Assembly: GCF_017744095.1 (NCBI RefSeq)
Contig: NZ_JAGHQX010000005.1
Span: 186,001 to 250,000, forward strand
Direction: 5' to 3'
Source of the DNA: Shimia sp. R10_1
Lineage (GTDB): Bacteria; Pseudomonadota; Alphaproteobacteria; Rhodobacterales; Rhodobacteraceae
Length of the DNA stretch: 64,000 nt
The notes beneath the pieces were generated by a model that saw nothing but the letters and a program-made list of their open reading frames with translations, did not search any database and was not told the origin of the DNA. A program made the translations under genes and the position numbers. Shown in pieces: positions 1-64,000 of the stretch (its first letter is position 1; the number at the start of each line of letters is the position of its first letter).

Positions 1-1135
1 GTGCGTCCTGACCCACCACGGCCTCTTCGATGCGCGGCACGATCAGGCCGCGAGTGTCCTGATTGACCAGATAGCGTCGGACCCGCTCCACCAGCTCTTG
101 GCGGACATCGGCGGGAAAAGCGCCGTCGATCAGAATGGCCTCAAAATCGACCACGGAGCAGACCGACAGCGCAGCCTTGGCCAGCTCCTGCGCGGTCTGA
201 CCCAGCCACGGGTCGACATAGCGGCTGAGTACCGACCAGTCTTGCGGCTGGCTCCAGAGCATGTCGGGGTTCAGACCGGCCTCGATCAGTCGCGTTTCCA
301 GCAGGTGGATGGAGGCCACATCTATGAGCTGGCGGCTTTCGCCCATAGGGCCTGTGGCGCGCATGGAGCCAAGTGCGCCTGCATTGCCCTGATTGCCTTC
401 AAACACACTGTCATTCATCACGATGCCGCCGCCAACAAAGGAGCCAACAAAGAAATAGGCATAGTCGCGGAACTCTTTGCCACGGCCATAAAGATGCTCG
501 GCGCGGCAGGCTGCGGTGGCGTCATTGCCAACAAAGATGGGCAGGTCGCTGAAGCGGGCCACCTCTTCGGCAAAATCAATGTCTTTCCAGAGTTTGAACT
601 GCTCTGCGGCGGGGCCTGCCAGATCGCTCCAGCGCCAGAGCTCAAAAGGGGCGGCGACGCCGATGCCGCAGATGCGCGCGACCTCCTCGGCGCTGAGGGC
701 GGTGAGCAATGTCTCAAGGCTGTCGTGCAGGAAGGAGAAGACATCTGCGGGCAGCGGGTAGTCGTAGGTGGTGTGCTCTGAAGCGCGCACATTGCCTGCA
801 AAATCCAGCAGCAAGAGATCCGCAGTCCGGCGGCCGATCTTCAATCCCAGCGCCAAGACGCCGTCGGGGTTGAGGTGCATGGGAATGGAGGGCTTGCCCA
901 CCTTGCCGCGCGTGGGTTCGCCGCGCTGAAGCAGGCCGTCGCTTTCCAGTTTGCGCAGCATGGTGGAGATCGCCGGTGGCGTCAGCCCCATGCGTTTGGC
1001 GAGGTCGATGCCGGGCAGGGCGCCCTGTCGCTGCAGGATGGACATCAGAAGGCGTTCATTGTGGTTGCGGACGCGCCGTTGATTCACGCCGCCGCTGAGT
1101 GCTCTGATTTTTCCGCCATCCATATGGCTGACCAT
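1..1135 (-). CDS. frcR: ROK-family transcriptional regulator of the fructose locus, FrcR-like (3' end cut by window edge)
   Basis: About 378 residues are visible, and the C-terminus runs off the window start. A winged helix-turn-helix lies near residues 37-72 ([20 protein letters not shown]). It is followed by a ROK kinase-like fold whose first strand is degenerate ([19 protein letters not shown]). The usual ROK zinc motif CxCGxxGC is not present at the expected place, where [14 protein letters not shown] is read. The start at 1135 is preceded by GGAGG. The gene is divergent from the sugar-binding protein gene. Gene order and orientation match frcR-frcBCAK of Sinorhizobium meliloti, so I infer a repressor that senses fructose or a phosphorylated product. 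The ligand itself cannot be read from sequence. Confidence 0.85.
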
Positions 1136-1180
1136 AAAAGGCTCCTCCTGGCTTTGGAAGATAGGGCGCTTCGATTATTT

Positions 1181-1230
1181 AATAAAGTTAATTTATTTAT
1201 TGACAGCTCTTGGGGAATCGCCGTTACCTA
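1181..1230. promoter_or_regulatory. Putative frcB promoter and ROK operator
   Basis: An AT-rich inverted repeat, AATAAA-N5-TTTATT (1181-1197), lies inside a longer A/T tract (1174-1200). It abuts a consensus -35 box TTGACA (1200-1205). The -10 is weak (around TACCTA, 1225-1230). ROK regulators such as NagC and XylR bind A/T-rich palindromes, so this is the natural candidate operator for the divergent regulator. This is inference from position and symmetry. Confidence 0.45.
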
Positions 1231-1315
1231 TGGGGGCATCCTGCGTCACGAATTAGAGGCAGGCCTGGAGCTGGAGGGAGCCAGATCCAAATATTGCGAA
1301 CCTTGGGAGGACATT

Positions 1316-2326
1316 ATGAAAAAGCTACTTGCGACATCGGCCCTTGTTTTGGCCGGAATGACGGTCAGTGCGGCGGCGGATGTGAGCGCGTGCCTGATCA
1401 CCAAAACAGACACCAATCCGTTCTTTGTGAAGATGCGCGAAGGCGCGACGGCAAAGGCCGAAGAGCTGGGCATCACGCTCAACAGCTATGCTGGTAAGGT
1501 GGATGGTGATCACGAAACTCAGGTAGCGGCGATTGAGACCTGCATTGCCAATGGCGCGAAAGGTATTTTGCTGACCGCCTCTGACACCAGCTCGATTGTG
1601 CCAGCGGTGCAGCAGGCGCGGGATGCGGGCCTTTTGGTGATTGCACTCGACACGCCGCTGGAGCCGATTGACTCTGCGGATATGACCTTTGCCACTGACA
1701 ATTTCCTGGCTGGAGAGCTGATCGGCAAATGGGCGGCAGCGGCGCTCGGCGCTGAGGCGGCCAACGCAAAGATTGCGATGCTCGATCTGGCGGTGAGCCA
1801 GCCCACTGTGGGTGTTTTGCGCGATCAGGGCTTCCTGAAAGGCTTTGGCATTGAGCTGGGCGACCCCGGCAAATGGGGCGATGAGACCGATCCGCGCATC
1901 GTGGGCAATGACATCACCGCTGGCAACGAGGAAGGTGGCCGCCGCGCCATGGAGAACCTGCTGGCCAAAGATCCGATGATCAATGTGGTCTATACCATCA
2001 ACGAGCCTGCCGCTGCTGGTGCCTATGAAGCGCTGAAGGCCATTGGCCGTGAAAATGACGTGCTGATTGTGTCTGTGGATGGTGGCTGCCCAGGTGTGGA
2101 CAACGTCAAGGATGGCGTTATTGGCGCAACTTCGCAGCAATATCCGCTGTTGATGGCGTCCAAAGGCATTGAGGCGATTGCCGCCTGGGCCAAGGACGGC
2201 ACCAAGCCGCAGGCCTCTGACGGCAAGGAATTCTTTGACACTGGCGTATCGCTTGTGACCGATCAGCCGGTTGATGGCGTGGACAGCATCGACACCGCCA
2301 AAGGCACCGAGCTTTGCTGGGGCTGA
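1316..2326 (+). CDS. frcB: Fructose ABC transporter, periplasmic sugar-binding protein
   Basis: This is a 336-residue periplasmic binding protein of the ribose/galactose cluster (peripla_BP_4). A Sec signal peptide covers about residues 1-22 ([21 protein letters not shown]), followed by the two-lobe fold starting [14 protein letters not shown]. The ATG at 1316 is chosen because GGGAGG lies just upstream and the signal peptide begins there; the frame is open back to 875, but that part has no protein character. The next genes encode a permease, an ATPase and a kinase in the order frcBCAK, as in S. meliloti, where the system imports fructose and also mannose and ribose. Expression is probably controlled by the divergent ROK regulator. 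Confidence 0.9.
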
Positions 2327-2418
2327 TCGCGGTCTAGTCGTGTTAACCTGACGTGAGAGGGTGGGGGCAGCCTCACCCTTTTGCATAAGCTCAGACAGAA
2401 TGCCGGGGGAGGGCTCAC

Positions 2419-3480
2419 ATGTCTCAGTCGGAGAATTATGAGGCTGTGGTGACAGACTCAGCGTCCGAAGTTGCTCATTTTGACGAGGGCAAAAAGGGGA
2501 TTGTCGGGCGGTTTCACCACGCCTTGCACACCACACCGGCGCTGGTGCCGCTGATCGTTCTGGTCGGGGCGGTGGTGATTTTTGGCCTGCTGCTGGGCAG
2601 CCGGTTTTTCTCACCCTTCGCGCTTACCCTGATTTTGCAACAGGTGCAGATCGTCGGCATTGTAGCGGCGGCCCAAAGTCTGGTGATCCTGACCGCAGGT
2701 ATCGACCTGAGTGTCGGGGCTATTGCGGTGATTTCCTCGGTGGTGATGGGGCAATTCACATTCCGCTACGGCCTGCCGCCTGCGGTGGCGGTGGCCTTCG
2801 GGCTGGCCTTTGGCACCGCGATTGGTGCGCTTAATGGCTGGCTTGTGGCGCGTATGAAGCTGCCGCCGTTTATTGTGACGCTGGGCATGTGGCAGATCGT
2901 TCTGGCGGCGAATTTCCTCTATTCGGCCAATGAAACCATCCGATCACAGGACATCGCCGCAGAGGCGCCTTTGTTGCAGCTCTTGGGGGCGAAATTCAAA
3001 TTGGGCGGGGCCGTGTTTACGCTGGGCGTGGTCTTCATGGTGCTTCTGGTTGTCGTACTGGCCTATGTGCTGAAACACACGGCCTGGGGCAGGCATGTCT
3101 ATGCGGTGGGCGATGACCCGGAGGCGGCGGAGCTGTCGGGCGTGAATGTGAAGGGCGTGCTGATCTCTGTCTATGCGCTGGCCGGGTTGATCTGTGCCTT
3201 TGCGGGCTGGGCGCTGATCGGGCGGATTGGCTCTGTCTCGCCGACATCGGGACAGCTTCTGAACATCGAGAGCATCACTGCGGTGGTGATCGGGGGCATC
3301 TCGCTATTTGGCGGGCGTGGCTCCATTCTGGGCACATTCTTTGGCGCGCTGATTGTAGGGGTTTTCACGCTGGGGCTGCGTTTGGCCGGAGCGGATGCAC
3401 AATGGACCTTCCTGCTTATCGGCGCACTCATCATCGGCGCGGTGGCCGTGGATCAGTGGATTAGAAAGGTGGCGGCATAA
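2419..3480 (+). CDS. frcC: Fructose ABC transporter, permease
   Basis: This is a 353-residue inner-membrane permease of the RbsC/BPD_transp_2 family, with many hydrophobic segments from about residue 40 to the end. The family signature around SLVILTAGIDLSVGAI is clear, as is the EAA-like loop GDDPEAAELSGVNVKGV. About 40 hydrophilic residues precede the first membrane helix. A GGGGGAGGG ribosome site lies before the ATG. It is 92 nt downstream of frcB, and its stop overlaps the frcA start by one base (TAATG), so the two are probably translationally coupled. It would form the channel of the fructose importer. Confidence 0.9.
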   Translation: MSQSENYEAVVTDSASEVAHFDEGKKGIVGRFHHALHTTPALVPLIVLVGAVVIFGLLLGSRFFSPFALTLILQQVQIVGIVAAAQSLVILTAGIDLSVGAIAVISSVVMGQFTFRYGLPPAVAVAFGLAFGTAIGALNGWLVARMKLPPFIVTLGMWQIVLAANFLYSANETIRSQDIAAEAPLLQLLGAKFKLGGAVFTLGVVFMVLLVVVLAYVLKHTAWGRHVYAVGDDPEAAELSGVNVKGVLISVYALAGLICAFAGWALIGRIGSVSPTSGQLLNIESITAVVIGGISLFGGRGSILGTFFGALIVGVFTLGLRLAGADAQWTFLLIGALIIGAVAVDQWIRKVAA

Positions 3481-4250
3481 TGGAACCGATTTTGAAAGGC
3501 CGCGGGCTGGTCAAACGCTATGGCCGTGTGACGGCGCTGGATCATTGTGATTTTGACCTGATGCCGGGCGAAATTCTCGCGGTGATTGGCGACAACGGCG
3601 CTGGGAAAAGCTCGCTGATCAAAGCGGTCTCCGGTGCTGTGATCCCCGATGAGGGCACCGTGACGCTGGAGGGCAAAGAGGTGCGCTTTGCCTCCCCCAT
3701 TGAGGCGCGAGAGGCGGGGATTGAGACGGTTTATCAAACCCTTGCCATGTCTCCAGCGCTGTCGATAGCCGACAATATGTTCATGGGGCGCGAACTGCGC
3801 AAACCCGGCTTTCGCGGCAAATGGATGCGGCAGCTCGACCGGCCCGCCATGGAGAAATTTGCCCGCGACAAGCTGAGCGAGCTGGGGCTGATGACCATTC
3901 AGAACATAAATCAGGCGGTGGAAACCCTCTCCGGCGGCCAGCGGCAAGGTGTCGCCGTGGCACGCGCGGCGGCGTTTGGCTCCAAGGTGATCATTCTGGA
4001 TGAGCCCACTGCGGCGCTGGGCGTGAAAGAGAGCCGGAAAGTGCTGGAGTTGATACAGGATGTGAAAGCGCGGGGCATTCCGATCATCCTGATCAGTCAC
4101 AACATGCCGCATGTGTTTGAGGTGGCCGATCGCATCCATGTGCACCGTTTGGGCAAGCGACTTTGCGTGATCGATCCAAAGGATTACACCATGTCAGATG
4201 CGGTGGCCTTTATGACGGGGGCGAAGGCTGCGCCATCGGAGGCGGCGTGA
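3480..4250 (+). CDS. frcA: Fructose ABC transporter, ATP-binding protein
   Basis: This is a 256-residue single ABC cassette. Walker A is GDNGAGKSS (about 37-45), the signature is LSGGQRQ, Walker B is VIILDEP, and the switch histidine is in LISHN. Many sugar ATPases of the RbsA/XylG type are double-cassette proteins near 500 residues; this short form is normal for FrcA. The protein closely resembles rhizobial FrcA as I remember it, including the C-terminal segment MSDAVAFMTGAK. The start overlaps the frcC stop, and its own stop overlaps the GTG start of the next gene (GTGA). Confidence 0.92.
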   Translation: MEPILKGRGLVKRYGRVTALDHCDFDLMPGEILAVIGDNGAGKSSLIKAVSGAVIPDEGTVTLEGKEVRFASPIEAREAGIETVYQTLAMSPALSIADNMFMGRELRKPGFRGKWMRQLDRPAMEKFARDKLSELGLMTIQNINQAVETLSGGQRQGVAVARAAAFGSKVIILDEPTAALGVKESRKVLELIQDVKARGIPIILISHNMPHVFEVADRIHVHRLGKRLCVIDPKDYTMSDAVAFMTGAKAAPSEAA

Positions 4251-4894
4251 GCCGCGTGGTGCGGGATCTGGACGCGCTGATTGCGGCCATAGCGGCCACG
4301 TCACGCAAAGGTGTGCGCCGGATTGTGGCGGTGGCGGGCGCCCCGGCGAGCGGGAAATCCACGCTGGCAGAAGAGATTGCTGCGCGATTGAGTGCTGTCG
4401 GATCAGCGGCGCAAGTTGTGCCGATGGACGGGTTTCACATGGACAATCAAGATCTTGTGGACCTAGGGCTTCTGGCGCGAAAGGGCGCGCCAAATACCTT
4501 TGATGCCGAAGGGTTTGTGGCCTTGGCGGGCCAGTTGTCTCAAGGCGGGGTGCTGGCCTACCCGACCTTTGATCGTGCCCGCGACGTAACGATTCCGGGC
4601 GGCGGCTCAGTGTCGGCGGATTGCGATACGGTGGTGGTTGAAGGCAATTACCTGCTGTTTGACGCGCCGGTCTGGCGGGCGCTGTCAGACATTTGGGATG
4701 TATCGGTTTTTCTGTCGATGCCAGAGGAAGAGCTGCGTCGGCGTCTGGTGGAGCGGTGGCTGACCCACGGGCTGTCGCAGGAGCAGGCGGAGCAGCGCGC
4801 AGAGGAAAACGATTTAGAAAATGCGCAGCTTGTGCAATCAAAGCGCCTGCCTAGCGACATTGTCTTAGTAAACAAAGATTCTCAAAGGCTATAG
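4247..4894 (+). CDS. frcK: P-loop nucleoside/sugar kinase-like protein of the fructose operon
   Basis: This is a 215-residue P-loop kinase of the uridine kinase/pantothenate kinase-like group. Walker A is GAPASGKST (about residues 31-39), followed by MDGFHMDN and a second acidic strand VVVEGNYLLF. A GTG start is used because it overlaps the frcA stop (GTGA); the frame extends upstream only inside frcA. It corresponds to FrcK of the rhizobial operon, whose exact substrate is not firmly known. I infer that it phosphorylates a compound derived from the imported sugar, but a nucleoside substrate is equally possible. Confidence 0.8.
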   Translation: MSRVVRDLDALIAAIAATSRKGVRRIVAVAGAPASGKSTLAEEIAARLSAVGSAAQVVPMDGFHMDNQDLVDLGLLARKGAPNTFDAEGFVALAGQLSQGGVLAYPTFDRARDVTIPGGGSVSADCDTVVVEGNYLLFDAPVWRALSDIWDVSVFLSMPEEELRRRLVERWLTHGLSQEQAEQRAEENDLENAQLVQSKRLPSDIVLVNKDSQRL

Positions 4895-5021
4895 CAACCA
4901 GTGAATGTTGTTCGCTTTGGTGGGATTCGCCTAACTCGGCGTAGACTGGTGTGTTTTAGACCCTTCGTAGGGAGTAAGGTTTTTGTAGTCTCACAGATGC
5001 ATCAACGACTGTAGGCTTTGA

Positions 5022-5174
5022 CTATGCGGAAGGCGTCTTTGGGTCGTTGCTTTCGTTTTTCTTCTTTTTGTCCTGATCGTAGTGCCACTTGATCGCAAAA
5101 AACATGCCGATCCCGAAGACAACGAGTTTGAATGACAAAAAAACAATTGGAAATAGGTCTGACCAATGGCCCAT
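5022..5174 (-). CDS. Small single-pass membrane protein
   Basis: This 50-residue protein has one hydrophobic helix (about residues 7-31, FPIVFLSFKLVVFGIGMFFA) followed by a charged lysine-rich tail (DQDKKKKNES). The ATG at 5174 has an AAAGGA ribosome site seven bases upstream. A longer in-frame start at 5246 would add 24 residues. It lies about 100 nt downstream of the peptide-binding protein on the same strand. I do not recognise a family; the coding call rests on the ribosome site and the clean membrane-protein profile. Confidence 0.55.
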   Translation of the reverse strand: MGHWSDLFPIVFLSFKLVVFGIGMFFAIKWHYDQDKKKKNESNDPKTPSA

Positions 5175-5278
5175 GGTGTGTTCCTTTTTTGCACGTCCTA
5201 GATTGAGGAGCGCTATCCCACAACCGGAAAGCGCGACAGCCACCAAAGTGACGCAGGTCAGGAAAAATCGCGCTGTGT

Positions 5279-6871
5279 CTATCGGGGGCTCACACGTGTC
5301 GCACTGGTGCGTTCGTCTTGCCTGCCATTCACAAGTAAGTCGGCACGGTGCGCCCAGATGGTGTGCTGATAATATAGCGGGATGCCAGGTAGATCGTTTA
5401 CGGCAATCCCCATGGCCGCGCCGAGGAATGTTCTTGCGCGCAAGGCATTTGTTTCAACGGCCCACGCGCCAATAGCGGCGTCAAACTGATCATTTCGATA
5501 GTTAGAATAATTGGCCGAACCTAGTCCGAGTTTTTTGTTGGGGGACGCAAAGGCAAAAGAGATCATTTGCGCCGCCCCTTGCGGATGCCCCCAGCCATAC
5601 AGAAAAAAGCCTAGGTCTCCTGCGCGCCGCTTTCTGGAGAAATCTGGCCAGTTTTCTGACTTGATATGGATTTTTATACCTATGCGCGACAGATATTGCG
5701 CCACGGCTTGCGCCACTCGATCCCAATTCGCATACCGATCAGCGGGCACATAAAAATCAATCTCAAAACCTCCCGGGTAACCTGCCTCCGATAACAGTGC
5801 GATCGCTTTTTCCCGGCTATAGGGCAATTCCGGCATGTTTGGCGCATCCGCGCGATAACGCGGGGCAAATTGATTTGCCACGGTAGCCTCGCCTAAGAAG
5901 AGATTGTCAGTGATTGCTTTCCTGTCGATTGCCATGGACATAGCCTGTCTTACACGTATGTCCGCGAGCGGTGCGTTTCCTCCGCTGGCGCGAACGCCTT
6001 TGGCGCCATCCTCGCTAACGTCCAAAACTAAAAATATAGACCGCCAAGAGGGCACCGATGTGTAGGTGAGCCGCTCGCTTGAGGAGAGAAGAGGCAAGTG
6101 CTCAGTTTTAGGATTTTCAATCACATCGAAGTTGCCTGCAATTAGCCCGGCGAGGCGATCACCGGCGTCGGTTACCGTCCTGATTTGAACAGTATCCCAG
6201 ACGGGTTTGGCGCCCCAGTAGTTGTCATTTTTCGAAAGATCAGCTTCGCCCGTCCTCGCAAATCTGTCGAGTTTGTAAGGTCCGGTTCCAATTGCAGCGC
6301 TGCCAGTTTCGAAATCTTGACGGCTTGGATAGTTTAAACCGCCGCAGTCGCCATGCTCATCATATGCAATTGTCTCTGATTGGAGCTTTGCTTGCTCTGA
6401 TGACAGGATCGAAAGAAACTTCATTTTCTGTATCCACAGCGGGTATGGCGCTTTAAATTCGAAGCGAACTGTAAGGTCGTCCATCGCGATTATGTCATCG
6501 ATTGGGCCCATTGAATTGGTCAGGAGATTGCGCCGGCCATCGACATGCCGCATCATGCGACATGCTGAGTAGATAACGTCTCTGGACGTAAACGGTGCAC
6601 CGTTGTGGAAGAATACATCTCCTCTCAATTTGACTTCCAGGGAAACAGGGCTAATCCAACGCCAGCTACGCGCAAGCAACGGGCCATCATCAGATGCAAC
6701 CAAAGCTTCGAACACATGTTCCTTCAATGAAGCCGTTGGCGTCCCGCCAAAGGGATGGGGGTCTATGGAGCGGGGCGCAGATGAGAATGCGATCCTGAGC
6801 GTCTCAGCGCGCGCGTCTTGAGAGAACAAAATCACAAATAGAAATGTGATCGCAGCCAGTACTGTTTTCAT
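5279..6871 (-). CDS. Extracytoplasmic solute-binding protein family 5 (oligopeptide/dipeptide type)
   Basis: This is a 530-residue SBP_bac_5 protein. The signal peptide covers about residues 1-24 (MKTVLAAITFLFVILFSQDARA), followed by the family start TLRIAFSSAPRSIDPHPFGG and conserved blocks SLEVKLRGDVFFHNGAPFTS and PLADIRVRQAMSMAIDR. The frame is open to 7099, but the ATG at 6871 is chosen because the signal peptide begins there. These proteins deliver peptides or other solutes to an ABC importer. No permease or ATPase gene is adjacent, so this is an orphan binding protein whose partners must be elsewhere. The substrate cannot be told from sequence. Confidence 0.85.
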   Translation of the reverse strand: MKTVLAAITFLFVILFSQDARAETLRIAFSSAPRSIDPHPFGGTPTASLKEHVFEALVASDDGPLLARSWRWISPVSLEVKLRGDVFFHNGAPFTSRDVIYSACRMMRHVDGRRNLLTNSMGPIDDIIAMDDLTVRFEFKAPYPLWIQKMKFLSILSSEQAKLQSETIAYDEHGDCGGLNYPSRQDFETGSAAIGTGPYKLDRFARTGEADLSKNDNYWGAKPVWDTVQIRTVTDAGDRLAGLIAGNFDVIENPKTEHLPLLSSSERLTYTSVPSWRSIFLVLDVSEDGAKGVRASGGNAPLADIRVRQAMSMAIDRKAITDNLFLGEATVANQFAPRYRADAPNMPELPYSREKAIALLSEAGYPGGFEIDFYVPADRYANWDRVAQAVAQYLSRIGIKIHIKSENWPDFSRKRRAGDLGFFLYGWGHPQGAAQMISFAFASPNKKLGLGSANYSNYRNDQFDAAIGAWAVETNALRARTFLGAAMGIAVNDLPGIPLYYQHTIWAHRADLLVNGRQDERTSATRVSPR

Positions 6872-7175
6872 GGCGGTGCTCTCAACCGGGTTTCTGGGAC
6901 TAAGAATTCTGCGTTGGTGGGTTTGCTTTTTCAATACTGAACAGCGCCAATCAGAATTCAACTTTAATTGGATTGCTCCATTCCCCACTGTCTGAAATCC
7001 AAGTACATCGCGGTTTTCTGAAAATGGCAAGGAGACTTCCACCAACTGAGCCCAGAAATTCATGGTAGTACATTTGTGATGAGAGCCAATTTCCCACAAA
7101 TGTCATGCTGTAAGTGAAAAAAAGCCGCCGCAGAGTTTCTCTGCAGCGGCTTTCGAATTCAGAACGTTTCGCTTG
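6872..7175. other. Intergenic region between the binding-protein gene and glyA
   Basis: This 304-bp stretch holds the glyA terminator (7117-7150) and the upstream region of the leftward binding-protein gene. An in-frame leftward extension of that gene to 7099 gives a peptide with no signal-peptide or domain character, so I treat it as leader DNA. I see no other gene. Confidence 0.5.
7117..7150 (-). terminator. Rho-independent terminator of glyA
   Basis: A 12-bp stem (7124-7135 with 7139-7150, one G·U pair) has a three-base loop and is followed, on the minus strand, by a run of seven T (7117-7123). It lies 25 nt after the glyA stop. Confidence 0.85.
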
Positions 7176-8468
7176 TTAGAGGTTTGGGTAGAGTGGGAAG
7201 CGTGCGCAGAGCTCTGCCACTTTGGCTTTCACAGTCGCTTCCACTTCGCCGTTGCCCTCTTCGCCATTGGCGGCCAGACCGTCGACCACTTCCACAATCA
7301 TGTCAGCAATCGCGCGGAACTCTTCCTCGCCAAAGCCGCGTGTTGTGCCGGCCGGAGTGCCCAGACGGATGCCGGAGGTGACCATTGGCTTTTCAGGGTC
7401 AAACGGGATGCCGTTTTTGTTGCAGGTGATGTGCGCGCGGCCGAGAGCTTTCTCGGTGGCGTTGCCTTTCACACCTTTGGGGCGCAGGTCGACAAGCATC
7501 ACGTGGGTGTCGGTGCCGCCGGTGACGATGTCCAGACCACCTTTGACTAGCTGATCCGCCAGCGCCACAGCGTTGGTGCGAACCTGCTGCTGGTAGGCTT
7601 TGAACTCAGGGCGCAGCGCTTCGCCAAAGGCAGCGGCTTTGCCTGCGATCACATGCATCAGCGGGCCGCCCTGAATGCCTGGGAAGATCGCGGAGTTGAC
7701 CTTCTTGGCGATCGCCTCATCGTTGGTCACGATCATGCCGCCGCGTGGGCCGCGCAGGGTTTTGTGGGTCGTGGTGGTCGCCACATCCGCATAAGGGAAT
7801 GGGGATGGGTGCTCGCCTGCGGCCACGAGGCCAGCAAAGTGCGCCATGTCGACCATCAGGTATGCGCCAACAGAGTCTGCGATTTCACGGAACTTCGCGA
7901 AGTCGATCTGACGCGGGATGGCGGAACCACCTGCGATGATCAGCTTTGGCTTGTGCTCGTTGGCCAGCTCCTGAACCTGATCGTAGTCCAGCAGGCTATC
8001 CTGCTTGCGCACGCCGTACTGAACCGCTTTGAACCATTTGCCGGACTGGTTTGGTTTTGCGCCGTGGGTCAGGTGTCCACCTGCGTCGAGAGACATGCCG
8101 AGGATGGTGTCGCCAGGCTGGAGCAGTGCGGTGAACACACCTTGGTTGGCCTGGGAGCCGGAGTTTGGCTGTACGTTGGCGTACTCAACACCAAAGAGCT
8201 CCTTTGCGCGGTCGATGGCGAGGTTCTCCGCCACATCCACGTGCTGACAGCCACCATAGTAGCGGCGGCCCGGGTAGCCTTCTGCGTATTTGTTGGTCAG
8301 AACAGAACCCTGTGCTTCCATAACGGCCGCAGACACGATGTTTTCAGACGCGATCAGTTCGATCTCGTCGCGCTGGCGTGCCAGCTCATCTGTGATGGAG
8401 CCAAACAGCTCCGGGTCGCGGGATGCGAGGGTTTCTGTGAAAAAGCCAGAATCACGGGAGGTGCTCAT
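7176..8468 (-). CDS. glyA: Serine hydroxymethyltransferase
   Basis: This 430-residue PLP enzyme converts serine and tetrahydrofolate to glycine and methylene-tetrahydrofolate, the main cytosolic source of one-carbon units. The PLP lysine lies in [13 protein letters not shown]. Other signatures are [14 protein letters not shown] and the C-terminal [12 protein letters not shown]. The ATG at 8468 has a GGAGCAAAC ribosome site and gives the usual family length; the longer open frame to 8708 has no homologous character. It is divergent from nadK and ends at a strong terminator. Confidence 0.97.
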
Positions 8469-8503
8469 GGACGTTTGCTCCTGTTGAACGGTTCGTGTTG
8501 CGA

Positions 8504-8519
8504 GTTTCCTAATGGAAAC
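8504..8519. promoter_or_regulatory. Perfect inverted repeat in the glyA-nadK divergent region
   Basis: GTTTCC-TAAT-GGAAAC is a perfect 6+6 palindrome 36 bp upstream of the glyA start. Its size and spacing suit a dimeric repressor or activator site. No regulator gene is adjacent, so the binding protein is unknown. Confidence 0.35.
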
Positions 8520-8660
8520 ATGCGTGTCTTGAAAGGTCCCAAAGCGACGCAACACCTTGCCTGAGCGCCTCAGATGGTGCAGGGGATAAACATATGCCGC
8601 TATCGGAAACCTTTGGCGGCGCAGGGAAACCTGCTTTCGATTTGGGGGGCAAGGGCAATC

Positions 8661-9422
8661 ATGTCCAAGAGAATCGCGTTTTTGGCCAGCACGGCGCCCG
8701 TGGCGCAAACCGCACGTGCTGCACTTATTGGGCGATATGGTGATGTTGAGACTGAGTCAGCAGATGTCATTGTGGCACTGGGCGGCGATGGCTTCATGCT
8801 TCAAGCACTGCACGCAACCGAGGCTCTATCAGCACCTGTCTATGGTATGAATCGCGGCACTGTTGGCTTTTTGATGAACGCCTACTCCGAAAGCGACCTA
8901 CAAGAACGTCTGGCAGCGGCAGAAGAAGAACAACTAAACCCTCTCGCGATGCGTGCGACATCACTAGATGGTTCGGTGTCAGAAGCTTTGGCCATCAACG
9001 AAGTGTCGCTCCTGCGTGCAGGCCCGCAAGCCGCAAAACTGAAGATCGCAATTGATGGCCGTTTGCGTATGGAAGAGCTGGTTTGCGACGGTGCACTTAT
9101 CAGTACACCCGCGGGTTCAACCGCGTATAACTATTCCGCGCATGGTCCGATTTTGCCGATAGGATCTGACGTATTGGCGCTTACGGCGATTGCCCCTTTT
9201 CGCCCACGACGTTGGCGCGGGGCTTTGCTCCCCAAATCTGCTGCGGTTACATTCGACGTTTTGGAGGCTGAAAAGCGGCCGGTGATGGCCCATGCTGACA
9301 GCCGTGCCATCGAAAATGTTGTTAGAGTTGAAATTCGGTCTGACGTGCAGATAGCGCACCGCATACTCTTCGATCCGGGTCATGGTCTGGAAGAGCGCCT
9401 TATTCGCGAACAGTTTGTATGA
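8661..9422 (+). CDS. nadK: NAD kinase
   Basis: This 253-residue cytosolic enzyme phosphorylates NAD to NADP. It shows the family hallmarks: GGDGF (about residues 38-42), [10 protein letters not shown] (the usual N-x-G-x-L-G-F-L block with Val in place of Leu), NEVSLLR and [19 protein letters not shown]. The ATG at 8661 gives the [10 protein letters not shown] start typical of the family; an earlier in-frame start at 8574 would lie in the promoter region. It is transcribed away from glyA and convergently with prpE. Confidence 0.95.
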
Positions 9423-9427
9423 GATCA

Positions 9428-9460
9428 AGAGAGGCGCGTGAGCGAGGTACGCGCCTCTCT
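9428..9460. terminator. Hairpin between convergent nadK and prpE
   Basis: A perfect 12-bp stem (9428-9439 with 9449-9460, AGAGAGGCGCGT) has a nine-base loop and lies between two converging genes. There is no T-run on either side, so it may act as a bidirectional mRNA end or a Rho-assisted stop rather than a classical intrinsic terminator. Confidence 0.6.
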
Positions 9461-9471
9461 GACACAGTAGG

Positions 9472-11364
9472 TCAGGCCGAAGCGTAACCTATTGTTCTCA
9501 ATGCTTCTGTGATCTCGTCCAGAATGGTCGGGTCATCGATTGTCGCCGGCATTTTCCACTCTGTCCCATCGGCAATAGATACCATCGTTCCGCGCAGGAT
9601 CTTACCGGAGCGCGTTTTTGGCAGACGGTCTACCACAAGCGCGAGTTTGAACGCGGCCACTGGACCGATTTTTGAGCGTACGAGGCCAACCACTTCTTTG
9701 GTCACCTCATCATGTGGGCGGTTGCTTCCTGCGTTAAGGCAAAGGAACCCTATGGGCATCTGACCTTTCAGCTGATCAGTCACACCAATCACCGCACACT
9801 CCGCAACATCCGGGTGTCCAGCTAGTACCTCCTCCATGCCTCCGGTTGAAAGGCGGTGCCCTGCGACGTTTATCACATCGTCCGTGCGCGCCATGATGTA
9901 GACATAGCCGTCTTCGTCCTTCATCCCTGCATCGCCGGTTTCGTAATAACCCGGGAAGTGGGAAAGGTAAGATGACTTAAAGCGGTCTTCAGCATTCCAG
10001 AGTGTTGGCAGTGTGCCTGGGGGGAGGGGTAGCTTGATTGCGATCGCGCCCAGTTCGCCAGCAGCCACAGGATGACCGCCTTCATCCAGAATCTCAATAT
10101 CATAGCCGGGCATCGGGACTGTAGGTGAGCCCAGTTTAATTGGCAGTTCTTCTATGCCCAGTGGGTTTGCAGCAATCGACCAGCCTGTTTCTGTTTGCCA
10201 CCAGTGGTCAATAACGGGCACTTTTAGTTGTTCTTGCGCCCAGACTATCGTGTCAGGATCGGCCCGTTCCCCAGCCAGATAGACCTGCTTGAGGCAGCTG
10301 GTGTCATATTTTGCGACATATTCGCCGGCAGGATCCTCTCGTTTTACGGCTCGGAACGCTGTCGGTGCCGTGAAGAAACTCTTTACGTTGTGCTCCGATA
10401 TGACACGCCAGAAGGTGCCGGCATCCGGAGTCCCAACCGGTTTGCCCTCAAAAACAATGGTCGTGTTGCCATGGATGAGAGGCGCGTAGCAGATATAACT
10501 GTGCCCAACGACCCATCCCACGTCTGACGCAGCCCAGAACACATCGCCGGGGTCAACATTGTAGATGTTTTTCATTGTCCAATTCAGCGCAACGAGTTGC
10601 CCTGCAGTGTGACGAATGACCCCTTTGGGTTGCCCTGTCGTGCCTGAGGTGTAGAGAATGTAGGAGGGGTGATTGCCTTCCACGGGAACGCATTCGGCGG
10701 GTTCAACTCCATATTGGAAACCGTGCCAGTTTACGTCGCGGCCTTCTTTAAGCTCAGCAACCTCTTGTTCGCGTTGAAATATGACGCAGAAGTCCGGTTT
10801 GTGCGCGGCGAGGTCGATGGCTTCGTCGAGAAGTGGTTTGTAGTGAACCACGCGACCAGGCTCGAGGCCGCAAGATGCGGCGATAATCGCCTTGGGTTTT
10901 GCGTCATCAATGCGCACTGCGAGCTCATTTGAAGCGAACCCCCCAAACACAACTGAATGAATTGCGCCCAAGCGGGAGCATGCCAGCATTGCCTCAAGCG
11001 CTTCGGGGACCATTGGCATGTAGATGATAACGCGATCACCTTTTTCGATACCTTTGGCGCGCAATGCACCGGCGAGCGTCGCGACACGGTTGCGGAGCTC
11101 TACATAGGAAATCTCTCGCTTCGTGTGCGTGATTGGGCTGTCATAGATGATAGCCGTTTGTTCTCCGCGGCCAGCTTCTACGTGGCGATCAACCGCATTC
11201 CAACAAGTATTGACCTTTGCGTCAGCGAACCATTCATAAAGGTGATCGCCCTTGTCAGACAGCGCCTTGGTGGGTGGCGTATGCCAATCAATTGCTTCTG
11301 CCGCCTGCATCCAGAAAGCTTCCGGATCATTTTTCCAGCGTTCATAAACGTCTTGATATGACAT
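9472..11364 (-). CDS. prpE: Propionyl-CoA synthetase (acyl-CoA synthetase, AMP-forming)
   Basis: This 630-residue protein belongs to the acetyl/propionyl-CoA synthetase family. The ATP/AMP motif is YTSGTTGQPKGV, and the C-terminal KTRSGKILRGTMV contains the lysine commonly acetylated to switch the enzyme off. N-terminal sequence (SYQDVYERWKNDPEAFW) and length fit PrpE better than Acs. It activates propionate, and often acetate, for entry into propionyl-CoA metabolism. AGGAGG lies just before the ATG at 11364. The upstream region carries TTTGCAAA boxes typical of short-chain acyl-CoA regulators. A sirtuin encoded near 52.4 kb could in principle deacetylate it. Confidence 0.92.
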   Translation of the reverse strand: MSYQDVYERWKNDPEAFWMQAAEAIDWHTPPTKALSDKGDHLYEWFADAKVNTCWNAVDRHVEAGRGEQTAIIYDSPITHTKREISYVELRNRVATLAGALRAKGIEKGDRVIIYMPMVPEALEAMLACSRLGAIHSVVFGGFASNELAVRIDDAKPKAIIAASCGLEPGRVVHYKPLLDEAIDLAAHKPDFCVIFQREQEVAELKEGRDVNWHGFQYGVEPAECVPVEGNHPSYILYTSGTTGQPKGVIRHTAGQLVALNWTMKNIYNVDPGDVFWAASDVGWVVGHSYICYAPLIHGNTTIVFEGKPVGTPDAGTFWRVISEHNVKSFFTAPTAFRAVKREDPAGEYVAKYDTSCLKQVYLAGERADPDTIVWAQEQLKVPVIDHWWQTETGWSIAANPLGIEELPIKLGSPTVPMPGYDIEILDEGGHPVAAGELGAIAIKLPLPPGTLPTLWNAEDRFKSSYLSHFPGYYETGDAGMKDEDGYVYIMARTDDVINVAGHRLSTGGMEEVLAGHPDVAECAVIGVTDQLKGQMPIGFLCLNAGSNRPHDEVTKEVVGLVRSKIGPVAAFKLALVVDRLPKTRSGKILRGTMVSIADGTEWKMPATIDDPTILDEITEALRTIGYASA

Positions 11365-11673
11365 TTTGGTCCTCCTCTTCCTGTTATCTGGCATAGAGGA
11401 GGAGCAAGTCATGCAGCAAGTCTGCGCTAGAGTTATCCGCTAGATTCTCACCTCAGATTTGCTATTTTCGATAGCTCAAATTGCAAACTTTAGTTAACTC
11501 GCCAATTTTTGCAGGAAAAATTGACAAAAATGGAATTTTTGCAAATTTGCAAACTTTGCGCTTAGGCCGAACGCCTTGCACAAACGCTCGCGGAAACGTG
11601 CGGACGTGTCAAAACAAACTCTGCGATACTGAACTGGGCTGTGTATTCGGGCGACAAGTTGCGGGAGAGAGAC
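11365..11673. other. prpE-yceI divergent intergenic region
   Basis: A 309-bp non-coding stretch, markedly A/T-rich from 11450 to 11560. It carries the repeated TTTGCAAA boxes described separately and presumably promoters for both flanking genes. No small gene is evident. Confidence 0.6.
11480..11562. promoter_or_regulatory. Cluster of TTTGCAAA boxes (RamB/ScfR/PccR-type operator)
   Basis: Two perfect TTTGCAAA octamers abut at 11538-11545 and 11546-11553, followed by a third degenerate box TTTGCGCT (11555-11562). Further near matches occur at 11480-11487 (ATTGCAAA) and 11508-11515 (TTTGCAGG). The string AAACTTTGC (11551-11559) also resembles the RamB consensus AACTTTGCAAA. ScfR/PccR regulators in Rhodobacter, as I recall, use two TTTGCAAA boxes separated by four bases; here the two best boxes touch. 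The position upstream of prpE supports propionyl-CoA-responsive control. Confidence 0.6.
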
Positions 11674-12297
11674 ATGTTAAGAGCGATATTCAATTTTGAA
11701 ACTGGGAGTGGCTTCAGGGCGTCTTGTCTTGGTGTTTTGGCTTGGGTGGCGTTTGGGCTCGTTTGGTTCGCGCATCCAGTCGCCGCTGCCCCCGTCACTT
11801 ATGAGCTCGATCAGGCGGAAAGCGTTGTAGGGTTTACGTATTACTTCAATGAAAATGGAACCGTCGGGAAAATGCCTGTCGAGACGGCAGAGTTGAGTCT
11901 CGACCTTAAGGATGTGTCGCGCAGCACAATCGATGTGACCCTTAGGCCTGATCGCGCAAGGGCTGGGTTCCTTTTTGCTACAGAAGCGTTGAAGGGTGCT
12001 CAGGTTCTGGATGTCAGGGCACACCCAACCATACGCTTTGTTGCACGTGAGATCACTGGCACTGTCCATAGTGCGCGCGTTGTCGGTGACTTAACTGTGC
12101 GCGGTGTCTCACGTCCGGTTGCGCTTGCTGCTCAACTGTTTCGGCAACGCGGTACAGATGCGGGAGAATTGGATCAGTTGTCAATTTTGTTGACGGGCAG
12201 CCTAGATCGTCACGATTTCGGAGCAAGCGGATATGCGGATCTGGTGGGGCCGACAATAGACTTGCGCATCCTTGCGCGCATCAATCGTTCTGAGTGA
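11674..12297 (+). CDS. YceI-family periplasmic protein
   Basis: This 207-residue protein has an N-terminal signal or anchor (about residues 10-38, GVLAWVAFGLVWFAHPVAAA) followed by a YceI lipocalin-like barrel: YELDQAESVVGFTYYF, then a region of alternating strands ending LVGPTIDLRILARI. Family members bind isoprenoid or lipid-like molecules in the periplasm, and some are stress-induced. The ATG at 11674 has GGGAGAG upstream; a GTG start at 11641 in the same frame is less likely. It is divergent from prpE, so the TTTGCAAA boxes may control it too. The ligand is unknown. Confidence 0.8.
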   Translation: MLRAIFNFETGSGFRASCLGVLAWVAFGLVWFAHPVAAAPVTYELDQAESVVGFTYYFNENGTVGKMPVETAELSLDLKDVSRSTIDVTLRPDRARAGFLFATEALKGAQVLDVRAHPTIRFVAREITGTVHSARVVGDLTVRGVSRPVALAAQLFRQRGTDAGELDQLSILLTGSLDRHDFGASGYADLVGPTIDLRILARINRSE

Positions 12298-12304
12298 GGA
12301 GGCG

Positions 12305-12328
12305 GTGGCGCGCGTTCATGCGCGCCAC
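12305..12328. terminator. Hairpin between yceI and maeB
   Basis: A perfect 9-bp stem (GTGGCGCGC, 12305-12313 with 12320-12328) has a six-base loop. It sits eight bases after the yceI-like stop and 14 before the convergent maeB stop. It has no long T-run, so it may be a weak bidirectional terminator. Confidence 0.5.
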
Positions 12329-12341
12329 TTTCACCGAAAAA

Positions 12342-14621
12342 TTAACCGTAGTGCGTAACTGGCGAGCCGGCGATGGCGGCCATGTTCAGCAGGCCTCTGG
12401 GTGTAATCGATGGGCTGACAATATGTGCACGGTTGCCCATACCCATAAGAATGGGGCCAACCTCAAGCGCATCTGCGCGCATTTTTAAGATATTTCGTAC
12501 ACCAGATGCGGCGTCGGCATGTGCGAAGATCAGAACATTCGCAGGGCCTTCAAGGCGTGTGCGTGGGAAAATGCGACTGCGCAGATCAGGATCGAGTGCA
12601 GTGTCGACATTCATTTCACCTTCATATGCAAAGTCTCTTGGTTTGCTGTCCAAGATCGCAAGCGCATCGCGCAGTCGTTTTCCAGACCCTTGCCGGTGGT
12701 TCCCAAATTGGCTTTGTGAGCAAAGCGCAATCTTCGGCTCTAGGCCAAAACGGCGGACATGGCGGGCGGCCCCCACGGTTATGCGAGCGATGTCCTCTGG
12801 GCTTGGGAGTTCGTGAACCTGCGTGTCTGCGATGAAGAGGGGCCCGTCTTCCAAAATCATCAATGAAAGCGCGCCGTGTGGGGAAAGGTTGTTGTTGCCG
12901 AGCACCTGTTCGACATAGTTGAGGTGCCAGCGGTACTCTCCAAACGTGCCACAGATCAGACTGTCTGCTTCTTCTCTATGAACCATGATGGCGCCAATGG
13001 CGGTGGTGTTTGTGCGCATGATGGCTTTGGCCAAATCTGGGGTCACCCCCTCGCGCTCCATCAGCTCGTGGTAACTGTTCCAGTAGTCATAGTAACGCGG
13101 ATCATTTTCCGGGTTCACAATTTGGAAGTCGCGGCCATGTCGAATAGACAGGCCCGCGCGTTCGCATCGTGCCTCGATCACCTCTGGGCGACCGATCAGG
13201 ATAGGTGTTTCGGTGGTTTCTTCCAGGATCGCTTGCGCTGCCCGCAGAACGCGCTCATCTTCGCCTTCTGCAAATACAATGCGACGGGAGGCTTTCTGGG
13301 CCGTTTCAAATACCGGCCGCATAAGCAGCGCAGACTTAAAGACGGACTGATTGAGGGTGTGGATATAGGCGTCAATATCTGCGATCGGACGTTTGGCAAC
13401 GCCACTCTCCATTGCAGCTTTTGCAACAGCTGCTGAGACGACTCCAACCAGACGGGGGTCAAATGGTTTTGGGATCAGGTAGTCCGCGCCAAAGGTGAGT
13501 TGTTCCCCTTTATAGGCAGCTGCGGCTTCTGCGGAGGTCGTTGCGCGGGCAAGCTCTGCAATGCCGTTAACGCAGGCCACACACATCTCATCGTTGATTT
13601 CAGTTGCGCCAACATCCAAGGCACCACGGAAAATGAATGGAAAGCACAGTACATTGTTGACTTGGTTTGGAAAGTCGGAGCGGCCAGTGGCGATAATTGC
13701 GTCAGGCGCCACCTCTCGTGCGAGATCCGGCATGATCTCTGGGGTTGGGTTTGCGAGCGCAAAAATAATAGGTTGGCGCGTCATCTTTCCGACAAGTTCA
13801 GGCTTCAGGACACCGGGACCGGATAGGCCAAGGAACATGTCCGCACCATCGATCACCTCTTCTAGCGTGCGCAGATCGGAAGCTTGAGCAAACTCCGCCT
13901 TCTGCGGATTCATATCCTCGTCACGCCCCTCATAAACCAGCCCATGAATATCGCAGAGCCAGATGTTCTCGCGCTTCACGCCCAGTTTCACGAGCATATT
14001 CAGGCAAGCGATGCCAGCAGCGCCGCCACCTGTTGAAACAATTTTTATGTCTTCAAATTTCTTGCCGGCGACCCGAAGCGCGTTCGTTGCAGCGGCACCC
14101 ACAACAATCGCTGTGCCGTGTTGGTCATCATGGAACACCGGTATGTTCATGCGCTCACGACAGATTTTTTCAACAATGAAACAATCTGGCGCTTTGATGT
14201 CTTCGAGGTTAATGGCGCCAAAGGTGGGCCCCATTGCGCAGACAATTTCAGCCAGCTTTTCGGGATTTGCTTCGTCAAGCTCAATGTCGAAGCAATCGAT
14301 GTTGGCGAACTTCTTAAAAAGAACCGCTTTGCCTTCCATCACCGGCTTAGATGCAAGTGCGCCGATATTTCCCAGCCCGAGGACCGCAGAACCGTTTGAT
14401 ACGACGGCCACCAAATTCTGACGTGCAGTATAAAGTGCAGCGTTTTCTGGATCTGCTTTGATTTCCAGGCAGGCTTCCGCCACACCGGGAGAGTAGGCGC
14501 GAGAAAGGTCGCGTCCATTCGCGAGCGGCTTGGTTGCTCGGATCTCTAGTTTGCCGGGTTTGGGAGTTGCGTGATACGTCAGCGCCGCTTCGCGCAGGGA
14601 TTGGTTGCGATTTTCAGACAT
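12342..14621 (-). CDS. maeB: NADP-dependent malic enzyme with C-terminal phosphotransacetylase-like domain
   Basis: This is a 759-residue fusion. Residues about 1-420 form malic enzyme (YSPGVAEACLEI, the metal/substrate region NIPVFHDDQHGTAIV, the NAD(P)-binding VSTGGGAAGIACL). Residues about 430-759 resemble phosphate acetyltransferase (RIVFAEGEDERVLRAAQ, and a C-terminal ANVLIFAHADAASG). The enzyme decarboxylates malate to pyruvate and makes NADPH. The PTA-like part of such fusions is usually thought to sense acetyl-CoA rather than catalyse. Length is typical of alphaproteobacterial MaeB. It is transcribed away from the nucleoside operon. Confidence 0.95.
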   Translation of the reverse strand: MSENRNQSLREAALTYHATPKPGKLEIRATKPLANGRDLSRAYSPGVAEACLEIKADPENAALYTARQNLVAVVSNGSAVLGLGNIGALASKPVMEGKAVLFKKFANIDCFDIELDEANPEKLAEIVCAMGPTFGAINLEDIKAPDCFIVEKICRERMNIPVFHDDQHGTAIVVGAAATNALRVAGKKFEDIKIVSTGGGAAGIACLNMLVKLGVKRENIWLCDIHGLVYEGRDEDMNPQKAEFAQASDLRTLEEVIDGADMFLGLSGPGVLKPELVGKMTRQPIIFALANPTPEIMPDLAREVAPDAIIATGRSDFPNQVNNVLCFPFIFRGALDVGATEINDEMCVACVNGIAELARATTSAEAAAAYKGEQLTFGADYLIPKPFDPRLVGVVSAAVAKAAMESGVAKRPIADIDAYIHTLNQSVFKSALLMRPVFETAQKASRRIVFAEGEDERVLRAAQAILEETTETPILIGRPEVIEARCERAGLSIRHGRDFQIVNPENDPRYYDYWNSYHELMEREGVTPDLAKAIMRTNTTAIGAIMVHREEADSLICGTFGEYRWHLNYVEQVLGNNNLSPHGALSLMILEDGPLFIADTQVHELPSPEDIARITVGAARHVRRFGLEPKIALCSQSQFGNHRQGSGKRLRDALAILDSKPRDFAYEGEMNVDTALDPDLRSRIFPRTRLEGPANVLIFAHADAASGVRNILKMRADALEVGPILMGMGNRAHIVSPSITPRGLLNMAAIAGSPVTHYG

Positions 14622-15016
14622 CAGCGACCTCTGTTTGGCACTTTGAGTGCGGTCAAAAAGGAATTAGTTCAGCCTTAAACCAGTTTCGGTGTCGTTTAAA
14701 TGCACAAAAGTGACGTTGCGGCGTGAGCGTGCGATTTTGACGGTTCTGGCCTGGCCTGTCTAAGAAATGCAGGGGCTGACGGGTAGGGTGCCGGGCGATC
14801 GGGTCTCCCGACGATACGCTACTCTACTACACCTCTTTGGTATGCGCGTTGGAAATGTTGGGGTGATTGCCGGTCGGTCTTTCTGAGATTGAGTTTGAAG
14901 CCCTGCCAGCTTTTGATATTTCTTTCACCTAGCCGGTCCGTCAGGCTAAACTTGGTGATGGTTTTGGCTTGCTGTTATGCGGTCCTTGAGCAGCGCTATA
15001 CAAAGATTGGGAAATC
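14622..15016. other. maeB-cdd divergent promoter region
   Basis: This 395-bp non-coding stretch must hold the promoters of maeB (left) and the nucleoside salvage operon (right). A short hairpin, CGGG-TCT-CCCG (14800-14810), is the only symmetric element noticed. No tRNA, small RNA or small reading frame is convincing. Confidence 0.5.
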
Positions 15017-15436
15017 ATGAACACAGACAACGAACTCGCAAAGCTTGCCTTTGAAGTTAGAGAAAATGCTTATGCGCCATACTCCAATTTCAAAGTTGGG
15101 GCGGCGATCCTGTCAGAAAGCGGTGCCAAGTTTGTTGGCTGCAACGTCGAAAATATCGCTTACCCTGAAGGGACCTGCGCTGAGGCGGGAGCAATTGCCG
15201 CGATGGTTGCTGCTGGAGAGACGCGCTTGACCGAAGTGTTTGTGGTGGCCGACAGCAAGCAACCGGTTAGCCCATGCGGTGGATGTCGTCAGAAGATTGC
15301 TGAATTTGGAGCCTCAGACACAATAGTGACATTGGCAAATCTTGATGGGGTCCGAGTCTCCATGACCATGGATGAGCTATTGCCAGGCGCTTTTGGTGTC
15401 GACCATATGGATGTTGATCACAAGGATCGCGACTAA
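15017..15436 (+). CDS. cdd: Cytidine deaminase
   Basis: This 139-residue homotetrameric-type enzyme deaminates cytidine and deoxycytidine to uridine and deoxyuridine. The zinc site is visible as the catalytic CAEAGAI, where CAE supplies one Cys and the proton-shuttling Glu, and PCGGCRQ, which supplies the two other cysteines. The start YAPYSNFKVGAA is classical. It is the first gene of a five-gene salvage operon; its stop is directly followed by the deoA ATG with no gap. The last residues (about 125-139, DHMDVDHKDRD) are an acidic/histidine extension of no known role. Confidence 0.96.
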   Translation: MNTDNELAKLAFEVRENAYAPYSNFKVGAAILSESGAKFVGCNVENIAYPEGTCAEAGAIAAMVAAGETRLTEVFVVADSKQPVSPCGGCRQKIAEFGASDTIVTLANLDGVRVSMTMDELLPGAFGVDHMDVDHKDRD

Positions 15437-16741
15437 ATGGATGCGAGAGCGATCATCGCGCATCTTCGCAAAGGTGAAGTGCCAAGCCAGGCAGAGCTGT
15501 CTTGGTTTGCGCGGGGGCTTTCGGATGGCTCAGTCTCTGATGCACAGGCCGGCGCTTTTGCGATGGGTGTCTGTTTGCGCGGGCTGTCAGAAGAGGGGCG
15601 CGTTGCGCTGACCCTTGCGATGCGCGACAGCGGAGATCGCATGATTTGGGATTTGCCGGCCCCTGTTCTGGACAAGCACTCGACAGGTGGCGTGGGTGAT
15701 TGCGTTTCACTTGTGCTTGCCCCTGCATTGACTGCCTGCGGGGCCTATGTGCCTATGATTTCTGGGCGTGGCCTTGGGCACACAGGCGGGACGCTGGACA
15801 AAATGGAGGCCATTCCAGGGCTGACCACGGCCTTGTCGGAAGGAAAGTTCAAGAAAGTAGTGGCGGATGTGGGCTGCGCTATTGTGAGCGCTTCGGCGCA
15901 GATAGCGCCCGCGGACAAGCGGTTGTATGCGATCCGTGATGTGACTGCGACGGTGGAAAGCCTTGATTTGATCACCGCTTCGATCTTGTCAAAGAAGCTT
16001 GCAGCTGGGCTTGAAGGTCTTGTCTTGGACGTGAAGGTTGGCTCCGGTGCATTTATGAAGTCTGTCGAAGATGCGCAGGCTTTGGCCAACTCTCTTGTGT
16101 CGACGGCCAATTTGGCAGGGTGTCCGACCAGCGCGGTTATTTCTGATATGAACCAACCTCTTGCGTCCTCCTTGGGTAATGCGCTCGAGGTCGCTGAATG
16201 TATGAAGGTTCTCTGTAATCAGGGTGGGGGAGCTTTAACAGAGCTGTCTGTCTCTCTCGGTGGGATGCTTTTGGTAAGCGCGGGGCTGGCAACAGATGTT
16301 GCTGAAGGCGTGTCCAAAATGATGGATGCACTTTCGAGCGGCAAAGCTGCTGAGGTGTTTGCTGGTATGGTTGCTGCGATGGGTGGCCCAACGCATTTCG
16401 CCGATGAATGGCAGAGGTTTTTGCCGGAGGCACCTGTCATTCATGAGGTCACTGCAGTTCATGCAGGTATCGTGCAAGCCATCGACGGCGAAGCGCTTGG
16501 GCTGGCAGTGGTTGGCCTTGGTGGCGGGCGCCAAATAGAGAGTGATGTAATTGACCCGTCGGTTGGTTTGTCAGATGTGGTGCGCTTAGGGGATCGCGTG
16601 GAAGCAGGGCAGCCGCTGTTGCGCGTGCATGCCTCGCGGGAAGATGCGGCCGCAGCGGCCGAGGCTATTGTACGCAGAGCCATTGTCATCGGTGAGGGAA
16701 TGCCCGATATTCCTCCGCTTATTCATGAAGGGAACCAATAG
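15437..16741 (+). CDS. deoA: Thymidine phosphorylase
   Basis: This 434-residue enzyme cleaves thymidine or deoxyuridine with phosphate to the free base and deoxyribose-1-phosphate. The family signature [13 protein letters not shown] (phosphate site), the following [13 protein letters not shown] and the C-terminal cap domain are all present at the normal length. It begins directly after the cdd stop and is four bases from the deoB start. Its base product uracil feeds upp at the end of the operon. Confidence 0.96.
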
Positions 16742-16745
16742 AACG

Positions 16746-17954
16746 ATGGCACGTGTGTTTCTCGTGGTGATGGACTCTGTGGGGTGTGGCGGAGCGCCCG
16801 ATGCAGCAGATTTTTTTAATGATGCGCTGCCAGATACCGGGGCGAACACGGTTGCCCATATCGCTCAGGCCTGCGCCAACGGTCTGGCAGAGGATGGGCG
16901 TAGTGGTCCGTTGTCGCTGCCAAATCTGGATGCGCTCGGTTTGGGGGCCGCAGTGCGATTGGCGTCTGGTGCTGAAACGCCGGGTCTTGAGGCTGAGCCA
17001 ACAGGTTTCTGGGGTGCAGCGAGTGAGCAAAGTGCAGGCAAAGATACGCCCTCGGGACACTGGGAGCTCGCCGGTTTGCCTGTGCCCTGGGATTGGGGGT
17101 ATTTTCCAAAGTCTGAACCGTGTTTTCCTGAAGCGCTTGTTGCGAAAGTCTGCGCGCTCGCGGGAACAGAGGCCATTTTGGGCAACTGTCATGCATCGGG
17201 CACTGTTATTATAAACGAGCTTGGTGCGGAGCATGTCAAATCCGGTGCTCCGATATGTTACACCTCCGCAGACAGCGTTTTTCAGATCGCTGTACATGAA
17301 GAGCATTTTGGCCTTGAACGCTTGATCACGCTGTGTCGTGAGCTTGCGCCAACCCTCCATGAGATGAAGATTGGCCGCGTGATTGCGCGTCCCTTTGTGG
17401 GCGATGCTGCGACAGGTTTTAAGCGCACAACCAACCGTCGCGATTTTGCGATCGCGCCGCCGGAGCCGATCCTGACCAATTGGGTGCAAGACGCGGGGGG
17501 GGCGGTTCTTGGTGTCGGTAAGATCGGCGATATTATGACGATGGCGGGTATAGACAGCTGTACCAAAGGCAGTGACGCAAAGTTGATGGACGACTTGCAA
17601 GGTTTGTCTGAGACTGCGCCTGCAGGCAGCCTGACATTTGCGAATTTTGTGGAATTTGACAGCCTTTATGGACACCGCAGGGACATTTCGGGCTATGCGC
17701 GCGCGCTGGAATGGTTCGACCGTGAAATTGGCGATTTTATGAATAAGATGCGCGACGGAGACCTACTTATTCTGACGGCTGATCACGGCAACGATCCAAG
17801 CTGGCCAGGAACGGATCACACCCGTGAACGCGTCCCAGTGCTCTGTGCCGGTGTCGGGGCCGGAGAGGCTGGGTTGATTGATTTTGTAGATGTGGCGGCG
17901 ACGGCGGCGACACATCTTGGCATTACGCCGCCGCGTGGAAGGAGTTTCCTATGA
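16746..17954 (+). CDS. deoB: Phosphopentomutase
   Basis: This 402-residue enzyme of the alkaline phosphatase superfamily interconverts (deoxy)ribose-1- and 5-phosphate. Visible metal and active-site elements are [14 protein letters not shown] at the N-terminus, the catalytic threonine in KDTPSGHWE, and the C-terminal [18 protein letters not shown]. The ATG at 16746 is used; the frame is open upstream only inside deoA. Its stop overlaps the add start (ATGA), so the two are translationally coupled. Confidence 0.96.
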
Positions 17955-18937
17955 CCGTTGCCGATCTCAAGAAAATTGAGTTGCATATTCACCATGAGGG
18001 TGCGGCGCCGCCTGCGTTCATCAAACAGCTCGCGCATGAAAAAAAGATGGATCTGAGCAAAGTCTTTGCCGAAGACGGCGGCTATGCGTTTGAGAATTTT
18101 GTGCACTTCCTGAGTGTCTATGAAGCTGCAACAAGCGTGCTGACAGGGCCAGAAGAATTCGCGCGTTTGACCGCCGCTTGGCTTGAGCAAAGCGCAGCCA
18201 ATGGTGTTGTTTACACAGAAAGCTTCATCAGCCCGGATTTTTGTGGCGGCGGAGATGTGGGGGCATGGCGTGAGTATCTGCATGCCATCCAGGAGGCCGC
18301 CAGTGCGGCCGAAGTCAAACATGGCATCACGTTGCGGGGGGTTGTGACGGCTGTCCGACATTTCGGTCCCGAGAAATCCCGCGCGTCGTCTTTGTGTGCG
18401 GCAGAGACAGCGGGTGAATTTATTGTTGGTTTTGGTATGGGCGGCGATGAGGGGCAGTTCAAACAGGGTGACTTCGCCTATGCATATGATCAGGCGCGTG
18501 AGGCGGGTTTGAAACTTACCACGCATGCGGGTGAATTTGGTGGGCCGGAGAGCGTTTGGGATGCGATCAACGATTTGAATGTGGAGCGCGTCGGTCATGG
18601 TGTGCGTGCGATCGAGGACCCCGATCTGGTTAAAGAGTTGGTGGCGCGCGATGTGACACTAGAGGTTTGTCCGGGCTCAAACGTTGTGCTTGCGGTTTAC
18701 CCGGATCTGGCGTCACACCCCATTCAGAAACTGCGAGATGCGGGCGTCAACGTCACAGTCAGCACGGATGATCCTCCCTTCTTTCACACCACCATGCGCC
18801 GCGAGTATGAAATGCTTGCCCAGACATTTGGGTGGAGTGAAGCGGATTTTGATGCGATCACCAAAACCGCGCTTGACGCCGCCTTCTGTGACGCAGATAC
18901 GAAGGCAATTGTGGCCAAGAGACTGGAGAAAGCCTGA
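17951..18937 (+). CDS. add: Adenosine deaminase
   Basis: This 328-residue metal-dependent hydrolase converts adenosine or deoxyadenosine to (deoxy)inosine. The zinc ligands appear as HIHHEG near residue 14, THAGE (about 190) and STDDP (about 272). The family start is usually H-x-H-L-D-G; here it is HHEG, a common variant in adenosine deaminase-like proteins, so adenine or other aminopurines cannot be fully excluded. The start overlaps deoB and the stop overlaps upp (TGATG), which strongly supports a purine/pyrimidine salvage role. Confidence 0.88.
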
Positions 18938-19566
18938 TGGATCATTTGACTGTAGTGAACCACCCACTGGTACAGCATAAGCTGACAATCATGCGGGATG
19001 AGGCGACTTCGACAGGAGAATTTCGCCGCTTGCTGCGCGAAATCAGTCAGCTACTCGCCTACGAAGTGACGCGCGAATTGCCAATGACCACAAAGCGTAT
19101 CAAGACGCCGATGGTCGAAATGGATGCCCCGACATTGGCGGGCCGTAAGCTGGCATTGGTGTCGATCCTGCGCGCAGGAAATGGCCTGTTGGACGGAATG
19201 CTCGAACTCGTGCCGTCGGCGCGTGTTGGTTTTGTTGGCCTCTATCGCGATGAAGAAACGTTGGAGCCCGTACAGTATTACTTCAAAGCGCCAAGTGAGC
19301 TTGATGAGCGGCTTGTGATCGCGGTGGATCCAATGCTGGCAACGGGCAATAGTTCCGCTGCGGCCATTGATTTGCTGAAAGAGCAGGGCGCGAAGAATAT
19401 CCTATTCCTCTGTCTGCTGGCCGCACCAGAAGGTGTCGCACGCATGAAAGAAGCGCATCCTGATGTGCCTATTGTGACGGCCGCTTTGGATGAGCGTTTG
19501 AATGAAAAAGGGTATATTTTGCCTGGCCTCGGAGATGCGGGTGACCGTATGTTTGGCACGCGCTAG
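18937..19566 (+). CDS. upp: Uracil phosphoribosyltransferase
   Basis: This 209-residue enzyme makes UMP from uracil and PRPP. The PRPP loop is [15 protein letters not shown]. The uracil-binding C-terminal segment [18 protein letters not shown] is typical and ends the protein as expected. It is the last gene of the operon cdd-deoA-deoB-add-upp and uses the uracil released by deoA. A short hairpin and the next gene start follow within 80 bases. Confidence 0.97.
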
Positions 19567-19619
19567 GCGAAAATAAGACTTTTCAGTGGTTTACTCATTG
19601 TAAAGATTTTGGCTAATGT

Positions 19620-19640
19620 GCCCCTACATCTTGTGGGGGC
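19620..19640 (+). promoter_or_regulatory. Hairpin covering the ribosome site of the SPOR protein gene
   Basis: A 9-bp stem (GCCCCTACA at 19620-19628 with TGTGGGGGC at 19632-19640, one G·T pair) has a three-base loop. It ends four bases before the ATG at 19644. The only purine-rich ribosome site, GGGGG, lies in its 3' arm. It has no T-run, so a role in translation control is more plausible than termination. Confidence 0.45.
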
Positions 19641-19643
19641 AAA

Positions 19644-21026
19644 ATGACACTAGGCAAATTTCTTGCGATTGCGGTTATCGCAGCGGCATCCGGATTCGGG
19701 GCGGCTCAGGCTCAATCGATCAGCGACAGGCAAACCCCGGCGGAGTTTCCGCCGGCTGATTTTCAGGGCAAACAATTTGTCGACAGTCGCGGGTGCGTAT
19801 ACATCCGCGCTGGCGTAGACGGAGCGACAACCTGGGTGCCTCGTGTCACGCGTGATCGCAAAGTGATCTGTGGATTCAAGCCCACGTTTGACACCGCTTC
19901 TCGCCCGACAAGCGCAGCTCCTCAGTTAGACAGCAATGTTGTACAGATTGAGCCCGCTGCCCCACCTACCGAAAAGCCCTCGTTGTTTGGCAACGCGCGG
20001 CCAACGCCTCAAGCCGTGCCGCCGTCCCCCGCACCGGCACCCGCAGCCGCGGCAACAGCAACGGTTGTAACACCAGCGCCGAAATCCGCGCCGGTTGCAG
20101 TACAGCCCAAGGCGCAAGCTGCGCCCACCAAATCAACCGCGAAGGCCGCTCCTAGCGCAGTGAAAGCCGCCCCGACGAAAACCACAACTGCGTCTGTTCC
20201 GTCACCCGCGCCCGCGAAAACTGTTTATACAAATCCTACCCCGCAACCAACTGAACGTCGCACTTCAAAGCAGTCGCCGCGAGCTTCGGGTATTGTCTCT
20301 CCTTGTCGAGAGGGCGTGACGCAATACAAAGGATCCAGCGTGCGTTGCGGTCCGCAGACGCAATCGCCTGTGACACCTGGTGTAGGTGGCACCACCTCGA
20401 CCCCGCCGCAGATCAATCTGGAGCAGAGCAGCGCATTGCCGCGACCTCCTGCTGGCACCGTCGTGCGTCGTGGTGAAGTTGCCGCAGATGTCAGGATTGT
20501 GCCCAAACATGTGTATGAGGCACGCCGAACAAATTCTGTTTCTTCTTTTGTACCTGAAGGGTATCGACGCGCCTTTGAAGACGGGCGTCTGGACACGGAG
20601 CGCGCTGTTATGACCTTCGCGGGTCATGAGCAGACCAACCAGATTTGGACGCAGACCGTGCCGCGCCGCTTGATCCAGGTGACTTTGGACAAAGGAGCTT
20701 CGGAACAAACCATCACGAGGTACAAAACCGGAGAGCGGATCAAAACCCAAACGGTTTCCACCAAGGCTGAGGCCCCACAGAAAGCCTTGCGCCTGGCCGG
20801 TACGCCATACGTGCAGGTGGCAAAGGCGGTTGATGCGACCCAGGCGCAAGCTTTGGCGCGGGATGTGCGCCGGCTGGGTGTCCCGGTGCGGATCGGGCGT
20901 TATGAGCGCGACGGCGCAACGCAAAGAATTGTGTTGGCAGGGCCGTTTGCAACGCAAGCAGAGGCGTCATCCGCGCTGGCCAAGGCCAAGAGTGCAGGGT
21001 TTGGCGGCGCGTTCCTGCGCAAGTAA
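19644..21026 (+). CDS. Secreted or periplasmic SPOR-domain protein
   Basis: This 460-residue protein has a signal peptide (about 1-23, ending AAQAQS) and a short conserved N-terminal block (FVDSRGCVYIRAGVDGATTWVPRVTRDR). A long Ala/Pro/Thr-rich linker (about 95-215) follows, then a second Cys-containing block, and finally a C-terminal SPOR domain (about 385-460, YVQVAKAVDATQAQALA to GFGGAFLRK). SPOR domains bind denuded peptidoglycan at division sites. The gene follows upp after 77 bases but is probably separately controlled. The exact role is unknown; a cell-wall or division function is inferred. Confidence 0.75.
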   Translation: MTLGKFLAIAVIAAASGFGAAQAQSISDRQTPAEFPPADFQGKQFVDSRGCVYIRAGVDGATTWVPRVTRDRKVICGFKPTFDTASRPTSAAPQLDSNVVQIEPAAPPTEKPSLFGNARPTPQAVPPSPAPAPAAAATATVVTPAPKSAPVAVQPKAQAAPTKSTAKAAPSAVKAAPTKTTTASVPSPAPAKTVYTNPTPQPTERRTSKQSPRASGIVSPCREGVTQYKGSSVRCGPQTQSPVTPGVGGTTSTPPQINLEQSSALPRPPAGTVVRRGEVAADVRIVPKHVYEARRTNSVSSFVPEGYRRAFEDGRLDTERAVMTFAGHEQTNQIWTQTVPRRLIQVTLDKGASEQTITRYKTGERIKTQTVSTKAEAPQKALRLAGTPYVQVAKAVDATQAQALARDVRRLGVPVRIGRYERDGATQRIVLAGPFATQAEASSALAKAKSAGFGGAFLRK

Positions 21027-21053
21027 ATCGACAGCTTTCGTGATTTGTGGCTC

Positions 21054-22064
21054 TTAGCCGCCGCAAATCTCCTGAAGCGCCACCCAATACCGATCTATTA
21101 GAACAGGTTCGGGCAGAGTGTCTGTGAATGGGGCCGCTTCAATCAGCGCCAGCGTGCTTTCCCCGGATGGGTCCTGCGCCAAGGCATAGGGTTTGAGGCG
21201 TACGCGCTTCTCCTCAAAGGCTGCAATCAGAGCATCATCCGGCGCCGCCATTGGGGGCGCGCTGATCAGTGCTTCAATGTGCTTGCTGAGCAGCGCGTCT
21301 GGCAATGTGCCAGTGGTGAGGAGGCGCAGGCTGGCGCGAATACCGCCGCTTTCTAAAAGTCCACGCAGCGGGTCTGCGATCGCGGCCTGCGCGGCAATCA
21401 CATAGCCTGCTGCCACATCCGGTTCCTCAAAGTCTTCCACTGCATCGCGCCCCAAAAGCACGATGTTGCCAGGCAAAGCCACCGCGTCTCGCAGGGCGCT
21501 TGGCACCACTGTGATGGCGCGCACTTGCAAACGTTTCTGAAACGCATCAAGGGCGGGCAGCGCTTGTGAGCTGCTGCACGCCTTACCGGTCAGTTGCAGA
21601 GCGTGGGTTTGCAGCTCTTGGCCAATGGTTTGCCGCGCCACATTGGGTACAACACGCAGGGCATGGTTGATCAGTGCATTGGGCAGCCAGAATATACCCA
21701 ACGCTGCAATCGTTGCGATGGACCCGCCAAAGATGAATTTGCGTAGCCTACCTGTTGCCTGTCCCGGATTGGCCACCGCTTTGCGCAGCTTTTCGATGGC
21801 TTCGACGACCTCTGGGTGGTCAGCATCTATTTCCAGTGTCTCGCTTGGGTCGCCGTCCGGGTAAAACACGGCGGGCCGTTCGCCTGGGTTGAGCCTGCGC
21901 ACGGCGGGAAGGGACCAATGGGTGAGCGCCCGATCATTGCTGTCTTTGATCACCAACGTCGCATCTCCCAGCGACACAATCACATCTCTGCGTTGTGCGT
22001 CAGGTGTCTCTCGCCACAGGGCTGTGGCTTCCAGACGTTGGAATTTTTCGAGTGCAGTGCTCAT
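21054..22064 (-). CDS. Conserved hypothetical membrane protein
   Basis: This 336-residue protein has an N-terminal soluble part with strand-rich sequence (DVIVSLGDATLVIKDSNDRALTHWSL), one transmembrane helix near residues 110-130 (FIFGGSIATIAALGIFWLP), and a C-terminal domain of about 200 residues. The latter contains the block LPGNIVLLGRDAVEDFEEPDVAAGYVI, which resembles the region before the zinc-binding site of membrane-anchored M48-type peptidase-like proteins, but I see no HExxH. I do not assign a function. The ATG at 22064 is chosen; a longer frame to 22169 lacks support. Confidence 0.7.
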   Translation of the reverse strand: MSTALEKFQRLEATALWRETPDAQRRDVIVSLGDATLVIKDSNDRALTHWSLPAVRRLNPGERPAVFYPDGDPSETLEIDADHPEVVEAIEKLRKAVANPGQATGRLRKFIFGGSIATIAALGIFWLPNALINHALRVVPNVARQTIGQELQTHALQLTGKACSSSQALPALDAFQKRLQVRAITVVPSALRDAVALPGNIVLLGRDAVEDFEEPDVAAGYVIAAQAAIADPLRGLLESGGIRASLRLLTTGTLPDALLSKHIEALISAPPMAAPDDALIAAFEEKRVRLKPYALAQDPSGESTLALIEAAPFTDTLPEPVLIDRYWVALQEICGG

Positions 22065-22151
22065 GGTGGGTCTGCTCAGGCCTCTGATTGGCTCAATCCC
22101 TAGCATGGGCGTGAAGGGCGGGGCAATCACTTGCCCCATACAAGTAGAGCA

Positions 22152-22182
22152 TAAAAAAGGCCCGGGCAAAGTGCCGGGCCTT
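22152..22182 (-). terminator. Rho-independent terminator of the transaldolase gene
   Basis: A 9-bp stem AAGGCCCGG/CCGGGCCTT (22157-22165 with 22174-22182) is followed on the minus strand by a T-run (22153-22158). It lies 26 bases past the stop. Confidence 0.8.
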
Positions 22183-22207
22183 GATGGTTTTTACCGCTGA
22201 TCCGCTA

Positions 22208-22861
22208 TCAGAGGATTTTGATGTCCGCCGCTTTGATGTCTGCGAGGAAGGCATCAAGACCTTTATCGGTCAGCGGGTGGTTGATCATGGATTTGATCAC
22301 GCCGGGAGGGGCGGTCATCACGTCTGCACCGACCAGCGCACATTGCGTCGCGTGGTTCACGGTGCGTACGGAGGCGGCGAGGATTTCGGTTTCAAAACCG
22401 TAGTTGTCATAGACCTGACGGATATCTGCGATCAGGTCCATGCCATCAAGGTTTATGTCGTCCAGACGGCCGATGAAAGGAGAGATGAAGCTTGCGCCTG
22501 CCTTTGCGGCCAGAAGCGCCTGATTGGCGGAGAAACACAGGGTCACGTTCACCTTGTGGCCTGCATCAGTCAGGGTTTTACAGGCTTTCAGGCCGTCCCA
22601 GGTCAGCGGCACTTTCACGGCGATGTTCTCAGCGATCTCAACCAGCTTGCGGCCTTCTGCGATCATTTCGTCAGCGTCGGTTGCGGTGACCTCGGCAGAA
22701 ACCGGGCCTTCGACCAGATCACAGATCTCTTTGGTTACTTCGAGAATGTCGCGGCCGGATTTTTTGATCAGGGAGGGGTTGGTGGTGACACCATCCACCA
22801 TGCCAAGGGCGTTGAGCTCGGCAATGGCGTCGATTTCGGCAGTGTCTACAAAGAATTTCAT
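22208..22861 (-). CDS. tal: Transaldolase, short TalC/FSA type
   Basis: This 217-residue TIM-barrel aldolase matches the short transaldolase/fructose-6-phosphate aldolase group in length. The Schiff-base lysine lies in [14 protein letters not shown]. The family start [13 protein letters not shown] and [13 protein letters not shown] are classical. It transfers dihydroxyacetone units in the non-oxidative pentose phosphate pathway; whether it is a true transaldolase or a fructose-6-phosphate aldolase cannot be settled here. A GGACC-like ribosome site precedes the ATG. Confidence 0.9.
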
Positions 22862-23040
22862 GTCAGGTCCTTTGCTGGGTTTGACAAGTGCATGGATGAT
22901 TGGTGCAACTGCGGGATTGCGCTGCGGCTGTGATGGCTTTACCCGATAGAAGGCCGCGCCGAAAGCTGTAATGCGCCATTTGGGTGCAATTGTCGTTAGC
23001 GATAACGGTATTTGGCGGGCAAAGCTGGCAAGAGGGTCTG

Positions 23041-25236
23041 TTGAGCGACGCAGAGTTTTATCCCGAAGGGGCTTTGATTGCGGTTCTGACAACACAACCG
23101 CTGGACCGGGTTTTGGATTACAAAGCACCGGACGGGGGCGTTTGGGCTGGCAGCTTTGTCGAGGTCCCGCTGGGGCCGCGCAAAGTGCTTGGTGTGGTCT
23201 GGGGGCCGGGCAGGGGCGATTATGACATCTCCAAAATACGTGCGGCCAACAAGGCGCTGGACGTTGCGCCGATGCGGGCCGACATGCGCAACTTTTTGCA
23301 GCGTGCGGCCGATTACACCCTGACACCCCTGCATGCGATGCTGCGGCTCGCGACCCGTGCGCCGGGGCTTAGCGATCCGCCTTCAATGCGCAAGGTGTAC
23401 CGCCGCGGCACAGGTGCGCCAGATCGGCAGACCGACGCGCGGCGGCGGGTGCTCGCAACGTTAGAAGACTACGGCGGGCTGGCGTTTACTCTGGGCGAAC
23501 TTGGCGAGATGGCGGGGGTCACAAACTCGGTCATCAAGGGGTTGGTGAAACAGGGCGTTGTGCTTGAGGAGGCGGCGCCCCGAGACACGCCGTATTTGCG
23601 GCTTGATCCGGACTACGGCGGCAAGGAACTGACGGCGGATCAGGAAGCCGGGGCGGCGGAATTGCGCGCCGGCATTCAATCAGGCGTCTATGGTACGACT
23701 TTGCTGCGCGGGGTCACAGGCTCCGGCAAAACGGAGGTTTACCTTGAGGCCGTCGCGGAATGCCTGCGCAAGGGGCGGCAGGCGCTTGTGCTCTTGCCTG
23801 AGATCGCGCTGACCGCAGAGTTTCTGACCCGCGTTGAGGCGCGGTTTGGTGCGCGCCCGGCGGAATGGCACTCTGGTGTGACTATGACCGAGCGTCGACG
23901 GGCGTGGAAAATGGTGGGAGAGGGCGGTGCCCAGCTTGTGGTCGGCGCGCGCTCTGCGCTGTTTTTGCCTTATCGTGATCTTGGCCTGATCATCGTCGAT
24001 GAAGAACACGACACCTCCTATAAGCAAGAGGACGGCGTGCTCTACAACGCACGCGATATGTCGGTGCTGCGTGCGGCGATGTGTGACGCACAAGTTGTTC
24101 TGGCGTCGGCCACGCCTTCGCTGGAAACCTGGGCCAACGCCGAAGCGGGCAAATACAAGCGCCTTGAGTTGACCAGTCGTTATGGGGCTTCCGTGCTGCC
24201 AGAAATGCGCGCGATTGATATGCGCACGCAAAAGCTCCCGGCCAGCCATTGGATTTCCCCGGCCTTGAAAGAGGCTGTGGACGCACGCATTGCCAAAGGC
24301 GAACAGGCGCTGTTGTTCATCAACCGCCGCGGCTATGCGCCTGTTACGATTTGTCGGGCCTGCGGGCATCAGATCGGATGCGATCACTGCGACGCGCGCA
24401 TGGTGGAGCACCGTTTCCTGAAACGTTTGCTGTGCCATCAGTGTGGCGAAACAAAGCCCATGCCTGATGCCTGCCCGAGCTGCGAGGTCGAAGGTAAGCT
24501 CGCGCCAGTCGGTCCGGGGGTCGAGCGGCTGGCTGAGGAGGCACAAGAGCTTTGGCCAGACGCCCGTCAAGCGGTGTTGAGTTCCGATTTGTTCGGCTCT
24601 GCCCGCGCGTTGAAAGAGAGCATTGAGACCATTGCCAATGGCGGCGCAGATATCATCATCGGCACGCAGCTGGTGGCCAAAGGGCATAATTTCCCGCTGC
24701 TGACGCTTGTCGGCGTGATTGACGCTGACCTTGGCCTGCAAGGCTCTGACCTGCGCGCGGCGGAGCGTACCTTTCAGCTTATGCGACAGGTTGCCGGGCG
24801 GGCAGGACGCTCTGAACGCGCGGGGCTTGCGCTGTTGCAGACCTTCCAGCCGGAACACCCCGTGATCCGCGCGATCCTGACCGGCGATGAAAACGGCTTC
24901 TGGCGGGCTGAGGCGAATGAGCGGCGTCACGCTGTGGTGCCGCCTTTTGGCCGTATGGCGGGGATCATCCTCTCAGGCAGCGATGTGGGGCAGGTGTTTG
25001 ATCTGGGCAATGCGCTTGCCCGTAATTCGGAGGCATTGCGCGCGATTGGGGCTGAAGTTTACGGCCCAGCCCCTGCACCCATCGCGCGTGTGCGTGGACG
25101 GCACCGGGTACGACTGTTGGTTAAAGCCGACAAATCCGCGCCGCTGCAAGCCGCCTTGGCGCGCTGGATTGGCCAATTTCGCCTCAAAGGCGATCTGCGC
25201 CTTGCCGTCGATATTGACCCGCAGAGCTTCTATTAA
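23041..25236 (+). CDS. priA: Primosomal protein N' (replication restart helicase)
   Basis: This 731-residue superfamily 2 helicase restarts stalled forks and loads DnaB through the primosome. Visible features are Walker [12 protein letters not shown], the DEEHD box, and two zinc knuckles ([13 protein letters not shown] and [17 protein letters not shown]) near residues 435-490. No ATG fits: I choose the TTG at 23041 ([10 protein letters not shown]) because AGAGGG lies six bases upstream and the length matches the family. A GTG at 22984 is an alternative. Confidence 0.93.
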
Positions 25237-25373
25237 GCGCAGGGTTTCCTCTTGCGTCCAATATCCCGGAGCGCGAGGCAGAGCCTCGCATCTGTCTTGC
25301 GTGCAAATACGCAGCCCAACCTGTGCATCCTTTCGCTCTCGCCTTTTGGTGTATTTCCCCGTATGCGCTAAGC

Positions 25374-26606
25374 ATGTTTGAAAAAATTGCCATTGATGAC
25401 GCACAGGCTTTGCCATGGTGGCGTCGCCCGATCGCGCTTTTGTTCCTGATGGCGCTGGCCATGCCCATCGCGTTCAACACATGGAGCGCACTGCTCAACA
25501 ACTTTGTGGTTGAGGTGGCCGACTTTGACGGCTCCGATATTGGCCTTTTGCACACCGTGCGGGAAATACCGGGCTTTCTGGCGATTGGGGTGATTTTCCT
25601 GCTGCTCTTCATTCGCGAGCAGGTTTTGGGCCTGATTTCCCTTCTGCTCTTGGGGGTTGCGACGGCACTCACAGCATATTTCCCCAGCATGGGCGGTATT
25701 TTGATGATCACCCTGCTGAGCTCTATCGGGTTTCACTACTATGAGACCGTGAACCAATCGCTTCAGCTCCAATGGCTCGACAAAAAGCGTGCGCCCAAGG
25801 TGCTGGGCTGGCTGGTGGCTGCGGGTTCTGGCGCAACGCTGCTTGCCTATGGGCTGATTATCCTGAGTTGGAAGCGGTTTGATCTGAGCTATGAGGTTGT
25901 CTACCTCGCTGGAGGCGGCATAACCGCGCTGATCGCGCTCTACTGTATTTTTGCCTTCCCGCAGTTTGAAGGCCGCACGCCACAGGCGCGCCAGATGGTG
26001 CTCAAAAAGCGCTATTGGCTTTATTACGCGATGCAGTTCATGGCCGGCGCTCGTCGTCAGATTTTTGTGGTTTTCGCTGGTTTCATGATGGTTAAGCACT
26101 TCGGATATGAGGTGCATGAGAGCACCGGCCTAAATATGGTTACGCTTGTCGCAACTATGATGTTTGCACCTTTGGTTGGGGTTGCGCTCTCGCGCTTTGG
26201 TGAACGCCGTATTTTGGTTTTCGAGTACACGGGGCTTTTTGTTGTGTTCTTGGCCTATAGCGGAATCTTCTTCTTTGGTTGGGGGGTGACACTCGCTGCT
26301 GCCCTATTTGTTATCGACCATTTGCTTTTTTCTCTCGCTATAGGGCTTAAGACCTACTTTCAAAAAATTGCTGATCCCGAGGATATGGCCCCGACAGCGG
26401 CTGTTGCCTTCACAATTAACCATATTGCGGCCGTGTGCTTGCCGTTTCCATTGGGGTTGTTGTGGGTGTATTCTCCTGGCTCTGTGTTTGTGCTGGCGGC
26501 GTCTATGGCGGCGGTTTCACTTGGCCTTGCCTTCCTGATCCCGCGCCACCCTGAGAAGGGCAATGAAACCCGCCTGACACGCCCTTTGGCCGCCGCTGCA
26601 GAGTAG
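25374..26606 (+). CDS. Major facilitator superfamily transporter
   Basis: This 410-residue inner-membrane protein has about 12 hydrophobic segments. MFS character is seen in the paired six-helix layout and loops such as VVALSRFGERR-like GVALSRFGERRILVFE. The ATG at 25374 (MFEKIAIDDAQ) is preferred; a start at 25323 would add a doubtful segment. The substrate is unknown. The second half is noticeably richer in A/T codons than the first. It is flanked by priA and prmA with no operon partner that hints at a substrate. Confidence 0.75.
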   Translation: MFEKIAIDDAQALPWWRRPIALLFLMALAMPIAFNTWSALLNNFVVEVADFDGSDIGLLHTVREIPGFLAIGVIFLLLFIREQVLGLISLLLLGVATALTAYFPSMGGILMITLLSSIGFHYYETVNQSLQLQWLDKKRAPKVLGWLVAAGSGATLLAYGLIILSWKRFDLSYEVVYLAGGGITALIALYCIFAFPQFEGRTPQARQMVLKKRYWLYYAMQFMAGARRQIFVVFAGFMMVKHFGYEVHESTGLNMVTLVATMMFAPLVGVALSRFGERRILVFEYTGLFVVFLAYSGIFFFGWGVTLAAALFVIDHLLFSLAIGLKTYFQKIADPEDMAPTAAVAFTINHIAAVCLPFPLGLLWVYSPGSVFVLAASMAAVSLGLAFLIPRHPEKGNETRLTRPLAAAAE

Positions 26607-26677
26607 TTTGCCCCCGTCAGGCTTGACGAAGCTGGGCCAAGACCCTAGGCCCGGCACAAAGTTTCTGGAGATCTGTT

Positions 26678-27556
26678 ATGGCCACATTCACTGCGCTGAC
26701 CACGCTCGTCGGGAAATCACAAGCTGAGGCGCTTGGCGAAGCCATGGAGCGTCTGGTGCCGGAGCCCACCGGTGTGGGCGTCTTTGAGATTGAGGATGGC
26801 TCTGGTCTTTGGGAAGTGGGCGGCTATTTCACCGAGGCGCCTGATGAGGCGGGCCTCGCCGTTCTCGCTGCTGCTTTTGAGGCAAAGCCCTTTGTCGTGT
26901 CCGAACTGCCGGAAACCGATTGGGTGGCCCATGTGAAGCGTGAGCTTGCCCCTGTGGAGGCCGGGCGTTTCTTTGTCTACGGCAGCCATGATGCAGATAA
27001 AGTGCCAGAAGGCGCGGAACCTCTGTTGATTGAGGCGGCGATGGCTTTTGGCACCGGGCACCATGGCACCACTCTTGGTTGTCTCAAGGCGCTGGATCGT
27101 GTTGCAAATGAAGGCTTTGTTGGTGAGAACGTCGCTGACATCGGTTGTGGGACGGCCGTATTGGCCATGGGCGCGGCACGTATCTGGCCAAACAAAGTAC
27201 TCGCGAGCGACATCGATGAGGTTGCCGTTGACGTGGCGAAGGCCAATGCCGTCGCCAATGGTTTGGAAGATAAGCTGATCTGCCTAGAGGCCGCTGGCTT
27301 TGGTCATCCCGATCTGGCTGCCAAAGCCCCATTCGATTTGGTCTTTGCCAATATTCTCAAGGCACCACTTGTCGATCTCGCACCTGACATGGGCAACAAT
27401 ATCGCGCCAAGCGGTTTCGCCATCCTGTCGGGCATTCTAAATGAGCAAGCGGATGAGGTCGTTGCGGCCTATCAGACAGCAGGCTTTGACGTGCACACCC
27501 GCGAAGAGATTGGCGAGTGGACTACACTTACCATGCAGCGGAGCGCGGTGAGCTGA
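26678..27556 (+). CDS. prmA: Ribosomal protein L11 methyltransferase
   Basis: This 292-residue SAM-dependent enzyme trimethylates ribosomal protein L11 at several sites. The SAM motif is NVADIGCGTAVLAMGA (about residues 149-164), followed by the catalytic-region FANILKAPLVDLAP. The block AFGTGHHGTTLGCL before motif I is diagnostic for PrmA. It is followed by an intrinsic terminator. Confidence 0.93.
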   Translation: MATFTALTTLVGKSQAEALGEAMERLVPEPTGVGVFEIEDGSGLWEVGGYFTEAPDEAGLAVLAAAFEAKPFVVSELPETDWVAHVKRELAPVEAGRFFVYGSHDADKVPEGAEPLLIEAAMAFGTGHHGTTLGCLKALDRVANEGFVGENVADIGCGTAVLAMGAARIWPNKVLASDIDEVAVDVAKANAVANGLEDKLICLEAAGFGHPDLAAKAPFDLVFANILKAPLVDLAPDMGNNIAPSGFAILSGILNEQADEVVAAYQTAGFDVHTREEIGEWTTLTMQRSAVS

Positions 27557-27607
27557 CGCTTTACAGTCATGAACCAATGATCGCTCCTTAGCGAGAATCA
27601 AAGTTGG

Positions 27608-27635
27608 GCGTCCCAGAATTGGGGCGCCATTTTTG
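27608..27635 (+). terminator. Rho-independent terminator of prmA
   Basis: A 9-bp stem GGCGTCCCA/TGGGGCGCC (27608-27616 with 27621-27629, one G·T pair) and GAAT loop are followed by ATTTTTG. Confidence 0.85.
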
Positions 27636-27835
27636 TAACTTACCCGCATTTTGTTTCGATTTTGGAGACGGTTGAGGGTCTTAGGTGTTTCCGTTTCGAA
27701 ATTGACATCATCCGTTAAGCATAAGTGTCAGTTTTGTCTCGAATTCGCCACAATTGCGGTGAGTTGGCTTGATTTTAGGGCAATTTTTGGCCAATTTTAG
27801 ACATGTTTGGTGGGGGCCAAACTTGGGTAACAGCC

Positions 27836-28183
27836 ATGAGTGAATCCAACGCTGAGTTTCATGAGCGTCTTGCACGGATTTACCGCCAGCAGGCGGAAGC
27901 CGGGCCCAAGGCGCGTGAAGCGGTCGTGGTCGATCGCAATGGATACATTATTGTGCGCGGCGCAGGACGACGGCGCAGCATCCCGTGGCACGGCTTGGGC
28001 ATGGTCGTGATGTCTTTTTTTGTCATCAAAGGGCTCATGATGTCGCAACTGGGGCCTGACTTTTATTCGCAGGATGTGGCGCGGCTGAGTGGTGGATCCG
28101 CCATCGAGAAAGCCGCCGCCTGGACGATGCGCCCGGACCCAGTGTCTCGTTGGATCGCAATGCAGATCAAAACATACAGCTAA
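27836..28183 (+). CDS. Conserved small membrane protein
   Basis: This 115-residue protein has a soluble N-terminus (FHERLARIYRQQAEAG), a hydrophobic segment near residues 55-75 (LGMVVMSFFVIKGLMMSQLG) and a C-terminal part with SAIEKAAAWTMRPDPVSRWIA. I do not recognise a named family. The ATG at 27836 is chosen over one at 27803 because the shorter product starts with the regular protein-like MSESNAEFHERL. It is followed by a strong terminator. Confidence 0.7.
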   Translation: MSESNAEFHERLARIYRQQAEAGPKAREAVVVDRNGYIIVRGAGRRRSIPWHGLGMVVMSFFVIKGLMMSQLGPDFYSQDVARLSGGSAIEKAAAWTMRPDPVSRWIAMQIKTYS

Positions 28184-28220
28184 ACGCTGTTAGAGTTCAT
28201 GGATCCCTCCAAGATCCTAT

Positions 28221-28259
28221 GCGGCCTCGGGTTCTCTCCCCCGGGGCCGCCTTTGTTTT
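28221..28259 (+). terminator. Rho-independent terminator of the small membrane protein gene
   Basis: An 11-bp G/C stem (28221-28231 with 28240-28250, one G·T pair) is followed by CTTTGTTTT. Confidence 0.85.
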
Positions 28260-28260
28260 A

Positions 28261-28298
28261 AAACAAAAAAACCGCAGCCTCCCCAAAGGCTGCGGTTT
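28261..28298 (-). terminator. Rho-independent terminator of the DUF1127 gene
   Basis: A perfect 12-bp stem AAACCGCAGCCT/AGGCTGCGGTTT (28269-28280 with 28287-28298) is followed on the minus strand by TTTTTTGTTT. It lies back to back with the plus-strand terminator at 28221-28259. Confidence 0.9.
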
Positions 28299-28341
28299 CC
28301 TGACCCGAAGGAATGCCCTTCGTGAGCGGTGCTTGGCAGGC

Positions 28342-28530
28342 TCAGCGGTAGCGAGCGATATCGGCACGCGACATGCCGATGTCTTCCAGCTCGCGGTCGC
28401 TCAGCTGTTCCAGAGCATTGCGGGTCATGCGTTTTTCATTCCAATCTTTGACTTGGGCGGTAATCGCGCCGAAGGTTGCGCGGATACGACCGGCAAAACT
28501 TGGATAAGACGCTGTTTCAAATGAGGCCAT
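28342..28530 (-). CDS. DUF1127 domain protein
   Basis: This 62-residue protein has the DUF1127 motif at its C-terminus: EKRMTRNALEQLSDRELEDIGMSRADIARYR. Such short arginine-rich proteins are abundant in Rhizobiales and Rhodobacterales, where some act as RNA-binding regulators linked to phosphate or oxidative stress. The ATG at 28530 follows AAAAGGAGC. The longer open frame to 28647 is discarded. It ends at a strong terminator 40 bases downstream, leaving a short 3' leader that in related bacteria can give rise to small RNAs; that is speculation here. Confidence 0.85.
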   Translation of the reverse strand: MASFETASYPSFAGRIRATFGAITAQVKDWNEKRMTRNALEQLSDRELEDIGMSRADIARYR

Positions 28531-28859
28531 ATCAGTGCTCCTTTTGCTAAATTGGTATGGACTTTGTTCTAGGATGGAGCGCAGATAGAGATGCGAAGGA
28601 TGGCTCGCAAGCTGGATTCTGGCATAGCTCCTATGCGACAATTGCATGGGTTTGGCTGTTAGACTGAGTCATAAAAATAAGGCATAAAACCGACCCTTTG
28701 CAGCGCGTTCCCGTCAAATCTGGATCAGCCATGTTGGCGCTGCAATTCGGGCTTGCTTTCTACGCATGCCATTTTTTGAATGGGATCGGGCTTGGAGTTT
28801 GTTCTCGTTTCGTGCTACTTCAGCAGAAATAGAACAACAAAGTAGAAATGGGGCAGGCG
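28531..28859. other. DUF1127-ruvC divergent intergenic region
   Basis: This 329-bp non-coding stretch presumably holds promoters for both flanking genes. I see an A/T-rich patch at 28668-28690 (TCATAAAAATAAGGCATAAAA), but no clear palindrome, RNA gene or reading frame. Confidence 0.45.
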
Positions 28860-29366
28860 ATGCGTGTTTTGGGGATTGATCCCGGCTTGAGAAACATGGG
28901 CTGGGGCGTGATTGACGCAGATGGCAGCCGCTTAAGCCACGTTGGCAATGGGATTTGCCATTCTGTGGGTGAAGATCTCGCCGCACGCCTGCTCTCGCTG
29001 CATGAGCAACTGACTGATGTTGTTGCGCGTTTTCTGCCCGATCATGCGGCGATTGAGCAGACCTTTGTGAACAAAGATGGCGCGGGGACGCTGAAGCTCG
29101 GCCAGGCGCGCGGCATTGCGCTTTTGGTGCCAGCGCAGGCAGGTCTGATTATTGGCGAGTATGCGCCCAACAAGGTCAAGAAAACCGTCGTTGGTGTCGG
29201 TCACGCAGAAAAACATCAAGTAGAACATATGGTTAAGTTGCAGCTTCCGGGTGTGCAAATAACTGGGCCGGATGCGGCAGATGCGCTGGCCATCGCGATG
29301 TGTCATGCGCATTATGCACGGGCAGGGGCGGGGTATGCCGCCGCATTGAAAAAGGCGCAGGCATGA
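28860..29366 (+). CDS. ruvC: Crossover junction endodeoxyribonuclease RuvC
   Basis: This 168-residue Holliday junction resolvase has catalytic acidic residues visible as D7 in [12 protein letters not shown], the Glu in AIEQTF, and the C-terminal pair in [14 protein letters not shown]. The ATG at 28860 (MRVLGID) matches the usual family start; another ATG four codons upstream (28848) is possible. It is the first gene of ruvCAB and overlaps ruvA by four bases. Confidence 0.95.
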
Positions 29367-30088
29367 TTGGGAAGATTTCCGGAACGCTGGAGTATCGCAG
29401 CACAGACCATGTTTTGATCGATGTGCGCGGCGTCGGCTATATGGTTTATTGCTCTGACCGCACGCTGGCTGGGATGCCGGGTGTTGGCGAAGCCGTGGCA
29501 CTCTACACAGACTTGCTGGTGCGCGAAGACTTGTTGCAACTCTTTGGTTTTGCCAGTCTTTTTGAAAAGGAATGGCACCGTTTGCTGATGGGTGTGCAAG
29601 GCATTGGCGCAAAAGCCAGTCTTGCGATCCTTGGCACTTTGGGCGCCGAAGGCGTGAGCCGGGCCGTCACCCTTGGCGATGTGGCTGCGATCAAAGCGGC
29701 CAAAGGTGTGGGCCCGAAGACCGCGCAACGTGTTGTTATTGAACTAAAAGACAAGGCGCCTGAGGTCATGGCGCTTGGCGGCAGCCTGAGCAATGCGATG
29801 GCCACTGCCGCGGGGGAAGGTGCACAGGCGGCACCAGAAGAGGACGCTGTGATCGAAGAGGCAGGTCCAGCGCCAGTTGCAACAGGGGATGGTGCGTCAG
29901 GGGTCAAAGGCTCCGCAGCTGAGGCATCGATGAGCGTGCAGGCCGACGCCCTGTCTGCGCTTGGCAACCTTGGCTACAGCCCGTCTGACGCCGCAACGGC
30001 GGTGGCGCAGGCGGCGGGCGAAGATCCTGAGGCTGACACGGCTTCACTGATCCGATCGGCGCTTAAGCTATTGGCACCGAAGGGATAA
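29363..30088 (+). CDS. ruvA: Holliday junction branch migration protein RuvA
   Basis: This 241-residue protein has an OB-fold N-terminus ([20 protein letters not shown]), helix-hairpin-helix motifs ([17 protein letters not shown] and [21 protein letters not shown]), and a C-terminal RuvB-binding domain ([22 protein letters not shown]). It is about 40 residues longer than E. coli RuvA. The extra length is an Ala/Glu/Gly-rich linker at about residues 145-190. It starts inside the ruvC stop (ATGA), and ruvB follows after three bases. Confidence 0.95.
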
Positions 30089-30091
30089 TTT

Positions 30092-31129
30092 ATGGATCAG
30101 CCAGACCCGACACTGCGCCCGGAGCCCCGGCCTGAGGATGCTGACCGTGCGCTGCGCCCGCAGGAGCTTGAAGCCTTTATTGGTCAGGCGGAGGCGCGGG
30201 CCAACTTGCGTGTATTTATTGAAAGTGCCCGGCGGCGCGGTGAGGCAATGGACCACACGTTGTTCCACGGTCCCCCCGGTTTGGGAAAGACCACGCTGGC
30301 GCAGATTATGGCGCGGGAACTTGGGGTGAACTTCCGGATGACCTCTGGCCCGGTGCTCGCCAAGGCTGGAGATTTGGCGGCGATCCTGACCAATCTGGAA
30401 GCGCGGGATGTTTTATTCATCGACGAAATTCACCGATTGAACCCGGCTGTGGAGGAAGTGCTCTATCCGGCGATGGAGGATTTTGAGCTTGATCTTGTGA
30501 TCGGTGAAGGGCCTGCGGCGCGGACAGTTCGTATTGAATTACAACCCTTTACGCTGGTCGGGGCGACCACGCGGCTTGGGCTGCTGACCACGCCTTTGCG
30601 CGATCGTTTTGGCATTCCGACGCGGCTGCAGTTTTACACCGAAGATGAGCTGAATGAGATTGTCACCCGCAATGCCCGCAAACTTGGTGTGCCATCGCAA
30701 GAAGGCGGGGCGCGTGAGATTGCGCGGCGGTCGCGAGGCACCCCGCGGATTGCCGGGCGGCTGCTGCGCCGTGTGGTGGATTTTGCGCTGGTGGAAGGTG
30801 ATGGGATCATCACAAAAAGCCTTGCAGATGGGTCACTTACGCGGCTTGGGGTGGACAATCTGGGCCTTGATGGGGCCGACCGCCGCTATCTGCTTTTCAT
30901 TGCGGAAAACTACGGAGGTGGCCCTGTCGGCATTGACACGATCAGCGCCGCGCTGAGCGAGAGCCGGGATGCGATTGAAGAGGTGATTGAGCCGTTTCTT
31001 TTGCAGCAGGGGCTTATTCAGCGGACGCCGCGCGGGCGCATGCTTGCGCAAAAAGCGTGGCGGCATTTGGGGCTTTCTGCGCCAAAACGACCGGATCAGT
31101 CGGACCTGTTTACTTCTAAAAAGAGCTGA
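30092..31129 (+). CDS. ruvB: Holliday junction branch migration ATPase RuvB
   Basis: This 345-residue AAA+ motor drives branch migration with RuvA. Walker A is [14 protein letters not shown], Walker B is [11 protein letters not shown], and sensor 1 is [19 protein letters not shown]. The C-terminal winged helix ends with the usual [17 protein letters not shown]. Length is typical. It closes the ruvCAB operon. Confidence 0.97.
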
Positions 31130-31267
31130 AAATCGGACGTCGGTATTGCGTCGGTATCACGACTGTATTGCGACGGTGGAATTTTCGGTGTTCTGAAATG
31201 GCCCTGTTCGTTATGGCGGCGCGCGTTGCCGTAACAAATGAGGCTGATTTCGGGATGCGAAAGCCGT

Positions 31268-32131
31268 TTACCGTGCTGCTTGTCGCAACCTGCGGGCTTG
31301 TAGTCCGGGTAAGGCGGCAGAGAGCACGCCCGCGCCAAGGATCAGAGTGAGCCCGACCCATGTGAGCGTGGCGGGCAGCGTGCCAAAGATCACCCAGCCG
31401 AGTGCGGTGGCGCTGAGCAGTTGCAGGTAGACCAGCGGGGCAAGTTGTGCGGCTTCGGCGCGGCGATAGGCGAACAGCAGAAGCAGGTTGCCGCCCATGG
31501 AGAAAGCTGCGCTCGCAACTGTCAGGGCGCTGAACTCCAGCGTCATGCTTTCTGGCAGGTGTGGCAGACCCAAGGGCGTCAGAATGAGCGCTCCCAACAC
31601 AAGCTGCGTGACCAGCATATCGGTTGGTCGCACAGTGCCTGAAAGCCAGCGCGAGATCGTCAGGAAGGTGCCATAACACATCCCCGCGCCAACCGCATAG
31701 AGCAGGCCGGTAGACATGTTTGCGCTGGGGCGTACGACGAGCAGCACACCAATGAAGCCAACCGCCATCAACATGTTGCGGCTGGGGGTTGCAGGCTCTT
31801 TCAAGAGCGTGACGGACAGCAGATATGAAAAGATCGGGCCGATGAAGAAGGCGGCAAACACATCTGCGATTGGGGCGGTCTGCAGGGCATTTTGAATGCA
31901 GAAGATTCCGCAGCTCATGAGAGCGCCACGCAGCCAGATCCCCCAGTGGCGCAAGGCGCCTATCATCGACGGGCGCATCAACGGCACCACCATTAGCGCG
32001 CCAAGAGCAAAGCGGGACCACGCCACAAAGATTGGACTGGCCTCATGGTTTTGCATCATGAGTTTGCCAGCAGTGTCCCCGGCAGGGATCATCGACATGG
32101 CCACAAACATCAGAGCAAAGACTTTGAACAT
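31268..32131 (-). CDS. EamA/DMT-family transporter
   Basis: This 287-residue membrane protein has about ten hydrophobic helices in two EamA repeats. The first repeat begins KLMMQNHEASPIFVAWSRFALGAL; the second contains YRRAEAAQLAPLVYLQLLSATALGW, the block typical of drug/metabolite exporters. It is monocistronic and convergent with ruvB. The substrate is unknown. A second EamA protein is encoded at 38.4-39.3 kb but is clearly different in sequence. Confidence 0.8.
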   Translation of the reverse strand: MFKVFALMFVAMSMIPAGDTAGKLMMQNHEASPIFVAWSRFALGALMVVPLMRPSMIGALRHWGIWLRGALMSCGIFCIQNALQTAPIADVFAAFFIGPIFSYLLSVTLLKEPATPSRNMLMAVGFIGVLLVVRPSANMSTGLLYAVGAGMCYGTFLTISRWLSGTVRPTDMLVTQLVLGALILTPLGLPHLPESMTLEFSALTVASAAFSMGGNLLLLFAYRRAEAAQLAPLVYLQLLSATALGWVIFGTLPATLTWVGLTLILGAGVLSAALPGLQARRLRQAAR

Positions 32132-32251
32132 GCACTTCCCTTAACAGGTAAATTAACGAAGCTAAACCCCATGAGATTTGTGTGTTTTGTTCGCAGGAAA
32201 GCGCTGCGCGGCTGTTGAACCAAAGCGCAGAACAACGCTACGGTTGCTGTT

Positions 32252-33748
32252 ATGACAAAGCGCTTTTCTCGCCGTTCGTTTTTGACGCTGACTGCCGCAA
32301 GCTTGGCGACGCCGAGTTTGGCAAATGCCCCGAGCCGTTCCTTGCGCCCTGTGCTGCGCCCGAGCGCGCAGTCGTTGATCAACGCTGCGCCGACGGCTGA
32401 AAGCCTGATCCGGGACAGTGGGCTGTCCGGCAAGATCAGCTATGCCGTGGCACGGGCCGGAGAGGGGGGCGGCATCTTGGAGGGGCACAATGCGGCGGCG
32501 GGTCTGCCGCCTGCGAGCGTCACAAAGGTGCTGACGGCGCTTTATGCGCTGCATTATCTGGGGCCGACCCATCGATTTGTCACAAGCCTTGTTGCTGTGG
32601 GGACTGTGCAGAATGGGGTGCTGAAAGGTGATCTGGTGCTGCGCGGCGGGGGGGACCCGACGTTGGACACAAACCGGCTTGCCGATCTGGCACGGACCCT
32701 GAAAGCCTCTGGCATTCGTGAGGTGACAGGGCGGTTCTTGGTGTGGGGCGGAGCGCTGCCTGCGACAAAGCAGATCGACGACAAGCAACCCGCTGAGGCA
32801 GGTTATAATCCTGCGGTGTCGGGGCTCGCGCTGAACTATAATCGTGTGCATTTCGAGTGGAAGCGGAGTGGCAACGGCTATGGTGTGACGATGGATGCGC
32901 GCAGTGACAGATATCGTCCTGCGGTCACGGTGGCAGAGATGAAAATCGAAAACCGGGCGGTGCCGGTTTATACCTACAAGTCTGCTGGGAAAACGGATCA
33001 GTGGACGGTGGCGCGGGGCGCGCTTGGCAATGGGGGCGCGCGTTGGCTGCCGGTGCGGCAGCCAGAGCTTTATGCCGGTGAAGTGTTTCGCACGCTTGCC
33101 CGCGCCCATGGGGTGCAGCTGAAAGCGCCGAAGGTGGCGCGGGGTGCGCCGCGTGGCACCATTGTGGCGCGCCAGCAAAGCCCCGATTTGCGCACGATCC
33201 TCAAAGGTATGTTGAAGTACTCGACCAACTTGACGGCGGAGATGGTGGGTTTGGCGGCGAGCCAGGCGCGCGGCGCGCAGCCTGCTTCGCTTCGGCAGTC
33301 AGCGGGTGCGATGAATGCCTGGGCCAAGGAGCAACTTGGGATGCAGGCAGCGGCGCTGGTGGATCACTCTGGATTGGGAGAGGCGTCGCGGCTGCGTGCG
33401 GATGAGACAGCGCTGATGTTGGCGAAGGCGGGGCAGCATGCGGTGTTGCAGCCGATTTTGAAAGACATCCCGCTGAGAGATGAAAACGGCCGCCCGATCA
33501 AGTCGCATCCGGTGAAGGTGAAGGCCAAAACGGGGACCCTGCATTTTGTGAGTGCCCTAGCAGGATATCTGAATGCGCCGGATGGCAAAGTTCTGGCGTT
33601 TGCGATTTTTGAGGCGGATGTGAATGCGCGGGCGCGGTTGATTGGACCGAACAGAGAGAGGCCCAAGGGGGCGCGCACCTGGAACGGGCGTGCAAAACGA
33701 TTGCAGCAGGCTTTGATTGCACGTTGGGGCACGGTGTATGGGGCTTAG
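32252..33748 (+). CDS. dacB: D-alanyl-D-alanine carboxypeptidase/endopeptidase (PBP4 type)
   Basis: This 498-residue class C penicillin-binding protein acts on periplasmic peptidoglycan. The catalytic motifs are visible: SxxK as S89-V-T-K92, SxN as KYSTNLTAE, and KTG as KAKTGTLHFVS. The N-terminus carries a twin-arginine-like signal (RRSFLTLTAASLA). It would trim or cut peptide cross-links. It is flanked by an exporter and a sensor kinase, with no apparent operon partner. Confidence 0.92.
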   Translation: MTKRFSRRSFLTLTAASLATPSLANAPSRSLRPVLRPSAQSLINAAPTAESLIRDSGLSGKISYAVARAGEGGGILEGHNAAAGLPPASVTKVLTALYALHYLGPTHRFVTSLVAVGTVQNGVLKGDLVLRGGGDPTLDTNRLADLARTLKASGIREVTGRFLVWGGALPATKQIDDKQPAEAGYNPAVSGLALNYNRVHFEWKRSGNGYGVTMDARSDRYRPAVTVAEMKIENRAVPVYTYKSAGKTDQWTVARGALGNGGARWLPVRQPELYAGEVFRTLARAHGVQLKAPKVARGAPRGTIVARQQSPDLRTILKGMLKYSTNLTAEMVGLAASQARGAQPASLRQSAGAMNAWAKEQLGMQAAALVDHSGLGEASRLRADETALMLAKAGQHAVLQPILKDIPLRDENGRPIKSHPVKVKAKTGTLHFVSALAGYLNAPDGKVLAFAIFEADVNARARLIGPNRERPKGARTWNGRAKRLQQALIARWGTVYGA

Positions 33749-33916
33749 CAATGCACGTGCTGTGGAGATGACAGAAACGCAGCATTCCAGGGCGATTTTG
33801 GCTGAATGAGTGGTTTTGACCACTTGTTTTGTAACAGTCTCGTTACCATGTGAGTTTCCGTTTTGGTATGTGATCTACGCATTAGGCGTATTTCAGAAGA
33901 GTTGGGTGCGTCCTGT

Positions 33917-35548
33917 ATGACAAAGGATCTGATGGATCAGTTTGCGTTTCTAGATGCCGTGAAGGGTGCGATTTTTGTGCTTGAAGTCGCACAGGATGGC
34001 ATGCCGCGCTACGCTAAGGTGAACAAAGAGTGGCAACTGCGCACGGAGATTGATGCGGAGTTCGCGATCGGAAAAACAGCCTACGAGATTTTTGGTGGTG
34101 CCAATGGCAAGCGCGGGCTGCAGTTGCATCTGGATGCGATGGAAGCGCAAACAGAGATGGCCTATATCGTCACCATTCCATTTGAAAACAGGATCGCGGA
34201 TTTCCGAACCACGCTGATGCCGGTTTTTGATGATGCGGGGAAGCTCACGCACATTGTTGGCACCACAGATGACATCACTTCCGCGCGGGAGCGGGATCAG
34301 GCGCTGGAACTCAATCGATTGGCGCGGGAGGAAGCCGAGAACGCGGTGCACGCCAAAGAGCGATTTCTTGCCAATATGAGTCATGAGATTCGCACACCGA
34401 TGAACGGTATACTGGGCATGTCGGAGCTTTTGGCTGAGACAGATCTCAATGCACAGCAGCGGCTTTTTGCGAAAACCATTCACAACTCTGCTGATGCACT
34501 GCTGACCATCGTGAATGACGTTCTGGATTTTTCAAAGATCGAGGCAGATAAGATCTCTTTGAATGATGGGCCTTTTTCCTTGCGAGATTTGGTGCAGGAG
34601 TGCTGTGCGTTGCTGGGGCTGCATTCGGATGCAAAAAATCTGAAGATGGAGGTGATCTACCCTGAAAGCGTGCCGAGCGCCTTTGTTGGCGACGTCAACC
34701 GGTTGCGCCAGGTTTTGATGAACCTGATTGGCAACGCGGTGAAGTTCACGCAGGAGGGAGGTGTGTCTGTCGGTGTGTCCTATGACACCGAAGATCGAGA
34801 CTGGCCCCTGAAGATTGCGGTGACCGATACAGGGGCTGGCATTGCGCCGAGACAGCAAGAAGCGATTTTTGCCGCTTTTGAGCAAGCGCATGAGGACGGT
34901 GAACTTCGCGGCAAAGGCACGGGGCTGGGGCTGGCCATCAGCAAGGCATTGGTGGAGCGCATGGGCGGTACAATCACAGTTGAGAGTGTGCCGGGGGAGG
35001 GCTCTACTTTTGTGGTGTCTTTGGGATTGGCGCCCAGCGATGTGGTGCCCCTTCCTGTGGCTACACCTGTCCAGCCAACCTATCATGAACCGGAGGTGGT
35101 GGCCGAGCCTACACCCAAACTTGTTTGGTCGAGCGACAATATCACGGCTCACAGGCGCTCTGATGCCAATCCGCCGCTGCTGTCGGGGCTGCGTGTGTTG
35201 GTTGCAGAAGACAATATGACCAATCAGATGGTGGTGCGCAAAATGCTGGAGCCGACCGGGGTGGACATGAGTTTTGCAGCTGACGGTCAGGCCGCTCTCA
35301 CGGCCTATACAGAAGGGGGCTGTGATGTGATCCTGATGGATGTGTCGATGCCCGTAATGGGCGGATTGGAAGCCACGCGCGCGATCCGGCGCTTTGAGAC
35401 AGCGCGGGGATGGTCGCGGTGCAAGATTGTCGCGCTGACCGCCAATGCGCAACCCAGCGATGAAGAGGCCTGTCTCGCCGCTGGGATGGATGATTTTCTG
35501 AGCAAGCCATTTCGCAAACGGGCTTTGCTTGACGCACTTAACCTATAG
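33917..35548 (+). CDS. Cytosolic hybrid histidine kinase (PAS-HisKA-HATPase-REC)
   Basis: This 543-residue sensor has no membrane segment. Order: a PAS-like domain (about 1-130, with LTHIVGTTDDITSARERD closing it); a HisKA dimer domain with phospho-acceptor H156 in NMSHEIRTPMNG; an ATPase domain (NLIGNAVKFT, DTGAGI, GKGTGLGLAIS, up to about 375); and a receiver with phospho-acceptor D475 in VILMDVSMPVMGG. The ATG at 33917 is chosen; a TTG at 33863 is also open. No HPt or response regulator is adjacent, so the phosphorelay partner is unknown. The layout resembles LuxQ/BarA-type kinases that end in a phosphotransfer step elsewhere. Confidence 0.88.
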   Translation: MTKDLMDQFAFLDAVKGAIFVLEVAQDGMPRYAKVNKEWQLRTEIDAEFAIGKTAYEIFGGANGKRGLQLHLDAMEAQTEMAYIVTIPFENRIADFRTTLMPVFDDAGKLTHIVGTTDDITSARERDQALELNRLAREEAENAVHAKERFLANMSHEIRTPMNGILGMSELLAETDLNAQQRLFAKTIHNSADALLTIVNDVLDFSKIEADKISLNDGPFSLRDLVQECCALLGLHSDAKNLKMEVIYPESVPSAFVGDVNRLRQVLMNLIGNAVKFTQEGGVSVGVSYDTEDRDWPLKIAVTDTGAGIAPRQQEAIFAAFEQAHEDGELRGKGTGLGLAISKALVERMGGTITVESVPGEGSTFVVSLGLAPSDVVPLPVATPVQPTYHEPEVVAEPTPKLVWSSDNITAHRRSDANPPLLSGLRVLVAEDNMTNQMVVRKMLEPTGVDMSFAADGQAALTAYTEGGCDVILMDVSMPVMGGLEATRAIRRFETARGWSRCKIVALTANAQPSDEEACLAAGMDDFLSKPFRKRALLDALNL

Positions 35549-35611
35549 TGCAGGCGCCTCCTCAAGGCTGAGAAGGGCCTGCGATCGGTGTGTACCCTAA
35601 ACCTGTCGCTG

Positions 35612-36034
35612 TCAGGTCATGTGACGCGCACGGGCGCCGCGTTCGATGCCCGCTGCGTGCAGGCGATCCAGATCCAGCTCATAGCGGATTTCTTCGAGCA
35701 GGCGCAGCTCTGGTTCGGCCAGCGTGCCGTCCGCGGCGGCCACATCACAGGCCAGCGCATAGGCGGTTTCAAACAGACGCTCATCCAGATTGTCGCGCAC
35801 CAGACCAAAGAGAGCGGCCAGACCGTCTTCCTGCTCAAACAGATCAAACACGATCTGGCTGATAATCTGCATCCGGTCGAGATCATACTCGGCAAAGACT
35901 GGCAGGTGATTCACCGCCGCCTGAATTTTCACGAGTTCTGCGGTGCGGATGTTTTCATCAGAGGCGGAGACAGCCACCATCACCAAGACCAGACAGTCCT
36001 GCGGCGTGAGCGGGTGGGGAAGTTCTTGGGTCAC
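35612..36034 (-). CDS. TerB-like tellurite resistance family protein
   Basis: This 140-residue all-helical protein belongs to the TerB/DUF-like acidic helix bundle group: QDCLVLVMVAVSASDENIRTAELVKIQ, then ACDVAAADGTLAEPELRLLEEIRYELDLD. The AADGxxxxxE pattern is the typical metal-associated element. A GTG start at 36034 is chosen because AAAGGA lies about nine bases upstream; the open frame continues to 36178 without protein character. It is divergent from the lysyl-tRNA synthetase gene. TerB proteins are often linked to membrane stress, but a function cannot be assigned here. Confidence 0.75.
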   Translation of the reverse strand: MTQELPHPLTPQDCLVLVMVAVSASDENIRTAELVKIQAAVNHLPVFAEYDLDRMQIISQIVFDLFEQEDGLAALFGLVRDNLDERLFETAYALACDVAAADGTLAEPELRLLEEIRYELDLDRLHAAGIERGARARHMT

Positions 36035-36177
36035 GTGCAAATCCTTTGCAATGCTGTGTTGCAGTGCAGAATATTGACTGCCAGTCTCTGGGGCAATAGG
36101 AAGCGTCGGATTGTCGCGTGCAATGAAGCACGTGGCTGTTTTTTGCTGAAACCCCGATCCTGAACCGGAGATGGACA

Positions 36178-37830
36178 ATGTCTGACCTGCGCGCAGCAGC
36201 CCTCGAATCCAAAGCTTGGCCTTTTGAAGAAGCGCGAAAGCTTCTCAAACGCTATGCAAAGGGTGCGCCTGAGAAGGGCTATGTTCTTTTTGAAACCGGC
36301 TATGGCCCATCGGGTCTGCCGCACATTGGCACATTTGGCGAAGTGGCTCGCACCACGATGATCAAAGTGGCGTTTGAGGCGATCAGCGACATTCCAACGA
36401 AACTGATCTGTTTCTCTGACGATTTGGACGGGCTGCGCAAAGTGCCGTCGAATGTGCCAAATCCTGAGAATCTTGAGCCCTATCTGCAGATGCCGCTGAC
36501 GGCGGTGCCTGATCCGTTTGGCACTCACGACAGCTTTGGTGCGCACAACAACGCCATGCTGCGCCGCTTCCTGGATACCTTTGGCTTTGAGTATGAATTC
36601 TACTCCGCCAAGGAATTCTATGAATCCGGTCAGTTTGACGAGGTGCTGAAGCGCGCGGTGGACAACTATGATGCCATCATGGCGATCATGCTGAAATCCC
36701 TGCGCGAGGAGCGCGCCGCGACCTATTCGATTTTCTTGCCGCTGCACCCGGAAACCGGTCGTGTGCTTTATGTGCCGATGAAAAAGGTCTGCGCGGAAAC
36801 CTATACCGTCACCTTTGACGATGAGGACGGCAAGGAATGGACCGTGCCAGTGACCGGCGGCAATGTGAAGCTGCAGTGGAAGCCGGATTTTGGCGCCCGC
36901 TGGGCCGCGCTGGGCGTCGATTTTGAGATGTATGGCAAGGAGCACGCCACCAACGAAAAGATCTATGACGCGATCTGTCGTGCGCTGGGCGGGCGTCAGC
37001 CAAACCACTTCTCCTACGAGCTGTTCCTGGATGAAAACGGGCAGAAGATTTCGAAATCTTCGGGCAATGGTGTGTCGATTGACGAGTGGCTGACCTATGC
37101 CTCCACCGAAAGCCTTGCCTATTTCATGTATCAGAAGCCAAAGACCGCAAAGCGGATGCATTTTGATGTGATCCCGAAAGCGGTGGATGAGTATCACCAG
37201 CAGTTGCGCGCCTATCATGGCCAAGACATCAAGGCTCAGCTGAACAACCCGGTGTGGCACATTCACGGCGGCGACGTGCCGCAATCGGATATGGTGGTGC
37301 CATATTCCATGCTGCTCAACATTGCCTCTGTGTCCAACGCGGAAGACAAAGAGACGCTTTGGGGCTTCATCAACAAATATGCGCCTGATGCGACAGCGGA
37401 AACCCATCCGGGTATGGATGCGGCGGCAGGTCATGCGGTGCGTTACTTCAATGACTTTGTGAAGCCTGCGAAAACCTACCGTGCGCCCACAGAGCAAGAG
37501 CGCCGTGCGCTGGAAGATCTGGCGGGGGCGCTCGCCTCGCCTGAGACAGCGCTGGCCGTGATCGCAGCCAAGAACGCACTGGTGGGCAACGAAGATCCGC
37601 TGCCGGAGCCAAACTTTGCGGATGAGGAATTCCTGCAGTCTATCGTTTTTGCGGTTGGTAAAAACCATGGGTTTGAACCGCTGCGCGATTGGTTCAAGGC
37701 GATCTATGAAGTGCTTTTGGGCGACTCCCAAGGCCCACGCTTTGGCAGCTTCATTGCGCTTTACGGCGTGGAAGAAACCTTGACGCTGATCCACAGCGCG
37801 CTGGCGGGCGATCTGGTCAAGCCTGCGTAA
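36178..37830 (+). CDS. lysS: Lysyl-tRNA synthetase, class I
   Basis: This 550-residue protein is a class I synthetase, the archaeal type, not the class II LysRS of most bacteria. The HIGH-like motif is HIGT (residues 49-52) and the KMSKS-like motif is KISKS (290-294). The family start [26 protein letters not shown] is diagnostic. Class I LysRS is a known alphaproteobacterial trait, and many of these organisms have no class II enzyme. It charges tRNA-Lys in the cytosol. It is followed by a terminator. Confidence 0.96.
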
Positions 37831-37855
37831 GTCGCGGAAATAGAAAGACTTTTGG

Positions 37856-37890
37856 AACAGGTCCCACTTCGGTGGGGCCTGTTTGCGTTT
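37856..37890 (+). terminator. Rho-independent terminator after lysS
   Basis: A 12-bp stem AACAGGTCCCAC/GTGGGGCCTGTT (37856-37867 with 37872-37883, one T·G pair) has a TTCG loop, followed by TGCGTTT. Confidence 0.75.
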
Positions 37891-37959
37891 GGCGGTGCGA
37901 TGCGTCGAATGATCTGGGCGCGCGGTTGCGGCGTAGCCTTCCTAAAGGGAGGGACTGAG

Positions 37960-38376
37960 ATGAAACATATTTTGCTCGCCTTTGTTGTGGTGCTTGAGTT
38001 CACGCGATCCGGCGCGGCTCAGGCCCAAGAGAGCGCCAAGGCGGAAATTGAGGCGGTAATCAGCGCACAGATCGAGGCCTTTCGAGGCGACGATTTTGTC
38101 ACAGCCTTTGGATTTGCCGCGGACAATATCAGACGCCTGTTTCTGACGCCTGAGAACTTTGGCGCCATGGTGCAACGCGGCTACCCAATGGTGTATCGGC
38201 CCGAAACGGTGCAGTTTGGGGCGCAAACCTTGGAAGGAGCTGCGATCTGGCAGCGCGTTTTGATGAAAGACGCAGCTGGGGTTACACATGTGCTGAACTA
38301 TCTGATGGTGCCACAGAATGGCGTCTGGCGGATTGCAGCGGTGCAGTTGCAGCCCGCCTTAGATGCGGCCGCTTAA
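37960..38376 (+). CDS. DUF4864-like secreted protein
   Basis: This 138-residue protein has a signal peptide (about 1-23, ending GAAQAQ) followed by a compact domain: IEAVISAQIEAFRGDDFVTAFGFAADNIRRLF, then VTHVLNYLMVPQNGVWRIAAVQLQP. This matches the NTF2-like DUF4864 family seen in Rhodobacteraceae. The ATG at 37960 follows AAAGGGAGGG. The stop TAA interlocks with the stop of the convergent gene in a CTTAAG palindrome. Function is unknown. Confidence 0.75.
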   Translation: MKHILLAFVVVLEFTRSGAAQAQESAKAEIEAVISAQIEAFRGDDFVTAFGFAADNIRRLFLTPENFGAMVQRGYPMVYRPETVQFGAQTLEGAAIWQRVLMKDAAGVTHVLNYLMVPQNGVWRIAAVQLQPALDAAA

Positions 38377-39263
38377 GTCTGTTTGCTGCGCCCTTCGCGC
38401 CAGACCAGAATGCCCGCCGCTGTCAGGATCACGCCTGCGCCAAGCCAGCTGATGGCATCGGGCAGCACAGAGAACACCAAGGCGTCATAGAGGGCTGCAA
38501 AAGCGAGCGCGGCGTAAAAGAACGGCGCAACAAAGCTCGCATCAGCGAGCCGCATGGCGTTTATGAAGCAGGTCTGTGCAGAGGCCATCAGAAGGCCAAT
38601 GCCTGCCAGGGCCGCCCATTGCGGCCATGTCGGGGTTTGCCAGACAAACAGCGCGGCGGCCGTTGCGATCGCCAGGCCAATCGCGTTGTTGATCAGCAGA
38701 ATCTGAAAGGGGCGTTCGCGGCCTGTGAGCTTTTTGATAAAAATCAGCTCTCCCCCCATTGAGACAGCCGCGCACAGCGCAAGGATTGCGCCAAATTCCA
38801 GAGCGTCTGCGCCCGGTCGGGTGAGGATCATGGCGCCCGCAAACGCAAGCGCGGCAGAGCCCCAGCGCCATGGGCCGATTTTTTCACCCAGAAACGGGAT
38901 GGCCAGCAGCATGCCCACGACCGGGTTCAGAAAGCTAATCGCAGTGGCGTCCGATAATGGGATGAAGGCCGCGGCGGCAAACATGAGCGTCACGCCCCCC
39001 CAGCCCAGCGTCGAGCGGCCAATGTGCAGCCCCCAGTGTATGCGGCTGAAGGTTGGGCGTAAAATCATCGCAGCTGTGGCAAACCCCAGAAAGGCAAACA
39101 GAAAACGGCCATGGCTGATTTGCAGTGGGTGCAGGGCTGGGCCAAGGGCACCAGTGCCAAGCGCCTTGGCCAGCAGCGTTGTGCCTGCCGCAAACGCTGA
39201 GGCTGCAAGCGTGAGCGCGGCGGCGAGCGCAGGATTCGAGGCGGGCACAGGTGTGGGTTGCAT
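38373..39263 (-). CDS. EamA/DMT-family transporter
   Basis: This 296-residue membrane protein has about ten helices in two EamA repeats: LALSASAF-like start (LAASAFAAGTTLLAKALG), ISFLNPVVGMLLAIPFLGEKI, then a second repeat containing AFAALYDALVFSVLPDAISWLGAGVI. Typical of small-molecule exporters such as the RhaT/YedA group. The ATG at 39263 is chosen from the protein-like start MQPTPVPASNPAL. The substrate is unknown. Confidence 0.8.
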   Translation of the reverse strand: MQPTPVPASNPALAAALTLAASAFAAGTTLLAKALGTGALGPALHPLQISHGRFLFAFLGFATAAMILRPTFSRIHWGLHIGRSTLGWGGVTLMFAAAAFIPLSDATAISFLNPVVGMLLAIPFLGEKIGPWRWGSAALAFAGAMILTRPGADALEFGAILALCAAVSMGGELIFIKKLTGRERPFQILLINNAIGLAIATAAALFVWQTPTWPQWAALAGIGLLMASAQTCFINAMRLADASFVAPFFYAALAFAALYDALVFSVLPDAISWLGAGVILTAAGILVWREGRSKQT

Positions 39264-39600
39264 GAGCGATTTATGAAGCGGACGTTTCGGGCTGACAAGG
39301 CCGCGATTTCGTTGCTGCAAAAATGGTCTTTATGGGTTCGAAGTGGGTGTATTTGGCCAAAACTGAACGAAATGGAACTTAGGGGTTCCCATTTGTCGTT
39401 TGACCGTTTAGGGAGGCCTTATGACCAGATGTGCTCACATATCCCTGCTGCGACGCCGACGCCTGATTGCGTAATCGGCATCTCTGCCTGTGACTGGCCT
39501 TAAGCGTTAGAAAGTGACGCAATCCCCTTCAAAAACATTGACGTAAATGCCTTGAGTGATGCAGTCACTGAGGCTCATGATCTGAAAAAGGAAGATCGCA
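39264..39600. other. Intergenic region upstream of argD
   Basis: A 337-bp stretch. Near its end lies a possible -35 (TTGACG, 39538-39543) and a perfect inverted repeat AGTGA-TGCAG-TCACT (39555-39569) close to the argD ribosome site (AAGGAAG, 39587-39593). This could be an arginine-pathway operator, but it does not clearly match the known ArgR box. A short rightward frame (39258-39503) has no ribosome site or recognisable protein character, so I do not call it. Confidence 0.45.
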
Positions 39601-40782
39601 ATGATCCCGTCCATTTTGCCAACATACAACCGCGCGCCGCTCACGTTTGAGAGCGGTGAAGGAAGCTGGATGATCGAGGCGGACGGCCGACGTTTTCTGG
39701 ATCTGGGCGCCGGTATTGCGGTGAATGTGCTGGGGCATGCAAACCCTGTGCTGGTCAATGCGTTGACCGAGCAGGCAGGTAAGCTGTGGCATGTTTCCAA
39801 CCTTTACAACATCACCCAGCAGCAGGCGCTGGCGGATAAGCTGGTGGCGCATACCTTTGCCGACACTGTGTTTTTTACCAACTCAGGCACGGAATGCTGT
39901 GAGCTGGCGGTGAAGATGGCGCGCAAGTACTGGAACGACAAAGGTCAGCCGGAGCGTGTGGAGATCATTGCCTTTGAAGGCGCGTTTCATGGCCGCAGCT
40001 CTGCGGGCATCGCGGCGGCGGGCTCTGAGAAGTTGGTGAAAGGCTTTGGCCCATTGTTGCCGGGCTTCCATCAGGTGCCTTGGGGCGACGTGGACGCGGC
40101 CAAAGCGTTGGTGGGCGATCAGACCGCTGCGATTATTGTGGAGCCTGTGCAGGGGGAAGGTGGCATCCGCCCGCTGCCGGACGCGGACCTGAAAGCGCTG
40201 CGCGATATCTGTGATGAGGCGGGCATTCTGCTGATCATGGATGAGGTACAATGTGGCGTGGGCCGGACTGGCAAGCTCTTTGCGCATGAATGGGCCGGTG
40301 TGACGCCTGACATTATGATGGTTGCCAAAGGCATTGGCGGCGGCTTCCCGCTGGGCGCGGTGCTGGCCACAGAAGAGGCTGCAAGCGGCATGGTGGCAGG
40401 CACGCATGGCTCCACCTATGGGGGCAACCCACTGGCTTGTGCCGTGGGCGGCGCGGTGATGGATGTGGTTGCTGATGAAGCGTTTCTGGCGGAGGTGAAC
40501 CGCAAAGCGGGCCTGTTGCGCCAGAAGCTTGAAGGGCTGGTTGCGGCGCACCCGGATGTGTTTGAAGAGGTGCGCGGTGCCGGGCTGATGCTGGGGCTGA
40601 AATGTGCCAAAGCGACCTGTGGCGATATGGTGGCTGCGGGCTATGACCATGAGGTTGTGACCGTGCCTGCGGCGGACAATGTGGTGCGTCTGCTCCCGCC
40701 TCTCAACATCACAGATGACGAAATTGCCGAAGCCGTTGCGCGGCTTGAGAAAGCGGCGGCCCAACTGGGCGCGCAGGTTTAA
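39601..40782 (+). CDS. argD: Acetylornithine/succinyldiaminopimelate aminotransferase
   Basis: This 393-residue class III aminotransferase uses PLP to make N-acetylornithine in arginine synthesis, and probably also acts in lysine synthesis. The PLP lysine lies in [15 protein letters not shown]. Other family blocks are [16 protein letters not shown] and [27 protein letters not shown] precedes the ATG. argF follows after 12 bases, giving a two-gene arginine operon. Length is typical. Confidence 0.96.
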
Positions 40783-40794
40783 GGACTGAATACA

Positions 40795-41718
40795 ATGAAA
40801 CATTTTCTGGATATCAACAAAACCGAAGTTGCCGATCTGCGGGGCATGATCGACAGCGCGAAGGCGATGAAAAACGCGCGCAATGGTCGCCCGAAAGGCG
40901 CGCTGGATGATGATCTGCCGCTGAAGGACCACATGGTTGCGCTGATCTTTGAAAAGCCGTCAACCCGGACGCGGGTGAGCTTTGACGTGGGCGTGCGTCA
41001 GATGGGTGGGCAGACCATGGTGCTGTCCGGCTCTGAGTTGCAGCTGGGCCATGGGGAGACTGTCGCGGACACCGCCAAAGTACTGAGCCGCTATGTCGAT
41101 CTGATCATGATCCGTACCTTTGAAGAAGCGACCCTGCTGGAAATGGCAGAGAACGCCACTGTTCCAGTGATCAACGGGCTGACCAACCGCACCCACCCGT
41201 GTCAGATCATGGCGGACATCCTGACATTTGAGGAGCGCAACGGCCCGATCGCGGGCAAAAAGGTTGTTTGGTCTGGTGACGGCAACAACGTCTTCGCGAG
41301 CTTTGCCCATGCGGCAGGGCAGTTTGGGTTTGATCTTACCTTCACCGGGCCGCAGACCTTGGACCCAGAAGCGGTTTTCATCGAAGAGGCGCGCGCCAAA
41401 GGTGTAAAGGTGGAGATCGAGCGGGATCCTGTCAAAGCTGTGCAGGGGGCCGATCTGGTTGTCACGGACACATGGGTGAGCATGCATGACGCGGTCTCGA
41501 CACGTGAGCGTCGCCACAACCAGCTGCGTCCCTATCAGGTCAATGAAGAGCTGATGCGCCATGCGGCCGATGATGCTTTGTTCATGCATTGCCTGCCGGC
41601 GCACCGCAACGAAGAAGCCACCGACGCGGTGATGGACGGCCCGGCCTCTGTCATTTTTGATGAGGCGGAAAACCGGCTTCATGCGCAGAAAGCGGTGATG
41701 AAATGGTGCCTGAGCTGA
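40795..41718 (+). CDS. argF: Ornithine carbamoyltransferase
   Basis: This 307-residue enzyme joins carbamoyl phosphate and ornithine to citrulline. The carbamoyl phosphate loop is [12 protein letters not shown], the ornithine/catalytic element is [11 protein letters not shown], and [12 protein letters not shown] is conserved. Cytosolic trimer by family. It is the second gene of the argD-argF operon and ends at a strong terminator. Confidence 0.97.
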
Positions 41719-41744
41719 CATCCGCATCGGTGATGTGAAGCAAG

Positions 41745-41774
41745 AAGCGCTGGCCTTGGCTGGCGCTTTTTTGT
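41745..41774 (+). terminator. Rho-independent terminator of argDF
   Basis: An 11-bp helix (41745-41755 with 41758-41768, two G·T pairs) ends directly in a T-run (41767-41772), 27 bases after the argF stop. Confidence 0.85.
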
Positions 41775-41837
41775 TGCGCTGTCTTGACCTGTGGGGGCCG
41801 TGAGCGGAGACTTGCCAAAGCAAGGGGCGGGACAGAC

Positions 41838-42875
41838 ATGAGTGACGCAGAGCGCAGTGCAATACACCCTCGGATTGTCGTGGCCGGGGCTGGCAGCATT
41901 GGCTGTTTTGTCGGCGGGATGCTGGCGCGGTCAGGGCGCAATGTGACGCTGCTGCTGCGCGCGGCAACGCTTGAAGAGATCTCCCAAAATGGGCTGACGC
42001 TGACCGACTTTGACGGTTTGGATGTGGCGCTTTCTCCTGACAGTTTTGCGATGGACACCGATCCGGCCTGCCTTGCTGAGGCAGACATCGTTCTGGTGAC
42101 GGTTAAGAGTGGGGCCACGGCAAAGATTGCGGGTGAGATCTCGCGTCATGCCCCAAAGAACGCGGTGATTGTCAGCTTGCAGAACGGTGTGGAGAACGCG
42201 GCCAATCTGCAGGCGGCACTGCCGGAGTATGATGTGCGCGCGGGTATGGTGCCGTTCAATGTGGTTTGGGTTGGCGGTGGCCGGTTTCACCGTGGCACCA
42301 GTGGCGACATTGCCATTGCGCAGGGGGACGGCCTTGTGGGGCGTCATCTGAGCTGTCCTGATCTTGCGGTGCACGAGCGGCGCGATATGGCTGCGTTGCA
42401 GTGGGGCAAGCTGGTGATCAATCTCAACAATGCGTTGAACGCCCTGTCTGGGCTGCCGTTGCGTGCGCAGATTGGTGACAGGCGCTGGCGGGCGCTGATG
42501 GCCGCGCAGATGGAGGAGGCGCTGGGCATTCTGGAGGGGGCAGCGATCCACACGCAGAACCCGGTGGCAGCGCTGCCGCTGCGCTATGTGCCAACTGTGC
42601 TGCGCCTGCCGACGTGGCTGTTTCGCGCTGTTGCTAAGGCTATGCTGTCGATTGATCCAAATGCGCGCAGTTCGATGTGGGAGGATCTGGATCGTGGGCG
42701 GGCCACGGAGATTGACGAATTGCAGGGCCAGATTGTGCGATTGGCAGAGCAGTTGGGTCAGGCTGCGCCGATCAATGCGGGTGTTGCGCAACTGATCCGG
42801 GAGGCTGTGGCCGCAGACGCGGGTGCGCCGGGTATGCCGATACAAAAGGTTCAGGATCGCCTGCGCCGCGCGTGA
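41838..42875 (+). CDS. 2-dehydropantoate 2-reductase family protein
   Basis: This 345-residue ApbA/PanE-type protein has an N-terminal NADP-binding fold (VVAGAGSIGCFVGGMLARSG), the conserved VKSGATAKIA and SLQNGVENAA blocks, and a C-terminal helical domain with the catalytic-lysine region WGKLVINLNNALNAL and the late SSMWEDLDRGRATEIDEL. PanE makes pantoate for coenzyme A, but ApbA-fold paralogues with other keto-acid substrates are common, so I leave the symbol blank. The ATG at 41838 is used. It lies between argF and a convergent phosphate transporter. Confidence 0.82.
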   Translation: MSDAERSAIHPRIVVAGAGSIGCFVGGMLARSGRNVTLLLRAATLEEISQNGLTLTDFDGLDVALSPDSFAMDTDPACLAEADIVLVTVKSGATAKIAGEISRHAPKNAVIVSLQNGVENAANLQAALPEYDVRAGMVPFNVVWVGGGRFHRGTSGDIAIAQGDGLVGRHLSCPDLAVHERRDMAALQWGKLVINLNNALNALSGLPLRAQIGDRRWRALMAAQMEEALGILEGAAIHTQNPVAALPLRYVPTVLRLPTWLFRAVAKAMLSIDPNARSSMWEDLDRGRATEIDELQGQIVRLAEQLGQAAPINAGVAQLIREAVAADAGAPGMPIQKVQDRLRRA

Positions 42876-42906
42876 CGCCGCAGGCCGCCAGTATTGGCTG
42901 GCAGGT

Positions 42907-44388
42907 TTAGCTGGTGACCGCGTTTAGCAGCAGGAAGATCACAGCTGACATAGTAGCGGCGGCTGGCACGGTGATGACCCACGCAGCGGCGATGGTCATG
43001 AAGTGGCTGCGGCGCACCAGCTTGCGGCGGCGACGCTCTTCTGGCGCGATGCGTTTGACCACTGGGCGCTGGCCGGTGTTCTTGCGCAGGCGCTTTTCTG
43101 CGTCCCATTCGCGGTAAAAGCCGACGCCGAAGATCCCGCCTACGGCGATGTGGGTGGAGCTGACCGGCAGGCCAAGCCAGGAGGCGACAATCACTGTGAT
43201 GGCGGCAGACAGCGCGACGCAGTAGGCGCGCATGGGGTTCAGTTTGGTGATTTTCTCACCCACCATGCGGATCAGTTTGGGGCCAAAGAGAAACAGTCCG
43301 AACGAGATGCCAAAGGCGCCAATGATCATCACCCAGCTTGGGATGGAGACCTTGGTTGCGATGTCACCGAACTCTGCAGCGTGCACGATGGCGGCGAGCG
43401 GGCCCACCGCGTTGGCCACGTCGTTTGCGCCATGGGCAAAGGACAGAAGCGCAGCTGAGAAGATCAGCGGAACGCCAAACAGCACCTTGAGGGATTTGTT
43501 GCGGTTCTCCAGTCCTTGAGACTGTTTGTGGATCAGCGGTTTGGAAATCATATAGAAGGCCACGCCCGCCCCGGCGCCAATCAGCAGAGCGGTTTGCAGA
43601 TCAATTTTCATGATCCGCTTCAACCCTTTGAGGGCAAGATAGGAGGCAAAGGCGGCGGCCATGATCCCGATCAGAACCGGCACCCAGCGGCGGGCAGCGG
43701 CGATTTTGTCATCCTGATAGATGATCCGAGATTTGATGAAGGCCAGGAAAATCGCCGCAATGACGCCACCCAGCACCGGAGAGATCACCCAAGAGGCGGC
43801 GATCTTGCCCATGGTGGGCCAGTTCACGGCGGCGAACCCGGCAGCGGCGATACCCGCGCCCATCACGCCCCCCACAACAGAATGGGTGGTGGACACCGGC
43901 GCGCCAACCCAGGTGGCGATGTTCACCCAGAGTGCAGAAGAGATCAGCGCCGCCATCATCGCCCAGATAAAGACCGATGCATCGCCCATGCCTGAGGGGT
44001 CAATGATGCCTTTGGAAATGGTGGAAACCACATCACCGCCTGCAAGCAACGCGCCTGCGCTTTCACAGATGGCGGCGATGACAATCGCGCCACCCATGGT
44101 GAGCGCATTGGCCCCCACAGCTGGACCCATGTTGTTGGCCACATCATTGGCGCCGATGTTGATCGCCATATAAGCGCCGAACCCGGCGGCCGCGATGATG
44201 ATCAGATTGTTGGAGCCTGCGCCCGTCAGCAGACCTGCAAAAATCGCGGCGAGCACAATGAAGGCCAGCGCGATCCCCAGCCCGACCATGGGGCGGGAGA
44301 CATAGAGAGTCGCGGCTTCGAGATGAGAAATACGGTGAAGATCGCGGTCCAGCGTGGACCACTCTTTGCCACTGTTTGGCGCAGACAT
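42907..44388 (-). CDS. pit: Inorganic phosphate transporter, Pit family
   Basis: This 493-residue membrane protein of the PHO-4 family carries both duplicated signatures, INIGANDVANNMGPAVG near the N-terminus and FAHGANDVANAVGPLAA in the second half, plus the paired TTHSVVGG and STHIAVGG elements. An N-terminal soluble segment of about 45 residues and a charged loop near 430-460 (KRLRKNTGQRP) are as in other alphaproteobacterial Pit proteins. It would carry phosphate (as metal phosphate) with protons or sodium. No phoU-like partner is adjacent. The ATG at 44388 is used. Confidence 0.93.
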   Translation of the reverse strand: MSAPNSGKEWSTLDRDLHRISHLEAATLYVSRPMVGLGIALAFIVLAAIFAGLLTGAGSNNLIIIAAAGFGAYMAINIGANDVANNMGPAVGANALTMGGAIVIAAICESAGALLAGGDVVSTISKGIIDPSGMGDASVFIWAMMAALISSALWVNIATWVGAPVSTTHSVVGGVMGAGIAAAGFAAVNWPTMGKIAASWVISPVLGGVIAAIFLAFIKSRIIYQDDKIAAARRWVPVLIGIMAAAFASYLALKGLKRIMKIDLQTALLIGAGAGVAFYMISKPLIHKQSQGLENRNKSLKVLFGVPLIFSAALLSFAHGANDVANAVGPLAAIVHAAEFGDIATKVSIPSWVMIIGAFGISFGLFLFGPKLIRMVGEKITKLNPMRAYCVALSAAITVIVASWLGLPVSSTHIAVGGIFGVGFYREWDAEKRLRKNTGQRPVVKRIAPEERRRRKLVRRSHFMTIAAAWVITVPAAATMSAVIFLLLNAVTS

Positions 44389-44465
44389 AGCAGAGAATCC
44401 CAGATTGCTTGCGCGGGGGCCTATCCCCAATGGCGCGGCAATGCAAGAAATCCGTTACAAAGGCG

Positions 44466-44924
44466 TTACAATTGCCGCAGTAGCGCCTGCAGCTCAGGCT
44501 CGTCTACCAGATGGGCCGCCTCTGAAGGAGCGACCCATTTGCGGGTGCGTTCTTCGGCTTCTGGGAAGTCGTCTACCATTTTGGTGACTTCCGTTTCAAA
44601 GACGGTCACATCAACGCCCACGGCCAGACCGCCATCCAAACGTTTGTCATAGCCGTATACACCAAGAGGCTCGCGGTTGATGTTGGCGTCTTTCACGCCG
44701 GCTTCTTCCCAGGCTTCTCTGAGGGCGGCATCTGCGGCGTCGAGCCCGTCAATTGGCCAGCCTTTGGGCAAGACCCAGCGGCCCGTGTCCCGCGATGTGA
44801 TGAGCAGGATTTCACGTCCTTTGCCAGCCTTACGTGTGCACAACGCGGCCATCTGGATGCGGCGCGGACGCCGCCAAATTGGGGCAATCACACTGTCGTA
44901 GGCGGTTTTAATGGCACTGGTCAT
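44466..44924 (-). CDS. Nudix hydrolase
   Basis: This 152-residue protein has a Nudix box PKGWPIDGLDAADAALREAWEEAGV. Compared with the consensus G-x5-E-x7-REUxEExGU, the first Glu position holds Leu while the catalytic REAWEE core is intact. The preceding VLPKGWP and DTGRW context resemble diphosphoinositol/diadenosine polyphosphate hydrolases. The substrate is unknown. The ATG at 44924 is used; the frame is open to 44978. It lies between pit and hrpB on the same strand but with about 75 bases to pit. Confidence 0.85.
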   Translation of the reverse strand: MTSAIKTAYDSVIAPIWRRPRRIQMAALCTRKAGKGREILLITSRDTGRWVLPKGWPIDGLDAADAALREAWEEAGVKDANINREPLGVYGYDKRLDGGLAVGVDVTVFETEVTKMVDDFPEAEERTRKWVAPSEAAHLVDEPELQALLRQL

Positions 44925-45031
44925 AAACGTCTGCTCGGTCTGTGGATAAGTCCGCTTTGCGGATCTGCTGATTATCAAGTCGTGTATATACGTTTCTGAA
45001 ACCGATAAATCAAGCTATGGTGAATAATTCC

Positions 45032-47476
45032 TTAATTTTTGCGCCGTTTTGCGCGCAATGTTGGATCTGCTTCGGTAGGATCTTCGGGCCAAGGGTGTTT
45101 GGGATAGCGCCCGCGCATGTCTTTGCGCACATCGGCATAGGAGCTGGCCCAGAAGCCGGGGATATCCATTGTGGTTTGCACGGGTTTCTGGCCGGGTGAG
45201 AGCAAAGTCACGCGCAGCGGTGTGTTGCCAATCATCGGATGCGTGGTCTGACCAAACAACTCTTGCAGGCGCAGGGAGATTTCGGGGTGCTCCCCGGCGT
45301 AGTCGATGGGGATTTTACGATCCAGCGGTGTTGTGAAATGCGCAGGCGCGAGACGATCGAGCAATTGCATCTGGTTCCAGTCCAGCCGCGCGCGGAGGGC
45401 ATCGAGCACGTCAAATTTCTTCCAGTGCTCGGCGGTTTTGATGCCGGAGAGGTGGGGCAGGAGCCAATCCTCTATGCTGTCCATCAGAGCGCCTTGGGAC
45501 ATGTCGGGCAAATCATGGCCTGCGTCACGGATGAGGGTGACGCGCGCCACAAAACGCTGTGCCGCAGGCGACAGCGTGATGCCAAGGTCGCGCACGCCAT
45601 CCAGCATGGCCTCGGCGATGGCCTCAGAGGGGGCGTCTTTCCAGATGCGGTCATCCAGAGCGATGGCGCCTAAGCGCTCCTGTTTGCGCGCGATCACGCG
45701 GCGCTCCCGTTTGGACCAAGCGCAGCTGTCTTCCCAGTCGATATGTGCCTCAAAGAGGCTGCGCACCTGCGATTCAGAGATTTGTATGGCCTGTCGAATG
45801 CGGGCTTCGCGCGGGTTGCCATCGGTGTCGGTGACGACAATCAGGCGTGTGTTTGCGAGCGGGTCGCTTTCCTCCATCACCGCGCCTTTGCCGCCGGAGA
45901 GCACAAAGCGGGGGGCGTCGCCTTTGCGGTGCAAACCGATGCGGTCCGGATAGGCGAGGGCGGCGAGTTCTGCCGCGCTGTAGCTGGGCGCAGCTTTGGT
46001 TTTTGTGGATTTGGCGAGGCGTTTGGCCTCGTCTTTGAGCGTGTGCAGCGCAGCGCGGTTGACCCGATAAGGGCGACGATTTGTAAACGCCTTGAGATCG
46101 CTGAGGGCTTCCATGCGCAGGGCGAGATCCACGGGTGCCCCGCGGGTCAGGGGATCCCGCGCGGCCAGCAAGGCCGCCATGTCTGCACCCTGCGGTCCTG
46201 CGATGGTCAGCATATGGGCGAGGCGGGGATGCAGGGGCAGGGCGGCAATGGCTTTGCCATGCTCTGTGATGCGGCCTGTATCGTCCAGAGCATCGAGCAT
46301 CTGGAGCACGGTCTGCGCCTCTGCAAAGCTGCCGGGATTGGGTTGGGACAGGAAGGCAAGATCGCTGGGCGTTGCCCCCCAGAGCGCAAGCTCCACCGCA
46401 AGGCCGGTGAGGTCTGCGGCCTCGATCTCGGCGGGCGGGAATGGCAGCAGCGCGCCCTCCTCGCCTTTGGTCCAGAGGCGATAGCAGAAGCCTTCGGCGA
46501 CACGGCCCGCGCGGCCTTGGCGCTGGGTCGCTTCGGCGCGGGTCACGCGCTCTGTCACAAGGCGGGACATGCCGGAGCCCGGATCAAAGCGCGGGCGCCG
46601 GGCGCGGCCTGCATCCACCACCACGCGCACGTCCTGAATGGTGAGGGAGGTTTCCGCAATTGAGGTGGCGAGCACCACCTTGCGGCCCTCTGTGGCGGGA
46701 CGGATCGCGGCTTGCTGATCTTTGAAGGGCATCGCGCCAAACAGCGGATGCACGGTGCAGTCTGGTGGCAGTTTGAGCAGGGCCTGTGTGCGGCGGATCT
46801 CGCCTTCGCCGGGGAGGAAGACCAACACGCCACCTTCGGTTTCACTGACGGCTTGTGTGATGAGGCGTGCGGTGGCCTCCTCCAAGCGGGTGCCTTTGGC
46901 AAGTGGCTTGTCGAGCCAGCGGGTTTCCACCGGGAAGGCGCGCCCCTCTGAGGTGATGATCGGCGCGTCCCCCATGAGGGCGGCGACCGGGGCGGCGTCG
47001 AGCGTGGCAGACATGGCCAGCAGGATCAGTTCGTCGCGCAGCGCGTCACAGATTTCGAGGCACAGCGCGAGGCCAAGATCGGCGTTCAGAGAACGCTCGT
47101 GAAATTCGTCGAAAATCACCGCACCGACACCTGACAGCTCTGGATCGGATTGGATCATGCGGGTCAGGATGCCCTCGGTGACAACCTCGATCCGGGTGGA
47201 TTTGGAGATCTTGCTGTCGCCGCGCACGCGGTAGCCCACGGTTTCCCCGGCGTTTTCCCCCAAAGTCTGAGCCATGCGTTCAGCAGCGGCGCGGGCCGCG
47301 AGGCGGCGCGGCTCCAGCATGAGAATGCGGCCCTTTGTTAAATTTGCCTCCAGCATCGCGAGCGGCACCACGGTGGTTTTGCCTGCGCCGGGAGGCGCTT
47401 GCAATACGGCGCGATTGTGCGTGCGCAGGGCAGAGAGCAGGGGATCGAGGGCGTCGTGAATGGGGAGTTGCGTCAT
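45032..47476 (-). CDS. hrpB: ATP-dependent helicase HrpB
   Basis: This 814-residue DExH-box helicase has Walker A APPGAGKTTVVPL, the DEFHER motif (FDEFHERSLNADLGLAL), SATLDA, and motif VI QRQGRAGRVAEG. The C-terminal HrpB-specific domain ends with the family block FWASSYADVRKDMRGRYPKHPWPEDP. The role of HrpB in bacteria is poorly defined; RNA processing or peptidoglycan-related functions have been proposed. Length is normal. Confidence 0.95.
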   Translation of the reverse strand: MTQLPIHDALDPLLSALRTHNRAVLQAPPGAGKTTVVPLAMLEANLTKGRILMLEPRRLAARAAAERMAQTLGENAGETVGYRVRGDSKISKSTRIEVVTEGILTRMIQSDPELSGVGAVIFDEFHERSLNADLGLALCLEICDALRDELILLAMSATLDAAPVAALMGDAPIITSEGRAFPVETRWLDKPLAKGTRLEEATARLITQAVSETEGGVLVFLPGEGEIRRTQALLKLPPDCTVHPLFGAMPFKDQQAAIRPATEGRKVVLATSIAETSLTIQDVRVVVDAGRARRPRFDPGSGMSRLVTERVTRAEATQRQGRAGRVAEGFCYRLWTKGEEGALLPFPPAEIEAADLTGLAVELALWGATPSDLAFLSQPNPGSFAEAQTVLQMLDALDDTGRITEHGKAIAALPLHPRLAHMLTIAGPQGADMAALLAARDPLTRGAPVDLALRMEALSDLKAFTNRRPYRVNRAALHTLKDEAKRLAKSTKTKAAPSYSAAELAALAYPDRIGLHRKGDAPRFVLSGGKGAVMEESDPLANTRLIVVTDTDGNPREARIRQAIQISESQVRSLFEAHIDWEDSCAWSKRERRVIARKQERLGAIALDDRIWKDAPSEAIAEAMLDGVRDLGITLSPAAQRFVARVTLIRDAGHDLPDMSQGALMDSIEDWLLPHLSGIKTAEHWKKFDVLDALRARLDWNQMQLLDRLAPAHFTTPLDRKIPIDYAGEHPEISLRLQELFGQTTHPMIGNTPLRVTLLSPGQKPVQTTMDIPGFWASSYADVRKDMRGRYPKHPWPEDPTEADPTLRAKRRKN

Positions 47477-47531
47477 GGGGTCGTTATCGGTCAGGTGCGC
47501 CGCCGGGTCCAGAGGGGTTGTATCGCCCGCG

Positions 47532-48296
47532 CTAGTCGCGACGGATCAGCTTGGCCCTGCCGTGGCGCGACGTGAGGCGCACTTCGGTTGCGCGCCAGAA
47601 CTCCCCCTCGCGGCTGTAGGTCACAGAGAGCGGGGAGGTTTTCAGCTCAGCAAGTTCCTCATCTGAGTAGCCGCCGATGCGGTCATAGGTGCCTGAGCAG
47701 GTCACGCTGTCGCCATCCGGTTGGCGGGTTTTGAGCGTGATGCGCACAAGGCGGGTTCCGTCAAATTGGGTTTGCTCAATCTGGCAAAGTGTGGCGTCTG
47801 TTTGGTCGCGCAGGCTGAGCCACATCATGCTCATCGGGTCGAGCGCGCCTTTGGTGCGGTTGGGGGCAATGGGCGTTGCAGGGCTTTGGGCGCCTTTGGT
47901 TTTGATCAGCAGATCGTTTTTTGCGACCAAACTGGTTTCCGATACGCGCTTACCTGTGTTGATATAGCCGTCATATTTCGCCGGTTTCAGGTCAGATCCA
48001 TTGCGTGTGCCTGCGCCAGACACGGTGAAGCGGATGCTGCGCAGAACGCCGGCGAGGCCGGTGGTCTGAAAACTGCCTGCACCCTTATAGCGCTCTGCGG
48101 ATTCGTCCATTTCCAGTGTGAGCTCTCCCACTTTGAGGCCGAAGGCATGGACCGACCAAAGCTGGTTTGTGGTGTCTGCCTTGGCCGCCGAGAGACACAA
48201 TTGCGCGAAAAAGACTGCGGCGCATAAGCACGGTAGGCGCAATTTGCGCGTGTCGATGTGTCGCTGGACTAGACAAGAGAGGGTGGGGCGCGGCAT
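47532..48296 (-). CDS. DUF3108-domain periplasmic protein
   Basis: This 254-residue protein has an N-terminal basic region and signal helix (about 18-39, RLPCLCAAVFFAQLCLSAAKA), then a strand-rich domain: YGYINTGKR-like KYDGYINTGKRVSETSLV, and DSVTCSGTYDRIGGYSDEEL. This matches DUF3108, a lipid-barrel-like periplasmic family. The ATG at 48296 lies on the reverse side of a CATG shared with the meaB upstream start candidate. The frame is open much further upstream over the antisense strand of meaB, which I reject. Function is unknown. Confidence 0.75.
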   Translation of the reverse strand: MPRPTLSCLVQRHIDTRKLRLPCLCAAVFFAQLCLSAAKADTTNQLWSVHAFGLKVGELTLEMDESAERYKGAGSFQTTGLAGVLRSIRFTVSGAGTRNGSDLKPAKYDGYINTGKRVSETSLVAKNDLLIKTKGAQSPATPIAPNRTKGALDPMSMMWLSLRDQTDATLCQIEQTQFDGTRLVRITLKTRQPDGDSVTCSGTYDRIGGYSDEELAELKTSPLSVTYSREGEFWRATEVRLTSRHGRAKLIRRD

Positions 48297-48330
48297 GAAG
48301 ATTTCCAAACAAAAAACACAGGGTAGCGCT

Positions 48331-49302
48331 ATGGATATCGCAGATCTGCGTGACAGAATACTGAAACAAGAGCGCAGAGCGCTGGCGCGGGCGATTACTT
48401 TGGTGGAAAGCGCGCGCGAGGACCATCGCGCGCAAGCGAGTGCTTTGCTGGAAAGCCTGCGGGGGGCTGGGCGGCAAGCGCTGCGGGTTGGGTTGTCTGG
48501 GACGCCGGGGGTGGGGAAATCCACCTTCATTGAGAGCTTCGGCATGATGCTGATCGGGCAAGGGCTGCGGGTTGCGGTGCTTGCTGTGGATCCGTCCTCT
48601 GCGCGCAGTGGCGGCTCGATCTTGGGGGATAAAACCCGGATGGAACGGCTGAGCCGGGACAAAAACGCCTTTATTCGCCCATCCCCCAGCCAGACCCATC
48701 TGGGCGGTGTGGCCCGGCGCACGCGGGAAGCGGTGGCGTTGTGTGAGGCGGCTGGCTTTGATGTTGTGTTGATTGAAACCGTTGGGGTTGGACAATCGGA
48801 AACGGTGGTCTCTGAAATGTCTGATCTGTTTCTGTTGTTGCTGGCGCCTGCGGGTGGCGATGAGCTGCAAGGCGTGAAGCGCGGTATCATGGAAATGGCG
48901 GATGTGATCCTTGTGAACAAAGCGGATGGGGCACTCAAGACCACCGCGATGCGCACCTGCGCGGATTATGCCGGGGCACTGCGGCTTTTGCGCAAGCGAC
49001 CACAGGACCCAAAGGGATTTCCCAAGGCGATGACCGTGTCCGCGCTGGAGGAAGAGGGGCTGATGACGGCGTGGGAAGAGATCAACACGCTGACAGAGTG
49101 GCGCAAACAAGAAGGGCATTGGACAGCCCGACGTGCGGCACAGGCCCAGTTCTGGTTCCATGAGGAGGTCCGGCAGGGTCTCTTGGCGCGCCTGCATAAG
49201 GCGCAGGCGCGCAAGGACCTACAATTACTGGATGAAAAAGTCGCATCTGGTGTGATTACGCCGTCTCAGGCGGCGCAGGAGATGCTTGCACGCTTGGCAT
49301 AA
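48331..49302 (+). CDS. meaB: Methylmalonyl-CoA mutase-associated GTPase MeaB
   Basis: This 323-residue G3E-type GTPase loads and protects adenosylcobalamin on methylmalonyl-CoA mutase. Walker A is GTPGVGKSTFIE (about residues 57-68), followed by the switch block VDPSSARSGGSILGDKTRM, ETVGVGQSE, and the base-binding NKADG. The ATG at 48331 (MDIADLRDR) is favoured; an ATG at 48295 adds 12 residues and would overlap the start of the divergent DUF3108 gene. The mutase itself is not in the window. Together with prpE it points to a propionyl-CoA to succinyl-CoA route. Confidence 0.93.
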   Translation: MDIADLRDRILKQERRALARAITLVESAREDHRAQASALLESLRGAGRQALRVGLSGTPGVGKSTFIESFGMMLIGQGLRVAVLAVDPSSARSGGSILGDKTRMERLSRDKNAFIRPSPSQTHLGGVARRTREAVALCEAAGFDVVLIETVGVGQSETVVSEMSDLFLLLLAPAGGDELQGVKRGIMEMADVILVNKADGALKTTAMRTCADYAGALRLLRKRPQDPKGFPKAMTVSALEEEGLMTAWEEINTLTEWRKQEGHWTARRAAQAQFWFHEEVRQGLLARLHKAQARKDLQLLDEKVASGVITPSQAAQEMLARLA

Positions 49303-49373
49303 CTGGATCATTCTGTCGGTCACCTTTTTGCGTTTCTGATGCGGAAAAGGGGCTGAGATCGGAGTTTATGCGT

Positions 49374-50063
49374 ATGCAAGAGCACACGGCTTTTTCGGAG
49401 GGTGCCGGGCAGTCGCATCCTCTCGGCTGGCCGTCAAGACAGCTTAAAGATGCATATACGTCGATTGTGCAATTGCAGAACGGGTGTTTGCAGTTGCGTG
49501 TGGAGCACAGCACCCTCAAAGGGGTCTCTGCGGAAATGCTGGACTGGTGGTTCAGTGTGTTTGTCTCTCAGCGCGTCTCCTACCGAGGTGATGTGAAAAA
49601 GGCGTTTCTTTTCTGGCACCCTCAAGACCATGTCGACATTCGTGTGTCTGATGACAAAGCGTTGCGGCCGCTCCGGGTGGGGGATGAATTTTACGTTGGT
49701 GAGATGTTTGGTGGTGATCCCAAGTTGCAGAGCCGCGAGCGTGTCTGGGTGTCCAAGCGCGACAATGCTGGGTTCCATGTGTGCCTGAAGCGTGCCGGGG
49801 TCAGAATTGGCAGTATCTGCTACAACTTTCAGGATGTGCCCGGAGGTGTTGATGTGGTGACGGAGGCCACGCTTGGGTTTGAGCGTGGTCTAGCTAAGAC
49901 ACTGCTGAATAACTTCATCGCGCGCTTGAGTTTTAACATGGGCATGTCGGACCCATGGTTGCTGCACAACGTTCAAGAATTTGGATATTTGCAGCATTTT
50001 TTGCCTGAACTGTTTTCCAAGCGTGCGCAGGGTAATGTTGTTACGCTGGAGGATCGGGGCTAA
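49374..50063 (+). CDS. PhlG-like (DAPG hydrolase fold) protein, copy 1
   Basis: This 229-residue protein resembles the diacetylphloroglucinol hydrolase (PhlG) fold: VEHSTLKGVSAEMLDWWF (about 43-60) then FWHPQDHVDIRV (80-91), and a late LLHNVQEFGYLQHFLPELF. Candidate metal ligands by analogy with PhlG are H45, E54, H86 and the pair H198/E202 (HxxxE). The ATG at 49374 has GGAG nine bases upstream; one two codons earlier (49368) is too close to it. A paralogue follows after about 100 bases. PhlG cleaves carbon-carbon bonds in acylphloroglucinols; a substrate here is unknown. Confidence 0.6.
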   Translation: MQEHTAFSEGAGQSHPLGWPSRQLKDAYTSIVQLQNGCLQLRVEHSTLKGVSAEMLDWWFSVFVSQRVSYRGDVKKAFLFWHPQDHVDIRVSDDKALRPLRVGDEFYVGEMFGGDPKLQSRERVWVSKRDNAGFHVCLKRAGVRIGSICYNFQDVPGGVDVVTEATLGFERGLAKTLLNNFIARLSFNMGMSDPWLLHNVQEFGYLQHFLPELFSKRAQGNVVTLEDRG

Positions 50064-50164
50064 ATGGTTGCGCAGCGGTGCTTTGGTGAACTCGCATCCT
50101 TTAGTTCGACTGCGATATTGGGGCGGGTTGTTCTGCAGAATGCAGGAGCGATTGTTCTTTGGTG

Positions 50165-50869
50165 ATGCGTTTCTTTCGTTCAACTGACTTGCCTGAACCT
50201 CGGCCCCTTGATTGGCCGCGTCGGCAGTTTAGTGACGCCAAGTTCGTTTTTGAGCAAATGCGCGATGGGCGTATCATGATCGAGTTGCATCACAACACGA
50301 TCAAAGGTGTGACGCCCGAGATGTTGAACTGGTGGTTTGGCGTCTATGCGACGCAGAAGATACGGATTTGTGAGCAAGTCTTTGATGCCTATCTGATCTG
50401 GCATCCGCAGGACAATGTGGGACTAAGTGTGTTGAGAGGCGACCTCAAGGAGCCTTTGCGCGTCGGGGATGTGCTGGCTGTCAGGCGGTATTTTGCGCGA
50501 GATCTGGCCTTTAAGAGCTATGAACGGTTTCATGTCATGCAACGGGATGCCGAGGCCTTTGCGGTCAAGGTGCACCGGTTTGGAATGCAGATGGCGATAG
50601 CGCGTTGGGAGTTTCAGGCAACACAAGACGGCACTGATGTCGTGATGCGCACCGAAGTCGGTGTTGAGAACGGGCTTGTGAAAGTGATCATGAACAACTT
50701 TATCCTGCCGATGGTTGTCGACATGAAGCTTTTGGATGCGTGGCTACAGTATAGCGTCGAGGAAATTGGCAACTTTGAGTTCTTTTTGCCTGCGCTCTAT
50801 GCGAAGCGAGATCAGGGTGCCGTGATTGATCTTTCGGACGAGTTGGGGCAGAGATCGTGCGATCTGTGA
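50165..50869 (+). CDS. PhlG-like protein, copy 2 (candidate metal ligands changed)
   Basis: This 234-residue paralogue of the preceding gene keeps the same core: LHHNTIKGVTPEMLNWWF (41-58) and IWHPQDNVGLSV. Aligned positions differ at two candidate metal histidines: H86 of copy 1 is N84 here, and H198 is Y196 (YSVEE instead of HNVQE), while the glutamates (E52, E200) remain. It may be catalytically dead or use another ligand set, for example as a partner of copy 1. The ATG at 50165 is used; a TTG two codons earlier is open. The pair arose by tandem duplication and has diverged strongly. Confidence 0.6.
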   Translation: MRFFRSTDLPEPRPLDWPRRQFSDAKFVFEQMRDGRIMIELHHNTIKGVTPEMLNWWFGVYATQKIRICEQVFDAYLIWHPQDNVGLSVLRGDLKEPLRVGDVLAVRRYFARDLAFKSYERFHVMQRDAEAFAVKVHRFGMQMAIARWEFQATQDGTDVVMRTEVGVENGLVKVIMNNFILPMVVDMKLLDAWLQYSVEEIGNFEFFLPALYAKRDQGAVIDLSDELGQRSCDL

Positions 50870-51061
50870 GTGTAATCGTCTGGTGATGGATGCATTTGCT
50901 GTGAGGAATCGTCAAATAATGAACGTGAGCCGCTGAATCACTTGACGCCCCTGCCAATTCCGCCTAATCACGCCAAACAAAATTCCGGGCGCGGCCTTGG
51001 CAGCGCCCTTATGCTTTGACGGGGCCGTTATCCCCGTGCACCGTAAAACGAGGATGAACCC

Positions 51062-51352
51062 ATGTCGCGCCGTTGCGAATTGACCGGAAAAGGCCCGATG
51101 ACTGGCAACAATGTCAGCCACGCCAACAACAAAACCAAGCGTCGTTTTCTGCCTAACCTGAACGACGTGACCCTGCAGTCCGAGACCCTGGGCCGTGGCG
51201 TTAAACTGCGTATCTCCGCAGCTGCGCTGCGCACTGTTGATCACCGCGGTGGTCTGGACGCATTCCTGGCAAAAGCCAAAGATACCGAGCTTTCTGACAA
51301 CGCGCTGAAAGTGAAAAAAGAGATCGCAAAAGCACAGGCGGCAACTGCCTAA
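51062..51352 (+). CDS. rpmB: 50S ribosomal protein L28
   Basis: This 96-residue protein starts [33 protein letters not shown]-like (the family [25 protein letters not shown] block) and belongs to bL28. It is part of the large ribosomal subunit. Length exceeds the E. coli protein (78 residues) by a C-terminal helical tail rich in Lys and Ala (about 78-96), normal for Rhodobacteraceae. A CGAGGA ribosome site precedes the ATG. It ends at a terminator. Confidence 0.97.
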
Positions 51353-51379
51353 TTTTGCTTACCTTTTTAGGTTTTGACG

Positions 51380-51410
51380 GCCTCGCAGTTTTGCGGGGCT
51401 GTTTCTTTTT
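51380..51410 (+). terminator. Rho-independent terminator of rpmB
   Basis: A stem GCCTCGC/GCGGGGC (51380-51386 with 51393-51399, one T·G pair) with loop AGTTTT is followed by TGTTTCTTTTT. Confidence 0.8.
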
Positions 51411-51451
51411 GTCGCCTTCACAAAGATAAGATGACGTGCCTATATGCGGGC

Positions 51452-51808
51452 ATGATGGTGGCTTTCCGCAGATATCTCACGATGGCTTTGGTGGCTGTGC
51501 TTGTGCTGACAGGGCACAGTATGGCTGTGGCGCGTGGCTTGCCCGGTGTGGCTGGATATGCGGAGTATTGTATCGCCGAAAGCGCGGTGATGGTGCCGGT
51601 GGATGCGGATGGCAATCCAACCGGCCCGGCGCATATCTGCCCGGATTTCAGCGCCTCGCTTTTTACCTGGGTTTTGGATGGCGAGCCGATCCTGCCTATG
51701 GTTTTGGGACACGCGCGCAGTCTGCGGATTGTGCGTGGCGACTTTGATGAAGCGATTCGCACTGTTGCGGTAAACGCCCGTGCGCCTCCTGATTTCGTGC
51801 TCATCTGA
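51452..51808 (+). CDS. Small secreted cysteine-containing protein
   Basis: This 118-residue protein has a signal helix (about 5-28, RRYLTMALVAVLVLTGHSMAV) and a short domain with two cysteines (EYCIAESAVMV and AHICPDFSASLF). ATG codons at 51431, 51452 and 51455 are all possible; none has a strong ribosome site. It lies 39 bases upstream of a PCuAC copper chaperone gene on the same strand, so a metal-linked role is plausible. I do not recognise a family with confidence. Confidence 0.6.
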   Translation: MMVAFRRYLTMALVAVLVLTGHSMAVARGLPGVAGYAEYCIAESAVMVPVDADGNPTGPAHICPDFSASLFTWVLDGEPILPMVLGHARSLRIVRGDFDEAIRTVAVNARAPPDFVLI

Positions 51809-51847
51809 CTTTTTGACACGATACCCTATAGGGACAGGAGACTTGAT

Positions 51848-52327
51848 ATGTCCGTAAAAACAACCGTCGTTGCTGCCATTGCAGCCGTTTCTTTTGCCTT
51901 TCCTGCGTTTGCGGAAAGCACCATTGCCGTGAAAGATGCTTATGCGCGGGTGGCCACGAAAGTGTCCAAATCCGGGGCAAGCTTCATGGTTATTGAAAAC
52001 ACAGGCAGTGAGGATGACCGGTTGGTTGCGGTGTCCTCTGAGGTGGCGAAGCGCACCGAGCTGCACACCCACAAAGAAGATGCGAATGGCAACATGCAGA
52101 TGCTGCATGTCAAAGAAGGCTTTGCGGTGCCCGCAGGGGGCAAGCATATGCTCGCGCGTGGTGGGGATCACGTGATGTTCATGGGGCTGACCCAGGGTCT
52201 TGAGCATGGGGATGTTGTCACGCTGACGCTGACCTTTGAAAAGGCCGGTGACATCACGCTGGACGTGCCCGTGGATCTGGAGCGCAAGCCTGCGCATGGT
52301 GATGGGCACGGTGCGCACAAGCACTGA
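51848..52327 (+). CDS. Periplasmic copper chaperone of the PCuAC family
   Basis: This 159-residue protein has a signal peptide (about 1-22) then a PCuAC fold. Copper ligands are visible as HTHKEDANGNMQM (the H-x-M-like cluster) and GGDHVMFMGL, matching the H(M)x10Mx21HxM pattern of the family. A His-rich tail (HGDGHGAHKH) could bind additional metal. Such proteins deliver Cu(I) to the CuA/CuB sites of cytochrome oxidase. The preceding small secreted gene is probably co-transcribed. It ends at a strong terminator. Confidence 0.9.
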   Translation: MSVKTTVVAAIAAVSFAFPAFAESTIAVKDAYARVATKVSKSGASFMVIENTGSEDDRLVAVSSEVAKRTELHTHKEDANGNMQMLHVKEGFAVPAGGKHMLARGGDHVMFMGLTQGLEHGDVVTLTLTFEKAGDITLDVPVDLERKPAHGDGHGAHKH

Positions 52328-52352
52328 GCACGCTGCAAAGCTCTGATCATTT

Positions 52353-52378
52353 GGCCACCCTTCGGGGTGGCCTTTTCG
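52353..52378 (+). terminator. Rho-independent terminator of the copper chaperone gene
   Basis: A perfect 8-bp stem GGCCACCC/GGGTGGCC (52353-52360 with 52365-52372) with TTCG loop is followed by TTTT. Confidence 0.85.
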
Positions 52379-52383
52379 TAAGA

Positions 52384-53088
52384 TCAGCTGCGTGTTTGAG
52401 CAAGCTCGCGTGCCACCCAATCCGGCACGATCTCTGACGCGGGGCCAAGGTGGACCTCGGCAAAGCGCGATGCACCAGCAGAGGGCTCCAGATTAAGTTC
52501 GAGGGTATGCGCGCCGATGTGGTCCGCATGGGCAACGAAATTGGCCGCTGGGTAGACCTCACCTGAGGTGCCAATGGAGACAAACAGATCTGCCGCGTCC
52601 AAAGCCTGTTCGATGCGTTCCATAAAATAGGGGATTTCGCCAAACCATACGACGTCTGGCCGTGTTGCAGGCGCGGCGCAGGCGGGGCAGGGATCTTCTT
52701 TTGTCATGACAGGTGGCGCTTCCCAGCGGTGGTCACATGCGGCGCAAAGCGCGCCGTCCAAGGTGCCGTGCATATGGAGCACATTTTTGCTGCCTGCCTT
52801 TTCATGCAGATTGTCTACGTTCTGGGTAACAATCAGCAGGGTGCCATCCAGTTCGGCCTCCAGCTCTGCGAGCGCGTGATGTGCGGCATTGGGTGTGGCC
52901 TCCGCGGCATTGCTGCGTCGGGCGTTGTAGAAGGCGTGAACCAAGTCAGGATTGCGGGCGAAGCCCTCCGGTGTGGCCACATCTTCGATGCGATGCTGCG
53001 CCCAGAGGCCGTCCTCATCGCGGAAGGTGCCAAGGCCGCTTTCAGCACTGATGCCTGCGCCGGTGAGGATAACAATATTGGTGCCCAT
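52384..53088 (-). CDS. cobB: NAD-dependent protein deacylase (sirtuin, CobB type)
   Basis: This 234-residue Sir2 protein removes acetyl or other acyl groups from lysine using NAD. Visible motifs are GAGISAESGLGTFRD, TQNVDNLHEKAG, the HMHG catalytic histidine, and four zinc cysteines (CAACDHRW and CPACAA). The ATG at 53088 (MGTNIVILTGAG) is used; the frame is open to 53373 without homology. Acyl-CoA synthetases such as PrpE/Acs are known CobB targets in other bacteria, which links it loosely to prpE in this window. Confidence 0.93.
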   Translation of the reverse strand: MGTNIVILTGAGISAESGLGTFRDEDGLWAQHRIEDVATPEGFARNPDLVHAFYNARRSNAAEATPNAAHHALAELEAELDGTLLIVTQNVDNLHEKAGSKNVLHMHGTLDGALCAACDHRWEAPPVMTKEDPCPACAAPATRPDVVWFGEIPYFMERIEQALDAADLFVSIGTSGEVYPAANFVAHADHIGAHTLELNLEPSAGASRFAEVHLGPASEIVPDWVARELAQTRS

Positions 53089-53180
53089 AGTGGTTTTCTG
53101 CTTTCTCGCTGTCGGGTGGCGGCTCTGCTCTGACTGTGGCAATCTCGCGCTGGACTGGCAAGGTAAGGGAATGATGTGCC

Positions 53181-53609
53181 ATGAAAATTCTGTTTGTGTG
53201 CCTTGGCAATATTTGCCGTTCACCCACCGCAGAGGGCGTGTTTCGCGCAATGGCGCCTCAGGCGCAGGTGGACAGCGCGGGCACTGGCGCCTGGCACGTG
53301 GGAGAGCCGCCTTATGGCCCAATGCAGGCCGCCGCACGTGCACGTGGGTATGATCTGTCGGATCTGCGCGCACGGCAATTTGTGGCGCAGGATTTTGCTC
53401 GATTCGATCTGATCATTGCGATGGATCGCGACAATCTGAGCAATATTGAGCGGTTGCGGCCCGCAGGTGATGATACGCCGGTGCGACTGTTCACCGAGTA
53501 TGAAAGCAGTGGGGCGGAAGCGGTGCCAGACCCCTACTACACCCGCGATTTTGATGGGACACTGGATCTGATCGAAGACTGCGCGCGCGGGCTGGCGAAA
53601 ACGCTCTGA
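53181..53609 (+). CDS. Low molecular weight protein-tyrosine phosphatase
   Basis: This 142-residue phosphatase has the C-x5-R loop as C7-L-G-N-I-C-R13-S near the N-terminus, and the general acid aspartate in VPDPYYTRDF near residue 118. The fold is the arsenate reductase-like LMW-PTP family. Targets are unknown. It is divergent from the sirtuin gene with about 90 bases between starts. Confidence 0.93.
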   Translation: MKILFVCLGNICRSPTAEGVFRAMAPQAQVDSAGTGAWHVGEPPYGPMQAAARARGYDLSDLRARQFVAQDFARFDLIIAMDRDNLSNIERLRPAGDDTPVRLFTEYESSGAEAVPDPYYTRDFDGTLDLIEDCARGLAKTL

Positions 53610-53625
53610 AAGCGTGCGATGGGGG

Positions 53626-53654
53626 CGTTAGTTTCGGAAAATTGAAAACTAACG
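53626..53654. terminator. Inverted repeat between the phosphatase and LysR genes
   Basis: CGTTAGTTT (53626-53634) repeats inverted as AAACTAACG (53646-53654) with an 11-base loop. It follows the phosphatase stop and precedes the convergent LysR stop. It may be a weak bidirectional terminator. Confidence 0.4.
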
Positions 53655-53753
53655 GCTGGTGTTTCTAAAGCAGAGCCTGCCCCTCTTGCGCAGTACACCA
53701 GCGCGGCCCGACAGTGGTTTCGATGTCCAGTTGGAGCCTCGATTGTGTCGCGC

Positions 53754-54719
53754 CTATTTGTCCAAAACGCGGAATTCCTCTTCCAGCCAAGGGAATTTTT
53801 CTATGGCGGGTGTGATCATGTGGCTGGTGAGCAGATTGCGCATGGTCTGCGCCACGTCACGCGGCACTGTGTCGGCCCAATCGCCGCTGGCGAGCAAAGA
53901 AATTGTGCGGCTGAAGGGCGCAAACGGCAGGGGATGCGCGGTGACGCGATCGTGGAAGCGGGTGGCGCGCAAATACCCCAGTGGGGTTGTGATCGCCCAG
54001 CCGATCCCGCGCGAGACCATGGCGATCAGCGAGGGGTTCGAGCTGATTTCAAACCGATGTGGAATGTCGATCTTGCAGCGCTTCAGATGCGCTTCGATCT
54101 GTCGTCCAATAAGTTGTTCCTGCCCGTAGCGCAGCATGGGCAAGTTCGCGAGCGCAGACATCACATCCCCCTTGGTAGGCACACGGCCAGCAGGCGCGAT
54201 CAGGATGAAAGGGTCGCGGGTCAGCGGATATTCGGCAAAGCCGTCCATCACTTCCCCAGAGGTCGCGGTGATCGCAAGGTGCAGGTCGCGGGCGCGAATG
54301 GCCTCTGTGATTTCGTGGCTCGGGGCGGTCACAAGGCGAAACTGACAACGGGTCATGGACTCCGCCAGGGTCGTCACCAGGCGGGGGGTCAGGTCATTGT
54401 CAAAGTCATCAATGATGCCCATGGAGAGCTGGGTGAGGTGCGTGAGATCCATCACCGCCAGCTCGGACTGCGCAAGACGCAATTGCGAGAGCACAGCGCT
54501 CGCACGGATCAGATAGGCCCGCCCCGCCGGGGTCAATTGCATGGGGCGTTTGCTGTGGTCGAGCAGGTCGGTGCCAAGCGCCTTTTCAAGATTGCGGATC
54601 TGTTGAGACACAGCGGGTTGAGACAGGCCCGTGATTTCCGCCGCTTGCGCCACGGCCCCGGTGGCGGCCAGCGCCTCAAACACTTCCAAACCCCTGAGGG
54701 TGACACCTTTGTTCAACAT
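53754..54719 (-). CDS. LysR-family transcriptional regulator
   Basis: This 321-residue regulator has an N-terminal winged helix (about 5-65, LEVFEALAATGAVAQAAEITGLSQPAVSQQIRNLEKALG) and a LysR effector domain starting around residue 95 (LSMGIIDDFDNDLTPRL). The recognition helix GLSQPAVSQQI is typical. It is divergent from a HisD-family gene 89 bases away, so it probably controls that gene and responds to its substrate or product. Confidence 0.92.
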   Translation of the reverse strand: MLNKGVTLRGLEVFEALAATGAVAQAAEITGLSQPAVSQQIRNLEKALGTDLLDHSKRPMQLTPAGRAYLIRASAVLSQLRLAQSELAVMDLTHLTQLSMGIIDDFDNDLTPRLVTTLAESMTRCQFRLVTAPSHEITEAIRARDLHLAITATSGEVMDGFAEYPLTRDPFILIAPAGRVPTKGDVMSALANLPMLRYGQEQLIGRQIEAHLKRCKIDIPHRFEISSNPSLIAMVSRGIGWAITTPLGYLRATRFHDRVTAHPLPFAPFSRTISLLASGDWADTVPRDVAQTMRNLLTSHMITPAIEKFPWLEEEFRVLDK

Positions 54720-54808
54720 TTTGGCTCTCCGGCAGATTTGCCTTTTGTGAATAGTCGCGCGGGTTGGGTCAAGCCAAGAATAGACAATAGAAACTGTGGG
54801 AGACGGTG

Positions 54809-56119
54809 ATGGCCATCACATATTTGAAACGCGCAGACGCTGCTGTGGCAGAGGCAGGGGCCGCAGATGCCCGCGACACTGTGGAGATCATGCTGGCCCG
54901 GATCCGGCAAGGTGGCGAGGCCACAGTGCAGGCGTATGCGCGCCGGCTGGATGGCTGGGATGGGGCCATTGTTGTGGGGCGTGATGAGATGGCAGAGGCG
55001 GCGCGACAGGTTGCGCCAGAGCTGCGGGAGGCCATGCGCTATGCGTATGACAATATCCGTCGCTTTGCGGAGGCGCAGCGCAACAGTCTGAATGAATTTG
55101 AGGTTGAGCTGCGGCCTGGATTGTTGGCAGGGCAGCGCGTGATCCCCCTGCATGCGGCGGGCTGCTATGTACCGGGTGGGCGCTATAGCCATATTGCCAG
55201 CGCTTTGATGAGCATCACCACGGCGCGGGTTGCTGGGGTTGAGGATGTGACGGCGGCGTCACCGCCGCGTCCAGATGAGGGCATTCCGGCGGCGATCCTC
55301 TATGCCATGTGGCTTGCAGGCGCGGATCGTGCCTTGGCGCTTGGTGGTGTGCAGGCCGTTGCGGCGATGGCTGAGGGGCATTTTGGTGCAGGGCGTGCCG
55401 ATATTCTGGTGGGGCCGGGCAATCAATATGTGGCGGAAGCAAAACGCCAGCTGTTTGGGGAAGTTGGCATCGACATGTTCGCAGGGCCCACCGATGTGCT
55501 GGTGGCGGCGGATGACAGTGCCGACCCGGATCTGGTGGCGTGGGATCTGGTCGGGCAGGCAGAGCATGGGGGCAATTCGCCCGTGTGGCTGGTGTGTGAT
55601 GATCTGTCGTTGGCGGAGGCTGTGATGGCCCGGATTGCTGACTGCGTGGCGCAGTTGCCAGAACCCAATCAAAGTGCTGCCAGACAGGCGTGGGCAGAGC
55701 GTGGGGAGGTGATCCTTTGCGCCGATCGAGAAGAAATGGCTGAAGTGTCTGATGCTTATGCGCCAGAGCATTTGCATGTGCAGGCGCGCGATCTGGCATG
55801 GTGGCAGACGCGGTTGCGCAGCTATGGCTCTTTGTTTCTTGGTGAGCGCGCCTGTGTGACGTTTGGCGACAAAGCCGCTGGGCCGAACCATGTGCTGCCC
55901 ACCGACAAGGCCGCGCGCTATACGGGCGGGCTGTCAGTGCATAAGTTCCTGAAAACCGTCACCTGGCAGCGCGTGGCCGATGAAGCGCTGCCAGAGCTGG
56001 TTCGGGCGTCATCGGTGATTTCGCGCGAGGAGGGCATGGTGGGGCATGCCATCAGCGCGGAGATGCGGGAGGCGCAGTTTTTGCGGCCACCCAGTTTGAA
56101 ACTGGTGAGTGGCGCTTAG
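54809..56119 (+). CDS. Histidinol dehydrogenase family protein, possibly sulfopropanediol (HpsN-like) dehydrogenase
   Basis: This 436-residue protein has the HisD fold. Catalytic Glu-His appears in APEHLHV, the zinc ligands in QAEHG and GDKAAGPNHVLPT, and a late EGMVGHA histidine. The C-terminal block YTGGLSVHKFLKTVTWQ and the lack of any his gene nearby fit HisD paralogues such as HpsN, which oxidises dihydroxypropanesulfonate in roseobacters, better than biosynthetic HisD. The ATG at 54809 follows GGGAGACGGTG. A divergent LysR regulator suggests a catabolic role. The substrate is not proven. Confidence 0.7.
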   Translation: MAITYLKRADAAVAEAGAADARDTVEIMLARIRQGGEATVQAYARRLDGWDGAIVVGRDEMAEAARQVAPELREAMRYAYDNIRRFAEAQRNSLNEFEVELRPGLLAGQRVIPLHAAGCYVPGGRYSHIASALMSITTARVAGVEDVTAASPPRPDEGIPAAILYAMWLAGADRALALGGVQAVAAMAEGHFGAGRADILVGPGNQYVAEAKRQLFGEVGIDMFAGPTDVLVAADDSADPDLVAWDLVGQAEHGGNSPVWLVCDDLSLAEAVMARIADCVAQLPEPNQSAARQAWAERGEVILCADREEMAEVSDAYAPEHLHVQARDLAWWQTRLRSYGSLFLGERACVTFGDKAAGPNHVLPTDKAARYTGGLSVHKFLKTVTWQRVADEALPELVRASSVISREEGMVGHAISAEMREAQFLRPPSLKLVSGA

Positions 56120-56170
56120 GGCCGTGCCCGAAGTGCCAGAAACACAAGACATGCCGTTTGTCGTTGCGGA

Positions 56171-56491
56171 TCAGCGCAGGTGGTTGCAGCTGCGCGTCAC
56201 ATCTTCGCCGAAGGCCTTGTAGCGTTTCCAGAAAATTTCGTGGCTGCGGCTGTCGGACTGGCGGATTTCCTGCGCCTTGTGCGGTTCTTTGATAAAGCTT
56301 GCGGCCAGTCGCTGATCCGCGCGCGACAGCGACTTGTTGGCCACTTTCTGAATGCAGCGGCACAGGTTGCGATTGGCCGCGTCACGCTCAGATTGTTGGC
56401 AGGCACGGCTAAGAACGCGTGCGTCAACTTGCTGTGGAACGAATGGGATCAGTACGGCTGCCAGCAGCAGCGCCAGTAGTGCTCGGGTCAT
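56171..56491 (-). CDS. Conserved small secreted protein
   Basis: This 106-residue protein has a signal peptide (about 1-24, TRALLALLLAAVLIPFVPQQVDA), then a domain with four cysteines: SRACQQSERDAANRNLCRCIQKVANKSL and DVTRSCNHLR. The pattern looks like a disulphide-stabilised Rhodobacteraceae family of unknown function. It is convergent with the HisD-like gene. The ATG at 56491 has GAGGC nearby. Confidence 0.65.
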   Translation of the reverse strand: MTRALLALLLAAVLIPFVPQQVDARVLSRACQQSERDAANRNLCRCIQKVANKSLSRADQRLAASFIKEPHKAQEIRQSDSRSHEIFWKRYKAFGEDVTRSCNHLR

Positions 56492-56720
56492 AGTTGCCTC
56501 ATGTCTCTGCTCGGGCCCGTGGAGATTCTTTTGGTCCATCGTTGCGGCCTGACCGGATATCGCGCTTATTATGGGGCAGCTGTTGCTTTGTTGCAATCAC
56601 AAGCGCGTGGGTTTTGAGGGCCAGCAGTCAGGCACTGAAATTGCGACCGTCTGTCTGAGCGTCAATAGAAAGGTCTGCTGTGATGCATTGAGGCTAAGCC
56701 AATGAAATGGAGGAGGAAAT

Positions 56721-57041
56721 ATGCCCAGGATTACCAAGGAAACAGACCTTCAAACCGTAATCACAACCTTTGAAATGACGCCCGGCACCTGTCAGGATCT
56801 GCTGGATGCTCTGACCGAAGCTTATGATCAATTTATTTCAAAACAGCCTGGATTCATTGCGGCAGGATTACATGTGAATGACGCGCAAACGCGGGTTGCA
56901 AATTACTCGCAGTGGCGTCGTCGCGAGGATTTTCAGAGCATGTTGCGCAGTGCGGAAATGCGGGAACGCAACCGACGTATTCACCAACTGTGTCGCAGTT
57001 TCGAGCCAGTGATGTATGATGTTGTCGAGGCTTTCGATTGA
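56721..57041 (+). CDS. Antibiotic biosynthesis monooxygenase (ABM) domain protein
   Basis: This 106-residue dimeric ferredoxin-like fold has VITTFEMTPGTCQDLLDALTEAYDQFISKQPGFIAAGLHVN and VANYSQWRRREDFQSML, the usual ABM core. Such proteins can be quinol or heme-degrading monooxygenases, or simple dimer modules. GGAGGA precedes the ATG. It is followed by a universal stress protein gene 40 bases downstream, so stress-linked expression is possible. Confidence 0.8.
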   Translation: MPRITKETDLQTVITTFEMTPGTCQDLLDALTEAYDQFISKQPGFIAAGLHVNDAQTRVANYSQWRRREDFQSMLRSAEMRERNRRIHQLCRSFEPVMYDVVEAFD

Positions 57042-57081
57042 GCATAGTCTGATCGCAGTTTCAAAGGCTTAGGAGGCCGTC

Positions 57082-57489
57082 ATGTATCATCATATCTTGG
57101 TTCCCGTGGCTTTTGATGATGGACATGATCCAAATGAGGCTATCGCTGTGGCCCGCCGGTTGGTGGCTGAGAATGGGCGCGTGAGTTTGCTGCATGTCAT
57201 GGCGCATGTCCCGAGCTATGTGATGAACTACGTGCCTGAGGGGTTTCAATCCGAGGCCCGTGCTTCAATTGAGGCCAGTCTGGAGGCCATGGGCGCAGAT
57301 TTGCCCCATGCACGCGGCATCGTGAAGGAGGGGGCCGTGGGTAAGACAATCGTTGGTTGGGCCAAAGATGAAGGTGTTGATTGCATCGTTATCGCGTCGC
57401 ATAGACCTGGGGTGCAAGATATAGTACTTGGCAGCACCGCAGCGCAGGTTGTCCGGCATGCCACCTGTGCGATACACGTCACCCGATAG
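57082..57489 (+). CDS. Universal stress protein (UspA family)
   Basis: This 135-residue protein starts MYHHILVPVAFDDGHDPNEAI and ends with the ATP-binding-type motif VLGSTAAQVVRHATCAIHVTR, both typical of UspA. The GxxG-like element lies in that block. AGGAGG precedes the ATG. It lies between an ABM protein and a secreted protein, likely in one operon. The stress it answers is unknown. Confidence 0.88.
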   Translation: MYHHILVPVAFDDGHDPNEAIAVARRLVAENGRVSLLHVMAHVPSYVMNYVPEGFQSEARASIEASLEAMGADLPHARGIVKEGAVGKTIVGWAKDEGVDCIVIASHRPGVQDIVLGSTAAQVVRHATCAIHVTR

Positions 57490-57506
57490 TGAGGAGCTCT
57501 GCCGAA

Positions 57507-58010
57507 ATGATGAAGTCTGTCAAATGGTTACGTGGTATTGCTGCGGCTGCGATTCTGTTTTTGGCGGGGCCTGTTTTTGCAGATGACGACAACGGATTCT
57601 CAGAACATCAGACCAAACGTGCGGTGGATACCTTTGAGGCAGCGTCGGCAGCCTGTGCGACTTTGGATCCGGTGTTTCGCGTAGATTGTCTGCGGCAGGC
57701 TTACAGTCAGACGGTGCGGGTTGTTGCCAATGCCTCGGTTTATTGGGAAGCAGAAGTGGCGCTGACGCGCGTGAACCGTGGGCTTTATGCGTTTGTGCGA
57801 GAGCATCTGGATCGCAGCGTTGCGCGGGTGCGGGTGAATGGCGGACGGATCAAGGCTGTGACGCCCGCGTCGGTGCCGCTGGCGCAGCAACTCTATCGCG
57901 ATGGTGTGGACCGTGCGGTGGCCGCGATGCGCGGCGCTTCGTCTTTGGAAGTGCGCTATTTCGAGCCGATCTCTCAGGCGCTTTTGGCGACAAAATCCAT
58001 GATGCAATAA
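57507..58010 (+). CDS. Hypothetical secreted helical protein
   Basis: This 167-residue protein has a signal peptide (about 1-25, ending GPVFA|DDD) followed by helical sequence: FEAASAACATLDPVFRVDCLRQAYSQTVRVVAN, then LYAFVREHLDRSVARVRVNGG and YFEPISQALLATKSMM. Two cysteines (AACATL and VDCL) may pair. GAGGAG lies about 11 bases before the ATG at 57507. I do not recognise a family. It begins 17 bases after the UspA stop, so the two are probably in one operon. Confidence 0.65.
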   Translation: MMKSVKWLRGIAAAAILFLAGPVFADDDNGFSEHQTKRAVDTFEAASAACATLDPVFRVDCLRQAYSQTVRVVANASVYWEAEVALTRVNRGLYAFVREHLDRSVARVRVNGGRIKAVTPASVPLAQQLYRDGVDRAVAAMRGASSLEVRYFEPISQALLATKSMMQ

Positions 58011-58120
58011 TCCGGTCGTCCCTGCGGTTTTGTTGCAGGGGCTTGGCGGTGCAGAACCAGCCGTTTGGGCGCCGCTTTGTCGCGACCTGATCGCGCGCGA
58101 CAAAGCTGTGTTCCGACGGG

Positions 58121-58621
58121 TTAGGCTGGATTGGTCGCAGGTGTCATATCGGCCTGCGTGAGCGTGTAAGCTTTGGCAAAGCCGCCGTTGAGAAAGCCCT
58201 TTATTGGGATCAGACGGACGAAATTGAAATCACCGAAATCCGCGTAGATTTTTGCCTTTGGGCGCTGGTCGAGATAATGCGCGCGCAAAGCCGTGTGATC
58301 TTCGCTACCGCGTGTCACAAATTCCGCCCGTGCTTGAATGGTCAGACGCGGATGGGTGAGTGGATCCCCCTTTTCGCGTGGTTCCACCAGCAGCAAGGAA
58401 CAGCGCGGATCAGCGCGCAGTGCCGTTGTGTGGCTCGCGAGGTCTGAGATCAGCGTGAGCGGTTCAAATGCCGGTGTGGTGGCGAGGGCGACGCGGGTGG
58501 CGGAGGGGGCGCCTGTCTCTGGGTCAATGACAGCCATAGAGGCGTAGGTCGCGTCTCGGATCATGGCTTGTGCAAACGCGCGGGCGTCGTCATCGGCGGG
58601 CAAAAAGGGATCTTTTTTCAT
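58121..58621 (-). CDS. Pyridoxamine 5'-phosphate oxidase-like (HugZ-type) flavoprotein
   Basis: This 166-residue split-barrel protein has ASMAVIDPETGAPSATRVALATTPAFEPLTLISDLASHT and CSLLLVEPREKGDPLTHPRLTIQARAEFV, the usual FMN-binding pattern of the PNPOx-like/HugZ group. The C-terminal block AKIYADFGDFNFVRLIPIKGFLNGGFAKAY is characteristic of HugZ-like proteins, some of which bind or degrade heme. Function here is not established. The ATG is at 58621; the repeat-rich region lies directly upstream. Confidence 0.8.
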   Translation of the reverse strand: MKKDPFLPADDDARAFAQAMIRDATYASMAVIDPETGAPSATRVALATTPAFEPLTLISDLASHTTALRADPRCSLLLVEPREKGDPLTHPRLTIQARAEFVTRGSEDHTALRAHYLDQRPKAKIYADFGDFNFVRLIPIKGFLNGGFAKAYTLTQADMTPATNPA

Positions 58622-59342
58622 ATCTCGATGTCAGCTTAGGTGAATTGGGTTTGAAATAGGCGGAGTGCGTTTGCGCTGCCGTTGGGGGGCGTGCCCCTCG
58701 GGAGAGGCTGCCTCACGCCACGGTCTAAACGCTTTGGCAAATGGCGATCTGGAGGGATGGCTGGCTGAGCGGCTGTGCCTGCGTTTGGGGCGTGCTGTCT
58801 TGCTCGATCTGGCGGTGGGCTGGATCTGGCTGGAGCGCGGGCTGCATGCGTTGGAAGCGAATTGGCGGGCCGGTCTGTCTGTCGCGATTTGGCTGGCGTG
58901 TGGCTGCCTGCGTGTGGGGCTTGCTGTCTTGCTGGACCTGGCGTTTGGCTGGGCCTTGCTGGAGCGCGCGCTGCATGCGTCGGAGGCGATATTGCTCGCT
59001 GCATTGTCTGGATGATGCTGGCTTGATCTTGGCTGCCTGCGTGCGTGGCTGGCTGTCTGGCTGGGTCTGTTATGACCTGGCTGGAGTGCGTGCTGCGTAC
59101 GTTGGTTGCGATCTGGCTCGCTGTATCTTGAGTATGTAATTAGGATGAGTCGGGTGGGGATGCAAGAAAAATCGTTTAAAAACATATACTTGATAAGTTT
59201 TGTCGGGATTGGCGTGGCCGGAGTCTTTTAGTCGGAATTGCCGGTGATCCGGCGAAATGCTGCTATGTTCTTGCGCTGACAGGTGAAAATTAAGGTACGT
59301 GCCCCTATCTCTTTCTTATCGAAACCTGAGAGGAGAGCTTTG
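58622..59342. other. 720-bp stretch with no convincing gene, containing a 129-bp tandem repeat
   Basis: No reading frame in this stretch has a ribosome site, domain or signal peptide. Several frames on both strands stay open for 250-550 bases because the repeat period is a multiple of three, not because of visible protein character. A leftward frame at 58631-59185 would encode a basic, Ser/Arg/Pro-rich repeat protein; rightward frames are Leu/Trp/Gly-rich. Comparison of repeat copies shows no third-position preference in any plus frame, so I leave it non-coding. The last 200 bases (59140-59342) include a GCCGG-TGA-TCCGGC hairpin and the ribosome site of the next gene. Confidence 0.6.
58777..59137. 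repeat. Tandem repeat, 129-bp period, three copies
   Basis: Copies start at 58777, 58906 and 59035, each with GCCTGCGT, a spacing of exactly 129 bases. Copies 1 and 2 are closely similar over their first 80 bases and diverge after that. Copy 3 is more diverged and has a deletion of about seven bases in the middle, but recovers similarity around GCTGGAG and again at CTCGCTGTAT near 59118. The sequence is unusually rich in CTG/TGG words. Confidence 0.8.
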
Positions 59343-59621
59343 ATGAAATGTCCGGTGGATGGCGCAACGCTGGTGATTGCAGACCGCAACGGGGTGGAGA
59401 TTGACTATTGCCCAGAGTGTCGTGGGGTCTGGCTGGACCGTGGAGAGCTGGACAAGATTGTGGAACGTGCCGGAGCTTATAGCGCGCCGCCGCCACCGCC
59501 GCGTCCAAGCCATGCGCAGGAGCAGCGCGGCTATGATCAGAGCTATGATTCCCGCTATCAGGGCAAGCCGCGCAAAAAGAAAAAGATGAGCAGCTTTCTG
59601 GATGACATCTTTGACTTTTGA
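59343..59621 (+). CDS. TFIIB-type zinc-ribbon small protein
   Basis: This 92-residue protein starts CPVDGATLV and continues EIDYCPECRGVWLDRGELDKIVERA, the zf-TFIIB pattern. The second cysteine of the first pair is an Asp (CPVD), which seems usual in this family. A proline run (PPPPPRP) and a basic stretch (KPRKKKKMS) lead to an acidic tail FLDDIFDF. GAGAGGAGAG precedes the ATG at 59343. Function is unknown; such proteins may bind nucleic acids or chaperone proteins. Confidence 0.8.
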   Translation: MKCPVDGATLVIADRNGVEIDYCPECRGVWLDRGELDKIVERAGAYSAPPPPPRPSHAQEQRGYDQSYDSRYQGKPRKKKKMSSFLDDIFDF

Positions 59622-59682
59622 TCCTGCGACTTAAGCAGACCAATTGGGGGCCGATGGCCCCCTTTTTGTTTCGGCGGTGCGG

Positions 59683-60066
59683 TCAGCCTTCTGGGTAGGT
59701 GGCAAAACACTGATCGGATTGGCGGGACGCATCCGCGCGCGCGGTGCGCAGATCGCGGCGCAGCGCGTCCCGCTTGGTGCGCTCGGCGCGCAGGTCAATG
59801 TCCACGGGCACTTCGACTGTGTGATATTCCACTTCGTCGCAGCGATACCAGCGGCCGTCATCGTCGCGACAGTCTTTCGGCACCAGAATGGCCTCTTCAT
59901 AGCTGTGTAGGGCGTAGCCGCGCGAGATGTTGGCGTCTGCCGTGGCAATCGCGCTTTGCAGATGGGTGACGCGGCTGTTGGCGGTGTTGAGGCAGCGCTC
60001 CAGCGGTGTGGCGCAGGCGGCGAGAGTTGAGAGGGCAAGACCCGCGAGGACAATTTTTGCGTGCAT
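59683..60066 (-). CDS. Putative lipoprotein
   Basis: This 127-residue protein has a lipobox LSTLAAC near residue 18, followed by a helical segment ERCLNTANSRVTHLQSAIATADANISRG and a cysteine-containing block KDCRDDDGRWYRCDEVEYHTVEVPVDID. The C-terminal helix ERTKRDALRRDLRTARADA looks like a short coiled coil. The ATG at 60066 is used. I do not recognise a family; outer- or inner-membrane attachment is inferred from the lipobox. Confidence 0.7.
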   Translation of the reverse strand: MHAKIVLAGLALSTLAACATPLERCLNTANSRVTHLQSAIATADANISRGYALHSYEEAILVPKDCRDDDGRWYRCDEVEYHTVEVPVDIDLRAERTKRDALRRDLRTARADASRQSDQCFATYPEG

Positions 60067-60149
60067 GTGTGACTCCGTTTTTTGCGGAGCCATGGGGCAG
60101 CGTGGGGTGACAGGCAAAAGCGGGGCGGTGTTATTGGATAACGGGTGGT

Positions 60150-60584
60150 TCAGGAGAGTTGCGCCGCTGTGCAATCGCGAAATTTCTGCACCTCTGGCGC
60201 GGCGCCGATCAGCGAGACGCCCACGGTTTGGGCCTCAGTAAAGGCCAGCGCAGTGTCGTTGAGTTGCAAGCCGTTCAGCACATTGCCAAAGCCGCTGTCC
60301 GCGACGTTGAGGGTCTGGCTGTTGTCTGAGAGCGCGTGTTCTGGCGTGGTGATGGTGATCTCATTGGGGCCGAGGAACCGCATGGCGAACCAAGGGGCTT
60401 GCTGCCACGGGTCGGACTTGCGGGTGATTGCAAGGGTGTAGAGCGGTTTGGTGGGGTCGTAGGTGAGATGGATATGCGCGTCGCTGGTCTCATGTGTGAG
60501 GGTACAGGTTTCGCCGGTGGCGGCTTCCCAGGCGCTGGCCGGGGTGGCGAGAGAAGCGAGAAAGGGGATGAGAAGGGTGCGCAT
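60150..60584 (-). CDS. Small secreted protein
   Basis: This 144-residue protein has a signal peptide (about 1-18, MRTLLIPFLASLATPASA) and a strand-rich domain with two cysteines (GETCTLTHETSDAHIHLTYDPTKPLYTLAITR and EVQKFRDCTAAQLS). The pattern suggests a disulphide-linked barrel secreted to the periplasm. No family is recognised. It lies about 80 bases upstream of the lipoprotein gene on the same strand, so the two may form an operon. Confidence 0.7.
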   Translation of the reverse strand: MRTLLIPFLASLATPASAWEAATGETCTLTHETSDAHIHLTYDPTKPLYTLAITRKSDPWQQAPWFAMRFLGPNEITITTPEHALSDNSQTLNVADSGFGNVLNGLQLNDTALAFTEAQTVGVSLIGAAPEVQKFRDCTAAQLS

Positions 60585-60792
60585 ATTGACAGGGTAACGA
60601 TTGGTAAGGCGTGGGCCAAGTTACAGGGAGGCGCGGCACAAAACGCACAGTATCTCGGCACTACTATTCGAGCATACCGATTGGCTCAATGTGTTTGGCG
60701 CAGTTACATACGTACAGTTCAGGGGAGTAGGTGGGAAGAACTGAAAGGTTTTTATGCAGGCACGATGCGGGGTGAAGGGAGCTATGGGGCGT

Positions 60793-61461
60793 TCAGCTAC
60801 TAGTCAAATGTAGAAAACATGTTTCTGCCAGATCTGCAAATTCTCTGACTTCATCGCCAAAGTCAATTTGTTGAGAAAATACATTGTCTTTCAAGTGCCC
60901 GATTGCTTCATAGGGTAGTTTGCCCTCGGAGAAATACCGTCGTGATGTTTCCGAAAAAACTTCCGTCAGACCAATTGTAGCCTGAAGGTGGGATTTGCCG
61001 AGTTCAATTAGTTGCTCAGGGCATGCGTCATCAGTCCAGATTTCCAGATGTTTGATGTGTCGCTCGTATTCCGCCATGTGATTATGCATCACCGTATCAT
61101 ATCCTAAAATATGATTGTTTAGCGTTGCTTGATGTCTCCGCATTTCTGCAATCAAAGGATCATTAGGGTCGGCCATCATTTTTATTGTTGCTTCATAAAA
61201 ATGATGTTCAACCAATGCGTTGTTTTTGTATGAGAGCTGTATTGTGAATTTCTGATGATAGAATAAAATGTCGGATAGTTTTTTGTGCGCTTCTTCAGCT
61301 CGCTCTTGAGAGATGCCAGTTTCGAATTGCACCCTCCAGTTTTCTAGATCATTTTTTAAGCTCTTGGTTGAAATGAAAAAATTTGCGATTGCTGAAAGTA
61401 TGGCAACTAGAAGTGAGACGATTACTTTGTCGCGAAGAGAGATTCTTGCATTTTTAGACAT
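60793..61461 (-). CDS. Orphan single-pass membrane protein with helical cytosolic or periplasmic domain
   Basis: This 222-residue protein has one N-terminal transmembrane helix (about 12-32, KVIVSLLVAILSAIANFFIS) and then a long helical domain, including a coiled-coil-like start (LKNDLENWRVQFETGISQERAEEAHKKLSDIL) and many histidines (LVEHHFYEATIKM, VMHNHMAEYERHIKHLE). The DNA is clearly richer in A/T than its neighbours, and codon choice differs (more AAT, TTT, ATT). GGAAG lies eight bases before the ATG. I recognise no family. The composition points to recent acquisition. Confidence 0.7.
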   Translation of the reverse strand: MSKNARISLRDKVIVSLLVAILSAIANFFISTKSLKNDLENWRVQFETGISQERAEEAHKKLSDILFYHQKFTIQLSYKNNALVEHHFYEATIKMMADPNDPLIAEMRRHQATLNNHILGYDTVMHNHMAEYERHIKHLEIWTDDACPEQLIELGKSHLQATIGLTEVFSETSRRYFSEGKLPYEAIGHLKDNVFSQQIDFGDEVREFADLAETCFLHLTSS

Positions 61462-61508
61462 TGAAACAACTTCCAAAAATACAATTTTTACTTAATAAAT
61501 AAGTGGGG

Positions 61509-63701
61509 TCAACGCCCCCTCTTGCTCCGCACATTGCCCCCACGTTGCCCGGCACGACCCGCCGTTGAGCGGCCTCGGCTTTTCACAGCATCTTCTTCAG
61601 CGGCTTTGATTGCGTATTGTCGGGCCATCGGATCATCCGCCACGGCCAAATCCACGGCCTCAAGCCGTTTGATCTCATCACGCAGACGCGCGGCTTCTTC
61701 GAATTCGAGGTTCTCGGCGGCTTTGCGCATGTCATCGCGCAGGCCGGAGAGCACCGCCTCCAGATTGCCGCCAGCCAGCGGGTTGTCGATCTTGGCGGTG
61801 ACGCGGCTTTGGTCGGTGTCGCCCTGATATAGGCCCGCCAGCACATCCTCGACGTTCTTTTTGACCGTGGCCGGGGTGATGCCGTGTTCTTCGTTGTAGG
61901 CCATCTGTTTGGCGCGGCGGCGGTTGGTTTCGCCAATCGCGCGCTCCATGGAGCCGGTCATGCGGTCGGCGTACATGATCACGCGGCCCTCGGCGTTGCG
62001 TGCGGCGCGGCCGATGGTCTGCACAAGGGAGGTTTCCGAGCGCAAAAAGCCCTCTTTGTCTGCATCGAGAATGGCGACAAGGCCACATTCGGGGATGTCG
62101 AGACCCTCGCGCAGAAGGTTGATGCCGATCAGCACGTCAAAGGCGCCAAGGCGCAGGTCGCGCAGGATTTCGATGCGCTCCAGCGTGTCGATGTCGCTGT
62201 GCATGTAGCGGACTTTCACGCCCTGCTCGTGCAGGTATTCGGTGAGATCTTCGGCCATGCGTTTGGTGAGGGTTGTCACCAGCGTGCGGAAGCCGTCTTG
62301 CGTCACTTTACGGATCTCATCCAGCAGATCGTCCACCTGCATCTCAACCGGGCGGATCTCCACCTCTGGGTCCAGCAGGCCTGTGGGGCGGATGACCTGT
62401 TCGCTGAACACGCCGCCGGATTGCTCCATCTCCCAGTTTGAGGGCGTGGCGGAGACAAAGACGGATTGGGAGCGCATGGCGTCCCATTCTTCAAATTTCA
62501 GCGGGCGGTTGTCCATGCAGGAGGGCAGGCGGAAGCCGTGTTCCGCGAGGGTGAATTTGCGGCGGTAGTCGCCCCGGTACATGCCGCCGATTTGCGGCAC
62601 CGACACGTGGGATTCATCAGCAAAGACAATGGCGTTGTCAGGGATGAATTCAAACAGGGTGGGGGGTGGCTCGCCCGGCGCGCGGCCGGTGAGGTAGCGG
62701 GAGTAGTTTTCAATCCCGTTGCAGAAGCCCTGCGCCTCTAGCATCTCCAGATCGAAGTTGGTGCGTTGCTCCAGCCGCTGCGCCTCAAGCAGTTTGCCCT
62801 CGTCTACCAGTTGATCGAGCCGCTGGCGCAGCTCTTTCTTGATGTTCACAATCGCCTGATTGAGCGTGGGCTTGGGTGTGACGTAGTGGCTGTTGGCATA
62901 GACCCGGATCTGCTCAAACGTATCAGTTTTTTCGCCGGTCAGCGGATCAAACTCGGTGATGCTTTCCAGCTCTTCGCCAAAGAAAGAGAGCTTCCAGGCG
63001 CGATCTTCGAGGTGGGCGGGGAAGATTTCAAGGCTGTCGCCACGCACGCGGAAAGAGCCACGTTGGAAGGCCGCGTCATTGCGGCGGTATTGCTGCGCCA
63101 CCAGATCGGCGATCACTTGACGCTGGTCATATTCGCCGCCCGCTTTCAGATCGAGGGTCATGGCAGAGTAAGTTTCCACCGAGCCGATGCCGTAGATGCA
63201 GGAGACCGACGCGACAATGATCACATCGTCCCGTTCCAGCAAAGCCCGCGTGGCGGAGTGGCGCATGCGGTCGATCTGTTCGTTGATCTGGCTTTCTTTC
63301 TCAATGAAGGTGTCGCTGCGCGGCACATAGGCCTCGGGCTGGTAGTAGTCATAAAAGCTGACGAAATATTCGACGGCGTTTTCCGGGAAGAAGCCTTTCA
63401 TCTCGCCATAGAGCTGCGCGGCGAGCGTTTTGTTGGGCGCGAGGATAATGGCGGGGCGTTGTGTCTCTTCGATCACCTTGGCCATGGTGAAGGTTTTGCC
63501 GGTGCCGGTTGCGCCAAGCAGCACCTGATTGCGATCACCTTCGTTGATGCCCGCGGAGAGTTCGGCAATCGCTGTGGGCTGATCGCCCGCGGGCTCAAAC
63601 TCTGTGTGCATCACGATCCGCTTGCCGCCCTCAAGTTTGGGGCGGCGGACAGCCTCGGGGCCGGGGCTGTTCAGCAGGGGGGCGTTAGCAGCGTCGCTCA
63701 T
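61509..63701 (-). CDS. uvrB: Excinuclease ABC subunit B (UvrB)
   Basis: This 730-residue helicase-like protein verifies damage in nucleotide excision repair and hands DNA to UvrC. Visible features are Walker [15 protein letters not shown], the beta-hairpin region [22 protein letters not shown], the later helicase motifs ([24 protein letters not shown]), and a C-terminal UVR domain ([16 protein letters not shown]). The ATG at 63701 has GGAG six bases upstream; the frame is open to 63788. The tail after the UVR domain (about 700-730) is basic and Gly/Arg-rich. Confidence 0.97.
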
Positions 63702-64000
63702 CAGAGACTCCATCGCGGGGGCAGATTGTGCTGCTGATTTTGGTCTCTTTTTGTTCCTGTGCAAGGGCGAAAGCGCATTTGGAGGCATTCTGTGGATCTG
63801 GCCCTGCCCCGTGATGATCCGCGCGCGTGTTTGCGGGTGCAGAAAAGAGGCATGATCGCACTGTGCTTTGAACAGCTCGGGCCGAATTGATTTACCTAGG
63901 GTTAATCACAGAGAAGTTCCTTTGGGTAAGAAGTTTCGATATATTTTGAAATAATAGGAAATAGTTCCACGCATTTGTGAAACTAAATATATACTGCACT
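63702..64000. other. Region upstream of uvrB to the window edge
   Basis: About 300 bases with no supported gene. The last 130 bases are A/T-rich and probably contain the uvrB promoter or the start of another intergenic region. A rightward frame (63604-63855) is the antisense shadow of uvrB's 5' end. Confidence 0.4.

Follow-up and report, generated by a model that had tools for sequence, protein, structure and literature searches.

A probable leftward small RNA gene with three tandem rod-like units in a Rhodobacteraceae genome

Within the window, the whole 64,000-nt stretch of Shimia sp. R10_1 DNA that was analysed, lies a repeat array that most likely represents an undescribed small RNA gene, present three times in tandem, whose product is predicted to fold into an unusually regular rod. 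The sequence evidence makes it very probable that the array is a structured RNA gene read leftward, while the suggestion that the RNA works as a decoy is tentative. The full reading, in which a leftward, triplicated rod sRNA gene acts as a multivalent decoy, is given a probability of about 0.45. Comparison supports the predicted gene together with its strand, fold, family, variable motif number and matching module behind a protein gene. Read this way, an odd repeat leads to an RNA gene family, open to experimental test, in one of the major marine bacterial groups. The family can be recognised by its upstream element, is predicted to fold unusually and differs widely in length from genus to genus, and a matching module lies behind a protein gene.

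The array, its relatives and its signals

Tandem Repeats Finder reports a period of 129 with 2.2 copies and 78% matches at 58776-59064. In a repeat search, copies 1 and 2 are 80% identical across 106 nt at a spacing of 129; a 51-nt repeat family has three copies spaced 129 + 129, and a 44-nt family is spaced 129 + 122, the second value being 122 instead of 129 because of a seven-base deletion in copy 3. The three copies 129 apart and the deletion, both described in the original prediction, are real, and the 720-bp gene-free stretch in which it placed them was also confirmed, with a gap of about 720 bp between the start codon of a HutZ/HugZ-like gene at 58621 and the start of a Zn-ribbon gene at 59343. 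Elsewhere in the window, a 27-bp tandem repeat of 1.9 copies (62314-62365) lies within a reading frame (61509-63788) read as uvrB.

All three units are on the minus strand and are recovered over the full length (positions 1-113) of model R1, which was built from ten rods that include copy 3 and exclude copies 1 and 2. Copy 3 (59017-59122) is promoter-proximal, carries the 7-nt deletion at its tip and scores 104.3 bits. Copy 2 (58892-59000) scores 79.7 bits and keeps 24 of 29 consensus pairs; copy 1 (58760-58871), the most diverged, scores 62.6 bits and keeps 26 of 29. In a tree of 12 rods, copies 1 and 2 were grouped (94/95) and no branch reached the double threshold of the program. No plasmid match was found.

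When window positions 58700-59190 were used as a DNA query against 60 genomes, 10 matched (own included), all from the same genus. In the nine others the match is confined to 59013-59190 (copy 3 and its right flank), and each has one unit per locus at the same place; alignment shows copy 3 and the promoter region of the window to be close to these relatives. Across 25 genomes of the genus, 10 have the window-type locus, two have a form beside rpoH and 13 are without a recognisable one; the strand opposite rpoH holds up to two GCCAGC in some of these 13. Downstream of the RNA, a minus-strand gene (58121-58621) encodes a PNPOx-family HutZ/HugZ-like protein (Pfam PF01243, 3.1e-10; NCBIfam HutZ, 5.2e-12, under the model cut-off), which tblastn finds in seven of the nine relatives' loci (set L001-L010). 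The divergent neighbour (59343-59621, plus strand) encodes a TFIIB-type Zn-ribbon protein (Pfam PF13453, 1.6e-19), found by tblastn in eight of the nine. The genus has 18 Zn-ribbon matches, and in the 14 loci examined the upstream element described below is present upstream in nine (own included) and absent in five.

This conserved element, TGTTTTTAAACGATTTT (59168-59184, minus strand), is the genus form of TCAACTATNTGNTTT..TTTT; in a leftward-strand alignment of ten genomes its invariant block is TGTTTTTAAAC. The window array thus has an element of the TCAACTATNTGNTTT/TGTTTTTAAAC type that marks the family. It gives a single match per genome in 9 of the 25 genus genomes and none in 16. Downstream of the block, the ten aligned genomes share, in order, TTG where a -35 would lie, a weak TA..TA and a CAA-type leader, followed by a CCAGC-rich stretch of about 100-115 nt. 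A putative core promoter (59137-59165, minus strand), suggested by column conservation across the ten genomes and by TTGAC-type -35s in other genera, would consist of a -35-like TTGCAT (59165-59160), a 17-nt spacer and a weak -10-like TAATTA (59142-59137), with the RNA probably starting near 59130. Element and promoter together (59137-59184) would drive a leftward non-coding RNA. Promoter and terminator calls are based on conservation and inspection, since consensus scans scored neither; the scan for sigma-70 sites found none on either strand.

How would such a transcript end? In the nine relatives the unit closes with an inverted repeat such as CGGCGCCCAGG..CCCAGGCGCCG plus a T run, and this terminator-like hairpin is missing after the last rod in the window. 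A consensus scan with a loop limit of 8, smaller than the loop of the stem, found no terminator at the array end in the window or in the relative's locus L003; its sole leftward terminator-like match in window 58000-60000 is at 58418-58403, inside the HutZ-like gene. Because the usual terminator is missing in the window, read-through is possible, and the three-rod RNA in this genome may end elsewhere or continue into the HutZ-like gene. By eye, the stretch from rod copy 1 to that gene (58622-58759) is without the relatives' T-tailed GGCGCC stem; it does contain an inverted repeat, GGCGTG/CACGCC, with no T run.

The original prediction doubted plus-strand coding and turned to the leftward strand, rightly so. 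Its leftward repeat protein (58631-59185) fares badly and is now scarcely credible. The frame is long and open in the window, and from the element it stays open through the unit in five of ten genomes. It is broken in the other five; units of 102-114 nt across the ten genomes shift the reading frame; it has no Pfam match, and it would start upstream of the inferred -35 and promoter. A conserved reading frame is accordingly disfavoured.

Predicted fold and covariation of the rod

The leftward RNA is predicted to form a rod in which short stems, mostly of 2 bp and mostly G-C, alternate with 2x2 internal loops. In alignment A5, whose 12 rows are related and were fitted to the model structure, which favours covariation values, standard pairs fill 98.5% of 336 pair cells, and two-sided changes are seen at 10 of 29 pairs; slid controls are 18-31% paired, and neither value was matched in any of 500 shuffles. 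The number of further pair types does not stand out, as 58 of the 500 reach it. Loop letters are 94.6% A or C (56.6% A, 38.0% C), and A.C mismatches number 118 of 212 against 91 expected. The paired columns contain 13 G.U cells versus four C.A, an excess in favour of folding by the leftward strand.

A search for chains in which stems of at least 2 bp alternate with 2x2 loops covered two contigs (676 kb of 4.37 Mb). Chains of six or more loops occur at copy 1 (8), copy 2 (7) and one other locus (6); three dinucleotide shuffles per contig gave none. For copy 3 the score is 5, which is equalled at a few other genomic places and in some shuffles; with 4 or 5 loops, the contrast between real and shuffled DNA is smaller. 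A partial rod is expected from the self-pairing of GCCAGC alone. Fold energy relative to shuffles marks copy 3 as a clear rod (z -5.42), while copies 1 and 2 have no advantage over shuffled sequence (z 0.51 and 0.47, respectively); the locus-II rod of this genome (z -0.85) and the short L199 member (z -1.28), both described below, are not clearly better. Covarying stems every 4 nt with 2x2 loops are thus found in the array, with weaker energy support for copies 1 and 2. If the rod fold is true, evolution would here have built an RNA on regular 2x2 mismatches, which would be unusual.

The differences between the window copies bear on whether the fold has been maintained. In the three pairwise comparisons, changes fall at 9/52 paired versus 15/49 unpaired columns, 5/54 versus 20/54 and 11/55 versus 21/50, which sum to 25/161 paired and 56/153 unpaired positions. 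This bias and the single unit in the nine relatives speak against an ordinary minisatellite, one of the readings offered in the original prediction. The bias also bears on the idea that, in this genome only, an RNA gene that used to function has become a tandem array that is decaying or neutral. The unremarkable fold energies of copies 1 and 2, their lower R1 scores and the missing terminator would suit decay, but paired columns changed less than unpaired ones in three of three comparisons, and copy 3 and the promoter region have stayed near the relatives. Such decay is decidedly unlikely.

Related RNAs within and beyond the genus

The third chain locus (C36:128852-128926, L028), which holds the locus-II rod, lies directly after the stop codon of a gene for a 65-aa cysteine-containing protein with no Pfam or NCBIfam match. 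This gene is present in 5 of the 25 genus genomes, and three GCCAGC follow its stop codon in all five (the other loci being L024, L025, L026 and L245), with a terminator-like repeat visible in the DNA after the GCCAGC module each time. Chain scores at the five loci are 6, 0, 3, 3 and 4, and R1 matches four of them. All five genomes also carry the main locus, and could just be close relatives.

Is the RNA found outside the genus? An Rfam search of window 57000-61000 and of loci L002-L010, at E up to 1, gave no match on the array; its three weak matches all lie elsewhere. With the window's own genome counted in each set, R1 matches 12 of the 25 genomes from the genus and 8 of the 295 from the family, leaving 13 and 287 with no match; no upstream element is present in the 130 nt displayed for the family matches L031, L033 and L035, which may be due to chance. 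A search that left the rod unused was more productive. Scanned alone over public genomes, the upstream element gave at least 119 matches in 118 stretches, or at least 115 once four with <150 nt downstream (L071, L094, L123 and L136) were dropped. Counted on the same strand within 400 nt, GCCAGC occurs at least twice at 15 of the at least 115 matches listed, once at two and not at all at 98. These 15 are Rhodobacterales by title except for two records, and GCCAGC is absent at three other Rhodobacterales-titled element matches (L095, L097 and L100). Among the matches listed, in other genera, the number of GCCAGC per 400 nt spans 2 to 15, and in the same 15 loci three GCCAGC are reached by 2.2% of 1,701 background windows. 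Three clustered GCCAGC, sought without the element in 25 genomes, gave 0 to 37 unclassified matches per strand and genome over all 25, against 0 to 6 for the control. A shorter element pattern run over the 295 family genomes gave 14 matches, one per genome, of which eight lead GCCAGC RNAs and six do not.

The 400-nt pieces of L145 (JAHVJD010000002.1, Nocardioides marinus DP1N28-1) and L087 (JAFKDC010000011.1, Enemella evansiae TN21-6) are identical to G285 and G026, which belong to the window's family, and both records are probably mislabelled.

The family form of the element precedes GCCAGC RNAs at 21 distinct loci from the matches listed, a set in which the identical L087 and L197 are counted once. 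On the RNA strand these loci hold 147 GCCAGC and no GCTGGC; G-C steps at lag 4 number 177 versus 70 +- 7 when shuffled, and 2x2 chains of three or more loops number 20 versus 4.4 (maximum 8) in 50 shuffles. A plus-strand RNA was considered, as the opposite strand gives a more stable fold than the leftward one, and rejected: the added stability arises because A.C becomes G.U, and the element, the T-tailed stem, the GCCAGC bias (147 versus 0) and the G.U excess (13 versus 4) all point leftward.

That the element-only scan leads to GCCAGC-rich RNAs argues that the array belongs to a small-RNA family whose members differ greatly in length. The shortest members seen, L196 and L199, have one short rod and then a terminator-like repeat. 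In the rods of this genus exact GCCAGC is scarce (0-4 per unit, with 1-7 CCAGC), and the window units have 1-2 exact GCCAGC and 3-4 CCAGC each; likeness to the family is therefore carried in the genus by periodic stems and not by the exact motif. Downstream of the element in L060, from a Rhodobacteraceae MAG, the RNA strand has a chain of seven loops with two GCCAGC in 400 nt, which suggests that the fold can persist with few exact motifs.

The neighbours of the RNA change. In other genera and in the genus genomes G022 and G020 it is convergent to rpoH (RpoH confirmed by NCBIfam), and other family loci adjoin lolA-like or metH-like genes, as read from sequence. That the neighbours change while the upstream element and body are shared is an argument for action in trans. 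A cis element controlling the HutZ/HugZ-like gene downstream, as a leader or in a terminator-like way, is improbable. It would account for the position of the array upstream of that gene in the same direction in the window, for the presence of the gene in seven of the nine relatives' loci and for the possible read-through where the usual terminator is absent, but L005 and L006 carry the RNA without the gene in the locus, a terminator-like stem separates RNA and gene in relatives, and beyond the genus the RNA sits by rpoH or other genes.

Possible modes of action

In the proposed mechanism, the RNA body is a rod of CCAGC/GCCAGC-type motifs, single in nine relatives and triplicated here, and the rod/GCCAGC modules may act as repeated binding sites for an RNA-binding protein. 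In trans, the RNA could be a multivalent decoy that follows CsrB/RsmZ-type logic only and would draw that protein off transcripts with the same module, for example behind the 65-aa gene; more rods would mean more binding capacity. The protein-binding array suggested in the original prediction may thus be near the truth at the level of RNA, and a structured RNA was not among the readings it offered. A more ambitious proposal is a new Rhodobacterales RNA class, in which the periodic ladder of 2-bp stems and 2x2 loops would be a multivalent platform for an RNA-binding protein, the number of rods would tune its capacity and matching modules would occur in mRNA 3' UTRs; this is somewhat unlikely. 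The reading predicts a specific RNA-protein (or RNA-RNA) partner and provides a route to finding one.

CsrB/CsrC and RsmX/Y/Z are protein-sequestering sRNAs with GGA motifs in loops. Like CsrB/RsmZ, the rod RNA has one motif many times in numbers that differ between genomes, and the same module is found on a transcript elsewhere. It differs in having CCAGC/GCCAGC in the paired steps of a very regular rod, and GGA is not repeated, with 0-1 per unit in 12 units.

In type III toxin-antitoxin systems, for example ToxI, a promoter is followed by tandem RNA repeats, a terminator and then a gene. The array and its relatives together resemble this layout, with the terminator-like hairpin in the relatives, which have one unit only; the gene downstream in the window is PNPOx/HutZ-like, with no ToxN/CptN/TenpN-like toxin there by Pfam and NCBIfam, and the neighbours differ in other genera. 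CCUG-repeat hairpins likewise have 2-bp G-C steps separated by 2x2 loops, in common with the rod RNA, which differs in its varied, covarying sequence, its A/C loops, its place in a bacterial gene and its conserved upstream element.

The main rival to the decoy is a base-pairing (antisense-type) sRNA, perhaps dependent on Hfq, in which CCAGC/GCCAGC would be seeds that pair with GCUGG(C) in target mRNAs. Consistent with this are the repetition of one short motif on a single strand, the compact gene and its terminator-like end in relatives, as is the conservation of Hfq in the Roseobacter clade, where it is among the most conserved genes according to the accessible part of PMC4809877. The motif in this genus lies within stems with two-sided covariation and not in an open loop, and base pairing is considered unlikely.

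Returning to the multivalent decoy, another alphaproteobacterial RNA that acts as a sponge is CrfA of Caulobacter, treated with the SisA-D sRNAs in the accessible text of PMC12559287; CrfA differs in that it sponges sRNAs. Structured RNAs confined to Rhodobacterales are described in the accessible portions of PMC8632094: HRC-8-4 resembles a terminator stem and lies between cco operons, and uORFC-8-2 resembles an attenuator and lies upstream of cysS, contexts and folds unlike those of the rod RNA. The accessible parts of the literature searched, including PMC4809877, PMC5107571, PMC8632094 and PMC2864571, describe no such RNA. The Ruegeria pomeroyi survey reports 30 trans-encoded sRNAs, with coordinates in a supplement to the available text, and may include a member of the family (PMC4809877).
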